Origin: Spirochaetota bacterium
Lineage (GTDB): Bacteria > Spirochaetota > UBA4802 > UBA5550
Direction of reading: 5' to 3'
Length of the DNA: 47,994 nt
NCBI GenBank assembly: GCA_025457915.1
Contig: JALOTL010000021.1
Coordinates: 1-47,994 of the forward strand
The translations under genes were made by a program, and so were the position numbers. Below, piece after piece: positions 1 through 47,994 of this stretch; position 1 is the stretch's first letter, and every line of letters begins with the position of its first letter. Below the pieces are notes generated by a model, which worked only from the letters and a program-made list of their open reading frames with translations, searched no databases and was not told the DNA's origin.

Positions 1-560
1 ATCACTCCGCCCATGGCGTCCGATCCGTAGAGGGTGCTCTGGGAACCCCTGATTATTTCCACCCTCTCAACGTTGTCCGTTGTGAGCCCCGCAAGATCGA
101 ATCCCTTGTCTGCGGATGAAGGGTCGTTTACCTTGACGCCGTCTATGAGGACGACGACGCTGGTATGGTCGGATCCCCTTATAGACGCAAAGGTGCTTCC
201 GCCGAATGAGGAGTTTCTCGTCACCGAAAGTCCTGGAACATCTTCAAGGAGTTCGCTTATTTCTCTCCTGCCTTTTCTTTCAATGTCCTCCGAGCTGATT
301 ACTGTGACGGAAGAGCCGGTCTCCCTCCTGTTGATTTCGGATTTTGTGGCGGTGATTACGATTTCCCCGTTTTTAGCGTAATCCGGCTTCCTGCTCACCG
401 GAGATTCCGCGGCTTTTTCTTCCGGTTTTTTTATCTCGGCCTTTTTTTCATCCGGTTTGACTTCAGTGGTTTCATTTTTTTCTTCTTGGGCGGGCGCGGG
501 AACGCCAGATGCGGACAGTAAGAACAGAACCGTAAGAGAGGAACAAAAATATCTAAGCAT
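1..560 (-). CDS. btuB: TonB-dependent outer-membrane receptor, BtuB-like (N-terminal part)
   Basis: This is the first ~186 codons of a TonB-dependent receptor; the gene runs off the left edge, so the barrel is not visible. The ATG at 560-558 follows a GGGGGT ribosome site. Residues 1-24 form a signal peptide ending near APAQ. A Lys/Glu-rich linker with Pro follows, then a TonB-box-like segment (GEIVITATKSE) and the plug domain with the usual landmarks: VTVISSEDIE, ISELLEDVPGL, ASIRG, VVVLIDGVKVND and VERVEIIRGSQSTLYGSDAMGG. Plug wording and the cobalamin riboswitch in its leader make vitamin B12 uptake (BtuB role) the best call. An ABC importer for the same kind of substrate lies at 6.4-8.9 kb. 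The family is certain; the B12 substrate is inferred from the riboswitch. Confidence 0.88.
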   Translation of the reverse strand, partial: MLRYFCSSLTVLFLLSASGVPAPAQEEKNETTEVKPDEKKAEIKKPEEKAAESPVSRKPDYAKNGEIVITATKSEINRRETGSSVTVISSEDIERKGRREISELLEDVPGLSVTRNSSFGGSTFASIRGSDHTSVVVLIDGVKVNDPSSADKGFDLAGLTTDNVERVEIIRGSQSTLYGSDAMGGV

Positions 561-641
561 TAAAAAATACCCCCAAGATTTATCGACGGGTGCTCCCGTC
601 ATAACCTGCATGCGGGGGATATCGTTGCGGATGAAGTCCTG

Positions 642-668
642 AAAACAAAAAACACGCGCGAGGCGTGT
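642..668 (-). terminator. Intrinsic terminator in the btuB leader
   Basis: Read on the minus strand, ACACGC-CTCGC-GCGTGT forms a six-base-pair hairpin at 668-652, followed directly by TTTTTTGTTTT. It sits between the cobalamin riboswitch core and the btuB start, where the expression platform of a transcription-terminating riboswitch belongs. The inference is that cobalamin binding favours this hairpin and stops transcription before btuB. Confidence 0.75.
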
Positions 669-699
669 AATTGGCAATCAGTCGTTTGATTACTGAATC

Positions 700-826
700 C
701 CATCCTCGAGGATACCCCAGTTGTTTGGAAGATCTGGCTTATCGGAATCTCTCCGTATCACAGTTGCGGGACAGCGCGGGAATCTCACCCGACTTCCTCC
801 AGTTGATGAAAAAGAACAAGTTACCC
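700..826 (-). promoter_or_regulatory. Cobalamin riboswitch (adenosylcobalamin class)
   Basis: On the minus strand the conserved core is readable: GGAAGTCGGGTGAGATTCCC (799-780 region), then GCGCTGTCCCGCAACTGTGA, and downstream the B12 box as AAGCCAGATCTTCC (740-727). These match the cobalamin riboswitch consensus blocks (GGTGnnAnTCC, CCCGCnACTGT and the GCCAG box) in the correct order and spacing. The element lies 140-270 bases upstream of the btuB start codon and is followed by an intrinsic terminator, so it should repress btuB when cobalamin is plentiful. The outer limits are approximate because the P1 stem is not sharply defined. Confidence 0.92.
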
Positions 827-830
827 GGAC

Positions 831-858
831 ATGAAAACCCGGCACAAGTTTTTGTCAA
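831..858 (-). promoter_or_regulatory. Possible sigma-70-type promoter for the btuB leader
   Basis: TTGACA (858-853) is a perfect -35 box. A weaker -10, TTTCAT (836-831), follows after 16 bases. Transcription would start just before the riboswitch core. The placement is good, but the -10 match is only moderate. Confidence 0.4.
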
Positions 859-874
859 ATATATTTCAATGGAT

Positions 875-2380
875 TTATTTAATCTTTATGTATTCGATTT
901 CGCCCGTTGATTCTTCATTTTTCGGAGAATAGAGGCAATAAACTCCTCTTTGTTTCAATTCCTGAATGACCGATGCTTCAATCCTGGTTGTTATCATCTC
1001 GCCGTCTATGTAAAGCGAGGCAAATCTTCCGTCTTCGCTTTTTAAGGTATAGGTATGCCATTCGCCTGTTTTCACGGGAACGGTCCTGCCGGAGGATTCA
1101 ACGGTCTGTGGCATGAGTTTTACGTAAAAAGAAAGCCCGTTCCCCATGCCGTATGCCAGGATGACAAGGGAGCCCCCGCCGGTAAGCCTCGCCCTGGATG
1201 ATATCGTAAAAGACCTCGTTGTGCCGTGCCTTACAAAAAGGCCAGCCGATCCGGCCCTGGAAGAATTTATCACGGCCGTTTTTTTGCCTGATCTTGAGGC
1301 GAACCCGATCGCCGACCTGTCTGATCCCTGGATGTGTGCCCAGTTTTTCGGGGTATTCGAATCCTCCCACTCATCGAATGTCTCTTCAATGGTCCATTTA
1401 TCCGCGGCTTCCTCGGTTTTGTATTTCGAGATGTCAAGAGGTTTTAGGAATTTGCCGAATATCCACCCCTTCAGGCCCCCCAGCGTGGAAACCCTGTACC
1501 AGTAATCCCTCCTGTCGCCTATCTGCGTGGTATCCATGGATTTTTCCAGCTGTATGAGGATTTCATCCCTGGCGATTTTACCTACCAGTTTCCCATCTGT
1601 CCCGGGGGAGTTCCTCATATTGACGTTGTTCGCGTCGGAGATGTAAAGCTTGCCGGTTTCAGGGCTTGTCGGGTATCTGCCGACATAGCTTATAATTATG
1701 TTCCATACCTGGTCCTTCTTGTCCACTACGTTGAGGTTTTCCTTCTGGAGGCCGTCGAAAATCATCCTGGCGAGCTGGGCTATGTAGTTTGTATTCGGGT
1801 ATCTCGTGTAAAAATTAACAATCGAGGAGAGGAGCTTCTCCGGTTCGGTTCTTTCGGTTTTCTGGACCTCTTCGAAGTCAAGGTCTTCTATGAGTCCGCT
1901 GCCCTTGTATTTTGAGATGAACTCCTCGTAGAACCTTCCCCTTGACGCGATCCTGCTTTTTTTTCTTGAGTACACAAGGGCAAGGTCGCCCCCGGTTTTC
2001 TTGTTTATATCGGACAGCTTTTCGCTTATTTTTTTTGACGAGTTGTTGAAATCAGCCGTGCCTTTTTTTTCAAGGGACGCCGATGTGAGCTCATCCTCGA
2101 ATTTTTTTTCCAGTTTCAGGGCCAGTCCGTTCAGGGATCTGCACCTGTAATAATAGATTTTTTCTGACCTTTCATAGTCGGAAACCTGGGACAGTCTGTT
2201 CAGCTCGACGATTGCGTCGAGATAGTCCTGGTCCTCGTATTCATTTATAGCGGATTCCAGGTCGTCGGATTTAAAGACATTGATTGCGGTAACTGCTCCG
2301 ACCGTGGCGATAATCGCAATTGTCAGAAATATGAAAAATTTTCTCGCGTTGTCAGTGAAAAAAGCCGTCCTTTTCTTCAA
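875..2380 (-). CDS. Membrane-anchored protein with SH3b and LamG-like domains
   Basis: A 501-residue protein of unknown exact role. Residues about 13-32 form a single membrane helix near the N-terminus, so most of the protein is probably periplasmic. Residues 40-235 are helical and charged, with a TPR-like look (EYEDQDYLDAIVELNRLSQ). Residues 244-315 are a bacterial SH3 domain (NVNMRNSPGTDGKLVGKI... YWYRVSTLGGLKGWIFGKFL), often used to bind peptidoglycan or peptides. Residues 335-501 look like a concanavalin/LamG-type beta-sandwich (FDEWEDS... GEWHTYTLKSEDGRFASLYIDGE). The start is TTG with a strong AAAGGAGG site that lies inside the end of the upstream apgM gene. Only one base separates the two genes, so they are probably translationally coupled. 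Domain assignments come from motif reading; function is open. Confidence 0.7.
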   Translation of the reverse strand: MKKRTAFFTDNARKFFIFLTIAIIATVGAVTAINVFKSDDLESAINEYEDQDYLDAIVELNRLSQVSDYERSEKIYYYRCRSLNGLALKLEKKFEDELTSASLEKKGTADFNNSSKKISEKLSDINKKTGGDLALVYSRKKSRIASRGRFYEEFISKYKGSGLIEDLDFEEVQKTERTEPEKLLSSIVNFYTRYPNTNYIAQLARMIFDGLQKENLNVVDKKDQVWNIIISYVGRYPTSPETGKLYISDANNVNMRNSPGTDGKLVGKIARDEILIQLEKSMDTTQIGDRRDYWYRVSTLGGLKGWIFGKFLKPLDISKYKTEEAADKWTIEETFDEWEDSNTPKNWAHIQGSDRSAIGFASRSGKKTAVINSSRAGSAGLFVRHGTTRSFTISSRARLTGGGSLVILAYGMGNGLSFYVKLMPQTVESSGRTVPVKTGEWHTYTLKSEDGRFASLYIDGEMITTRIEASVIQELKQRGVYCLYSPKNEESTGEIEYIKIK

Positions 2381-2381
2381 T

Positions 2382-3623
2382 TTATAAAGCCTCCTTTATC
2401 AAAGAGCTGTCTCCTTTTACCATGAATTCAAGAAGTTTGTGGCCTTCAATGAATGCCCCGGTTTCCCGCGCCGCTTTTTCTGAAAAGGCGGCTGCAGGCC
2501 TTTTTTTCAGGCCGCCTTTCCATCCGGCTGTTTTATGAATTGCAAACGGCACTGGTTCGCCTGAATGGGTCCTTAAACTTAACGGGGTGGGATGGTCCGG
2601 CATGACCAGTATGGTGCATGACCACCGGTCCGCGACGCGTTGAAGGACCCTGCCGACGACTCTGCTGTCGAAGTCCTCGATGGCCTTGATCTTGTGTTCG
2701 AGGTCGCCCTCATGGCCTGATTCGTCCGGGGATTCAACATGAAGGATCACCAGGTCCGCTTCATCCAGGACCGACACGAGCGCATCGGCCTTTCCCTCGT
2801 AATTCGTGTCTAGGTATCCTGTGGCGCCGTCAACATGCAGAGATTTCATGCCGGCGGCTTTTCCTATTCCGTGTATCAGATCTACTGCCGATATTGTGTA
2901 TCCCTTCAATCCGAATTTTTCAATTATGGGTTTCATTGCAGGCTTCTTTCCGCCTCCCCAGATCCAGAGGGATTCTGGATCGCCCCTGTATTTTTTTCTC
3001 GCGTAAGCGACGGCACCGGATGAGGATATTATTGTTTTTGATTTATCCATGATGCTTATCAGCAGGTCGGACCCTTTGCCCGAGGGAAGGTAACCGGAGG
3101 CATTCCTGCCCTGTATGTCATGCGGGGGAGTGGAGACGGTTATTTCATCATAGGGATATCCCCGCCAGATCATCAGGTTCCTGTATGATACCCCTGGATA
3201 AAATTCAATACCGTCTATTCTGACGGCTCTGGATATTTCATCGATCAATATTTTAGAGAATTCGGATGAGATATGGCCCGCGCTGAAATCCTCCATGATG
3301 CCGTTTTTTATCGTTACGGTGTTTACCCTGAACGCCGCATCGCTTCCGGCGAGATCTATTCCCATATTGATGGCCTCGAGAGGGGCCCTGCCGGTGTAGT
3401 AGTTCCTCGGGTCATAACCGAATATGGACAGGTTCGCGGTATCGCTGCCGGGCTGCATTCCCTCGGGTACGGTCCTTGAAAGCCCCGCGATCCCGTTTTT
3501 CGCGATGAAATCCATGTTAGGGGTTTTTGCGTACTCGAGCGGCGTCATTCCACCGAGGGACGGCACCGGATAATCGGCCATGCCGTCTCCGATAAGGATT
3601 ATGTATTTTTCTTTATTTTTCAT
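2382..3623 (-). CDS. apgM: Cofactor-independent phosphoglycerate mutase (archaeal type)
   Basis: A 413-residue enzyme of the alkaline-phosphatase superfamily that interconverts 3- and 2-phosphoglycerate in glycolysis. Metal-binding and catalytic motifs are present: ILIGDGMADYP at the N-terminus, GSDTANLSIFGYDP containing the presumed Ser/Thr nucleophile, ESPDESGHEGD in the middle and MPDHPTP near the C-terminus. The length fits the 400-420 residues of the family. The chosen ATG (3623-3621) gives MKNKEKYIILIGDG, which aligns with family N-termini; a TTG six codons upstream (3641) is an alternative. Neither has a good ribosome site. A TATAAT at 3661-3656 could serve as a -10 box for a very short leader. 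It probably shares a transcript with the SH3b gene downstream. Confidence 0.88.
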   Translation of the reverse strand: MKNKEKYIILIGDGMADYPVPSLGGMTPLEYAKTPNMDFIAKNGIAGLSRTVPEGMQPGSDTANLSIFGYDPRNYYTGRAPLEAINMGIDLAGSDAAFRVNTVTIKNGIMEDFSAGHISSEFSKILIDEISRAVRIDGIEFYPGVSYRNLMIWRGYPYDEITVSTPPHDIQGRNASGYLPSGKGSDLLISIMDKSKTIISSSGAVAYARKKYRGDPESLWIWGGGKKPAMKPIIEKFGLKGYTISAVDLIHGIGKAAGMKSLHVDGATGYLDTNYEGKADALVSVLDEADLVILHVESPDESGHEGDLEHKIKAIEDFDSRVVGRVLQRVADRWSCTILVMPDHPTPLSLRTHSGEPVPFAIHKTAGWKGGLKKRPAAAFSEKAARETGAFIEGHKLLEFMVKGDSSLIKEAL

Positions 3624-3641
3624 TTTTTTCGGAATATGCAA

Positions 3642-3954
3642 ATATCATCTTACCGATTATAATTGTCAATTTTTCTATTTTTACAGTCATATTTTTTTCT
3701 CTGCGGTTAAATAATGATTCCCGGATCTGACGGTATTATATCATTGCGTTATGAATGGAAAACCTTGCTGGTGCGTAATCAAGTGATGAGCGGAGAAAAC
3801 GATATTAATACTGCCGATTAAATATATTTAATTTCTCAATAATTTTACCTGAAAATTTTACATTGAAACCGGCGGTTTAAAAACCGCTTGAATTAAAACG
3901 CGGGATGATTTTAGATTTTCCGGAAAAACAACCGGCCATGGAGCTGATGCCATA
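3642..3954. other. Divergent AT-rich intergenic region with an inverted repeat
   Basis: This stretch separates apgM (minus) from the amidase gene (plus) and should hold both promoters. A TATAAT at 3656-3661 on the minus strand is a candidate -10 for apgM. A perfect inverted repeat, GCGGTTT-AA-AAACCGC, lies at 3872-3887, 68 bases before the amidase start; it could be an operator or leader hairpin. No coding sequence or RNA gene was recognised here. Confidence 0.5.
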
Positions 3955-4758
3955 ATGAAAATTTCAGTGTCAATTGCCCAGATTTCCGTCAGTAATTCAA
4001 GTCCGGAGGATAACCTTTCGAAGGCCGCCCTGCTGGCGGGTGAGGCTTCGCGGAGGGGCAGCGATGTCATATGCTTCCCGGAGATGTGGACCACGGGATT
4101 CAACTGGGAGAACAACAGGCGGATTGCTGCGGAACATGAAAAAATCGCGGATGCCGTGGGCGAGCTGGCAAGGAAAAATTCGATATGGATCAACGGATCG
4201 ATGCTGTCCGCCGTCGGGGACGGCGGTGTTTCCAACACGTCGATCCTTTTCAATCCGGAAGGAGGCAGGTCCGGCGCATACAGCAAAGTGCATCTTTTCA
4301 GCCTCATTCATGAAGACAGACACATGGTCCCGGGCAATTCTGTCTGCGTTGTGGACGCTCCATGGGGAAGGACCGGCCTGGCGATATGCTATGATATAAG
4401 GTTTCCCGAGCTTTTCCGGACCTACGCTCTCAGGGGCGTGAAAATAGTTTTTTTCTCGGCCGCCTTTCCCCATCCGAGGCTGGACCACTGGCAGATCCTG
4501 TTGAGGGCCAGGGCAATAGAGAACCAGATGTTCATCATCGGGACGAACCAGGTAGGTAGCGAAGATCTCGGTCCCGCCGGGAAGGTGACGTATTTCGGCC
4601 ATTCGTCAATAATAGATCCGCGCGGCAGGACCGTCATCGAGGCGGATGAAACCGGAGAGACGCTGATTACAGGGGTTATAGATATGGACATCGTCGATGA
4701 AATACGGGGAGAAATGAGGGTGATTGAAGACCGGAGACCGGATGTCTATGGGCTTTGA
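3955..4758 (+). CDS. Carbon-nitrogen hydrolase (nitrilase superfamily, omega-amidase-like)
   Basis: A 267-residue cytoplasmic amidase. The Glu-Lys-Cys triad is visible: Glu43 in CFPEMWTTGF, Lys111 in YSKVHLFSL and Cys145 in GLAICYDIRFPELFR. The words FPEMWTTGF and IRFPELFR resemble the YafV/Nit2 omega-amidase branch, which hydrolyses 2-oxoglutaramate or 2-oxosuccinamate in amino-acid salvage. The exact substrate cannot be told from sequence alone. The length is normal for a single-domain member. It is transcribed alone and converges on moaE with a 29-base gap. Confidence 0.88.
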   Translation: MKISVSIAQISVSNSSPEDNLSKAALLAGEASRRGSDVICFPEMWTTGFNWENNRRIAAEHEKIADAVGELARKNSIWINGSMLSAVGDGGVSNTSILFNPEGGRSGAYSKVHLFSLIHEDRHMVPGNSVCVVDAPWGRTGLAICYDIRFPELFRTYALRGVKIVFFSAAFPHPRLDHWQILLRARAIENQMFIIGTNQVGSEDLGPAGKVTYFGHSSIIDPRGRTVIEADETGETLITGVIDMDIVDEIRGEMRVIEDRRPDVYGL

Positions 4759-4787
4759 GTACGGCCCGGATCAAAGGCCGGAAAGGG

Positions 4788-5210
4788 TCAGGTCCTGTCG
4801 TGAACCCAGCTTGAACCGTCAGTATAGAACTCCTTTTTCCATATGGGGACCCTTTTTTTTATCTGGTCGATTATATACATGCAGGCCTGGAAGGATTCGG
4901 CCCTGTGGGGTGAAGCCACGCATATGAAAATGCTGGCTTCGCCGATTTCTATCCTGCCTGTCCTGTGTGCCACCGTGCAGGAGCTTATTTTCCAGTTTAA
5001 AGCGGCCTCGTCTGAAATTTTTTCAAGCTCCTTCCTGGCCATACCGTCGTAGGACTCATATTCAAGATATGTGACCGTCCTGTTATTGGAGTTTTTTCTG
5101 GGCCTGCCTGTGAAGCTCACGATGGAGCCGTCTTCATCGGTTCCGCATTCCGCGAGGTGCATACCTGTATCGATCGGCTCCTTCTGTATGGAGATGGATT
5201 TCATATTCAT
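4788..5210 (-). CDS. moaE: Molybdopterin synthase catalytic subunit MoaE
   Basis: MoaE takes sulfur from the thiocarboxylated C-terminus of MoaD and inserts it into cyclic pyranopterin monophosphate to make molybdopterin. The 140-residue protein shows the family blocks GSIVSFTGRPR (28-38), HRTGRIEIGEASIFICVASPHR (82-103) and KKRVPIWKKE (118-127), including the catalytic lysines near 119 and 126, and ends with the typical WVH. It overlaps moaD by four bases (5207-5210), so the two subunits are translationally coupled. moaA lies about 25 kb away at 30.4 kb; moaC, mogA and moeA were not seen in this window. Confidence 0.93.
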   Translation of the reverse strand: MNMKSISIQKEPIDTGMHLAECGTDEDGSIVSFTGRPRKNSNNRTVTYLEYESYDGMARKELEKISDEAALNWKISSCTVAHRTGRIEIGEASIFICVASPHRAESFQACMYIIDQIKKRVPIWKKEFYTDGSSWVHDRT

Positions 5211-5461
5211 CCGCCGCTTACCGGTGGAAAAATTGCCAGGATATCTCCGTCGGAAAGAATGGTTTCACCGGAACCGTATTCTTCGTTTACCGCGAAAAGC
5301 ACGGCCGTAATGTCATATGCATGTCCCGCGCATTTAAGTATCATCCTGAAAACGCTTTCTGCGGTAATGCCGTCTGAAACTATGAGTTCCTTTTCGTCAA
5401 ATCCCAGGGCATCCCTCAGACCCGCGAAAATCTTCACCCTGATTTTCATGAGAAAATTCAA
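5207..5461 (-). CDS. moaD: Molybdopterin synthase sulfur carrier subunit MoaD
   Basis: A small ubiquitin-like (beta-grasp) protein of 84 residues. It ends in Gly-Gly (IFPPVSGG), the tail that is adenylated and thiocarboxylated to carry sulfur to MoaE. IRVKIFAGLRDALG at the N-terminus and LSDGDILAIFPPVSGG at the C-terminus are family hallmarks. The start is probably the TTG at 5461, with GGAG four bases upstream, overlapping the stop of the preceding gene by four bases. An ATG four codons in (5449) is an alternative. Confidence 0.92.
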   Translation of the reverse strand: MNFLMKIRVKIFAGLRDALGFDEKELIVSDGITAESVFRMILKCAGHAYDITAVLFAVNEEYGSGETILSDGDILAIFPPVSGG

Positions 5462-5799
5462 TTGCTCCGCTTGTATCTTTTGTAAAGAAAAACGTAGTGC
5501 TTTATGTACGGCTGGAAAATTTCATCGAAGGATGATACGTCGACGCCCTTGGGCTCCCTGAGGATGCTCATAAGGTTCGTCTTGGTAATATCTTCCTCGC
5601 ATGTATCTATAATAACCTTGAAGCGCTTGATGACCTCCCTGTCGACGGCATCGGAAGACAGCTTGTTCATCTCCATATACAGGCGGAGAAGGTTCGTCTT
5701 TTTTTTCCTTTTTTTGCTCTTAAGATCGGATGAAGGAGTCGAAACAACCGCCGATCTTGCAGGTTTTTTCGCTGTCCTGGATTTGGACTTAACAGCCAT
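5458..5799 (-). CDS. Basic protein of unknown function upstream of moaD
   Basis: A 113-residue protein not assigned to a known family. The first 40 residues are very rich in Lys, Arg, Ser and Ala and look disordered. The rest is helical (LLRLYMEMNKLSSDAVDREVIKRFKVIID) and ends in an aromatic, basic tail (HYVFLYKRYKRSN). The ATG has a GGGGG ribosome site six bases upstream. It overlaps moaD by four bases, so it is the first gene of a three-gene coupled unit, although nothing in it suggests a cofactor-synthesis role. The Lys-rich tail would suit a nucleic-acid-binding protein, but that is only a composition-based guess. Confidence 0.6.
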   Translation of the reverse strand: MAVKSKSRTAKKPARSAVVSTPSSDLKSKKRKKKTNLLRLYMEMNKLSSDAVDREVIKRFKVIIDTCEEDITKTNLMSILREPKGVDVSSFDEIFQPYIKHYVFLYKRYKRSN

Positions 5800-5829
5800 A
5801 AAATTCCCCCACTTTATGAATCATCGGCG

Positions 5830-5857
5830 ATGTTAGAATATACTGTGTGTCTGTAAA
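5830..5857 (-). promoter_or_regulatory. Candidate promoter for the basic protein-moaD-moaE unit
   Basis: On the minus strand TTTACA (5857-5852) and TAACAT (5835-5830) are spaced by 16 bases, about 30 bases before the start codon. A small inverted repeat, TGTGT...ACACA, overlaps the -35 side. Both boxes are only moderate matches. Confidence 0.3.
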
Positions 5858-6108
5858 CACAATTTTGGAAAAAAAAGAACAAGTAAATCCATGAAAAAGT
5901 CTTCTTAAATCGTCAATTGCTGATAATCCCAAGGGTTGCAGTTTTTTTATTCGATGCCGAGTATCTTTTTCAAACCTTAAAAAATCTATTATTTCCCGCC
6001 GGAATGCTGATCGTTCGGCATTTAAAGACCAAAAAATGAAGTCTTTTGATAAACTTGCGCGCTCTTCCTGCCGATATATATTGAAATATCTCTTTTCCAG
6101 AGGTTAAT
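5858..6108. other. Intergenic region with a hairpin, no gene recognised
   Basis: Together with 5800-5857 this separates the minus-strand moa unit from the plus-strand zinc-ribbon gene. The one clear structure is a hairpin at 6003-6022, AATGCTGA-TCGT-TCGGCATT (eight pairs including one G-U), followed by a short TTT. No riboswitch consensus was found here, so the ABC importer downstream does not appear to share the btuB control element. Confidence 0.4.
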
Positions 6109-6240
6109 ATGAAGTGTTCAAAATGCGGCATGATATTGAATAATCTCAATCATTATTATATTCCCCAGAAAAACAAGAAGGAAGGATTGAGATATTGCTT
6201 CAAATGCGCAAGGGAGGAACACGTGGTCACACTCGTGTAA
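6109..6240 (+). CDS. Small zinc-ribbon protein (43 residues)
   Basis: A short gene with an AGAGG ribosome site six bases before its ATG. The product begins MKCSKCGMIL and has a second pair in YCFKCAREE, giving two CxxC knuckles 24 residues apart, which is a typical zinc-ribbon layout. There is no membrane segment or signal. It precedes the ABC importer genes by about 125 bases. Small zinc ribbons like this often bind nucleic acid or protein partners, but nothing more specific can be said. The clean ribosome site and the paired cysteines argue that it is real. Confidence 0.6.
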   Translation: MKCSKCGMILNNLNHYYIPQKNKKEGLRYCFKCAREEHVVTLV

Positions 6241-6365
6241 CGCCGGTGTGTTTGAAGTATGCGCGGTATCAATTCAGGAACCCGTGAAATATTTGCTTGA
6301 TTTTATTTCTTCGAATTAATTATTCTGCAGATTCCCCTATTGTCAGTTTTTTCTCCCGGAGACCT

Positions 6366-7178
6366 ATGGCAAGAATCCTGTTGTTTTCATTTTTATTGCC
6401 GCTCAATTTTTCCTGCGTCAAGGAAAACGGAACACCGGCTCCCGGTAAAATCGCCAGGGTGGTTTCGCTTTCCCCGTCCGTAACAAGGATGATGATCGAC
6501 CTGGGATGCGCGGACCTTGTTGTCGGAATAACGACCTATCAGCCCCTTGTGCGTGGCGCCGAAACGGTAGGCACGCTTCTGCGTCCGTCCCCGGAGAGGA
6601 TTATGAGGCTGAAGCCTGACGTGATATTTTATTCCGAAGAGGACTCCGTCGTCCAGGAGTTTGAATGCCTGACGGGCATGAATACGCACCGTTTCAAAAA
6701 AAACGGCGGGTTCGGGGACATCCGCGATAATTATCTGACCCTCGCCGGAATGACAGGGAGAAGCGATGCGGCAGCGATAAAAATAAGGAAGTATGAAGCA
6801 GACCTGGATGCGGCAAGGCCGGCGCGATCCAGGGGAAGCCTCGCCCTTTTCGTTTCGCCCCGGCCGCTCGTGGCCGTATCTGGGAAGTCATATATCGGAT
6901 CCATAATCAGGGACGCCGGAGGCGTCAACGTCTATGAGCGGCTCGGGATACCTTATTCCCCGGTGACCCTGGAATCCCTGGCGAGGATGAATCCAGGGAT
7001 AATAATAGTGGTTGCGGGAGACGCGGGCGAGAGAGCGGAATACGATCGCGTTTTTTCTGGGCCGGGCCTGTCCGGAATGCGGATATTCCAGGTCGGACCG
7101 GAAAGCATTTCGCACTATACTCCGGCCGATTACGTTGAATCGGTGCGGATAATTTCAGGTATATTGAATAAAATATGA
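6366..7178 (+). CDS. ABC importer substrate-binding lipoprotein (BtuF/FecB type)
   Basis: A class III periplasmic binding protein of 270 residues for a corrinoid or iron-chelate ABC importer. From the chosen ATG (6366, GGAG just upstream) the product starts MARILLFSFLLPLNFSC, a lipoprotein signal with lipobox Cys. The mature part has the family opening RVVSLSPSVTRMMIDLGCADLVVGITTY, followed by LRPSPERIMRLKPDVIF and SIIRDAGGVNVYE. An ATG 23 codons upstream lacks a signal peptide and is less likely. The gene overlaps the permease gene by four bases (ATGA). BtuB with a B12 riboswitch nearby favours cobalamin as substrate, but no riboswitch was found here and iron-siderophore or haem transport is not excluded. 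Confidence 0.82.
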   Translation: MARILLFSFLLPLNFSCVKENGTPAPGKIARVVSLSPSVTRMMIDLGCADLVVGITTYQPLVRGAETVGTLLRPSPERIMRLKPDVIFYSEEDSVVQEFECLTGMNTHRFKKNGGFGDIRDNYLTLAGMTGRSDAAAIKIRKYEADLDAARPARSRGSLALFVSPRPLVAVSGKSYIGSIIRDAGGVNVYERLGIPYSPVTLESLARMNPGIIIVVAGDAGERAEYDRVFSGPGLSGMRIFQVGPESISHYTPADYVESVRIISGILNKI

Positions 7179-8149
7179 AACAGGCGGTCAGAACAACGCT
7201 CTTCGTGGCGTCAGGTTTTATTGTTGCTGTAGCATTCCTCTCGCTGGGGAGCGAATTGATCACGCCGGGGAATATTTTTTCCTCGTTGACCGGATCGGGC
7301 AGCGAAATCGACAGGTCGATAGTCCTCGGCATAAGGCTGCCGAGGCTCATCATGGCCGCCGTCCTCGGCGCATCGCTTGCCGTAAGCGGGGCCGTGTTCC
7401 AGTCGCTTCTCAGGAACCCCCTTGCGGACCCTTATATAATAGGGGTTTCGAGCGGGGCGGCCCTCGGCGCCACAGTTGCAATCGTGCTGTCGCTCGCATA
7501 TCCCCTTGTCGTCCTTTCGTCTTTCATCGGCAGCGGCGCGGCGATAACGGCCGTCCACCTTGTATCCAGGAGGCTGAGGATGGGCAGCGCGACCCTGATC
7601 CTGGCCGGCATTTCCGTGAGCTTCATTTTTTCATCCTCCGTGTTTCTCATATACTCGCTTACCAGCTCTGAAAAGGTTCACAAGTCGCTGATGTGGATGA
7701 TGGGCGATCTCTCGATGTCCAGGCCGGATCTTCTCGCGGCTGTTTCCGGGGCCTCGGTGATTTTGATGTCCGTTGCGTGGATTTTTCACCGGCAGCTCAA
7801 TATCCTGTCCTTCGGCCGGTCTTTTGCGAGAAGCCACGGCGTTCCGGGTTCCTCGCTCAATACGCTTTTCTGGACGGCCTCTCTTCTCGCTGCGGTTTCC
7901 GTTACGGCCGGTGGGATCATCGGTTTCGTGGGCCTTATAGTTCCGCACGCGGCCAGGGCGCTTTTCGGTCCGGACCACGTCAAGCTGCTTCCCGCATCCG
8001 CTTTCGGCGGGGCCGCATTCCTGGTTATGGCAGATGCAATAGGCAGAAGCATCGCTCCGCCTTATGAAATACCCGTGGGCGTTATCACTTCGTTTTTCGG
8101 CGGGATTTTCTTCATTGTTTACATGATGAAAAGGAGGGCGCCCGATTGA
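7175..8149 (+). CDS. ABC importer permease (BtuC/FecCD family)
   Basis: A 324-residue polytopic inner-membrane protein with about ten hydrophobic helices. Family signatures include LGIRLPRLIMAAVLGASLAVSG near the N-terminus, FQSLLRNPLADPYIIGVSSGAALGA, and the coupling region GIIGFVGLIVPHAAR that contacts the ATPase. It ends in a short basic cytoplasmic tail. It overlaps the binding-protein gene upstream by four bases and the ATPase gene downstream by four bases, so the three genes are one coupled operon. It forms the membrane channel for corrinoid or iron-chelate import. Confidence 0.9.
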   Translation: MKQAVRTTLFVASGFIVAVAFLSLGSELITPGNIFSSLTGSGSEIDRSIVLGIRLPRLIMAAVLGASLAVSGAVFQSLLRNPLADPYIIGVSSGAALGATVAIVLSLAYPLVVLSSFIGSGAAITAVHLVSRRLRMGSATLILAGISVSFIFSSSVFLIYSLTSSEKVHKSLMWMMGDLSMSRPDLLAAVSGASVILMSVAWIFHRQLNILSFGRSFARSHGVPGSSLNTLFWTASLLAAVSVTAGGIIGFVGLIVPHAARALFGPDHVKLLPASAFGGAAFLVMADAIGRSIAPPYEIPVGVITSFFGGIFFIVYMMKRRAPD

Positions 8150-8946
8150 GCGTTTTTGAAATGAAATCCGTTTTTGCCGGTTATGGCGATAGGAACGTGC
8201 TGTCGGGAATCAACCTTCATATTGAAAAGGGGGAGTTCGCCGCTGTTATCGGGCCAAACGGGGCAGGTAAAAGCACCCTCCTGAAGGTCATGGCCGGTGA
8301 CCTCGCGCCGTCTTCCGGCGAGGTTTTATTCAACGGCAGGTGCGTCTGTGAATACGGCGCCCGGGAGATTTCAAGGGGCTTTTCGGTCGTGCACCAGTTT
8401 CTTGATAACGTCCAGGCCTTTACTGTGAGGGAGTTCGTCGGAATGGGGAGATTTCCCCATCAGGGCTTCCTTGGAATAGAAAGCGCTGATGACTGCCGCG
8501 AGATAGAGGACGCGATGGAGATTACCGGCGTTTCCGGGCTGTCCGGCAGAAGAATAACGGATCTGTCCGGCGGTGAGCTCCAGCTGGTAAGGATAGCGCA
8601 TTCACTGGCGCAGAACCGGGATGTAATCCTGCTGGACGAACCGGTATCGCACCTCGACATTATGCACTCGGTCGGGATCATGGACATTCTGCATGATTTG
8701 AACGCGGTCGGATCGACGATAATAAGCGTGCTTCACGACATCAATCTGTCTTCCGAATACTGCAGCAGCATTATCGGGATCAAGGAAGGGGAGGTGTTCC
8801 TTTCCGGGGCGCCCGCGGACGTATTGAGATACGATCTCGTCGAAGAGCTTTTCGGAACGGTCTGCACGGTCAATACGAACCCGATTTCCGGAAAGCCCTT
8901 CGTTTATCCCGTACCCGGGCACGTCAGGAAGTCGTTCGCGAAATGA
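8146..8946 (+). CDS. ABC importer ATP-binding protein (BtuD/FecE family)
   Basis: The ATPase of the importer, 266 residues. Walker A is GPNGAGKST (36-44), the signature is LSGGE (140-144), Walker B is ILLDEP (161-166) and the switch histidine is in SVLHDINLS. All are intact, unlike the MlaF protein at 37-38 kb. Translation starts at a TTG (8146) within the permease stop, eight bases after a strong AAGGAGG site. The stop codon abuts the stop of the convergent flaA gene with no gap (8946/8947). Confidence 0.92.
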   Translation: MSVFEMKSVFAGYGDRNVLSGINLHIEKGEFAAVIGPNGAGKSTLLKVMAGDLAPSSGEVLFNGRCVCEYGAREISRGFSVVHQFLDNVQAFTVREFVGMGRFPHQGFLGIESADDCREIEDAMEITGVSGLSGRRITDLSGGELQLVRIAHSLAQNRDVILLDEPVSHLDIMHSVGIMDILHDLNAVGSTIISVLHDINLSSEYCSSIIGIKEGEVFLSGAPADVLRYDLVEELFGTVCTVNTNPISGKPFVYPVPGHVRKSFAK

Positions 8947-9660
8947 TCACCACTCATCCTGCTGGATGTCGGTATATTTTTCCCTGACCTTCGCTGCAAG
9001 ATTGTCCAGGTAGAAGTACTGCCAGACGGGGAGCCTTGACTCGTTGCCGGGCCTGTACTGTATATGCAGGACCTTGACGAACTTTTTCTGGTTCAGGTAT
9101 TCGTCCTGCTGGTTCACTTCCTTCGGGACCTGGATGGTCAGCTTTTGCCATCCTTTAAAGTTCAGCTTGCCGAATACCAGCCTGTGGTTTTTTTCCTTAA
9201 CGTCCTGTATGAATATGGACAGTTCGCCGGAAAACTTTTTCCCCAGCGCCCAGACGGTTATTTCCTTGCAGTGCTTGTCAATTACAATGTCCTTGGCGGG
9301 ATAAATTAGATAGGAGTCGCCCTTCCTGCCGAAGAGCTTTACCCCGAGATATTTTTTAGATTCATTCGCGGGCGCGGGGTGCTGGTCCAGTATTTTTACT
9401 TCCATTTTATCAGGCTCTACGGCATTGGCCTTCATGTTCTTCGACGTGTACTGGTTGGTTTCAAAGTCCTCGAGCATCGCCTCCTTGTAAACAGCGTAAA
9501 TTTTTTTGGCGTCCTTTACCTCTTTTTTATCCCGGTCCTTTTCTTTTTCCAGTTTTTCGGATTTTTCTTTAGGTTCGGTATCCGTCTTTTTTTCCTGCGT
9601 GAAGGATGGAACCGCAACGGCAGCAGAAATCAACATAACCAGAAGTAATCGTTTCATCAT
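8947..9660 (-). CDS. flaA: Flagellar filament outer-layer protein, FlaA family
   Basis: A 237-residue secreted protein. It has a signal peptide (MMKRLLLVMLISAAVAVPSFTQ), a highly charged Lys/Glu linker (residues 24-52) and a beta-rich domain. The domain carries FlaA-like wording: a DFE opening, KEITVWALGKKFSGELSIFI, a GKLNFKGWQKLTIQVPKEV block and FYLDNLAAKVREKY at the end. FlaA proteins sheath the periplasmic flagella of spirochaetes, so this is the main taxonomic clue in the window. No other flagellar gene is nearby. A GGGGGATGC ribosome site precedes the ATG. It could be a FlaA-like paralogue rather than the principal sheath protein, since the Lys/Glu linker is unusual. Confidence 0.75.
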   Translation of the reverse strand: MMKRLLLVMLISAAVAVPSFTQEKKTDTEPKEKSEKLEKEKDRDKKEVKDAKKIYAVYKEAMLEDFETNQYTSKNMKANAVEPDKMEVKILDQHPAPANESKKYLGVKLFGRKGDSYLIYPAKDIVIDKHCKEITVWALGKKFSGELSIFIQDVKEKNHRLVFGKLNFKGWQKLTIQVPKEVNQQDEYLNQKKFVKVLHIQYRPGNESRLPVWQYFYLDNLAAKVREKYTDIQQDEW

Positions 9661-9803
9661 GCATCCCCCGTTTGATCGAATATCGTCATGAATTTATAAA
9701 AAAACCTCATTCATGTCAATAAATTCTTTACAGGCGGATAAAAATCTTCAACAGGATAATGACTAATCCCGGTACGGGTTTTATCCTGAAAGCGGAGGAT
9801 GAT

Positions 9804-10166
9804 ATGGAAAAGCGCGGGGCGGCAAGGGTCAGCATACCTGAAAGCAGGTTGATGCTCAAAGATGAGGGGGTTTTTTTCGATATAGACGAGATCAGGGGCA
9901 GGCCGGTGGATATAAGCCTGAAGGGGATCGGTGTCGAAATCCCGGATCTCACTCCGCAGCAGGCGGAGAGGCTCAGGGGGCCCGGGGAGCTGTTCATCAA
10001 TCTGCATCTCGGGGACGACGCGATATCCGCGGGAGTTAAAAAGGCCTGGTTTGTTGTCAGGGAGGATGGCGGAAGGATCCTATTCAAGGGCGGCCTCTCT
10101 ATTGACGTCATATCTCCGCAGGACAGGCTGAAGCTGCATGGTTTTATCGAGGGAATCAGAAAGTAG
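9804..10166 (+). CDS. PilZ-domain protein (probable c-di-GMP receptor)
   Basis: A 120-residue single-domain protein. The chosen ATG (9804) has GGAGG five bases upstream and gives MEKRGAARVSIPES. This contains the RxxxR c-di-GMP-binding motif (Arg4-Arg8); the second motif, DISLKGIGVEI, is the PilZ (D/N)xSxxG block. The protein should bind c-di-GMP and relay it to a partner, possibly in motility given FlaA next door. Two GGDEF proteins are encoded at 28.3-30.3 kb. An upstream ATG at 9759 has no ribosome site. Confidence 0.8.
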   Translation: MEKRGAARVSIPESRLMLKDEGVFFDIDEIRGRPVDISLKGIGVEIPDLTPQQAERLRGPGELFINLHLGDDAISAGVKKAWFVVREDGGRILFKGGLSIDVISPQDRLKLHGFIEGIRK

Positions 10167-10208
10167 GATTATTTTACATTCCCGTGTTTTTATTGCGTTA
10201 TTATTTTA

Positions 10209-10238
10209 TTGACAAATAGAAGACCGGTAAAATCTAAT
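10209..10238 (+). promoter_or_regulatory. Candidate promoter upstream of carB
   Basis: TTGACA (10209-10214) and TCTAAT (10233-10238) are spaced by 18 bases. A start near 10245 gives a leader of about 50 bases, which contains a small hairpin GACCG-GCGTTT-CGGTC (10262-10277). No PyrR-binding consensus was recognised. Confidence 0.45.
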
Positions 10239-10296
10239 CCATAGGATTGACTTTCCACCATGACCGGCGTTTCGGTCTTCAGTCCCGGGTATACGG

Positions 10297-13616
<3,320 letters not shown>

Positions 13617-13617
<1 letters not shown>

Positions 13618-14153
13618 TGAATGAAAAGCTCATTCTAGACGCTGCTGAGATCAGGAAAATCATCGACGGGATATCAGAACAGATATTCAGCGACATCCCG
13701 GATATCGACAATTTCGCCATTGTCGGCGTGCAGACAAGGGGCGTTGAAATAGGCAACAGGGTCAGGAGAAACATTGAAAGGCTTTCGGGAAAATCGATAA
13801 AAAGCGGCATCCTTGATATAACCTTTCACAGGGACGATCTCGCCACAAGGGGTGTCCTGCCCATTATAAAGGAAACCAGGATAGAGTTCGATATAGACAA
13901 GTTGACGATACTCCTCGTCGACGACGTAATCTTCACGGGCAGGACCACAAAGGCGGCACTTGAAAGCCTGACAACCTTCGGCAGGCCCAGTTCGATCAAG
14001 TTCATGGTGCTGATAGACAGGGGCAACAGGGAGCTCCCGATCCAGCCCGATTACTGCGGTCACAGTGTTAAAACGAAAATCAGGGACAAGGTCAAGGTCA
14101 AACTCGCGGAAATTGATAATATGGAAGACTCGGTTTATATTTATTCCGAATAG
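13617..14153 (+). CDS. pyrR: PyrR: pyrimidine operon regulator / uracil phosphoribosyltransferase
   Basis: A 178-residue type I phosphoribosyltransferase. The PRPP-binding loop reads TILLVDDVIFTGRTTKAAL (residues 97-115), and the family words GVQTRGVEIG, DITFHRDDL and VLIDRGNRELPIQPDYCG are present. PyrR binds pyr mRNA leaders in response to UMP/UTP in many bacteria and can also make UMP from uracil. The start codon overlaps the carB stop (TAATG), so it is translationally coupled to carB. RNA-binding regulation here is inferred from the family; no binding site was identified. Confidence 0.92.
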
Positions 14154-14504
14154 CCTTTATCCTTTCGGGGGTAATATAAGAATTTTTTTTTTGCTTTGCC
14201 GCCATAACAGGCGCTTTATTTTTCTCATGCACGACAATTCCGGTCACAGGGTCAAAATCGACTGGGTTTTTTCGACGCATCCGGTGAGCGAAAAAAGGTC
14301 GGGAAAATTGAAATCATTTATGGCCAGTACCGGGGCTGTATACGAAAAGTCCCCGAAATACGGACCCGGCGTATCCCTCTGATTGTCCATAGCTGAAAAA
14401 ATAATACAAAACAAACTCTCTATGCCGCGGGAAAAACTTTCGGGCTTGAAAGGCCGGGGATTTTATGCTATTTTCAATTAAGCACTTATTATGGGGGAAG
14501 AATC
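14154..14504. other. Intergenic region, no firm gene
   Basis: This 351-base stretch lies between pyrR and the epimerase gene. It contains a T-run (around 14173-14182) with no good stem before it. A short open frame (14227-14382, beginning MHDNSGHRVKIDW) lacks a ribosome site and matches nothing recognised, so it is not called. A GGGGGAAG ribosome site for the next gene is at the right end. Confidence 0.4.
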
Positions 14505-15407
14505 ATGAAGGTATTTATAACGGGAGGGCTTGGATTCGTCGGATCGGTACTGGCCGAAAGGCTTGTATCGCTGGGCCATTCCGTTACGGTGTTGAACAGG
14601 ACTGACAGGGGGACCGGCATATCCGGCGTCAAGATTATAATTGCCGATTCGACCGTCCCGGGGAAATGGCAGGAAGAGCTGGCCGGGCATGACGCAGTAA
14701 TAAACCTGGCCGGCGCTTCGATTTTCAAGCGCTGGACGGAAAAAACCAGGAAAGAGATATACGACAGCAGGATAATGACGACAAGAAACGTCGTTGACGC
14801 GATCGCTTCCCGGAAGGGCGGAGGGATGGATTTCTTTTCGGCGTCCGCAGTCGGATATTACGGGTACCATGGGGACGAATTTCTCGACGAGGGTGCCGGA
14901 CCCGGGAATGATTATCTCGCCGGGATCTGCGTTGACTGGGAAAGGGAGGCCCTGCGCGCGAAGGAATTCGGATCCAGGGTCGTCCTGACCAGGTTCGGAG
15001 TGATACTCGGTAAAAACGGCGGCGCCCTGGACAGGCTTGTTTCCATTACCGGGATGCATCTGGCATCGGTCATCGGGAGCGGGAAGCAGTGGTTTTCATG
15101 GATTCATATGGAAGACGTGGCGGGGATATTTCTTCATTTAATTAAAAATCGCACCATCCATGGCCCGGTGAATTTTACCACGGAAGGCCCTGTAACAAAC
15201 AGGGATTTTACATACACGCTTGCCCGTGTAATGAAAAAAAGGGTGCTTCTTCCCCCGGTTCCGGGATTTGCGCTCAAGCTGATTATGGGTGAATTCGGGG
15301 GCTTTCTTATCGAGGGGCAGAGGGTCCTGCCGGGAGAAATGGCCGCGTCCGGATACCGTTTCCGTTTTCCTGAACTGGGGGAAGCGCTTGCGGACCTGGT
15401 TTCCTGA
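14505..15407 (+). CDS. TIGR01777-family NAD(P)-dependent epimerase (YfcH-like)
   Basis: A 300-residue extended short-chain dehydrogenase. The N-terminal nucleotide-binding motif TGGLGFVGS is at residues 6-14. Typical family blocks follow: AVINLAGASIFKRWTEKTRKEIYDSR, SASAVGYYG with the catalytic Tyr region, and GKQWFSWIHMEDVAGIF. The C-terminal DUF1731-type segment is marked by NFTTEGPVTNRDFTYTLA and LPPVPGFALKLIMGE. Substrate is unknown for the whole family. The ATG follows a GGGGGAAGAATC ribosome site. It is transcribed alone, upstream of the tetR promoter. Confidence 0.88.
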   Translation: MKVFITGGLGFVGSVLAERLVSLGHSVTVLNRTDRGTGISGVKIIIADSTVPGKWQEELAGHDAVINLAGASIFKRWTEKTRKEIYDSRIMTTRNVVDAIASRKGGGMDFFSASAVGYYGYHGDEFLDEGAGPGNDYLAGICVDWEREALRAKEFGSRVVLTRFGVILGKNGGALDRLVSITGMHLASVIGSGKQWFSWIHMEDVAGIFLHLIKNRTIHGPVNFTTEGPVTNRDFTYTLARVMKKRVLLPPVPGFALKLIMGEFGGFLIEGQRVLPGEMAASGYRFRFPELGEALADLVS

Positions 15408-15497
15408 AGTCAATTATTTCAAAGTTCATTCTATATAAAACAGATATTCGAATGATTTCCTTCTGGAAAAATTTTTTAATATTTTGATAAAAAAATA

Positions 15498-15526
15498 TTG
15501 ACATGTCACCGATTGGTGACATTATG
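15498..15526 (+). promoter_or_regulatory. Promoter with embedded palindromic operator for the TetR gene
   Basis: TTGACA (15498-15503) and CATTAT (15520-15525) are spaced by 16 bases. Between and overlapping them lies a near-perfect palindrome, ATGTCACC-GATT-GGTGACAT (15503-15522), with eight-base arms. It begins 23 bases before the TetR start codon. The position strongly suggests that the TetR protein binds here to repress its own transcript, including the hydrolase gene downstream. Confidence 0.65.
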
Positions 15527-15544
15527 CCCCTATAAAGTGATGCG

Positions 15545-16174
15545 ATGGAAAAAGACAGTAAAAAGACCAGGGAGAAGATCCTGAATGCCACAAAGAAGCT
15601 CCTGGCTGAAGATGGATTCATCTCCTTCGGCATCAATTCCATAGCAAGGACGGCAGGAGTTGACAAGGTCCTGATCTACAGGTATTTCGGTGGATTGAAC
15701 GAACTCATGAACGAGCTTTTCAGGCAAAGCGACTTCTGGCCGGACCTTGATGACCTTCTTGGTGATAATAAACCATTTCTGCAGGAAATGAGTGCCAGGG
15801 AGATCAGCAAGGTCATCCTGAAGGGACGTCTCAGGGAGTTGAGGAAGAGACCTGTTACAATGGAAATCATGAGATGGGAGATGATTCAGAAAAATGAACT
15901 GACAGACGAACTTGCAAGGGAAAGGGAGAAGCAGGGAAGGATGCTTCTGGAGCTTTTACCGAAGAATCTTGAGTTTCCAGAAGGCATGGATATTTCCCCG
16001 GCAGCCGCATTGATTGTAGCTGGAATCACGCATCTCGTGCTGAGATCCGGCAAGATCCGTGAATTTCAGGGCGTTGACCTTGAATCTGAATCAGGGTGGT
16101 CAAGGATAGAGAGTGCCATTGACGTACTGGTCGATGCCTATTTCAGCTATTATGAAAAAAAGAAGACTGAATAA
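15545..16174 (+). CDS. TetR-family transcriptional regulator
   Basis: A 209-residue regulator. The N-terminal helix-turn-helix is typical: TREKILNATKKLLAEDGF, then SINSIARTAGVDKVLIYRYFG-like wording (residues 35-56). The C-terminal ligand domain is helical and not recognisable by substrate. A palindrome with eight-base arms sits in its own promoter (15503-15522), which points to autoregulation. The gene for a C45 hydrolase/barrel fusion starts 19 bases after its stop, so the two are probably co-transcribed and the hydrolase is the likely main target. No strong ribosome site precedes the ATG. Confidence 0.88.
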   Translation: MEKDSKKTREKILNATKKLLAEDGFISFGINSIARTAGVDKVLIYRYFGGLNELMNELFRQSDFWPDLDDLLGDNKPFLQEMSAREISKVILKGRLRELRKRPVTMEIMRWEMIQKNELTDELAREREKQGRMLLELLPKNLEFPEGMDISPAAALIVAGITHLVLRSGKIREFQGVDLESESGWSRIESAIDVLVDAYFSYYEKKKTE

Positions 16175-16193
16175 TGAATAAGAAGGTGAAACC

Positions 16194-18203
16194 ATGTATT
16201 TGAATATTTTTAAGATTTTTTTCGCTTTTTCCCTGCTGATTCTACCTGTCGGATTGAAAGCCGGGATCATCTCGGAATCCAGAATGATGGGACTGCCTGA
16301 AGAGTTTTACAGGGAATACGTCGAGCCTATTATGAACGCTCCGGTATTAAAATTTCATTTTTCTGAATCCACGCACCGGGGATCCTACAGGGATATCGGA
16401 CGATCGCAGGCCAGATCCATTCTCAAGAGGGATCCCGTATACATGGAGAAAAAAATCAGGATGTTGAAGTTGTTATCACTTCATAACCCGCAAGTATTAA
16501 AAATTAACGCAGGCGATATCAGAAAGAGGATATCTGCGTTTTTTCCTGCATACCTTGAAGAAGTGGAAGGGTTCGCGGAGGTAATGAAAATCGATGGGGA
16601 CCTTGCCATGGTAATCTACGGAATGAATTTCGGGAGCCTGCTTCCCGGGTGCAGCATGTTTGCCGTTTCCCGGGAAAGAAGCGGGGACGGCGGAATCATC
16701 GTTGGAAGGAATTACGACTGGTCGCCGGCCCTGAGCGATCTCTCGGTTGTGAGCATAGCGCCGAACGGCGGGTTCGCCTCGGTCGGACTGACGGAATTAA
16801 ACCTTGGACGGCTCGAGGGAATTAATGAAAAAGGTTTATATATATGCATGGCCGGAAGCCCGGCATGGAAAAAAGACGGACACGGATTTTTTTTCGCCCT
16901 TCCGGTCAGGGCGGTTCTCGACAGGGCCTCCGATGTAAATGAAGCGGTTGGCATAATCAGGCAGATACCGTCTTCCGACGGAAGGAACTACCTGATAGCG
17001 GATTCCAGCGGCAATGCCGCGGTTGTCGAGGCCGCTCCCGGCAGGGATATTTCCGTCAGAAGGCTGTCCGACTCGCCTGATGGGATCCTCATAGCCACCA
17101 ATCACTTCCAGAGCGCTGAATTAAAAGGATGCAACAGCAGCGTACTGCCGAATTCCTACGAGCGGCTGAGGATTATCAGGAAGCGTCTCGGCGGGAACGG
17201 AAAGATCCTGGAATCTGACGCTGACGGGCTCCTTCGAAAAGACGGTCCGGAAGGGGTGTTCTGGAAAAACTACGGCATGCTGTTCGGCACGATTCACTCG
17301 AGCATCTGCAGGCCAGAATCCGGAAAGCTCAGGGTAAAGGCCGGCGGTAATGAAAAAACCTATGCGGCAAAAGCGGACATCGACGGATACAGGGAAGTCG
17401 AATATGAAAACAGGGAAGCGAACGTGCTTGATTACATTTCAACAAGCGGGTTCAACCCGGTCGACCTGGATTCTTTTTACTTCAGGGCGGGTCTCGGTTT
17501 TTTTTACAGCGGCCAGATAATAAATCCCGGGGCCGTTATCGATACAGGGTACAAAAAAGGGATCGGCGGATCTGAGAAAATATACGGCAGCAACATTGAT
17601 TTCGGGATGTTCATCAATGCTTCGGTATCATTCCTTCGTTCTGGCGTGAAGGTTTCAATAAATCCCTTTCCGCTGGTATCCATTGAGGCATCGTCTTTTT
17701 ATTGCCAGATCTATCCCGGGATCAACAGGAGCGGAGTCGATGATGGTTCCCTGAGGATTCTCAGGAAAATCAACGGCCTTAAGAATGTTTACGGCACTCC
17801 CGGTATTAGCATTAACCCGGTTTTGAAGTTCGGAGGTATTCTAACGTTCGAGAATAAAATTACATTCTACGATTTTCAGAAACGATACTATGAATACGAA
17901 TCCAATCTTCTGGTGAGAAAAGGGCCTGTATGGTCGCCTTCGATCGAGGTTTTCATACCGTATTCGAGGTATTTTTTATGGGGATTCAGGATTCAATCGA
18001 ATGTCGAACTTTCGGCTGGCGATTACAGGTATTCCCCTCCGCTGAATAACAGGTGGAACATGAATGTGGGTCCGGTCCTGGCTTTTCCTAAAATATTCTA
18101 CGATTCTATACTTTATATAAACGCGGCGTACTGGACCAGGCTTTCAGAGGGGACCATGAGCGGCAGGTTTATGATCCTGGCGGCCGTCCGTTGCCAGATT
18201 TAG
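16194..18203 (+). CDS. C45-type Ntn-hydrolase fused to a predicted outer-membrane beta-barrel
   Basis: A 669-residue secreted protein with a signal peptide (residues 1-24). Residues 30-405 resemble the C45 / acyl-CoA:6-aminopenicillanate acyltransferase family. These are Ntn-hydrolases that self-cleave to expose a Cys nucleophile and then hydrolyse or transfer acyl amides. Cys153 in LLPGCSMFAVS is the presumed nucleophile, followed by GRNYDW (171-176), GINEKGLYICMAGSP and ATNHF (301-305). From about residue 415 onward the sequence changes to alternating aromatic/polar strands (YFRAGLGFFYSGQI, DFGMFINASVSFL, RYFLWGFRIQSNVELS) typical of an outer-membrane barrel of perhaps 8-12 strands. The last residue is Ile rather than an aromatic. 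A good AAGGTG ribosome site precedes the ATG. Substrate is unknown; the barrel is a pattern-based prediction. Confidence 0.72.
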   Translation: MYLNIFKIFFAFSLLILPVGLKAGIISESRMMGLPEEFYREYVEPIMNAPVLKFHFSESTHRGSYRDIGRSQARSILKRDPVYMEKKIRMLKLLSLHNPQVLKINAGDIRKRISAFFPAYLEEVEGFAEVMKIDGDLAMVIYGMNFGSLLPGCSMFAVSRERSGDGGIIVGRNYDWSPALSDLSVVSIAPNGGFASVGLTELNLGRLEGINEKGLYICMAGSPAWKKDGHGFFFALPVRAVLDRASDVNEAVGIIRQIPSSDGRNYLIADSSGNAAVVEAAPGRDISVRRLSDSPDGILIATNHFQSAELKGCNSSVLPNSYERLRIIRKRLGGNGKILESDADGLLRKDGPEGVFWKNYGMLFGTIHSSICRPESGKLRVKAGGNEKTYAAKADIDGYREVEYENREANVLDYISTSGFNPVDLDSFYFRAGLGFFYSGQIINPGAVIDTGYKKGIGGSEKIYGSNIDFGMFINASVSFLRSGVKVSINPFPLVSIEASSFYCQIYPGINRSGVDDGSLRILRKINGLKNVYGTPGISINPVLKFGGILTFENKITFYDFQKRYYEYESNLLVRKGPVWSPSIEVFIPYSRYFLWGFRIQSNVELSAGDYRYSPPLNNRWNMNVGPVLAFPKIFYDSILYINAAYWTRLSEGTMSGRFMILAAVRCQI

Positions 18204-18213
18204 ATGATATCGA

Positions 18214-20499
18214 TCAAAGCCTGTATCCGATATTTACGTTGAAAAGAACGTTCTTTTTCACGCTCCCGTACAGGATTGAAAGCTCAATCGGTCCTATGAT
18301 GCTGTTCATTCCGAATGTTACCCCGCACCCGTAAATCAGCGATTTCATGTTGAATACGGTGGATAAATAATACCCGGCCTTTCCCGCGTTGCCCCTGAAT
18401 ATCAGGAATTTGTCCTTCCAGGGTTCGATCTGGACGCCAATCTGGGCCATGGCGGCATTTTTTCCGTTGACCTGCATGTAGCTGAGCCCGGCGAAAGGGA
18501 AATATTCGTTTTTATATGTGTACAATCCGCCAAGGTAGTTTTTATATACGAATGGGATTTCCTTTTTATATACCTGGAGACCATAGGTTTTATCCACGTT
18601 AACTGAATACCTGTCTGTTGAAACTACCGCGCTCCCGGCAAGATTCAGAAATACCGAGACTTTTTTATGCACCGGCACCGCCATGGTGGATTTTGCGGTA
18701 TATTTCTGAAAGGACTCGAACCTTGTGGATCTACCGATAGAGGTTATCCCGAAGCTTTTTCCCACGGGGAAATCGTCGGTATAATACCTGGCTTCGCCGT
18801 AAAGCCTGAATCCACTCTTCGGATAAAAAGTACTGTCGAGCGTGTCAACATTAATGAAGCAGTAGTAATTGAGGGATTCTATGTCACGGCGGTTCGGTTC
18901 ATCCACGGATACTATTGAATTGATATCGTTATAATTCTTCTGCAGCCCGGCGCCAAGGGCGATCGAGTTGTAGATTACGGCCTGCACGATCATGTCGCCT
19001 GAAATTTCATTGAAATTGTAACTTCCCTTGACGTCTTTATTTTTGTAGGAATAGAAATTGAACCTGTTATATTCCAGGGATGTGCCCAGCCCGATCCCGG
19101 GTTTTCTCCATCCGGAGTGGATGAAATAGGATAACTTCAGGCCCGGGTACTCGCTCAGCCTCGCGTCAACGGCGAGCTTTGATCCCTGTCCGAGCAGATT
19201 GCGGAATGTAGTGTTCACCATTATTCCCGCCCTCATGTCCGAATCGTAACTGAATCCCAGTTTGAGAAATGTTGCAGTGTTCTCTATCACCCTTATTTTC
19301 AGCACATACCCATTCTCGTCCCAATTCAGCTCGTAGGTCACCCTGTCGAAAAATTGACTTGCATATATCCTGTTGATTCCCTCTTCGAGTTCTTCGGGAG
19401 ATACGAGCGCGGGTATGGGGACCAGGAATTTTCCAAGGACGAGGTTTTCGGATACCTTGTTGAGCCCCTCGATCCTGACCTCTTTAATGTATATTTTACA
19501 TGAAATCGACAGCTCTTTCTTTTTCTCGATTGCAAATTTTTTCTGTTCCTCTGCCATGGCTATAAGTTTCGGAATAAACTCTCTTGCAGCCTTTTCGCCG
19601 TTTTGAATCAGTTTTTCGGCATCCTGGAAGTTGGTAGCGTTATACCCGTTTATATCAGGCAGTATCAGGATATCAGTCAACTTGCGCTCTTCCCTTGTCG
19701 ATTTTGCTCCGAGAAAACTCACCGACTGGTCCATGACTTCCGCTATGGATGTGATTTCATTTTTTTTGTACAGGGGCGAGCCGACGTCGACCGCTATGAT
19801 GATGTCGGCTCCCATCTTTCTTGCGTCTGAAACGGGAAGGTTCCTGACTACGCCGCCGTCGACCAGAAGCTTTCCGTCTATTTCTATCGGTGTGAATACC
19901 GATGGGATCGACATGCTGGCCCTTAGCGCGTCAGGCAGATATCCGTTTTTTAAAACGACTGCCTTGCCGGTTTCTATGTCCGTGGCGATGCACAGGAAAG
20001 GGATCGGATAATCGGCGAACTCCTTTATGCTCTGGGCCTGTATGGTCAGTCGTGAAAGCATGGTTGTCAATTTCTGACCCCTGATGAGTCCTTTCGGTAA
20101 TTCTATGGACCATTTTTTCAACGGGAAAGATCCGATGTATTTGTCGTGATCGTCCTTTTCATCGATCGACAGGGAGTCCCTGGAAACCTGGTCTCCGATG
20201 AGATCCTCCCAGTCGATCACGCGCGCCAGTTTTTCAAGAGATCCTGCGTCATAACCGATAGCGTACAGACCGCCCACGATGCTGCCCATGCTTGTCCCGG
20301 AAATATAATCAATTTTAAGCCCGCATTCTTCTATAACTTTGAGGACGCCGATGTGCGCAAGACCCTTGGCGCCGCCGCCGCTTAAAACAAGACCGATTTT
20401 CGGTCGTTTGGCTTTCGTATTTTCCGCAAAGCTATCTTTAGAAAATGAGAGAATAATAGCAAGAATGGTAAAAAACGTCGATAATCTGATGCTGGACAT
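18214..20499 (-). CDS. Patatin-like phospholipase with POTRA and beta-barrel (PlpD-like)
   Basis: A 761-residue protein with an N-terminal signal peptide (about residues 1-25). Residues 32-310 are a patatin lipase: oxyanion loop GGGAKG (41-46), nucleophile Ser70 in GTSMG, and catalytic Asp214 in VDGGVVRNLPV. Residues ~330-410 look like a single POTRA domain (KIYIKEVRIEGLNKVSENLVLGKF... DRVTYELNW). The rest is a BamA-superfamily 16-strand-type barrel (FLKLGFSYDSDMRAGIMVNTTFRN... LSILYGSVKKNVLFNVNIGYRL). This is the layout of type Vd autotransporters such as PlpD, which export or display a lipase at the cell surface. It converges on the C45-barrel gene with a 10-base gap. All catalytic residues are intact. 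Confidence 0.9.
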   Translation of the reverse strand: MSSIRLSTFFTILAIILSFSKDSFAENTKAKRPKIGLVLSGGGAKGLAHIGVLKVIEECGLKIDYISGTSMGSIVGGLYAIGYDAGSLEKLARVIDWEDLIGDQVSRDSLSIDEKDDHDKYIGSFPLKKWSIELPKGLIRGQKLTTMLSRLTIQAQSIKEFADYPIPFLCIATDIETGKAVVLKNGYLPDALRASMSIPSVFTPIEIDGKLLVDGGVVRNLPVSDARKMGADIIIAVDVGSPLYKKNEITSIAEVMDQSVSFLGAKSTREERKLTDILILPDINGYNATNFQDAEKLIQNGEKAAREFIPKLIAMAEEQKKFAIEKKKELSISCKIYIKEVRIEGLNKVSENLVLGKFLVPIPALVSPEELEEGINRIYASQFFDRVTYELNWDENGYVLKIRVIENTATFLKLGFSYDSDMRAGIMVNTTFRNLLGQGSKLAVDARLSEYPGLKLSYFIHSGWRKPGIGLGTSLEYNRFNFYSYKNKDVKGSYNFNEISGDMIVQAVIYNSIALGAGLQKNYNDINSIVSVDEPNRRDIESLNYYCFINVDTLDSTFYPKSGFRLYGEARYYTDDFPVGKSFGITSIGRSTRFESFQKYTAKSTMAVPVHKKVSVFLNLAGSAVVSTDRYSVNVDKTYGLQVYKKEIPFVYKNYLGGLYTYKNEYFPFAGLSYMQVNGKNAAMAQIGVQIEPWKDKFLIFRGNAGKAGYYLSTVFNMKSLIYGCGVTFGMNSIIGPIELSILYGSVKKNVLFNVNIGYRL

Positions 20500-20633
20500 C
20501 GAAATGATACTTCCATTTTCAGGATACCCTATTTAACATAATAGTTACTGCATGTCCATTATTATTTTATATCAATCGGACTGCATGCCGGGATTAATTT
20601 ACATTTTTGAAATCATTCGCCCCTCATTTATCA

Positions 20634-20662
20634 TTGACATGCCGGATTAGTGCAGTGCTAAT
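20634..20662 (+). promoter_or_regulatory. Candidate promoter for the basic 179-residue protein gene
   Basis: TTGACA (20634-20639) and GCTAAT (20657-20662) are spaced by 17 bases, about 120 bases before the start codon. The long leader between shows no recognised element. Confidence 0.35.
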
Positions 20663-20783
20663 TTTTTCATAAAACTATCCGTGATAATATCAAAATTTGT
20701 TACGGCCGCCGGGGTATCGTCAGGATGGCCATTTAAACAGATACTGTTAAGGATTCATAGATAACCGCACTGAAGGGAAGATT

Positions 20784-21323
20784 TTGAAAAATAAAAACAT
20801 TACAAAAACAAATCTGAACCGGGAAGAGCAAAAACTCTTCTCTTCCAGGAATCCGGCTGAATATATTTCAAATTCGTTGAAGTCCAGGCTGCAGCCGGGG
20901 AGAAAGGCTTATATAACGAAGATGTGGCTCAGGATGAAGGGTTACGGGATCGTAGAAATTCAACACGCGAGGAACATTCATCCCTACTGGAAATCCAGGA
21001 AAATGGCCGGAAGCGTTGAACGCAACCTGAAGAGAAGAAAAAATCACGATTATTCCAGTCATAGACGTCTTGACTGGACCGACGACACCATAAAAGAATT
21101 CATAATGATGAACGGCAAGAATAAGGATGGAAGATATATCCATAAGGATTACGAACTGGCCAGGCATTTCGGATCAACCATACCCGCCATCCAGCATTAT
21201 AGAAGAAAATACAACATGGCTGTCGCCATTATTGAGAAAAGGGACTGTGAAAGACCGAGTCGGAATAGAATATTTAATTATATAACCAAGTGCGAGCAGG
21301 CCCTCCGGAAGCTTATCGCCTGA
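20784..21323 (+). CDS. Basic protein with two HTH-like segments, unknown function
   Basis: A 179-residue, strongly basic protein that could not be assigned to a family. Two stretches have the look of homeodomain/SANT-like trihelical units. The first is residues 38-80 (ITKMWLRMKGYGIVEIQHARN... YWKSRK); the second is 99-140 (DWTDDTIKEFIMMNGKNKDGRYIHKDYELARHFG), followed by STIPAIQHYRRKYNM, a plausible recognition helix. A DNA-binding role is therefore likely but not shown. The start is TTG with GAAGGGAAG upstream. The gene stands alone between the patatin gene and the acyl-CoA synthetase. Confidence 0.55.
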   Translation: MKNKNITKTNLNREEQKLFSSRNPAEYISNSLKSRLQPGRKAYITKMWLRMKGYGIVEIQHARNIHPYWKSRKMAGSVERNLKRRKNHDYSSHRRLDWTDDTIKEFIMMNGKNKDGRYIHKDYELARHFGSTIPAIQHYRRKYNMAVAIIEKRDCERPSRNRIFNYITKCEQALRKLIA

Positions 21324-21526
21324 TTTTCTTCTTTTATTTTTTTTTCCCGCCGTATTTCATGCATTATTATAAATTAAATAATTGTTGAAATTAAAAAGCC
21401 CCGGCTTTTAATTAGGAAAGTTTCGGGTGTGTATTGATAACGGAATGGATGGCTTCCGCTGATTACCCGCTCCGCTATCCCTGTACCCCGGATACTAGGA
21501 CTCAAAATATAAAAGGAGTTATATAT

Positions 21527-23353
21527 ATGTTTAAAGAAACTTCAATGGCGGCGATTTTTCAAAACAAGGTTGATAAGCTGAGGGATAAACCTTATGCGGC
21601 TTATAAAAAGGACGGCAAATATCATGATATCTCCTGGATGGAGATGAACAAAATGGTGCACAATCTAGCGTATTACCTTCTAACGCTTGGCGTGAAAAAA
21701 GGCGACAAGATAGGCCTTTTTTCGCAGAACAGGTGGGAATGGCACCTTGCTGCACTTGCCGTGAATTCCCTGGGAGCGGTCGATGTGCCCATATATGCGA
21801 CAAACTCATCCGAGGAATCCGAGTACATACTGCATAATTCGGATTCGAAACTCTGCTTTGTGGGGACTGCGGACCATCTTGATAAAGTCGTTAAAATATG
21901 GAAGAAGGTCCCGAAGGTCAAGCAGATCATCGTCTTCGATGAAATAAAGGAAAAGAAAAAAAATATCATCACCCTCAAGGATGCCCTCGGAATCGGAGAA
22001 AAGAAGCCGAACAAGAAGACTTTCGAGGACAGATTGAAGAATATAAAGCCCGCGGATCTTTCCACCATCATTTATACATCCGGCACGACCGGAAATCCGA
22101 AAGGCGTCATGCTGACCTTCAACAATTTCGTCGCGGACGTGAGAAATTGCCTTATTGACATGAAGGACCCGGTGACCGGCAGGGACCTTATCGACGAAAA
22201 CGATACATTTCTTTCATTTTTGCCGCTTTCCCACTCGCTTGAAAGGACCTCTGGATTTTACGGCGCGCTTTTTTCGGGCTCGAGGACCGCATTCGCCGAA
22301 GACATAAAGACACTGATGGAGGACTTCCAGCTGGTGAGGCCGACGATAATAATCTGCGTCCCCAGGATTTATGAAAAGATCCACGCGGGGATTCTTTCCA
22401 AGGTGGCGGACGCGCCCGGCCTGAAGCAGAAGATATTCCACTTTGCCGCGAAGCAGGCACAGAAGAACCTTCCGTACAACTGCACGGACAAACCGAGATC
22501 CGGCCTGTTCGCGTTTCAGTTCAACCTTGCTGACAAGCTCGTACTTTCCAAGCTGAAGCATGCACTGGGAATGGACAGGCTCAGATACGCTATATCCGGC
22601 GGGGCTCCACTGTCGGTATCGGATGCGGAATTCTTTATCGGCATGGGGTTTAAAATCCTCGAGGGTTTCGGCCTTACGGAAACCACGCCCATAATGAACT
22701 ATAACCGTCCATGGCACATAAAGCCCGGAACGGTCGGGCCCGTCATAAAAGATACTATCGTCAAAATCAGCGACGAAGGCGAGGTCCTCATAAAGGGGCC
22801 GCAGGTAATGGCTGGATACTACAAGAACCCGAAGGCCACAAGGGAAGTTATGACGAAAGACGGTTTTTTCAGGACCGGCGATATAGGAAGGGTGGACGCC
22901 GACGGATTCCTTGCCATCACCGGAAGGATCAAGGACATAATAGTGACCGCGGGCGGCAAGAATATTTCCCCGCAGAACATAGAAAACAGCGTCAAGGCCT
23001 CACAGTACGTGGAACAAATAGCGGTCATAGGAGACAGGAGGAAGTTCCTTTCGGCACTCGTGGTACCGTCTTTTCCGGAATTGGAGGGCTGGGCCAGGAG
23101 ACAGGGGATCGTCTACGCCAATGTAAACGAGCTTCTTATAAACGACAAGGTCATCAGGCTTTTCAGGGGCGAGCTCGACAAGTTCACCAGGCACTTTGCC
23201 AGGGTTGAGCAGCTCAGGAAGTTTACCCTGCTCAATGCGGAGTGGACCCAGGGAACGGGCGAGCTTACGCCAAGCCAGAAGGTAAAGAGAAGGGTCATAG
23301 AACAGAAATATGCAAAAGAGATAGAGGCGATGTACGCTGGCGATGAAGAATGA
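21527..23353 (+). CDS. Long-chain fatty-acid--CoA ligase (AMP-forming)
   Basis: A 608-residue acyl-CoA synthetase that activates fatty acids with ATP and CoA through an acyl-adenylate. The phosphate loop is IIYTSGTTGNPKGVML (about 180-195). Later motifs are SHSLERTSGFYG, LEGFGLTETTPIMNYNR, FRTGDIGRVD and GRIKDIIVTAGGKNISPQNIEN; a C-terminal catalytic-Lys region reads GELTPSQKVKRR. The pattern fits the bacterial FadD15/ACSL branch. The chosen ATG (21527) has a clear AAAAGGAG site nine bases upstream; the reading frame also extends 31 codons further up without a ribosome site. A strong terminator follows the stop. Confidence 0.93.
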   Translation: MFKETSMAAIFQNKVDKLRDKPYAAYKKDGKYHDISWMEMNKMVHNLAYYLLTLGVKKGDKIGLFSQNRWEWHLAALAVNSLGAVDVPIYATNSSEESEYILHNSDSKLCFVGTADHLDKVVKIWKKVPKVKQIIVFDEIKEKKKNIITLKDALGIGEKKPNKKTFEDRLKNIKPADLSTIIYTSGTTGNPKGVMLTFNNFVADVRNCLIDMKDPVTGRDLIDENDTFLSFLPLSHSLERTSGFYGALFSGSRTAFAEDIKTLMEDFQLVRPTIIICVPRIYEKIHAGILSKVADAPGLKQKIFHFAAKQAQKNLPYNCTDKPRSGLFAFQFNLADKLVLSKLKHALGMDRLRYAISGGAPLSVSDAEFFIGMGFKILEGFGLTETTPIMNYNRPWHIKPGTVGPVIKDTIVKISDEGEVLIKGPQVMAGYYKNPKATREVMTKDGFFRTGDIGRVDADGFLAITGRIKDIIVTAGGKNISPQNIENSVKASQYVEQIAVIGDRRKFLSALVVPSFPELEGWARRQGIVYANVNELLINDKVIRLFRGELDKFTRHFARVEQLRKFTLLNAEWTQGTGELTPSQKVKRRVIEQKYAKEIEAMYAGDEE

Positions 23354-23365
23354 TTTGATGCCGGA

Positions 23366-23393
23366 AGCCCGTCCTCAGGGACGGGCTTTTTTT
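23366..23393. terminator. Intrinsic terminator after the acyl-CoA ligase gene
   Basis: AGCCCGTCC-TCAG-GGACGGGCT is a perfect nine-pair hairpin followed by TTTTTTT on the plus strand. It ends the acyl-CoA ligase transcript. The convergent gene at 23392 stops right next to it. Confidence 0.9.
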
Positions 23394-23781
23394 ATTTCAA
23401 GTGATGCCAGAAAAATATGAATTGTATCATCCATATAAGGATACCCTCGGGAATGTCCGGATGCTCCGATATCAAGACCCTTTCATTTACCGTGGTCTCT
23501 CTGGTGCGGAATTTCCCGGTATTGTTAAAATGAGAAATGTAATGTTTGATATTTTTTCCGACGAAGGTTATGACGTCATTGTAGGTTTCAATGTATCTGT
23601 CGAAAGCCTTCCTGCATGTTTCCAGATCGGATCCTGGGAAATGAGAGCGTATGACTTTAACCGCTTTTAACGGGTTTTTGCCGTAATTGCCGTATTCAAT
23701 GAAGTTTCTGACCACGTATAGCACCCTGCTTTCAAAATCCATAGCGGGCCGGCGCCCGGTTCTGGTTTTTTTCCCAGTCAT
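23392..23781 (-). CDS. Conserved-looking protein of unknown function (129 residues)
   Basis: No family was recognised. The product starts with a basic stretch (MTGKKTRTGRRP). The middle is helical and well formed (LYVVRNFIEYGNYGKNPLKAVKVIRSHF, then LETCRKAFDRYIETYNDVITFVGKNI). It ends with a hydrophobic/aromatic tail (GILIWMIQFIFFWHHLK) that could be membrane-associated or simply the read-out of a terminator-proximal extension. The start is uncertain: the ATG at 23781 and another at 23742 both lack a clear ribosome site. It is not obviously part of an operon. Confidence 0.45.
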   Translation of the reverse strand: MTGKKTRTGRRPAMDFESRVLYVVRNFIEYGNYGKNPLKAVKVIRSHFPGSDLETCRKAFDRYIETYNDVITFVGKNIKHYISHFNNTGKFRTRETTVNERVLISEHPDIPEGILIWMIQFIFFWHHLK

Positions 23782-24132
23782 TAATATAACTGCGGCAGGG
23801 GGACTGGAGTTATCAGGGAAATGTCATCACCCTGGAGTTGTACCGGATTGTTTTTGCTGCCGGTCATTTATGTTATTTTTCCATACAGGTTTTTGAAAGG
23901 CCGTATTCCGAGGCCAGGAAATTGTTTTTCTTCCCGTATTTTCCAAAGATACGCGAACGGTTTTTTCCTGCTCTCCGGAGCGCGTCACGCTTACCCTCGA
24001 GTATGGTAAATTTGGATTCAGGCAGTTCATGCCGAAAATCCTGCCGGGAAATCCTTGTGCTGTTCCCTGTTTAAAACAATAATCCTTAGGGCATTCATGA
24101 ACAATGCCTTACTTCCGGGAACATGAGATCGG
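23782..24132. other. Intergenic region, no gene recognised
   Basis: This 351-base stretch lies between two minus-strand genes. The only open frame of note (24030-23827, minus) starts MNCLNPNLPYSRVS. It lacks a ribosome site and has no protein-like pattern. No tRNA-like fold or riboswitch motif was seen. Confidence 0.4.
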
Positions 24133-24480
24133 TTATTCCTCGATCTTGCCGTTCGGCGATATTTTGTCGATGATGCCCGGCAGCATGTCCTTTATTATAT
24201 CCTGTGATTTCTCCATCGGGACGCCGGTTTTTTCCGAAAATTCCTTGATCCTGTCTTCGCCGAAAACTTTCAGTATCTGGTCTTTGCTGATAGGAAGATT
24301 TTTTCCCGTGCCGATCCAGGACGTCAGGATTTCATCCATGCCCAGCGATTTGAATTTTTTCATCAGTCCTTCGATGCCGTCGCCCGTGATGAGCTGTTTG
24401 AATCCGTCTATCGTGTTCTGGTTGAGCATCTCCCCTGCAATGGAATGCGCGGCTTCAACAATTTTATCAAGCAAACCCAT
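24133..24480 (-). CDS. YidB-like protein (DUF937 family)
   Basis: A 115-residue protein whose middle matches the YidB family wording: GLMKKFKSLGMDEILTSWIGTGKNLPISKDQILKVFGEDRIKEFSEKTGV. No biochemical function is established for the family. There is no signal peptide. A GGGGGGT ribosome site seven bases before the ATG supports the start. The gene stands alone. Confidence 0.8.
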   Translation of the reverse strand: MGLLDKIVEAAHSIAGEMLNQNTIDGFKQLITGDGIEGLMKKFKSLGMDEILTSWIGTGKNLPISKDQILKVFGEDRIKEFSEKTGVPMEKSQDIIKDMLPGIIDKISPNGKIEE

Positions 24481-24634
24481 ATTATACCCCCCGAGATTAT
24501 ATTATAGAGTTTTTAAAATATACATGTCCTTATAAATTTCAATTGTTTTTTCGGGTATTTCCGCAAATTACGGGAATATAATTCATAATGATTTTTACCG
24601 TGGCGAAAGCGGTTGTTTTTGTCGCAAAAGGTTA

Positions 24635-24663
24635 TTGACTAATTGAGAATAATTAAATATGCT
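24635..24663 (+). promoter_or_regulatory. Candidate promoter for the DUF3332 gene
   Basis: TTGACT (24635-24640) and TATGCT (24658-24663) are spaced by 17 bases, about 30 bases before the start codon. A GGGAGGAC ribosome site follows. Confidence 0.45.
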
Positions 24664-24693
24664 TAATTATTAATTTTCGGGAGGACAATTGCT

Positions 24694-25224
24694 ATGAAAG
24701 CAACAAAAAAAATTATTGCATTGATGCTCATATCGACCATTTCATTATGGTCCTTTTCAGGCTGTTACGGCCAGTTCGCCCTGTGGCACAAGCTCCACAA
24801 GTGGAACGGTACGATAAGTGAAAAATGGCCGAGGTCCGTGGTTCATTTCGTCCTCTGGTTCATCCCTGTATACGGATTGTGCATGTTCGTCGACTTTCTC
24901 ATATTGAACACGGTGGAGTTCTGGAGCGGGTCAAATCCCATGGCAATGGCGCCCGGTGAAAGGGAAACCCGGATAGTGAAATACAACGGCGAGGATTTTG
25001 AGATAACGGCCACAAGGAACAGGTTCGATATAAAACAGCTCAGCGGAATCGATTCCGGCAGGACAATAGCGATGATTTACAATACCAATGAAGAGTCATG
25101 GAGCGTCGAGTCGGAGGGCGTAAAGGCGAAAGTAATGAAGCTTTCCGAAAGCGATGAAGATCATGTCAGAGTTGTTATGCCCGACGGCAGCAACAGGGTC
25201 TACGACATGAGGGAAATAAGGTAG
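24694..25224 (+). CDS. DUF3332-family lipoprotein
   Basis: A 176-residue protein with a lipoprotein signal ending in LWSFSGC (Cys23). The mature N-terminus carries the DUF3332 pattern: GCYGQFALWHKLHKWNGTI, then FVLWFIPVYGLCMFVDFLILNTVEFWSGSNPM, which includes one or two hydrophobic segments. The C-terminal half is polar and beta-rich. The function of the family is unknown. It has its own promoter and is closed by an intrinsic terminator, so it looks monocistronic. Confidence 0.82.
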   Translation: MKATKKIIALMLISTISLWSFSGCYGQFALWHKLHKWNGTISEKWPRSVVHFVLWFIPVYGLCMFVDFLILNTVEFWSGSNPMAMAPGERETRIVKYNGEDFEITATRNRFDIKQLSGIDSGRTIAMIYNTNEESWSVESEGVKAKVMKLSESDEDHVRVVMPDGSNRVYDMREIR

Positions 25225-25240
25225 AAGTTTAGTTTGTTAA

Positions 25241-25273
25241 CGGGCCCCGTGAAGGCGGGGTCCGCAGTTTTTT
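25241..25273 (+). terminator. Intrinsic terminator after the DUF3332 gene
   Basis: A nine-pair stem (25241-25249 with 25256-25264, one G-U pair) with loop TGAAGG is followed by TTTTTT at 25268-25273. It lies 17 bases past the stop codon. Confidence 0.8.
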
Positions 25274-25307
25274 ATTGACAGGACGCGATTCCGAATCCGG
25301 AGGTGTG

Positions 25308-25763
25308 ATGTCGATTTATCTCGTGCAACACGGCAGGGCAATCGGTGAAGGAGCCGATTCTGAAAGAAGGCTTACCGACGAGGGAATGGCTGAGGTGGAA
25401 AGGATCTCCGGGGTCGCGGGTGGTTACGGGATCAAGCCGTCATCAATCCGGCACAGCGGAAAACGCAGGGCCATGGAAACCGCCGAGATTTTTGCGCGCG
25501 GTCTGCATGTCAGCGTCATGGAACCGGTCGATGGAATAAACCCGGGCGATGATGTCGCGGCCTTCGCGGACAGGATTTCAAACGATGGAACGATGTATGT
25601 CGGACATCTTCCTTTTATGGAGAGGCTCGCTTCATACCTGGTAACCGGATCGCACGCGGGGCCGGTATTCAAGTTTCAAAACGGCGGTATAGTCTGCCTG
25701 GATATTGATCCCGGATCCGGGGCCTGGGTTATAAAATGGGCCCTCATGCCCGTGATCGAATAA
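25308..25763 (+). CDS. sixA: SixA-like phosphohistidine phosphatase
   Basis: A 151-residue histidine-phosphatase-superfamily protein. The chosen ATG (25308) has GGAGG four bases upstream and gives MSIYLVQHGRAIGEG. The catalytic His is His8; the usual RHG motif is QHG here. SSIRHSGKRRAMETAEI and the second His (His100 in MYVGHLPFMERL) follow the SixA pattern. SixA removes phosphate from phosphohistidine proteins such as Hpt domains or PTS carriers. It starts 35 bases after a terminator, so it is a separate unit. Confidence 0.82.
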   Translation: MSIYLVQHGRAIGEGADSERRLTDEGMAEVERISGVAGGYGIKPSSIRHSGKRRAMETAEIFARGLHVSVMEPVDGINPGDDVAAFADRISNDGTMYVGHLPFMERLASYLVTGSHAGPVFKFQNGGIVCLDIDPGSGAWVIKWALMPVIE

Positions 25764-25868
25764 TGTTTCGCGCGTATCCTTCTGCCATGCGGGAAATCAT
25801 TTGACAACTGTCCTGCCGCGGTTAAAACTTTATCCTTCAGAACTACTTTTCAATACCGTCGGTTTATT

Positions 25869-26567
25869 ATGCACCTGAAAAAAATCATACTGCGCCCCGG
25901 GAGTTATCCATCGGACGAATATTATCCCTTCAATCTGGGCATATTCAGGTCGACCCTCGAAGTATCATTTGAAAGTCCGGTTACTTTTTTCGCCGGTGAA
26001 AACGGATCCGGAAAATCCACCCTCCTCAAGGCGATCGCGAGGAAGTGCGGCATTCACATATGGTCAGAGGAGGGAAGGAGAAGATACAGGTACAACGAGC
26101 ACGAGGATGAGCTTTACAGGTTCATTGACCTGGAATGGAATTCTTCCAGTGTGCCGGGGTCCTTCTTCGCCTCCGAGATATTCCGTCATTTCGCGGAAGC
26201 CCTTGACGAGTGGGCGGCGGCATCTCCGGGATTTCTGGAATACTACGGCGGTAAATCGCTCGTTACGCAGTCGCACGGGCAGTGCCACATGTCCTATTTC
26301 AGGAGCAGGTTCAGGATAAAGGGCCTGTATCTGCTGGATGAGCCGGAAAACGCCCTTTCCCCCGGAAAGCAGATCGAGCTGGCCGGGCTTTTGAAAGCTC
26401 TGGGCGAAGGGGGGGAGGCCCAGTTCATAATAGCATCGCATTCCCCGATACTTCTTTCAATGCCGAACGCCGCCGTTTACAGTTTCGATTGCCCGTCCGT
26501 CACGAGGGTGCAGTATTGCGATACCGGGCATTTCAAAACCTACAGGGATTTTTTCATGAAGCTATGA
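25869..26567 (+). CDS. Stand-alone AAA/ABC-type ATPase
   Basis: A 232-residue soluble ATPase with ABC-like motifs but no partner permease. Walker A is GENGSGKST (43-51), a signature-like SHGQ occurs around residue 137, Walker B is LYLLDEPENALS (about 152-163) and the switch His lies in IIASHSPILLSMP. The sequence fits the widespread single-domain 'AAA family ATPase' group of predicted ATPases. Cellular role is unknown. TTGACA at 25801 could be its -35 box, though no convincing -10 accompanies it. Neighbouring genes give no further hint. Confidence 0.82.
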   Translation: MHLKKIILRPGSYPSDEYYPFNLGIFRSTLEVSFESPVTFFAGENGSGKSTLLKAIARKCGIHIWSEEGRRRYRYNEHEDELYRFIDLEWNSSSVPGSFFASEIFRHFAEALDEWAAASPGFLEYYGGKSLVTQSHGQCHMSYFRSRFRIKGLYLLDEPENALSPGKQIELAGLLKALGEGGEAQFIIASHSPILLSMPNAAVYSFDCPSVTRVQYCDTGHFKTYRDFFMKL

Positions 26568-26701
26568 ACCGCATTCATAAATATTTTTCAATTACGGGTG
26601 ATGTAATATCGAGGCGGGTCCATATTGATTGAAGGATGATGCGTTTGAATTGCCGCCGGACCCGGGATAAAACCCGGGATTAACCGGCACAGGAGACATT
26701 T

Positions 26702-28333
26702 ATGCAGATCGGTGAATACTTAATCAGCGCGCTCCGGAAGACCGGAATCAGGCATGTTTTCGGTATCCCGGGGGATTATGTGCTTAATTTCTACGACAGG
26801 CTGTGCAGGAGCGGACTGTCGGTGATCAACACCTGCGACGAACAGGGATCGGGTTTCGCCGCCGACGCGTATGCAAGGGTGACCGGTTTCGGGGCGGTCT
26901 GCATCACGTACGGCGTGGGCGGACTCAAGGTGGTCAACAGCACGGCGCAGGCCTACGCTGAAAGATCGCCGGTCCTTGTGATAAGCGGCGCGCCCGGCAT
27001 GGCCGAGCGGAAGGGCGATCCGCTTCTGCACCACAAGGTACGCTCATTCGATTCACAACTCGGGATATTCCGGGAGGTGACGGCCGCGCAGACCGTGCTC
27101 GGCGATCCATCTATCGCGGCTGCCGAGATAAACAGGGTGATAGATACGATCCTTGCCAGCAAGAGGCCGGGTTACATAGAGCTTCCGAGGGACATGGTGC
27201 AGGCGGAGGCCGGGATGCCGGCCCCCGGGCTGGCACTGAAAAGTGAATTTGACGGCGAAGCGCTCGGGGAGGCCGTATCGGAGATCATGAGTATGATCGC
27301 ATCGGCGGTCCGGCCGGTGGTGATTGCCGGCGTCGAGGTCCACCGTTTCCGACTCCAGCAGGTCCTGCTGGGATTTCTGGATAAATCCGGGTTTCCTTTC
27401 GCGACAACCATCCTCGGGAAGTCCGTGGTCAACGAGACGCATCCGCAGTTCATCGGGGTATACGAGGGGGCCATGTGCAGGGACGACGTCAGGGAGGCGG
27501 TCGAGGGCTCGGATTTCATTCTTCTTGCCGGCACAATGCTGACGGACATAGACACCGGGATTTTTACGCACCACTTCAATCCAAACTGCACGGTTTCCGC
27601 GGACTCAACCGGGATCAGGGTCCGCCGGCATGTTTTCCAGGACATCGACCTTGGTTCGTTCCTGGATGCCATGACTGCCGCAGTGCGGCCGGGCGATGCG
27701 GTTACAGGGATAACCCGCATGCACGAAATCCCGCCCTTTGTCCCTGAAAATTCAAGGCCGGTAACGGTTGACAGGCTTTTTTCCTGCATAAACAATTTTC
27801 TTGACGACGAGACCGCGGTCATCGCCGACCCGGGCGACGCCCTTTTCGGCGCCGTTGACCTTCTCATCCGCGGGGCGACTGAATTCATGTCTCCCGCGTA
27901 TTACGCATCGCTTGGTTTCGCCGTTCCGGCGAGCCTGGGTGTGGGGCTTGGAACGCCGGCGAAAAGACCGCTGGTGCTTGTCGGAGACGGCGCATTCCAG
28001 ATGACCGGGACCGAGCTTTCCACGTCGCTTCGCTGCGGTCTGGACCCGATCGTTGTGGTATTGAACAACGGCGGGTATGGAACTGAACGGCCGATGATCG
28101 ACGGTGCGTTCAACGACGTTCAGCCGTGGAACTATTCATCGATACCAGAGGTTATCGGAGGGGGTTGCGGGTATGATGCGTCAACGGAGGGAGAGCTCGT
28201 TTCTGCGCTTGAATCTGCGAGGAAGAACCGCGGTACGCCATCAATAATTGACGTAAAGCTTTCGAGAGACGATTTCTCTCCCGGACTCAGGAAGCTTACG
28301 GACAGGCTCAGGAACAGGGTGGAACGGAAATGA
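26702..28333 (+). CDS. Thiamine-diphosphate 2-oxoacid decarboxylase-like enzyme
   Basis: A 543-residue enzyme of the pyruvate/indolepyruvate decarboxylase group. The three-domain layout is clear. The PYR domain has the cofactor-activating Glu47 (TCDEQGSGFAADAYARV) and the His-His pair His110-His111 (DPLLHHKV) typical of decarboxylases. The central domain follows, and the PP domain has the diphosphate/Mg motif GDGAFQMTGTE (about 427) through VVVLNNGGYGTE (about 455). The likely reaction is non-oxidative decarboxylation of a 2-oxo acid to an aldehyde; the substrate cannot be read from sequence. An AGGAGAC site precedes the ATG. A small hairpin CCCGGG-ATAAAA-CCCGGG (26661-26678) lies in the leader. 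The stop abuts the convergent GGDEF gene. Confidence 0.88.
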   Translation: MQIGEYLISALRKTGIRHVFGIPGDYVLNFYDRLCRSGLSVINTCDEQGSGFAADAYARVTGFGAVCITYGVGGLKVVNSTAQAYAERSPVLVISGAPGMAERKGDPLLHHKVRSFDSQLGIFREVTAAQTVLGDPSIAAAEINRVIDTILASKRPGYIELPRDMVQAEAGMPAPGLALKSEFDGEALGEAVSEIMSMIASAVRPVVIAGVEVHRFRLQQVLLGFLDKSGFPFATTILGKSVVNETHPQFIGVYEGAMCRDDVREAVEGSDFILLAGTMLTDIDTGIFTHHFNPNCTVSADSTGIRVRRHVFQDIDLGSFLDAMTAAVRPGDAVTGITRMHEIPPFVPENSRPVTVDRLFSCINNFLDDETAVIADPGDALFGAVDLLIRGATEFMSPAYYASLGFAVPASLGVGLGTPAKRPLVLVGDGAFQMTGTELSTSLRCGLDPIVVVLNNGGYGTERPMIDGAFNDVQPWNYSSIPEVIGGGCGYDASTEGELVSALESARKNRGTPSIIDVKLSRDDFSPGLRKLTDRLRNRVERK

Positions 28334-29293
28334 TTACGCGTGAACAACCCTGTTTTTCCCCATTTCCTTGGCCTTATAAAGGGATTCATCCGCACCGGCC
28401 TTGAAGGATTCGAGCTCCGTCGCGGTTTCTGGAAAAGAGCTTATGCCGATGCTCGTAGTTACCCTGATTTTTATCCCGCTGGTATGGCCGGAAAAATCGA
28501 GCATTTCCACGTTTTTCCTGATCTGCTCCGCGATTTCCAGGGATTTTTTCAGATCGGCCTCGGGCAGGAGTATCGAGAACTCGTCTCCGCCGTACCTTGC
28601 GATTATCCCGTGCCTGCTGATCAGGTTTTTTATCAATCCGACCAGCTCGAGGAGGATCCTGTTCCCTGCTTCGAGGCCCCATTTTTCGTTGATTTCCCTG
28701 AAGTCGTCGAGATCGATCATGAAAAGTGACAGGGGTTTATTGTTGCTTTTCGATATGTTGAAGAAGTTTTCAAAGGCGTCCTCGAGAAAAGCGCGGTTGT
28801 AGACGCCGGTAAGCTCGTCCGTCACGGTCCTCCTGCTTGCGTTTTCGCCCCATTCAACGACATCGGAAAGGAAACGGCTCGTGTTTCTGAGCTTCTGTAT
28901 GGTGAGACCCAGTAGGCGCGATATGAGCTTGATGGACGATCCGGGGTTGTTTTCAATGAGATCGGAAAAATTTTTTTTATTTATCGAGAGGAGGACGCTT
29001 TTTTCAACCGCCCTGTAGGTGGTGAACTGCGGTCTGCCTGCAAAAAATGAAATCTCGCCGAAGAAATCCCCGGGAAGGAAAACCCCGTGCTTCCGGTCGA
29101 TGTTCCCCGGGAGCTTCATCTCGCTTGTTATCCTGCCTTCATGAACGATGAAGAGTTCCCTGTTGATTTCCCCGGCCTTGATGATGATTTCGCCCTCGTC
29201 GAATTCCTTTCTGATGAAAAGTTTTTCTAGCACTGCGGCGTCCCCTTTGCCGAGTCCCTCGAATATATCGCGGTTTTTAAGCGGTTCCTTCAT
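28334..29293 (-). CDS. cNMP-binding domain plus GGDEF domain protein (first of a tandem pair)
   Basis: A 319-residue cytoplasmic signalling protein. Residues ~10-125 form a cyclic-nucleotide-binding-like barrel (GEIIIKAGEINRELFIVHEGRI... GDFFGEISFFAG). The phosphate cassette lacks the usual Arg, so ligand binding is doubtful. Residues 155-319 are a GGDEF domain with intact GGDEF (235-239) and the metal ligands MIDLDDF (Asp194). The Asp that contacts the guanine base is Asn here (GLEAGN, Asn211). No RxxD inhibitory site precedes GGDEF. It lies 12 bases after its paralogue, so the two are co-transcribed. Diguanylate cyclase activity is plausible; the Asp-to-Asn change might alter nucleotide preference. 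Confidence 0.88.
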   Translation of the reverse strand: MKEPLKNRDIFEGLGKGDAAVLEKLFIRKEFDEGEIIIKAGEINRELFIVHEGRITSEMKLPGNIDRKHGVFLPGDFFGEISFFAGRPQFTTYRAVEKSVLLSINKKNFSDLIENNPGSSIKLISRLLGLTIQKLRNTSRFLSDVVEWGENASRRTVTDELTGVYNRAFLEDAFENFFNISKSNNKPLSLFMIDLDDFREINEKWGLEAGNRILLELVGLIKNLISRHGIIARYGGDEFSILLPEADLKKSLEIAEQIRKNVEMLDFSGHTSGIKIRVTTSIGISSFPETATELESFKAGADESLYKAKEMGKNRVVHA

Positions 29294-29305
29294 TTGTATT
29301 CCAGT

Positions 29306-30268
29306 TCAGATGACTATGCTTCCGCCCTTATCTCTGGCCTTAAAAAGATTCCCATAGGCCTTTTTCAGGAGAATTTCGCTGTCTTCGCCATGATCCGGAT
29401 AGACGGCTATGCCGATGCTGGTCGGGATCCCGGGTCCGTCCGGTCCTGTTATGCCTGATATATTTATCGACCCAATTGCGGCCTGTATTTCCTCGGCCCT
29501 CTTTACCGCATTGTCCATGCCCGTATCGGTAAGTATTGCGGCGAATTCGTCTCCGCCGTACCTGATGCCTATATCGTTTTCCCCGAGCTCGGACTGCAGG
29601 AAAATGGCGATGAGATTCAGAACCTGGTCCCCGGCCTCGTGGCCGAAACCGTCATTGATGTCCTTGAAGTTGTCCGGCTTAATCATAAGAAGCGCCGCGC
29701 TTTTTCCAAGATCGGGGAGGATGTTTATAAAATCCTCCTTCAGGAAGTTCTGGTTGTATAACCCAGTCATTTTGTCGCACAGGAGCTGCCTGTGAAGGTC
29801 CTGTAGCCAACCGGTTTTGTCGAAAAGGAGCTTGTTTACGTTCCAGATCCTTTCGGAAATGATTCCCAGGAGCCTCTGGAGCATCCTGGCTGAAACATAC
29901 GCGTGGTCCCTGAAAATGGTTTCCGAATCGTAGCCCCTTGAGGGAAACCTGAGAACTACGGTGTCCTCCTCGGCGAACGCTCCGGCGGACCTTTCAGACA
30001 TGCCGAGGAAGTCCATCTCGCCGAATGATTCACCGGCCACTATCTGCGCAATGGTGACATTTCCGCTGTCCACCCCTATTATGCCCACGCGGCCTTTTTC
30101 CACTACATAAAGGCTTCGCGCGCGCTTACCCTGCCCGAATATCGCCTGGCCTTTTTTGCAGTTTATAAATTCGCTGTATTTCGATATGATATCGAGCTCA
30201 TATTCCCTCAGCTGGGAAAATATCTCGCTTTTTCTCAGGAGTTCTACTTTATCTTCATGAAGGGCCAT
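29306..30268 (-). CDS. cNMP-binding domain plus GGDEF domain protein (second of a tandem pair)
   Basis: A 320-residue paralogue of the next gene with the same layout: a cNMP-binding-like domain (residues 15-125, GESFGEMDFLGMSERSAGAFA, with an Arg in the cassette) and a GGDEF domain (165-320). The GGDEF motif itself is intact (238-242) and the base-contacting Asn205 and Asp214 are conserved. The first metal-binding Asp of the usual DxDxFK block is Lys here (MIKPDNFKDIND, Lys197). Loss of this ligand should impair or abolish cyclase activity. It may instead be a sensor or a partner in a mixed dimer with its paralogue. No inhibitory RxxD site is present. Confidence 0.88.
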   Translation of the reverse strand: MALHEDKVELLRKSEIFSQLREYELDIISKYSEFINCKKGQAIFGQGKRARSLYVVEKGRVGIIGVDSGNVTIAQIVAGESFGEMDFLGMSERSAGAFAEEDTVVLRFPSRGYDSETIFRDHAYVSARMLQRLLGIISERIWNVNKLLFDKTGWLQDLHRQLLCDKMTGLYNQNFLKEDFINILPDLGKSAALLMIKPDNFKDINDGFGHEAGDQVLNLIAIFLQSELGENDIGIRYGGDEFAAILTDTGMDNAVKRAEEIQAAIGSINISGITGPDGPGIPTSIGIAVYPDHGEDSEILLKKAYGNLFKARDKGGSIVI

Positions 30269-30447
30269 GTGTGGGAACTTTAATCATTATGATAGTGTCT
30301 GATTTGATTGCCGTTGCCGTGCAGGGCCTAAAAGGTTTTACGGGGAAAACGGCCCTGTGTCCGGTATTATTCAATACGTCCCGGGCAATCATGTTTTATT
30401 TTCTGCACCGGAAAATGAGGGATGTCAATTCTTTTTCACGTCCCGGG

Positions 30448-31440
30448 TCACCCTCCTATCTTGGACATGTTTTTTCTCGGAAGGGCCCTGCATGCGGCCC
30501 CGTAGGATTTTTTGTCCAGATCATGGCTTACTTTTTTTGTTTTCAGCGCTTCGGTGACTGCTTTTTTTATGTCTTCATCGACGGCGCCTTCCCTTAAGAG
30601 CCTTTTTAAGTCGATTTCGCCTTCGGAATACAGGCAGGTCTTGAGCATGCCGTCGGATGTGAGACGAAGCCTGTTGCACCTGTCGCAGAACTTGTGGGTC
30701 ACGGGCGGGATGATGCCGATCCTGTATTCAGAGCCCCCGTATGACAGCTTGTACATGGCGGCGACGCCGGTATCCGCCGATTTCAGCCTTTCGAGAGAAC
30801 CCAGCGCTCCAAGGGTTGCCACGAGTTTTTCAGCGGGTATGAAACGCTGCCGCTCATCTTCCTCTGTGAAGGGCATCCTTTCAATGAAGCGTAGCGTGAC
30901 CCCGCTGCCGCGGAAGTGGCCGAGGAAATCCCGGATTTCCGTAAGCGTACTTTCGAACAGGACGGCGTTTATCTTTATATCGAAAAAATTTTTTTTAATG
31001 GCGCTTTCCGTGCTTGATAGAACATCTTCGAGCCTGTCGCTGCCGGTGATCTCCGCGTACTTCCGGCGGTCCAGCGAATCGAGGCTTATGTTCAGTTTTC
31101 TGACTCTCAGCCTGTAGAGGTCGTCGATGAACTCCGGCAGGAGGGTGGCGTTGGTCGTGAGGCACAGGTCGAGGTCCGGGAATGAATCTCTTGTCGTTTC
31201 GACGATGTTCATGAATCCTTTTCGCAGAAGGGGTTCGCCGCCGGTATACCGGATTTTTGTGACACCCATGGAAACGAATATTCCGGAGAGGCGGATGAAT
31301 TCCTCGTTCCTGAGGACCTCGTCATGTGACAGGAGGGCGACGCCTTCCGGCGGAATGCAGTAGACGCACCTGAGGTTGCACTTGTCCGTGATGGATATTC
31401 TCAGGTAATTGTGATTTCTGAAGAATGAATCGGTCAGCAT
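30448..31440 (-). CDS. moaA: GTP 3',8-cyclase MoaA (radical SAM)
   Basis: MoaA performs the first step of molybdenum cofactor synthesis: with MoaC it rearranges GTP to cyclic pyranopterin monophosphate. The 330-residue protein has the radical SAM cluster Cys21-Cys25-Cys28 (CNLRCVYC), SAM-binding YTGGEPLLRKG, and the second, substrate-binding cluster Cys252-Cys255-Cys269 (FCDRCNRLRLTSDG... KTC). It ends with the functionally important Gly-Gly (MSKIGG). Its start abuts the stop of the TPR lipoprotein gene (31441), so it is in an operon with gatA and that gene rather than with moaDE. Confidence 0.96.
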   Translation of the reverse strand: MLTDSFFRNHNYLRISITDKCNLRCVYCIPPEGVALLSHDEVLRNEEFIRLSGIFVSMGVTKIRYTGGEPLLRKGFMNIVETTRDSFPDLDLCLTTNATLLPEFIDDLYRLRVRKLNISLDSLDRRKYAEITGSDRLEDVLSSTESAIKKNFFDIKINAVLFESTLTEIRDFLGHFRGSGVTLRFIERMPFTEEDERQRFIPAEKLVATLGALGSLERLKSADTGVAAMYKLSYGGSEYRIGIIPPVTHKFCDRCNRLRLTSDGMLKTCLYSEGEIDLKRLLREGAVDEDIKKAVTEALKTKKVSHDLDKKSYGAACRALPRKNMSKIGG

Positions 31441-31938
31441 CTATTTATCCCCCGACCGGTCCGGCCCGGCTTCCAGCCTGTCCAGCGTGTCAAGATTTCT
31501 AATGAAATATTCGTCCGGGTCGATGTTGCAGGCCTTTTGATACATTTTACGGGCCGTGTCCCTTCGGCCGGACATCTCCATGGCCACCCCGAGGTTGTTG
31601 TATACGGCCGCTTCGTTTTTTTCCTCTGAAAGGGCCTCCGTCAGGAGAACCTCCGCTTCTGCGGGCCTGCCTGACCCGAGCAATGATACCGCGCGGTTGT
31701 TGATGACCGCTACGGGCGAGGATGATTTCATCCTCGCCAGGTATTTTTTTTCATACGCTTTTTCTTTTTTTACGGGAGGGGATTCTTCCGCGCTGTAAAT
31801 TTCATCCGTCTGCTCCCGGGTATTCATGGATCCGGGCTCCTGCCGGTGTCCCTTCGGCACGTTTACCGAGGTGTAGCTGTAGCATGACAGACAGAGCAGG
31901 ACGGGGAAAAGGCTAAATTTCAGGCTTGATCTTTTCAC
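31441..31938 (-). CDS. TPR-containing lipoprotein
   Basis: A protein of about 165 residues with a lipoprotein signal (MKRSSLKFSLFPVLLCLSC when started at the GTG at 31938) and two to three tetratricopeptide-like repeats in the C-terminal half (AVINNRAVSLLGSGRPAEAEVLLTEAL, AAVYNNLGVAMEMSGRRDTARKMYQKA). The middle is charged and probably flexible. The gene overlaps the end of gatA; a TTG further up (31962) is an alternative start that would put basic residues before the signal. It abuts moaA. A scaffolding role at the outer membrane or periplasm is likely, with partner unknown. Confidence 0.72.
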   Translation of the reverse strand: MKRSSLKFSLFPVLLCLSCYSYTSVNVPKGHRQEPGSMNTREQTDEIYSAEESPPVKKEKAYEKKYLARMKSSSPVAVINNRAVSLLGSGRPAEAEVLLTEALSEEKNEAAVYNNLGVAMEMSGRRDTARKMYQKACNIDPDEYFIRNLDTLDRLEAGPDRSGDK

Positions 31939-33361
31939 AGGTTTTTTCCACGTTCGCGGCAAGGGAAAGAATGGTTTTCTCCCTGAAATGGTCGCCCATT
32001 ATCTGAAGGCCGATCGGCATTCCTTTTCCATCCACTCCCACGGGAACGCTGATTCCGGGTATCCCGGCAAGGTTCGTCGAAATGGTGAGAATGTCGGACA
32101 TGTACATCTGAAGGGGGTCGCTTATCATCTCCCCGATTTTAAAGGCGGTCGTCGTGGTGACCGGGGATATTATCGCGTCGACCTTCGAAAAGGCGTCCTG
32201 GAAGTCCCGTATTATCAGCGTCCTTCCCTTGAGGGCCTTCATGTAATAGGCGTCGTAATATCCCGAGCTGAGGGAGAATGTACCGAGTATTATCCTTCTC
32301 TTCACCTCCCTGCCGAATCCTTCGCTCCTTGATTTGAGGTAGAGATCCGACAGGTTGTTTATTCCTTCAGGCCGCAGTCCGTACCTTACGCCGTCATAGC
32401 GCGCGAGGTTGGATGACGCCTCCGCGGTCGCGATGAGGTAGTAGACGGGTATGGCGTATTCCGTGTATTTCAGGGAGATTTTTTCCACGACCGCTCCTGA
32501 TTTTTCGAGCAAGGATATTTTATTTTTTATGACCGCTGCGATTTCTTCTGACACGCCCTCGAAGTATTCCTCCGGCACCCCGATCCTTACGCCACTGACG
32601 TCGCCGGACAGGTCCCCGGGCCGGAAATCCACTTCACGGTCGATCGAGGTGGTGTCCCTGACGTCGTGACCGGATATGGTCGAGAGGAGGACGGCTGCGT
32701 CCCCGACCGTGGTGGCGAAGGCGCCTATCTGGTCCAGGGAAGACGCGTATGCCACCAGCCCGTACCTGGAAACCCTTCCGTATGTTGGCTTGATGCCGAC
32801 GACGCCGCAGAAGGCCGCCGGCTGCCTTATTGAACCGCCGGTGTCCGAACCGAGTGCGCCTGGCGCCATCCCCGATGATACGGCCACGGCCGATCCGCCC
32901 GAGCTTCCTCCCGGCACCCTGTCAGTGTTGAACGGGTTTTTCGAAGGTCCGAAGTATGAGGTCTCGGTGGTGGATCCCATCGCGAATTCGTCCATGTTGG
33001 TCTTGCCCAGCAGGAGGAAGCCCCTGGATTTCATCTGTTCGTATGAATGCGCGTCATACGGTGGGACGAAGTTCGACAGGATCCTTGATGCGCAGGTGGT
33101 CTTCACCCCTTTTGTCGAAATGTTGTCTTTTACCGCTATGGGTATGCCGTCGTATCTGGAAAGCTGTTTCCCGGAAGATCTCCTTTCATCCGATATTCCC
33201 GCCTCCACCATGAGCATTCCAGGGTCGACCGTGATGTATGCGTTGAGCCTTCCGTTCAGATCGCTTATCCTTTTAAGGTAGGCCTGGCATATTTCCCTGG
33301 ATGATATCTCCTTTTTTTCAAGCATCTCTGAGAGACTGGAAATCGTTTTGTCCGTAATCAT
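31913..33361 (-). CDS. gatA: Aspartyl/glutamyl-tRNA amidotransferase subunit A (GatA)
   Basis: GatA is the glutaminase/amidase subunit of the GatCAB complex, which converts Glu-tRNAGln (and Asp-tRNAAsn) to the amidated forms. The 482-residue protein has the amidase signature with Lys78 (IAVKDNIS), Ser153 (GGSSGGSAVAVSSG) and nucleophile Ser177 (GSDTGGSIRQPA), then GIKPTYGRVSRYGL. The ATG at 33361 follows GGGGGAAC and gives the family-typical N-terminus; the frame is open for 20 more codons upstream. gatB and gatC are not in the window, so the complex is split over the genome. Confidence 0.96.
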   Translation of the reverse strand: MITDKTISSLSEMLEKKEISSREICQAYLKRISDLNGRLNAYITVDPGMLMVEAGISDERRSSGKQLSRYDGIPIAVKDNISTKGVKTTCASRILSNFVPPYDAHSYEQMKSRGFLLLGKTNMDEFAMGSTTETSYFGPSKNPFNTDRVPGGSSGGSAVAVSSGMAPGALGSDTGGSIRQPAAFCGVVGIKPTYGRVSRYGLVAYASSLDQIGAFATTVGDAAVLLSTISGHDVRDTTSIDREVDFRPGDLSGDVSGVRIGVPEEYFEGVSEEIAAVIKNKISLLEKSGAVVEKISLKYTEYAIPVYYLIATAEASSNLARYDGVRYGLRPEGINNLSDLYLKSRSEGFGREVKRRIILGTFSLSSGYYDAYYMKALKGRTLIIRDFQDAFSKVDAIISPVTTTTAFKIGEMISDPLQMYMSDILTISTNLAGIPGISVPVGVDGKGMPIGLQIMGDHFREKTILSLAANVEKTCEKIKPEI

Positions 33362-33529
33362 TTGTTCCCCCGGTGTCAAGGTCGTGATCCCAATATGGTA
33401 AAATCCGTGCGGGATGTCCATTGTTTTACTGTTTTTTCATGAAACAGGCCCGCGGGAGTGTGTCAATTAAAATTCTCCGGTGTTTCAGATAGAGACGGCG
33501 GTTTGATTTGTAACCATTTAAAATAATAA

Positions 33530-33558
33530 TTGACTAAATGCTTTATGATGCGTATTCA
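33530..33558 (+). promoter_or_regulatory. Candidate promoter for the S41 protease gene
   Basis: TTGACT (33530-33535) and TATTCA (33553-33558) are spaced by 17 bases, about 90 bases before the ATG. It resembles the other candidate promoters of this window in its TTGAC(A/T)-17-TAT pattern. Confidence 0.4.
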
Positions 33559-33654
33559 GTTATAGATTAACAGCTTGTAAACTTTCCGGTTTTTTACGGT
33601 ATTTTTAATATCCGCATGCCGGGCATATAATATCAAAAACGGAGCCGACCTCAT

Positions 33655-35607
33655 ATGAAAAGATGGTTCGTTGTACCTTTATTGACAATAATCCTGGTTT
33701 TTTCCTGCTTCAAGAAGTCGGAAGGGCTCAAGGAGGCTGACCTCCCCATGCTCATAAACCAGTTCCTGATGATGCACGTGCAGTACCATTCCCTGGATGA
33801 TGAGCTCTCGGAAAGGATACTCAATACCTATATAAACATACTTGATTACGGGAAATATTATTTCTACAAGGAAGACGTAGAGAAGTTCCAGGTATACAGG
33901 CACAAGATTGACGACAATATCAACAGCGGTCAGTACGGTTTCATTTACGAGATTTTCTCTGTATATAAAAAGCGCTTCAAGGAAAACATGATCATTTTCA
34001 ACGAGCTCCTGAATCAGAAATATGATTTCAACAGGGACGAATCCATACTCGTGGACGCGGAAAAGACCGATTACGCGAGGAACAGGGACGAAATGAAGGA
34101 AAAATGGAGGAAAAACATAAAACTCCAGCTTCTCAACTACATGTCTGTAACCAAGGATATCGAAAAGGCCAAGGAGAAATTAAGAAAGAAATATTCGTTA
34201 ATACAGAAGAGGGTAGAGGAAATCAACGAAGACAAGATACTCGCATCATTCGTAAACGCGTTTTCAATGTCTCTCGACCCCCATTCGAATTTTCTCACCT
34301 GGGACGAGCACCAGGATTTCAAGATCTCCATGGAGCTGAAGCTGGAAGGCATAGGGGTGAGGCTTTCAACAGAGGACGGGTTCGTGACGGTGGAGTCAAT
34401 AATCCCGGGAGGAGCGGCGGACAAGCTCCCCAGGGACTCACAGCTGAAGCCGAGGGACAAGATTATATCCGTCGCGCAGGGCGGAGACGAAGCTGTCGAT
34501 GTTATAGACATGGACCTCAGGGACGTGGTAAAAAAAATAAGGGGCAAAAAGGGAACCGAGGTGAGGCTGACCGTGCTCAGAAAAGCGGGAGACAGCGAGA
34601 GGGACAAGACTTCCCGGCTTGTGATCCCGATAACAAGGGAAGAGATTAAACTGCAGGACAGCGAGGTCAAATCGGAGGTCTTCACAGTGGACGGCGGCAA
34701 GGGCATGAAGATCGGATACATCAAGCTCCCATCGTTTTATTCTGACCAGGAAACAGGGAAGTCCTCCGCGCTGGACATGATGAAAAACCTTCAGAGGATG
34801 ATCAACGCCAATGTCGAGGTCGTCATACTGGACCTCAGGGGAAATCCGGGCGGTCTCCTCAACGAGGCCGTGGACATAGCCGGGCTTTTCATACACAGCG
34901 GCCCGATCGTGGAGATCAAGGACGGGATGAATCCGCCCAACGTGCTTTACAACAGCGATTCCAGGACCATGTACGAGGGGCCGCTTGTCGTACTGATAGA
35001 CAAGTTCAGCGCAAGCGCGTCAGAGATCCTGGCCGGCGCATTCAAGGACTATAAAAGGGGGATAGTGCTCGGCCCGACGAATACTTTCGGGAAGGGCACG
35101 GTCCAGTCCTATCACGCTCTGCCGCAGGAGAAGGGCGCGATAAAAATAACCACTCACATCTTCTATCAGCCCGAGGGCAATTCAAACCAGCTTTACGGTA
35201 TATCGCCCGACATCAAGATCCCGGATATGACCTCGATATGGGACATAGGCGAAGACAAGGCGAAGCATCCTTTGAAATGGAAAAAGATCAAGAGCGCTGA
35301 ATACCAGCCCTACAACAGGGTGAACCAGCAGATAGTCTCCGCGCTTGCGGGCAAATCCTCTGCCAGGGTGGGGGAGAGCGCTGAATTCAGGAAGCTGAAT
35401 GAAAAAATCGAGAAGTTCAAGAAGCAGCTGTCCAACAAGATCATCAGCCTCAAGGAAGAGTCGATCATAGAGAAACAGAAGGAAAAGGAGATAGAAAAAA
35501 GCATGAAGAGGGAAAGGGGGGAAAAGCTCATAGACCTCCAGAACGACCTCTTCCTGAAGGAGTCGTTTAATATAACAAAGGACTACCTCAAGCTGTTAGG
35601 CAGGTAA
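33655..35607 (+). CDS. Tail-specific protease, S41 family (Prc/CtpA-like lipoprotein)
   Basis: A 650-residue periplasmic processing protease. It starts with a lipoprotein signal (Cys18 in ILVFSC). An N-terminal helical domain resembles that of Prc (residues ~25-220, YINILDYGKYYFYKEDVEKF), followed by a PDZ domain (~225-320, GIGVRLSTEDGFVTVESIIPGGAAD) and the S41 catalytic core. The Ser-Lys dyad is in DKFSASASEILAGAF (Ser454) and TFGKGTVQ (Lys480). The C-terminal tail is strongly charged. Prc-type enzymes trim the C-termini of envelope proteins and regulate murein hydrolases. The stop overlaps the convergent HgdB-like gene by 12 bases. Confidence 0.93.
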   Translation: MKRWFVVPLLTIILVFSCFKKSEGLKEADLPMLINQFLMMHVQYHSLDDELSERILNTYINILDYGKYYFYKEDVEKFQVYRHKIDDNINSGQYGFIYEIFSVYKKRFKENMIIFNELLNQKYDFNRDESILVDAEKTDYARNRDEMKEKWRKNIKLQLLNYMSVTKDIEKAKEKLRKKYSLIQKRVEEINEDKILASFVNAFSMSLDPHSNFLTWDEHQDFKISMELKLEGIGVRLSTEDGFVTVESIIPGGAADKLPRDSQLKPRDKIISVAQGGDEAVDVIDMDLRDVVKKIRGKKGTEVRLTVLRKAGDSERDKTSRLVIPITREEIKLQDSEVKSEVFTVDGGKGMKIGYIKLPSFYSDQETGKSSALDMMKNLQRMINANVEVVILDLRGNPGGLLNEAVDIAGLFIHSGPIVEIKDGMNPPNVLYNSDSRTMYEGPLVVLIDKFSASASEILAGAFKDYKRGIVLGPTNTFGKGTVQSYHALPQEKGAIKITTHIFYQPEGNSNQLYGISPDIKIPDMTSIWDIGEDKAKHPLKWKKIKSAEYQPYNRVNQQIVSALAGKSSARVGESAEFRKLNEKIEKFKKQLSNKIISLKEESIIEKQKEKEIEKSMKRERGEKLIDLQNDLFLKESFNITKDYLKLLGR

Positions 35608-36642
35608 AGACCTGGCTGAATATTCGCGCACCTTTTCCGCGGCATCATATCCAGAAACGACCAGGGGGTCGATCCCGGATCTCATGAGTCGTATCCTGAG
35701 GAATTCCATCTGCGTGTTTCTCGACGGGCAGCACGAATCCGTGTAAAATATCACCGTTTCAATTCCGTGGTCTCCGAGCATCCTGTAGAGAAGATCGAAC
35801 CTTTCCTGCGCGGGGCGCACGGATGGACAGAGGGGCTTGTATAAATAGGCGTCCAGTATTTCCGCGTACAGGTTTTCCGAGGATTCATTGAACGAAAGAT
35901 CGAATTGCCTCCTGCCGCAGCACATGTCGTCTTCAGCGACGAGACACCCCGCTTCCTCGATTTCATCCAGCACGGAAGGGTCCGCGAGACAGCCGGCGTA
36001 AACCATCGATGGAACCAGTCTGCCGGTAAATGCGCTTTCAGACCGCTGCATTATCCCTGATATGTCTTCAAGAAGCCCGGCGGTGACGGAAGGCGGCAGG
36101 GACTGCGCGGCCGTGAAAAGCCTGAAGAGATCGGCGTTGCCGAGCAGGTCGGGCTTTGATCTCCTTGTCGACGATATCCTCCTGACCATTCTCCTCATGA
36201 GGTTGTATTCCCCGGCCGATGACCTGAGCCTGCCGGGGTCGACGTCGAATTTGATGCCGGCGGACCCGGCCAGCCCGGACAGGCTTTCATGAAGTGCCGC
36301 TGCATGTTCCTCCCCGTAGCCTGCGGTTACATGGAATTCCACAACGTTTGCGCATTCCATTGAAAGCCGTTTCCTGAAAGGGCAGGACGATGGTACGATT
36401 AAAATGTCGTACCAGGAGACCTCGGACCTGTCCGGAACGGCGCAGGGACACGCGCCCGTCCCGCAGTCGATCCTGGATGGAATAATGCCGATCGCGTGCA
36501 GGACCTCGATCGGGACCGAATCGCAGGTCAATCCGGCAATAATCATGCCGGTCCTTTCCCTGAGGCCTTCGAGGACCATCCTTTTCTGGGAGAGGATCTC
36601 GGTCAGCGGTTCGATGATGCCGGATAGCCTTGATTCGTTCAT
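35596..36642 (-). CDS. 2-hydroxyacyl-CoA dehydratase subunit-like protein (HgdB/BcrB family)
   Basis: A 348-residue protein of the HgdB/BcrB/FldBC family, whose members carry a [4Fe-4S] cluster and, with an ATP-dependent activator, drive difficult dehydrations or ring reductions. Family features include VPIEVLHAIGIIPSRI near the N-terminus, Cys87 (VPSSCPFRKRL), a cysteine-rich EDDMCCGRRQFD block and FYTDSCCPSRNTQMEFLRIRL near the end. The second subunit and the activator ATPase that normally accompany it are missing here. It may be an orphan relative with another role, such as electron transfer or activator-independent chemistry. Confidence 0.8.
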   Translation of the reverse strand: MNESRLSGIIEPLTEILSQKRMVLEGLRERTGMIIAGLTCDSVPIEVLHAIGIIPSRIDCGTGACPCAVPDRSEVSWYDILIVPSSCPFRKRLSMECANVVEFHVTAGYGEEHAAALHESLSGLAGSAGIKFDVDPGRLRSSAGEYNLMRRMVRRISSTRRSKPDLLGNADLFRLFTAAQSLPPSVTAGLLEDISGIMQRSESAFTGRLVPSMVYAGCLADPSVLDEIEEAGCLVAEDDMCCGRRQFDLSFNESSENLYAEILDAYLYKPLCPSVRPAQERFDLLYRMLGDHGIETVIFYTDSCCPSRNTQMEFLRIRLMRSGIDPLVVSGYDAAEKVREYSARSLPA

Positions 36643-36668
36643 GATCCACGCGGCCGTTTACTGACCCG

Positions 36669-37379
36669 CTACTTTTTATCGCTTCCGGTAAGCAGGAATT
36701 TCATCGGGTGCTTCTTGAGTTCGTCGGACACATCGTTCAGGGTGACCGCTGTTTTTCTGAAGAGGCTTATTATCTCGAGTATGTCCTTTTGTGAATTGTT
36801 CAGTATGCCGTTTATGTTGGCTATAGCGCCGGAAAGGTTCCCGATCATGCTTTTTATATTCTGCCTGGAATCCACGGTCAGCTGCTTGATCACGTCCGTG
36901 GTGCTCGAGATCGAGGTCAGGAGAACGTGGAGGTCCTGCATGAAAGCCTCCAGGTTGACGTATTCCACCCCTTCTATCACGTCGTACGGCTGAAGAGGTG
37001 CGCCCCTTTTTTCAGGGTTCCTGAGCTCTATGACCGGGTCGCCGAGGATGTTCTGGTTCTGTATCACGGCGGAGCAGTCCTCGTACAGGTCGACGCTTTT
37101 CGTGATCCTCATCACGGCCAGGAAGTGCAGGGCGGGCTTGTACTGCGGCTCTATCGAAACGATCTTGCCTATCTCGTAACCCTTGACCCTGACCGGGGTT
37201 CCCTTGGCAACCGAGCTGATGCTGTCGATTTTAAGGTAAACGTCGTACGTGGGGCCGGTAAGCGAGTACCCGAGCTTGAGGACCACAAGCAGGAGGACTA
37301 TGGCGACTGGAACGGCAATGAAAAGTGCCACCCTAATTTCGTTTTTATCCAGCTTTAATATTTTATTCAGCTTTATCAT
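36669..37379 (-). CDS. mlaD: MlaD-type MCE-domain protein
   Basis: A 236-residue periplasmic lipid-binding component of an Mla/Mce transporter. A single N-terminal membrane helix (residues 17-37) anchors it; the MCE domain follows (about 44-125, TYDVYLKIDSISSVAKGTPVRVKGYEIGKI). After it comes a helical region (about 130-225) that probably forms the hexamer tunnel. It is the third gene of the mlaE-mlaF-mlaD operon, starting 11 bases after mlaF. Such systems move phospholipids between the inner and outer membranes. mlaB and mlaC were not seen. Confidence 0.9.
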   Translation of the reverse strand: MIKLNKILKLDKNEIRVALFIAVPVAIVLLLVVLKLGYSLTGPTYDVYLKIDSISSVAKGTPVRVKGYEIGKIVSIEPQYKPALHFLAVMRITKSVDLYEDCSAVIQNQNILGDPVIELRNPEKRGAPLQPYDVIEGVEYVNLEAFMQDLHVLLTSISSTTDVIKQLTVDSRQNIKSMIGNLSGAIANINGILNNSQKDILEIISLFRKTAVTLNDVSDELKKHPMKFLLTGSDKK

Positions 37380-37390
37380 GTCATTGCGCC

Positions 37391-38146
37391 TTATATCATT
37401 TTCATCGGACCGCTTACGCCGATGTTCCGGTATCCGGCTATCAGGGGGTCTCCGCTATTAATGAAGTCTTCCCTGCCGCCGTCGAATACGATCCTTCCCC
37501 TGTTAAGCATAATAAACCTTTGCATGAAATCAATAAATTTTTCCGGCCTGTGGGTGATAAAAATGGCCGTTTTATCCGCATTCGACAGCCATCCGGCCAC
37601 TCTTTCCGCAAGGCCTACCATGTCGACGGGCGATATGTCGCCGAAAGTCCATTCCATTATGAGGATCTCCGGGTCAAGCGCGATGGCCCTGGCGTAAGCG
37701 GTTTTCAGCACCTCTGACGGGGCAAGGTCGATCGGCCGCGAATCCCTGCAATGATCGAGCCCCTCCTCCCTTATGATGCGGTCCACCAGCTTCGAAACGT
37801 CGTCCGGTTCCATCCCGGTATGATATTGCACGGGAAGGGCTATATTTTCAGTCACCGACATGTTGCTGATTAGACCGAATTCCCTTTGGACGTAGCCCAG
37901 CCTGCTTCTGTAGTTCATGAGGGACATGTAATCGAAATCGTTTACACTCACCCCCATGAAGTATACCCGGCCGGGGAACCCCCTGTCGAGATAAAGAACC
38001 GCCCTGACCAGCTGGTCGATCCCGGAATTTTCCGGACCGAATACGGCAATTTTTTCGCCGCGGAAGATCTCGAGACGGATGTCCTTAAGAATGCATGTCT
38101 CCGCACCGGTCGTTTCGATTTTTAGTATCGGATCTTCAGTCTGCAT
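37391..38146 (-). CDS. mlaF: MlaF-like ABC ATPase with degenerate nucleotide-binding motifs
   Basis: A 251-residue ATPase-fold protein between the permease and MCE genes of an Mla operon. The Walker A site reads GPENSGIDQ (37-45), so the essential Lys and Ser/Thr are Ile43 and Asp44. The signature is LAPSE (141-145) instead of LSGGQ. Walker B is ILIMEW (161-166), with the Asp-Glu pair replaced by Glu-Trp. The Q-loop Gln87 and switch His199 (FITHRPE) remain. The frame is open and full length, so this is not an ordinary decayed gene. The protein probably cannot hydrolyse ATP in the usual way; it may be a structural pseudo-ATPase, or work with another ATPase subunit encoded elsewhere. Confidence 0.85.
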   Translation of the reverse strand: MQTEDPILKIETTGAETCILKDIRLEIFRGEKIAVFGPENSGIDQLVRAVLYLDRGFPGRVYFMGVSVNDFDYMSLMNYRSRLGYVQREFGLISNMSVTENIALPVQYHTGMEPDDVSKLVDRIIREEGLDHCRDSRPIDLAPSEVLKTAYARAIALDPEILIMEWTFGDISPVDMVGLAERVAGWLSNADKTAIFITHRPEKFIDFMQRFIMLNRGRIVFDGGREDFINSGDPLIAGYRNIGVSGPMKMI

Positions 38147-38153
38147 GCCTTGC

Positions 38154-38972
38154 TCATATGAAATAGAATATCAGAGACACTGCCGCGTTGACGCCGAAAA
38201 CGACGAGCGTCGTCCTTATCACGGCCCTTGAAACATATATCGGGACCTCGAATTTCGAGGCCGGTTTGAAACCGTAGTAACAGCAGACCAGCGGTATCAA
38301 AACACCGTAGAGAAGGCTTTTCAGGACGGTGGAGACCAGGTCGTTGAAGCTGAACGCCTTGAGGAGCTTTATGAAAAAAATCTCGAGGGGAATATATGCC
38401 ACGGTCCTTGAAATGATGTATCCGCCGAGAAAGGCTATAAGGTCGAAGAAAATTATCAGGGAAAATATCGAGAGTATCGACGCCATTATCCTCGGGAATA
38501 CTATGTACAGTTTTGTGTCGATTCCCATCGCCTCGAGCGACAGAAGTTCGCTGGACCATTTCTGCGTGGCTATCTCGGTTGTTATCGCCGACCCGGACCT
38601 GGTTATGACTATCAGCGCAGTTGAAAGCGGGCCCAGCTCCCTCGCGATTATTATGACCATGAGGTTGCCGAAAAAGTCCTGGAGCCCGTACTGGGGAAGG
38701 TTGGACATCGACTGGATGATTACAGTGCCGCCGACCAGTATCGCGATTGAAGCGACTACCGGTATGGCATGTATCCCCGTGAACCTGGTCTGGTTAAGGA
38801 TGATTGAATAGACGGCCCTGAACCTCAGTTTCCTGAACGACCTGAAGGAAAGAATGATGTCCTGAATGTACGATCTGAACTCGTTGAACCCCGCAAGCGC
38901 CCCTTTTGATTTTTTTATCAGGTACGCGGCCGGGGCGGTCGAAATGATCGTTTCTTTCAATAACGGGAACAT
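38154..38972 (-). CDS. mlaE: MlaE-type lipid-transport permease
   Basis: A 272-residue inner-membrane protein with about five helices. The diagnostic MlaE block is present: ARELGPLSTALIVITRSGSAITTEIATQKWSSELLSLEAMGIDT (about 110-155). This segment includes the coupling helix contacted by the ATPase. It is the first gene of the mlaE-mlaF-mlaD operon, seven bases before mlaF. Its motifs are intact, which contrasts with the degenerate ATPase. Confidence 0.92.
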   Translation of the reverse strand: MFPLLKETIISTAPAAYLIKKSKGALAGFNEFRSYIQDIILSFRSFRKLRFRAVYSIILNQTRFTGIHAIPVVASIAILVGGTVIIQSMSNLPQYGLQDFFGNLMVIIIARELGPLSTALIVITRSGSAITTEIATQKWSSELLSLEAMGIDTKLYIVFPRIMASILSIFSLIIFFDLIAFLGGYIISRTVAYIPLEIFFIKLLKAFSFNDLVSTVLKSLLYGVLIPLVCCYYGFKPASKFEVPIYVSRAVIRTTLVVFGVNAAVSLIFYFI

Positions 38973-39085
38973 GTCAATAGGGGGCCATACCGCGATTTTT
39001 TTATCAATAACAATTTTGATTTTTCATGCAGTCCAAGGCAAAACATCACCGCCTTGAGGAAAAGCTCAGCCGGAACCAGTTTTAA

Positions 39086-39114
39086 TTGACAAACGGAATG
39101 ATATGGATTATTCT
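39086..39114 (+). promoter_or_regulatory. Promoter for the ECF sigma factor operon
   Basis: TTGACA (39086-39091) and TATTCT (39109-39114) are spaced by 17 bases. Transcription would start near 39121, leaving only about eight leader bases before the ATG, so the sigma gene may be nearly leaderless; no ribosome site is visible. Confidence 0.5.
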
Positions 39115-39128
39115 TCTCACCGATAATC

Positions 39129-39680
39129 ATGATTGAGAAAAATAAACTCAGCGAAATCTACGATCTGTATTCGCGTGAAATATACGCCTATATAGCCGGC
39201 TATGTCTGCATAAGGGAAACGGCCGAAGACCTTCTTCATGATACATTCGTCAGGCTCATAAACTACACGCTCAGCCACGATCTCGACCTGTCGAACATAA
39301 GGGCCTTTATGTATAAAATCGCAAGGAATCTCTGCATAGATCATGCAAGGAAGGAAAAAAAGACCGGCGCGGACACCATCCCTGATGAAACGCCCGGCAG
39401 GGATTTTTCCACGCACGGCGACATGGAATACGAGGAGCTGAAAGGGAAAATCGAATCCCTGCTGGAAAAGATGGACGAAGTCTCAAGGTCCGTATTCATA
39501 ATGAGGACAAGGCTCAAAATACCATTCAGGGACATTTCCGAATCGCTGGGCATATCAGAAAGAACGGCAAAAAGAAAAATGAGCGATACGCTGGCGTATC
39601 TTTCGAAATCACTGGTAAAAGCCGGGTTTTTGCTTCTCCTGGCGTTTTTGATGGCATTTTTGGCCTGGATTTTCGTTTAA
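39129..39680 (+). CDS. ECF sigma factor with a C-terminal membrane helix
   Basis: A 183-residue sigma-70-family protein. Sigma region 2 is at residues 8-75 (LYDLYSREIYAYIAGYV... AEDLLHDTFVRLINY... AFMYKIARNLCIDHAR). Region 4 lies at about 110-160 (MDEVSRSVFIMRTRLKIPFRDISESLGISERTAKRKMSDTLAYLSK). After region 4 comes a clear hydrophobic segment (AGFLLLLAFLMAFLAWIFV, 165-183) that ends the protein, so the sigma factor is probably tethered to the inner membrane by its tail. The FecR-like gene that follows after 18 bases is its likely regulator. Confidence 0.85.
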   Translation: MIEKNKLSEIYDLYSREIYAYIAGYVCIRETAEDLLHDTFVRLINYTLSHDLDLSNIRAFMYKIARNLCIDHARKEKKTGADTIPDETPGRDFSTHGDMEYEELKGKIESLLEKMDEVSRSVFIMRTRLKIPFRDISESLGISERTAKRKMSDTLAYLSKSLVKAGFLLLLAFLMAFLAWIFV

Positions 39681-39698
39681 TAATCAGGAAGGGCATTT

Positions 39699-40814
39699 TT
39701 GTACAAACACGCTAAAAAGAAACAGATGATTGAACTGGCTTCCGGCATACTGGAAGGCAGGAAAGGGGAAATACTGTCATCGCACATGGAAAAATGCCGC
39801 GACTGCAGGGATGAATACAATCGCCTGTGCAGGATCATGGCCGCATATTCATTCCGTGAGGCCGATCCCGCCCCAGCGCTCAAGTCGCGGGTCATGGATT
39901 CATACGACAGGATTGCCTCTGTTTCGCCGTCTGCGGAAATCAGACCGGTTCGTACGGGCATGTCAACCGGGCTTAAAATCCTTCTTCCCGCAATGGCCGC
40001 GGCCGCGCTGATCCTGTCCATCCTGGTGTTCATAAGGCCCTGGAAAACCCCGTATACCGGGCATATCGCTATGACCGTCGATTCAGTCAGGGGCCAATCG
40101 ACCCTGGACGGATCAAAAACGGAAGCCGGCGGTCAGATCGGCGCCGGATCAGTAATAAGGACGGGCGCCGGATCCTTCGTCAGGATAAGGCTTGGCGCCG
40201 CCATGGAAATAACTTGCGCGGGGGACACGACGCTGGCGGTTGAAAGCGATGGAAATCAAGCGGCCCGCATTCTCACGTTCGTCCTTAAGCAGGGCGCTGT
40301 CCTTTCCAGGTCGAACCGCCTGACCGGCATGGCATACAGGTACAGGACCCCCGGGGCGGTCCTGGAGCCGGTGGGTACGGAGTTCGTCCTGGCCGCTCTG
40401 GGAAAGAGGACCGAGGTCCGCGTGCTTGAAGGCCGCGTGAGGCTCACCCATTCAGGAGGGGAGACGGAGATACCCGGGGGACCGGGCGTAATCCGTGTCG
40501 ATGACGGGAAGATACGGTCCCGCCATGCCGACGGGAAGGACGGCGATCTGTATGAATCGCTGAAGGACATGGAGCCAAAAAAAGGAGCGACAGACCGGAA
40601 AAAAGGGCCGGAAAAAACAGGGGCCATTCTTCAGGAAAAAACCAGACCTGCCATGGAAACGGTTAAGCCTGAAGCGGCGGAGGAAAATACCGCGGCAGAT
40701 GTAAAGGCAAGGGAAGAGCGGGAAAAGGAAAAAGAAGCGATAAAGAAACGGGAAAAAAGGGAAAAGATAGGCGAGATAAAGAGCGATTCGAGAAGGTTCA
40801 GGATGACCAGGTAG
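39699..40814 (+). CDS. Zinc-finger anti-sigma / FecR-domain membrane protein
   Basis: A 371-residue protein that combines two regulator modules. The cytoplasmic N-terminus has a zinc-binding anti-sigma (ZAS-like) motif, His29-xxx-Cys33-xx-Cys36 (SHMEKCRDCRDEYNRLC). A membrane helix follows (92-112). The outside part has a FecR domain (about 122-280, with DGSKTEAGGQIGAGSVIRTGAGSFVRI and GTEFVLAALGKRTEVRVLEGRVRL). A highly charged Lys/Glu tail (about 285-371) ends the protein. The start is a TTG with AGGAAGGG upstream. It most likely holds the upstream ECF sigma factor inactive until an envelope signal is sensed by the FecR part. Confidence 0.82.
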   Translation: MYKHAKKKQMIELASGILEGRKGEILSSHMEKCRDCRDEYNRLCRIMAAYSFREADPAPALKSRVMDSYDRIASVSPSAEIRPVRTGMSTGLKILLPAMAAAALILSILVFIRPWKTPYTGHIAMTVDSVRGQSTLDGSKTEAGGQIGAGSVIRTGAGSFVRIRLGAAMEITCAGDTTLAVESDGNQAARILTFVLKQGAVLSRSNRLTGMAYRYRTPGAVLEPVGTEFVLAALGKRTEVRVLEGRVRLTHSGGETEIPGGPGVIRVDDGKIRSRHADGKDGDLYESLKDMEPKKGATDRKKGPEKTGAILQEKTRPAMETVKPEAAEENTAADVKAREEREKEKEAIKKREKREKIGEIKSDSRRFRMTR

Positions 40815-40821
40815 TTACCGG

Positions 40822-41922
40822 TTAAAGAATCAATGACGCGCTCAGGTTGAGATTGTGGTGGAGGTATGAGTTGTTCTCCTCGGAATTCAGGAGGTTGGGG
40901 TTCCCGCTTTTTTTTATGACCGTTGAAAAATTCCTGATCTGGTATAATTTATTCAAAAGATCGAAGATCCTGTCGAACATCTGCATGGAAGGGGCCATGT
41001 AATCGGTTACATTGTATCCGGCGGATATCTTAACCCTCTCGAACAGCTTCAGGGTGAACCCGATGTCCCCCCCGATTATATCGTAATCGACCGAATCCCT
41101 TCCCGCGGTCATTCCCAGCGAAATGGTGAGCTGCCTGACTGGCTCGAAGTTCATGCCGAGCCTTCCCGTGTCCTGCGCGTACCTGAATATGGCGGGAAGC
41201 GTCTTGATCCTGCCGTACCCGTGCCAGAACCTGTTCAGCCTGCGTTCGTAGCCCAGGTCTATCCCTAATTTTTCTGTTATGTATATGTTCAGTTCTCCTC
41301 CGAAGTTGTAATCGGAGCTGTGCTTCGTTTTTATCCAGAACGGGAACCATGGCTGGCCGAGATTAAAATAGTCTTTCAGCACGATTTCACTGATGGTTTC
41401 ATGGAGGTTGGGAGAGAAATCATAAACCGTGTTCCGCATGTTGAACGTTCCGCCGACGGAGAATTTTTCAAAGTTGAGGAAAAGACCGCCAGTAAAATCG
41501 TGGTTTTTGAAATCCAGGTCCCTGCTGCTCGAATAAAGATAGTCGCCAGAAAGCTCGATGATTTCGTGCGGATAAAGCGATAAGGATGCCCTGGGCTGCA
41601 CCAGCTTGATTTTTTTGAATTTTCCAAGTCCGTCCGGTATCTGGTAGTCGAGTATCCCGGATGCGTTTGTTTTTATCCTGAAATACTTGCGGGTGTATCT
41701 GAACTCGGCGAAGGGCTGGGATTGGAAATTGGACGGGGCTATGCCTGATGAATATTGCCCTTTGAATCCCGTTTCAAAAGAGAACGTTTTTATTTTTTCC
41801 CCGTCGGATTCTTTTATTTTTTCGGCCGTATCCGTTTCGTTTTCGGCGCCGAGTCGGAACGGGGCCGCAGGCAGAGAGAGCGCCAAGAATATCGTGAGTA
41901 TTGTTTTTATGGATTTCATCAT
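40822..41922 (-). CDS. Predicted outer-membrane beta-barrel protein
   Basis: A 366-residue protein with a signal peptide (MMKSIKTILTIFLALSLPAAP, cleaved near residue 21-26) followed by alternating aromatic/polar strands throughout (FSFETGFKGQYSS, FAEFRYTRKYFRIKTNASG, HEIIELSGDYLYSS, FGGELNIYITEKLGIDLGYERR). No plug or enzyme domain is present, and no specific family was recognised. It converges on the FecR gene with a seven-base gap; being next to an ECF/FecR unit it might be a target, but it is on the opposite strand. Confidence 0.6.
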   Translation of the reverse strand: MMKSIKTILTIFLALSLPAAPFRLGAENETDTAEKIKESDGEKIKTFSFETGFKGQYSSGIAPSNFQSQPFAEFRYTRKYFRIKTNASGILDYQIPDGLGKFKKIKLVQPRASLSLYPHEIIELSGDYLYSSSRDLDFKNHDFTGGLFLNFEKFSVGGTFNMRNTVYDFSPNLHETISEIVLKDYFNLGQPWFPFWIKTKHSSDYNFGGELNIYITEKLGIDLGYERRLNRFWHGYGRIKTLPAIFRYAQDTGRLGMNFEPVRQLTISLGMTAGRDSVDYDIIGGDIGFTLKLFERVKISAGYNVTDYMAPSMQMFDRIFDLLNKLYQIRNFSTVIKKSGNPNLLNSEENNSYLHHNLNLSASLIL

Positions 41923-42066
41923 CCGGCCATAACTTTAAAACATAATTTTTCGAATGAACGGTTACCGTTTTTTAAAATTTTAATGGACTGCCGGTCCGGT
42001 AAATGGTTTGACATGATCATATCAGCGGTAAGAGTCAACCAATAATTATGGTTTGCGGGGTTCTTT

Positions 42067-43143
42067 TTGGACATTAAATACAGAAACATAACGGTCAGGG
42101 CCGGCAGGGCCGCCCGGAAGCTCATAAAAGAGAGCGGGTTCAACTGGGACATGGTGGATGTGATGGCCGGCGCTTCCGGAGGGCCCAAGTGGCTCGTACT
42201 TTCCGGGCTCGACAGGCTGATATTCCCACGGTTCAGAAAAAGGAAGAGGCCGCTTTTTCTTCTCGGGTCCTCCATCGGTTCATGGAGGTTTGCGGCGTCC
42301 TCGTGCCCGGATTTTGAAAAGGCATACGGGGCCTTCGAGGACTCCTACCTGATGCAGAGCTATTCGGCAAAACCATCGCCCGGGGATGTGACGGACGAGG
42401 CAGTCAAAATTATGGACGCCTTTTTCGGCGATAAGGCATCAGGCTGCCTGGTTCACCCGTACCTCAGGCTGAACATTCTTTCTGTAAGATGCAGGGGGAT
42501 TGCGGCGTCTGAAAATAAATTATTGATGGGAGCGGGCGTCGCGGCGGCCGCCGCGCTCAACGCAGCAAGCAGGAAAAGCCTGGGGTTCTTTTTCGAGAGG
42601 GCGCTTTTTTACGACCCGAGGGACATTCCGCCGTTTTTCAATATGACTGATTTCCCGATTTCAAGGATACCCCTGGATCCGGGAAACATCAGGGACGCGG
42701 TCCTTTCATCTGGATCGATCCCGCTCGTCATGTCCGGGATCTCGGGAATAAAAGGCGCGGCTCCCGGCACCTACAGGGACGGCGGGATAATAGACTATAA
42801 CCTGGACGTGCCTTTCTCCACGGGGAATGGAAGGCTGGTTTTCTACCCGCATTATTCAGAAAGGGTGGTCCCGGGATGGTTCGACAAGAACCTCGGCTGG
42901 AGAAGGCCGTCGCCCGTTAATTACGACAGCGTGGTCATGGTATCGCCATCAGCCTTTTTCGTGTCGAACCTGCCGTATGGAAAGGTCCCGGACAGAAAGG
43001 ACTTCAGGATGTTCGCCGGCAGGGACGATGATAGAATATCGTACTGGAGGACGGTCCTCGGGGAAAGTGCCAGGCTGGCCGATGAATTTTTCGATGCGGT
43101 AAGGACCGGACGGTTGGCCGATATCTCCGGGACCTTTGAATGA
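42067..43143 (+). CDS. Patatin-like phospholipase (cytoplasmic, unanchored)
   Basis: A 358-residue patatin-type lipid acyl hydrolase. It has an oxyanion-type loop (MAGASGGPKWLVL, 33-45), nucleophile Ser69 in GSSIG (67-71) and catalytic Asp238 in YRDGGIIDYN. There is no signal peptide or membrane segment, so it should act inside the cell, unlike the PlpD-like protein at 18-20 kb. The start is TTG (42067) with GCGGGG upstream; other starts cannot be excluded. Substrate is unknown. Confidence 0.82.
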   Translation: MDIKYRNITVRAGRAARKLIKESGFNWDMVDVMAGASGGPKWLVLSGLDRLIFPRFRKRKRPLFLLGSSIGSWRFAASSCPDFEKAYGAFEDSYLMQSYSAKPSPGDVTDEAVKIMDAFFGDKASGCLVHPYLRLNILSVRCRGIAASENKLLMGAGVAAAAALNAASRKSLGFFFERALFYDPRDIPPFFNMTDFPISRIPLDPGNIRDAVLSSGSIPLVMSGISGIKGAAPGTYRDGGIIDYNLDVPFSTGNGRLVFYPHYSERVVPGWFDKNLGWRRPSPVNYDSVVMVSPSAFFVSNLPYGKVPDRKDFRMFAGRDDDRISYWRTVLGESARLADEFFDAVRTGRLADISGTFE

Positions 43144-43168
43144 ATCCGCCGCGGCTTAATTAATTTAT

Positions 43169-44659
43169 ATGGTATATAAAATGAACGATCAGATAAAAAA
43201 ACTAGTCATAACGGCCTTTACCCTTGCCGCGTTGATATTCGCGGTGGGGGCCAATTACTACCGCATACTGTACATGGCGGACTGGGTCAGGAGCTATTGT
43301 ATTGAAATCGTTGAAAGGTTACTCCCCAGGATGGATACCTTCACGACGATAGATCCCGACAGGTTCAGGCGCTTCATCTTCACCTATGAGAATTTCCCCG
43401 GGAGTTTCTCTCATTCGGGAGGGCTTCTTGTCTGCAGGCCGGAAAAGGACGTTGACCTCGACGATCTTGCGGAAAACATGATCGGGTACACGGATTACTA
43501 CAGGCTGTCGGCTTTAAAAAATGATCTCAAGAAAATAAACCCGGTCAGCGGCGGCGAAATTTCCGCCAATACGCCGGTCATCATACCCGGGAGCCTTCCC
43601 CCCGTTATGGAGGACATGAGAAGAACGAAAAAGCCCCCGGTTATCAAGGTCAGGGGTCTTTATTTTTCCGGACAGACCGCGGGTTCATCAAGGCTCCTGG
43701 AAAACCTCCCCGGGTACAGGGCCCTGGGCATAAACGCGATCGTTTTCGACGTGAAGGACGTCACGGGAATAGTGAATTACCGGAGCGGCGTTAAGGAGGT
43801 GGTGGAGTACAATACCCACAGGCAGAGGACCATAGACAACATACGGAAACTCATACGGGAACTCAGGAAAAACGGGATCCAGTCAATAGCCAGGATGGCC
43901 GTATTCCAGGACAGGCTGCTCGCGAAGAATGACGGCAGGCTTGCGATAGGTTCAAAGAGCAGGGGGGGCATATGGCGCGCCTCGGGCGGGGACCTGTGGT
44001 GCGATCCAACTGACAGGAGGGTCCAGGATTACAATATAAAGATCGCCTCTGAGCTCGCCGATATGGGCGTCGACGAGATACAGTTCGACTACATCAGGTT
44101 TCCAACCGAGGGGAACCTTTCAGACGCCCTTTTCGATTATGATTTCGGAAGGATGTCGAACGTGGATGTGATAACATCCTTTCTGAAAAGGGCCTACAGG
44201 GAGGTCTCATCGAGAAATGCGCTGCTTTCGATAGACATATTCGGCGTTGTGGCCTGGGGAAAAGAGGTCGATATCCGTAACACCGGGCAGAGGATAGAGC
44301 ACCTGTCGAAATACTGCGATGTGATTTCGCCCATGCTTTACCCGTCCCATTTCAACGACGATTTCGACGGATACAGAAACCCGGGGGATAACCCCTATTA
44401 TTTCATAAACAAGGGCTGCCAGAAGGTCCTGGCCCTTTCGGATAAAAAAACCGCCATACGACCGTGGCTGCAGGCCTTCAGGTGGAGGGTCTCCAGGTAT
44501 AACGAGAAATACATTGCCGACCAGGTCAGGGCCTCCGATGACTCCGGGGCGAAGGGATATCTCTTCTGGAGCGCATCGAACGATTACAGGGTGGTTCTTT
44601 CCGCAATGAAGGACCTGGTTGATAAGGACGCCGGGACAGGGTCCGCGGGAGGGCGTTAG
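43169..44659 (+). CDS. Putative glycoside hydrolase, DUF4015 family, membrane-anchored
   Basis: A 496-residue protein with an N-terminal membrane helix (about 12-30) and a TIM-barrel-like domain. The DUF4015 wording is recognisable: IKVRGLYFSGQTAG, INAIVFDVKDVTGIVNYRSG, ARMAVFQDRLLA, WCDPTDRRVQDYNIKIASELADMGVDEIQFDYIRFPTEG and YLFWSASNDY. Asp residues in FDYIRFP are candidate catalytic positions. The family is annotated as putative glycoside hydrolase but activity is unproven. It starts 25 bases after the patatin gene and probably shares its transcript. An ATG four codons in (43181) is an alternative; neither has a clear ribosome site. The stop overlaps the convergent radical SAM gene by four bases. 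Confidence 0.82.
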   Translation: MVYKMNDQIKKLVITAFTLAALIFAVGANYYRILYMADWVRSYCIEIVERLLPRMDTFTTIDPDRFRRFIFTYENFPGSFSHSGGLLVCRPEKDVDLDDLAENMIGYTDYYRLSALKNDLKKINPVSGGEISANTPVIIPGSLPPVMEDMRRTKKPPVIKVRGLYFSGQTAGSSRLLENLPGYRALGINAIVFDVKDVTGIVNYRSGVKEVVEYNTHRQRTIDNIRKLIRELRKNGIQSIARMAVFQDRLLAKNDGRLAIGSKSRGGIWRASGGDLWCDPTDRRVQDYNIKIASELADMGVDEIQFDYIRFPTEGNLSDALFDYDFGRMSNVDVITSFLKRAYREVSSRNALLSIDIFGVVAWGKEVDIRNTGQRIEHLSKYCDVISPMLYPSHFNDDFDGYRNPGDNPYYFINKGCQKVLALSDKKTAIRPWLQAFRWRVSRYNEKYIADQVRASDDSGAKGYLFWSASNDYRVVLSAMKDLVDKDAGTGSAGGR

Positions 44660-46224
44660 GACCAGGACAGCGTGCAGTTGCCGCCGCCGCACACGGTCCT
44701 TATGCATTCAAGATCGAAGAGCCTGTCTACCTGGCTCGATGCGTATCCGGCTTCGTATCCCGCGGATTCCCTCACGAAGCCCGTGAAGTCCTCCCTGATC
44801 GAACCGGCGCGGCCCTCTTCCATGCCGGGATAATTCTCAACAAGCTCCCTTGAAATGATGTCGGTGGCGAAAAGCGCCGATTTGAGGGACCGGACCATTT
44901 CCAGGTCCGCTCCGGAAAGCGGTTCGTTCCTGTCGAATTTTTCCACTGCACTCCTCACGTAATTCTGGATAGAACCGTTGAATTCCCCGACTATCCTGTC
45001 CACCTCGCTTCCGGGCATGGTTACGGATTCGGAAACCGACTGGTTCGCGTCGTACCTGTCCCAGTCGTCGGAAAGAATCCTGATGCCGAATTCCTCCTTT
45101 TTCTCGCGCACCTCGGTTCCGGGGAAGGGTGCCAGGATGTGGTACCCGTAGCTCGGACTGAGCCTGCGTGCCAGCTCCAGGGTCTCCCTTACGGTTTCAG
45201 GGGTTTCCCCGGGAAGGCCGAGTATATAGGAGGTCATGGGAACTATACCGGCCCCGTTGCACATGTCGACGGCCTTTTTTATGCCGTCCAGGTTTATTTT
45301 TTTCTTCACCCTGTTCAGGATGCCCTGGTTCCCGCTCTCTATCCCGAAACAGAGGGTTGTGCATCCTGCCCTCTTCATCCAGGAAAGGAGATCCGGGGAA
45401 ACCGTGTCGACCCTGGCGAAGGCCGTCCATGGATGGTCTATCCCCCTCTCGATGATTTCAATGCAGACGGAGATGCATCTTTCCCTGTTCGATGTGAAAA
45501 GATCGTCTACTATGTTGATCTGCCTGAATCCCTTTTTTGAAAGCATCTCGAACTCATCCACGACCCTGTCCACGGCGAAATAACGCACTCTCCTGCCGAC
45601 CATTTTGCTCCCGACGCAGAACACGCATTCGAACGGGCAGCCCCTTGACGTCACCATGTTTACTGGAAGTCCTATGGCCCTGTACTTGCCGAGCTCCACA
45701 AGGTGCCTTGCAGGATACGGGAGTATGTTTATATCTTCAATGAAGGGCCTGTCCGGGGCGTGGATGGCTGTCCCGTTTTTCCTGAAGGAAATGCCTTTTA
45801 TGGATTCAATATCATTTCCTTTGATAAGAGACGCCAGGAGCTCCGCAGTAGTAATCTCGCCCTCCCTCCTCACGATATAATCAATATGCGGGTTTGATTC
45901 GAGTATGCTTCCCGGGTCGAACGTTGCATGCGGGCCGCCCAACAGTATGACCAGCCCGGGGTCCGCGTTCCTGCATTCTCCGAGAATCGAGAGGGCGCGG
46001 TTGACGTTCATCGTGACGGCAGTGGCACCGACGAAAGAGGGCCTGAACCTTTCGATGGTCTTCCTGACTCGTTCATCCGAGTAGGGATTGACGACGTAAT
46101 CCTCAATTATCACCTCGAAACCTTTTTCCTCGAGATATGCCGCGAGGGACATGAGCCCGAACGGCGGGGAAGGGGATTCCTCGAAGGGATATGGCGGGTT
46201 TATGAGCATTACCTTGTTGTTCAT
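44656..46224 (-). CDS. Radical SAM protein with B12-binding-like N-terminal domain
   Basis: A 522-residue protein of the class B radical SAM group. Residues 1-130 form a cobalamin-binding-like Rossmann domain (MLINPPYPF... PFGLMSLAAYLEEKGFEVIIEDY... VILLGGPHATFDP); the DxHxxG His motif is absent. The radical SAM cluster is Cys196-Cys200-Cys203 (SRGCPFECVFC). A TIM-barrel part follows with IVDDLFTSNRERC, FGIESGNQGILNRVKK and MTSYILGLPGETPETVRETLEL. The C-terminus carries an unusual Cys-rich end, CIRTVCGGGNCTLSWS. Related enzymes methylate or rearrange lipids, cofactors or peptides; the substrate is not known. The ATG at 46224 is chosen to match the family N-terminus. Confidence 0.88.
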   Translation of the reverse strand: MNNKVMLINPPYPFEESPSPPFGLMSLAAYLEEKGFEVIIEDYVVNPYSDERVRKTIERFRPSFVGATAVTMNVNRALSILGECRNADPGLVILLGGPHATFDPGSILESNPHIDYIVRREGEITTAELLASLIKGNDIESIKGISFRKNGTAIHAPDRPFIEDINILPYPARHLVELGKYRAIGLPVNMVTSRGCPFECVFCVGSKMVGRRVRYFAVDRVVDEFEMLSKKGFRQINIVDDLFTSNRERCISVCIEIIERGIDHPWTAFARVDTVSPDLLSWMKRAGCTTLCFGIESGNQGILNRVKKKINLDGIKKAVDMCNGAGIVPMTSYILGLPGETPETVRETLELARRLSPSYGYHILAPFPGTEVREKKEEFGIRILSDDWDRYDANQSVSESVTMPGSEVDRIVGEFNGSIQNYVRSAVEKFDRNEPLSGADLEMVRSLKSALFATDIISRELVENYPGMEEGRAGSIREDFTGFVRESAGYEAGYASSQVDRLFDLECIRTVCGGGNCTLSWS

Positions 46225-46329
46225 TCCGGGCAAAACCTCTTTTTGCCTGATTATTACAGGGCGGCGCAAAGTCAATAATATTATTAGCGAACCCGGTTCT
46301 TCTTTAGGGTTTTGAGCGATACTCTCGAA

Positions 46330-46379
46330 AGCATGTAAGGCCCGGCAATCGTTTGAAACATGCTGCCGGTTCTGCCGGG
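46330..46379. other. Possible RNA pseudoknot in the intergenic region
   Basis: The stem AGCATGT (46330-46336) pairs with ACATGCT (46358-46364). The loop contains CCCGGCA (46341-46347), which is perfectly complementary to TGCCGGG (46373-46379) just downstream, giving an H-type pseudoknot of two seven-pair stems. It lies between the radical SAM gene and the TPR gene (both minus). The flanks (46280-46448) also hold GC-rich runs but no coding frame or terminator T-run. Function and strand are unknown; chance cannot be ruled out. Confidence 0.35.
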
Positions 46380-46448
46380 GTAAAAGCGTTGACGCCCGGG
46401 GAGAGTGAGAACGGCCCCCCTACCGGACGCAACCCCCGGAAAATAAAG

Positions 46449-47072
46449 TTATTTGCACAGGCCGATGCCGGTCTTTGCGCTCGAATTATTCTTGTAGACC
46501 GCCAGTATTTCGCCGAACACGGCCGCGGCCTTGGATTTCTGGCCCATTTTAAGATAGCTCCAACCCAATCCCTGCTTCATATCGACATCGGACGGATACA
46601 GGACGAGCACCTTTTCGTAAGCCCTGGCCGCATCGCTGAACCTGCCCTGAGCGTAAAGAATATAGGCGAGCCTGCTTCCGGCAAGATAGCTGTTCCTGTC
46701 CGTTTTTAGAGCCGCGATCGCCGCTTTTTCTGCCCTGTCCCACTGGCGCGAGGTCATCAGGGGAAGAATTCCTCCAAGCAGCGGCTCCACTGCGTCTGGA
46801 GCGATAGATGAGGCCTTCTGGTAGTATTCGCAGGAAGCGGAATAATCTCCCCTGCAATGGAACAGCCAGGCCGCCCTCAGGTTCGCCATGTAGTTTTTCG
46901 GGTCCATCCTTATTATTTTAAGAATGCTGTTCAACGAACCGGCGTAATCCTTCCTCGCTTCCAGTATGAAGGACGCTTCGAAAAGATTTTCCGCGGTTTC
47001 CTCTGCGAATGCCTGTCCGACCGCCGTTGAGGCGATTAGAGTAATGCAAAACGCGATTTTTTTCAGGTTCAT
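46449..47072 (-). CDS. Periplasmic TPR-repeat protein
   Basis: A 207-residue exported protein with a signal peptide (MNLKKIAFCITLIASTAVGQAFAEE). About five tetratricopeptide-like repeats fill the rest (FEASFILEARKDYAGSLNSILKIIRM, YMANLRAAWLFHCRGDYSASCEYYQKA, AGSRLAYILYAQGRFSDAARAYEKVL, DVDMKQGLGWSYLKMGQKSKAAAVF). It lies 16 bases downstream of the outer-membrane barrel gene. The pair resembles TPR-plus-barrel units used in polysaccharide or lipid export, but the specific role is unknown. Confidence 0.75.
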   Translation of the reverse strand: MNLKKIAFCITLIASTAVGQAFAEETAENLFEASFILEARKDYAGSLNSILKIIRMDPKNYMANLRAAWLFHCRGDYSASCEYYQKASSIAPDAVEPLLGGILPLMTSRQWDRAEKAAIAALKTDRNSYLAGSRLAYILYAQGRFSDAARAYEKVLVLYPSDVDMKQGLGWSYLKMGQKSKAAAVFGEILAVYKNNSSAKTGIGLCK

Positions 47073-47088
47073 GACAGTCTCCTTTTTA

Positions 47089-47994
47089 TTAAAAATTCAT
47101 TTTCAATCCGGCTGTAAGGCCGGTGTTGAAAAAATTGTGGCGTTCGCCGTACTGTTTCGCGGCCCTGTCGAGCCTTATTGAAACGAACGGTGAAAAGGTT
47201 TTTTTCGGGAAAATATCGGCTGTAACCTTAGCTCCCCAGATGTATTCGATGTCGATGTTGTTTATTATCGAGCCGTGCTCCTCAACCGCGTACCACCTGG
47301 GCCCGTAATAACCCGATGCGGAGAGGTTTATGTTCGTCAGTTCCGCTTCCAGCCTGATCCCGGCTGAATACCTGCCCCTGTTTTTTATTCCCGTCAGCGG
47401 CCTGTCCGCGGTGCAGTACTGTATCATCGGCAGGACCTTCACCGTGAACCGGTCGAGAAAGGAAAGCCCTATCTCGGGTTCCGCCTGCAGGGTGCCGAAA
47501 TTTTTGTAGAATCCCTCGTCCCAGCTCGCGCCCAGCGTCAGGCTGCCGAATTTCCTGTATCCGTAAATCGAAAGCACGTGGGAATTGGTTGTACCGGAAT
47601 TTTTTTCGTTTATGAGGGTCCACCTTGTCAGAATGGAATACCTTTCGGTCCAGTAATAAATACCAAGACCGGGAATCAGCTGCCTGTAGTTTTTCGTGGT
47701 GGTTCTGACTACCGGCAGTTCGAGGGGCGGACGGGGCGGCCCGGGCGGGGGAGGAAGCGAAACGCTGTACAGGCTCTTGTATGTATATTTATACCAGAGG
47801 TAGGTGAACTCGGAATACAGCCCGATGCCGGAACGGTGAAAAGCGTCGAAGGCCGCGGTGACCGAATTGATGCTGTTCGTGTACCAGGCGCCGCCAAAAA
47901 ACCTGCGGGAATAATAAGCCTGCGGCCTCAGCGTCCACGAGGTTTCCTCCCCCGTGCAGTATCCGAGCCTGCCGTCGCCGGACATCGAATCGGC
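47089..47994 (-). CDS. Outer-membrane beta-barrel protein (C-terminal part)
   Basis: The frame is open to the right edge and no signal peptide is visible, so the N-terminus lies outside the window. About 300 residues of alternating aromatic strands are seen (WTLRPQAYYSRRFFGGAWYTNS, GIGLYSEFTYLWYKYTYKSLY, LTLGASWDEGFYKNF). The protein ends in the terminal Phe typical of outer-membrane proteins (TAGLKMNF). A proline-rich loop (PPPPGPPRPPLELP) interrupts the strand pattern. It precedes the TPR gene in the same operon. A YaiO-like or porin-like barrel is possible; no family was confirmed. Confidence 0.65.
   Translation of the reverse strand, partial: ADSMSGDGRLGYCTGEETSWTLRPQAYYSRRFFGGAWYTNSINSVTAAFDAFHRSGIGLYSEFTYLWYKYTYKSLYSVSLPPPPGPPRPPLELPVVRTTTKNYRQLIPGLGIYYWTERYSILTRWTLINEKNSGTTNSHVLSIYGYRKFGSLTLGASWDEGFYKNFGTLQAEPEIGLSFLDRFTVKVLPMIQYCTADRPLTGIKNRGRYSAGIRLEAELTNINLSASGYYGPRWYAVEEHGSIINNIDIEYIWGAKVTADIFPKKTFSPFVSIRLDRAAKQYGERHNFFNTGLTAGLKMNF

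Follow-up and report, generated by a model that had tools for sequence, protein, structure and literature searches.

One gene in the 47,994-nucleotide stretch of spirochaete DNA analysed here (the window) appears to join a C45 Ntn-hydrolase to an outer-membrane barrel within a single polypeptide, which raises the questions of whether its C-terminal part is indeed a barrel, on which side of the outer membrane the enzyme would then sit, and how the gene might be controlled. The open reading frames of a TetR-family regulator and of the fusion itself have the coordinates given by the original prediction; they lie on the same strand, with the TetR gene upstream and a gap of 19 bp between the two. 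The features of the locus are as follows.

15498-15525, plus strand: sigma-70-like promoter TTGACA-16-CATTAT (10/12 match), directly before the TetR gene
15503-15522, no strand assigned: candidate TetR operator ATGTCACC-GATT-GGTGACAT, a perfect inverted repeat (8+4+8) with arms 100% complementary
15545-16174, plus strand: TetR-family regulator gene, 209 aa (PF00440, N-terminal HTH, 9.9e-10, 38.5 bits against a cut-off of 24)
16194-18203, plus strand: gene of the C45 Ntn-hydrolase/outer-membrane barrel fusion, 669 aa, a single open reading frame
16194-16262, plus strand: apparent signal peptide, residues 1-23 (MYLNIFKIFFAFSLLILPVGLKA), from sequence inspection
16263-16649, plus strand: prosegment (alpha chain), residues 24-152, ending ...LLPG before Cys153 (alignment A3; fold match to precursor 2x1c; putative cleavage)
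16650-17378, plus strand: catalytic beta-chain core, residues 153-395 (conservation in 50 homologues; AlphaFold2 pLDDT mostly 85-98 at residues 151-390)
17379-17471, plus strand: linker, residues 396-426 (about 30 residues), without an internal signal peptide
17472-18200, plus strand: predicted 12-stranded outer-membrane barrel domain, residues 427-669 (AlphaFold2 with family alignment A4; Foldseek)

The enzyme domain and its putative regulation

The proposal that this protein is a C45 Ntn-hydrolase with Cys153 as its nucleophile is borne out by two profiles that score above their cut-offs and by the conservation of that residue. NF040521 (C45 autoproteolytic acyltransferase/hydrolase) matches over positions 1-313 of its 313 at 2.6e-61, scoring 207.7 bits (cut-off, 85), and PF03417 matches the 669-residue protein at 7e-33, scoring 114.6 bits (cut-off, 23.2). 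Cys153, at the nucleophile position of a GCS motif that starts the beta chain, is found in 50 of 50 aligned homologues; Asn211, Glu212, Asp270, Asn303, and Arg324 are likewise invariant among these, Arg172 is kept in 48, and position 175 is occupied by Asp (38) or Glu (12). In the AlphaFold2 model, 10-residue blocks of the enzyme part between residues 60 and 390 mostly reach pLDDT values of 83-98, with dips to 64-77. Foldseek ranks isopenicillin-N acyltransferase, in its precursor and mature forms (2x1c, 2x1d, and 2x1e; E of 1e-14 to 1e-13, probability 1.00), as the best match in the PDB, followed by CV2077, N-acylethanolamine acid amidase, a 66.3-kDa protein, and choloylglycine hydrolases, and the matches to 2x1c, 2x1d, and 2x1e identify the alpha-beta-beta-alpha Ntn fold. 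From family membership and conservation, we infer that the proenzyme would cleave itself between Gly152 and Cys153.

The original prediction also placed a palindromic operator in the promoter of an upstream TetR gene, and the overlap of palindrome and promoter was recovered by computation, with the operator remaining a candidate: the palindrome overlaps the spacer between the -35 element TTGACA (15498) and the -10 element CATTAT (ending at 15525), and its 7+4+7 core is found exactly once, both in the window and in the 3.66-Mb genome. Promoter matches of the 10/12 type are no more numerous in the region than in shuffles, and this promoter is credible because its position coincides with the palindrome. 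The simplest reading of such an anatomy would be autorepression by TetR, with read-through into the hydrolase gene. The nearest TetR proteins within the same order are 28-46% identical, over parts only, and no TetR neighbour was seen at other C45 loci when these were searched with a rather insensitive TetR profile, so that the regulatory linkage between TetR and C45 rests on one locus. Nor was a conserved gene neighbourhood around the fusion gene found in relatives, in which the patatin and epimerase neighbour genes are present but separated from each other and without the fusion gene. A quorum-sensing lactone or a lipopeptide had been suggested as the inducer or substrate, and nothing in our analysis speaks for either.

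The C-terminal domain and its distant relatives

The C-terminal domain comprises 260 residues and has no match in Pfam, PHROGs, PDB sequences, or plasmid and phage libraries. Neither a POTRA nor an Omp85 match was obtained for the fusion protein, and no Pfam autotransporter beta-domain matched it even at an E value of 10. A second copy of the domain was not found in the same genome, and a single-sequence search of 46 genomes of the order returned no relative (best other match, E 0.07). An internal signal peptide or a plausible separate gene start was not found in front of the barrel, which would thus be exportable only as part of the fusion. By a crude count of strand-like amphipathic windows, the domain has 11 where its shuffles have 6.5 +/- 1.9 (p = 0.02), an enrichment similar to that of the neighbouring Omp85 barrel (17, shuffles 10.2 +/- 2.3) and in contrast to the C45 domain (10, shuffles 10.2). 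The last predicted strand, FMILAAVRCQ, ends one residue short of the C terminus, where the final residue is Ile as opposed to the usual Phe or Trp.

Built with alignment A4, AlphaFold2 produced a 12-stranded barrel (pLDDT 67, pTM 0.63), with relatives in that alignment only 8-17% identical to the query. Without a family alignment, the same region scored pLDDT values mostly of 22-45, so that the alignment may itself have imposed part of the barrel fold. Foldseek neighbours of the barrel model are all transmembrane barrels, namely, NanC, FapF, NalP, OmpG, KdgM, intimin/invasin, BamA, and mitochondrial SAM, with BrkA and EspP also among the matches. Structure prediction of this part had been set beforehand as a possible refutation of the barrel, and a barrel is what it returned, in a model that depends on a distantly related alignment. 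Together, the amphipathic-strand enrichment, a distant family relationship, and the 12-strand model agree with the outer-membrane barrel character originally proposed, and a transmembrane barrel is the supported assignment for the C-terminal domain at the level of a prediction that leans on that alignment.

The family in question was reached through a weak match. Among 393 spirochaete genomes, the best hit to the C-terminal domain (E 1e-3) was a predicted outer-membrane barrel, L017, which has the stretch SNI-FG...GV-VS-NPFP-S in common with it. This protein belongs to a large family of spirochaete barrels (L017, L216-L245, and L246-L285) that is represented in 129 of the 393 genomes and takes in the Borrelia DipA locus. 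Those of its members that were tested matched no Pfam or NCBIfam model (six members in the case of Pfam). The Borrelia member, L267, is flanked by an adenylate-kinase-like gene and a response-regulator/GGDEF gene, which we take to be adk and rrp1, the genes bordering bb0418, the gene of DipA. DipA (BB0418) is a stand-alone outer-membrane channel of 36 kDa (PMC3349712).

Whether the fused domain belongs to this family was judged from several profile comparisons, none of them overwhelming when taken singly. The fused domain went undetected in a HMMER search with the family profile, and the query compared with same-order barrels by HMMER was not significant either; hhalign aligned it in register with the broad family at P 0.04. 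When the profiles were aligned leniently, two of the three gap settings gave p values of about 0.01 or below relative to shuffles in which the even/odd alternation pattern is preserved. Leaving out the bait and its close relatives did not change this; the strictest gap setting then gave a p of about 0.06. In the controls, z was near 0 for two other barrels of the window but, with lenient gaps, about 2 for the first half of the Omp85 barrel, and the test is accordingly only a partial discriminator of barrel families. A search with the A4 profile, which contains the family and the query, recovered six standalone predicted barrels in the same order (L290-L295); its match to the fusion gene itself (2.4e-17) arises by construction and is not counted. 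These six also match the family profile made without the query, and an hhalign comparison of the query with them gives P = 8.7e-4 and a score of 31.7, whereas decoys (three other window barrels and eight shuffles) score 12.7-17.0, with P values of 0.18-0.55. NMNVGPVLAF paired with HMRVGPVVAW is one example of the corresponding stretches. The six barrels thereby form a bridge between the fused domain and the DipA-like family, for which a distant common origin is likely, though not proven.

Occurrence of the fusion and neighbouring genes

The C45-barrel fusion is confined to one genome within the samples searched, which included several hundred relatives. C45 enzymes were found in 89 of the 393 spirochaete genomes sampled, and a barrel fusion in none of 80 C45 loci of a wider genome collection, in a scan that detects only relatives with shared short motifs. 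Close relatives of the whole 669-residue protein were absent from GTDB contigs, plasmid, phage, and anti-phage-defence libraries yielded ordinary C45 enzymes only, and no Ntn-hydrolase-barrel fusion was found in the literature. The rarity claimed for this layout holds for the 80 loci from other genomes and for the spirochaete homologues checked.

Several candidates for further fusions were set aside. Long C45 proteins fetched from spirochaetes turned out to carry TPR-like tails or enlarged enzyme domains in place of a barrel, and most others are open reading frames of ordinary length. TPR-like C-terminal tails occur in six C45 enzymes of related spirochaetes (L007, L008, L011, L015, L052, and L053), of which L052 (G000:C19) comes from the genome of the fusion itself and is the second C45 gene there. 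A 1,296-residue frame with a DipA-like end (L246) is, by our reading, an upstream read-through before a normal barrel gene. In another genome (G244, L088:1027-2797), a C45 gene is followed about 58 bp on by a separate DipA-like barrel gene that is cut by the contig end; the enzyme there has no apparent signal peptide and lies downstream of an aminotransferase-like gene, and its pairing with the barrel may be due to chance.

Convergent with the fusion gene and ending about 10 bp from it is a gene on the minus strand (18214-20499) for a patatin-POTRA-Omp85 fusion of PlpD-like, type Vd layout, copies of which are found at 44-55% identity in several genomes of the same order. Farther along, at 28334-30268 on the minus strand, two adjacent genes each appear by eye to encode a cyclic-nucleotide-binding domain followed by GGDEF, apparently as a tandem duplicate.

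Membrane placement, alternatives, and known systems

Our results lead us to favor, with reasonable though far from complete confidence, an outer-membrane-anchored and probably periplasm-facing C45 Ntn-hydrolase, possibly fed by its own pore and encoded in a putatively TetR-repressed operon. The N-terminal signal peptide would export the fusion protein, and its barrel, of probable spirochaete lineage, would enter the outer membrane via the BAM machinery. The N-terminal proenzyme would then fold and cut itself, freeing Cys153 as the nucleophile, and the enzyme would most likely hang on the periplasmic face of the outer membrane. Two features speak for this side: the enzyme comes before strand 1 of a barrel with an even number of strands, and the related barrels are free-standing. 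The surface exposure suggested in the original prediction is not what such an arrangement would lead one to expect, unless the N-terminal domain is exported in the manner of an autotransporter passenger. A small acyl-amide compound may enter through or near the barrel, to be hydrolysed, or to have its acyl group transferred, on arrival. As the promoter anatomy suggests, TetR would bind the palindrome and repress both its own promoter and the hydrolase gene, until a small ligand, perhaps the substrate or the product, lifts the repression. More tentatively, we speculate that enzyme and channel are coupled, such that a substrate-selective DipA-like barrel feeds a periplasmic acyl-amide hydrolase while the dedicated TetR senses the same compound; we regard this extension as conceivable but on balance doubtful.

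Export to the surface, with the 12-stranded barrel acting as a translocator and the linker (residues 396-426) lying inside its pore, is rather unlikely in our judgment, even though 12 strands in about 245 residues match the size of classical translocator domains, NalP, BrkA, and EspP are among the fold matches, and the neighbouring patatin-POTRA-Omp85 gene encodes an enzyme-barrel layout presumed to serve for display of the enzyme. Set against this, the barrel's distant relatives stand free, with only a signal peptide in front, and are not passenger carriers, the protein matches no Pfam autotransporter family and has no POTRA domain, and threading a folded, self-cleaving Ntn proenzyme through the pore would be hard. 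A more plausible competitor, to which we give roughly one chance in three, is that the domain is a mere membrane anchor, a degenerated barrel that no longer serves as a channel. It has drifted far from its relatives and is seen in one genome only, but it retains 12 of 12 strands and their amphipathic alternation; this possibility overlaps with the explanation we favor, in which the channel role is left open.

Two further readings would do away with the barrel or with the fusion itself. That the C terminus is a soluble beta-rich domain would explain why Pfam, PDB, and BLAST searches gave no match and why unaided AlphaFold2 left it unmodelled; strand amphipathicity, the family relationship, the model, and its fold neighbours in the PDB all point to a barrel, and we consider a soluble domain improbable. 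An assembly accident or a recent read-through of two genes would fit the occurrence in a single genome but is very improbable, since the frame is uninterrupted, no start codon with a signal peptide precedes the barrel, the two parts are joined by a linker of about 30 residues, and their GC contents (0.51 and 0.46) fall inside the range of neighbouring genes.

Most C45 homologues in our collection are free enzymes, and one built into a barrel would be a new placement of this chemistry at the cell boundary, in which the coupling of uptake and breakdown could naturally be modelled.

Among known systems, EstA-type esterase autotransporters likewise carry a globular enzyme ahead of a 12-strand barrel; unlike these, the fusion has no autotransporter family match, and nothing points to surface display. 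Type Vd proteins of the PlpD-like patatin-POTRA-Omp85 kind also place a hydrolase before a C-terminal outer-membrane barrel in one chain, but their barrel has 16 strands, whereas the fusion has a different enzyme fold and a 12-stranded barrel of a different family without POTRA. With the DipA/Oms38 (BB0418) porins of Borrelia and their spirochaete relatives, from which the 12-strand model was built, the fused barrel appears to share a distant sequence relationship and strand order; it differs in standing behind an enzyme, in its very low identity, and in a pore role that is conjectural, while DipA is a stand-alone 36-kDa channel (PMC3349712). The enzyme half resembles the acyl-CoA:isopenicillin-N acyltransferase of Penicillium (IPNAT/AAT; 2x1c and 2x1d) and the bacterial C45 hydrolases (NF040521) in fold, prosegment, nucleophilic Cys, and supporting Arg, Asp, and Asn residues, and in this comparison, the apparent signal peptide and the fused, predicted outer-membrane barrel belong to the spirochaete protein alone.
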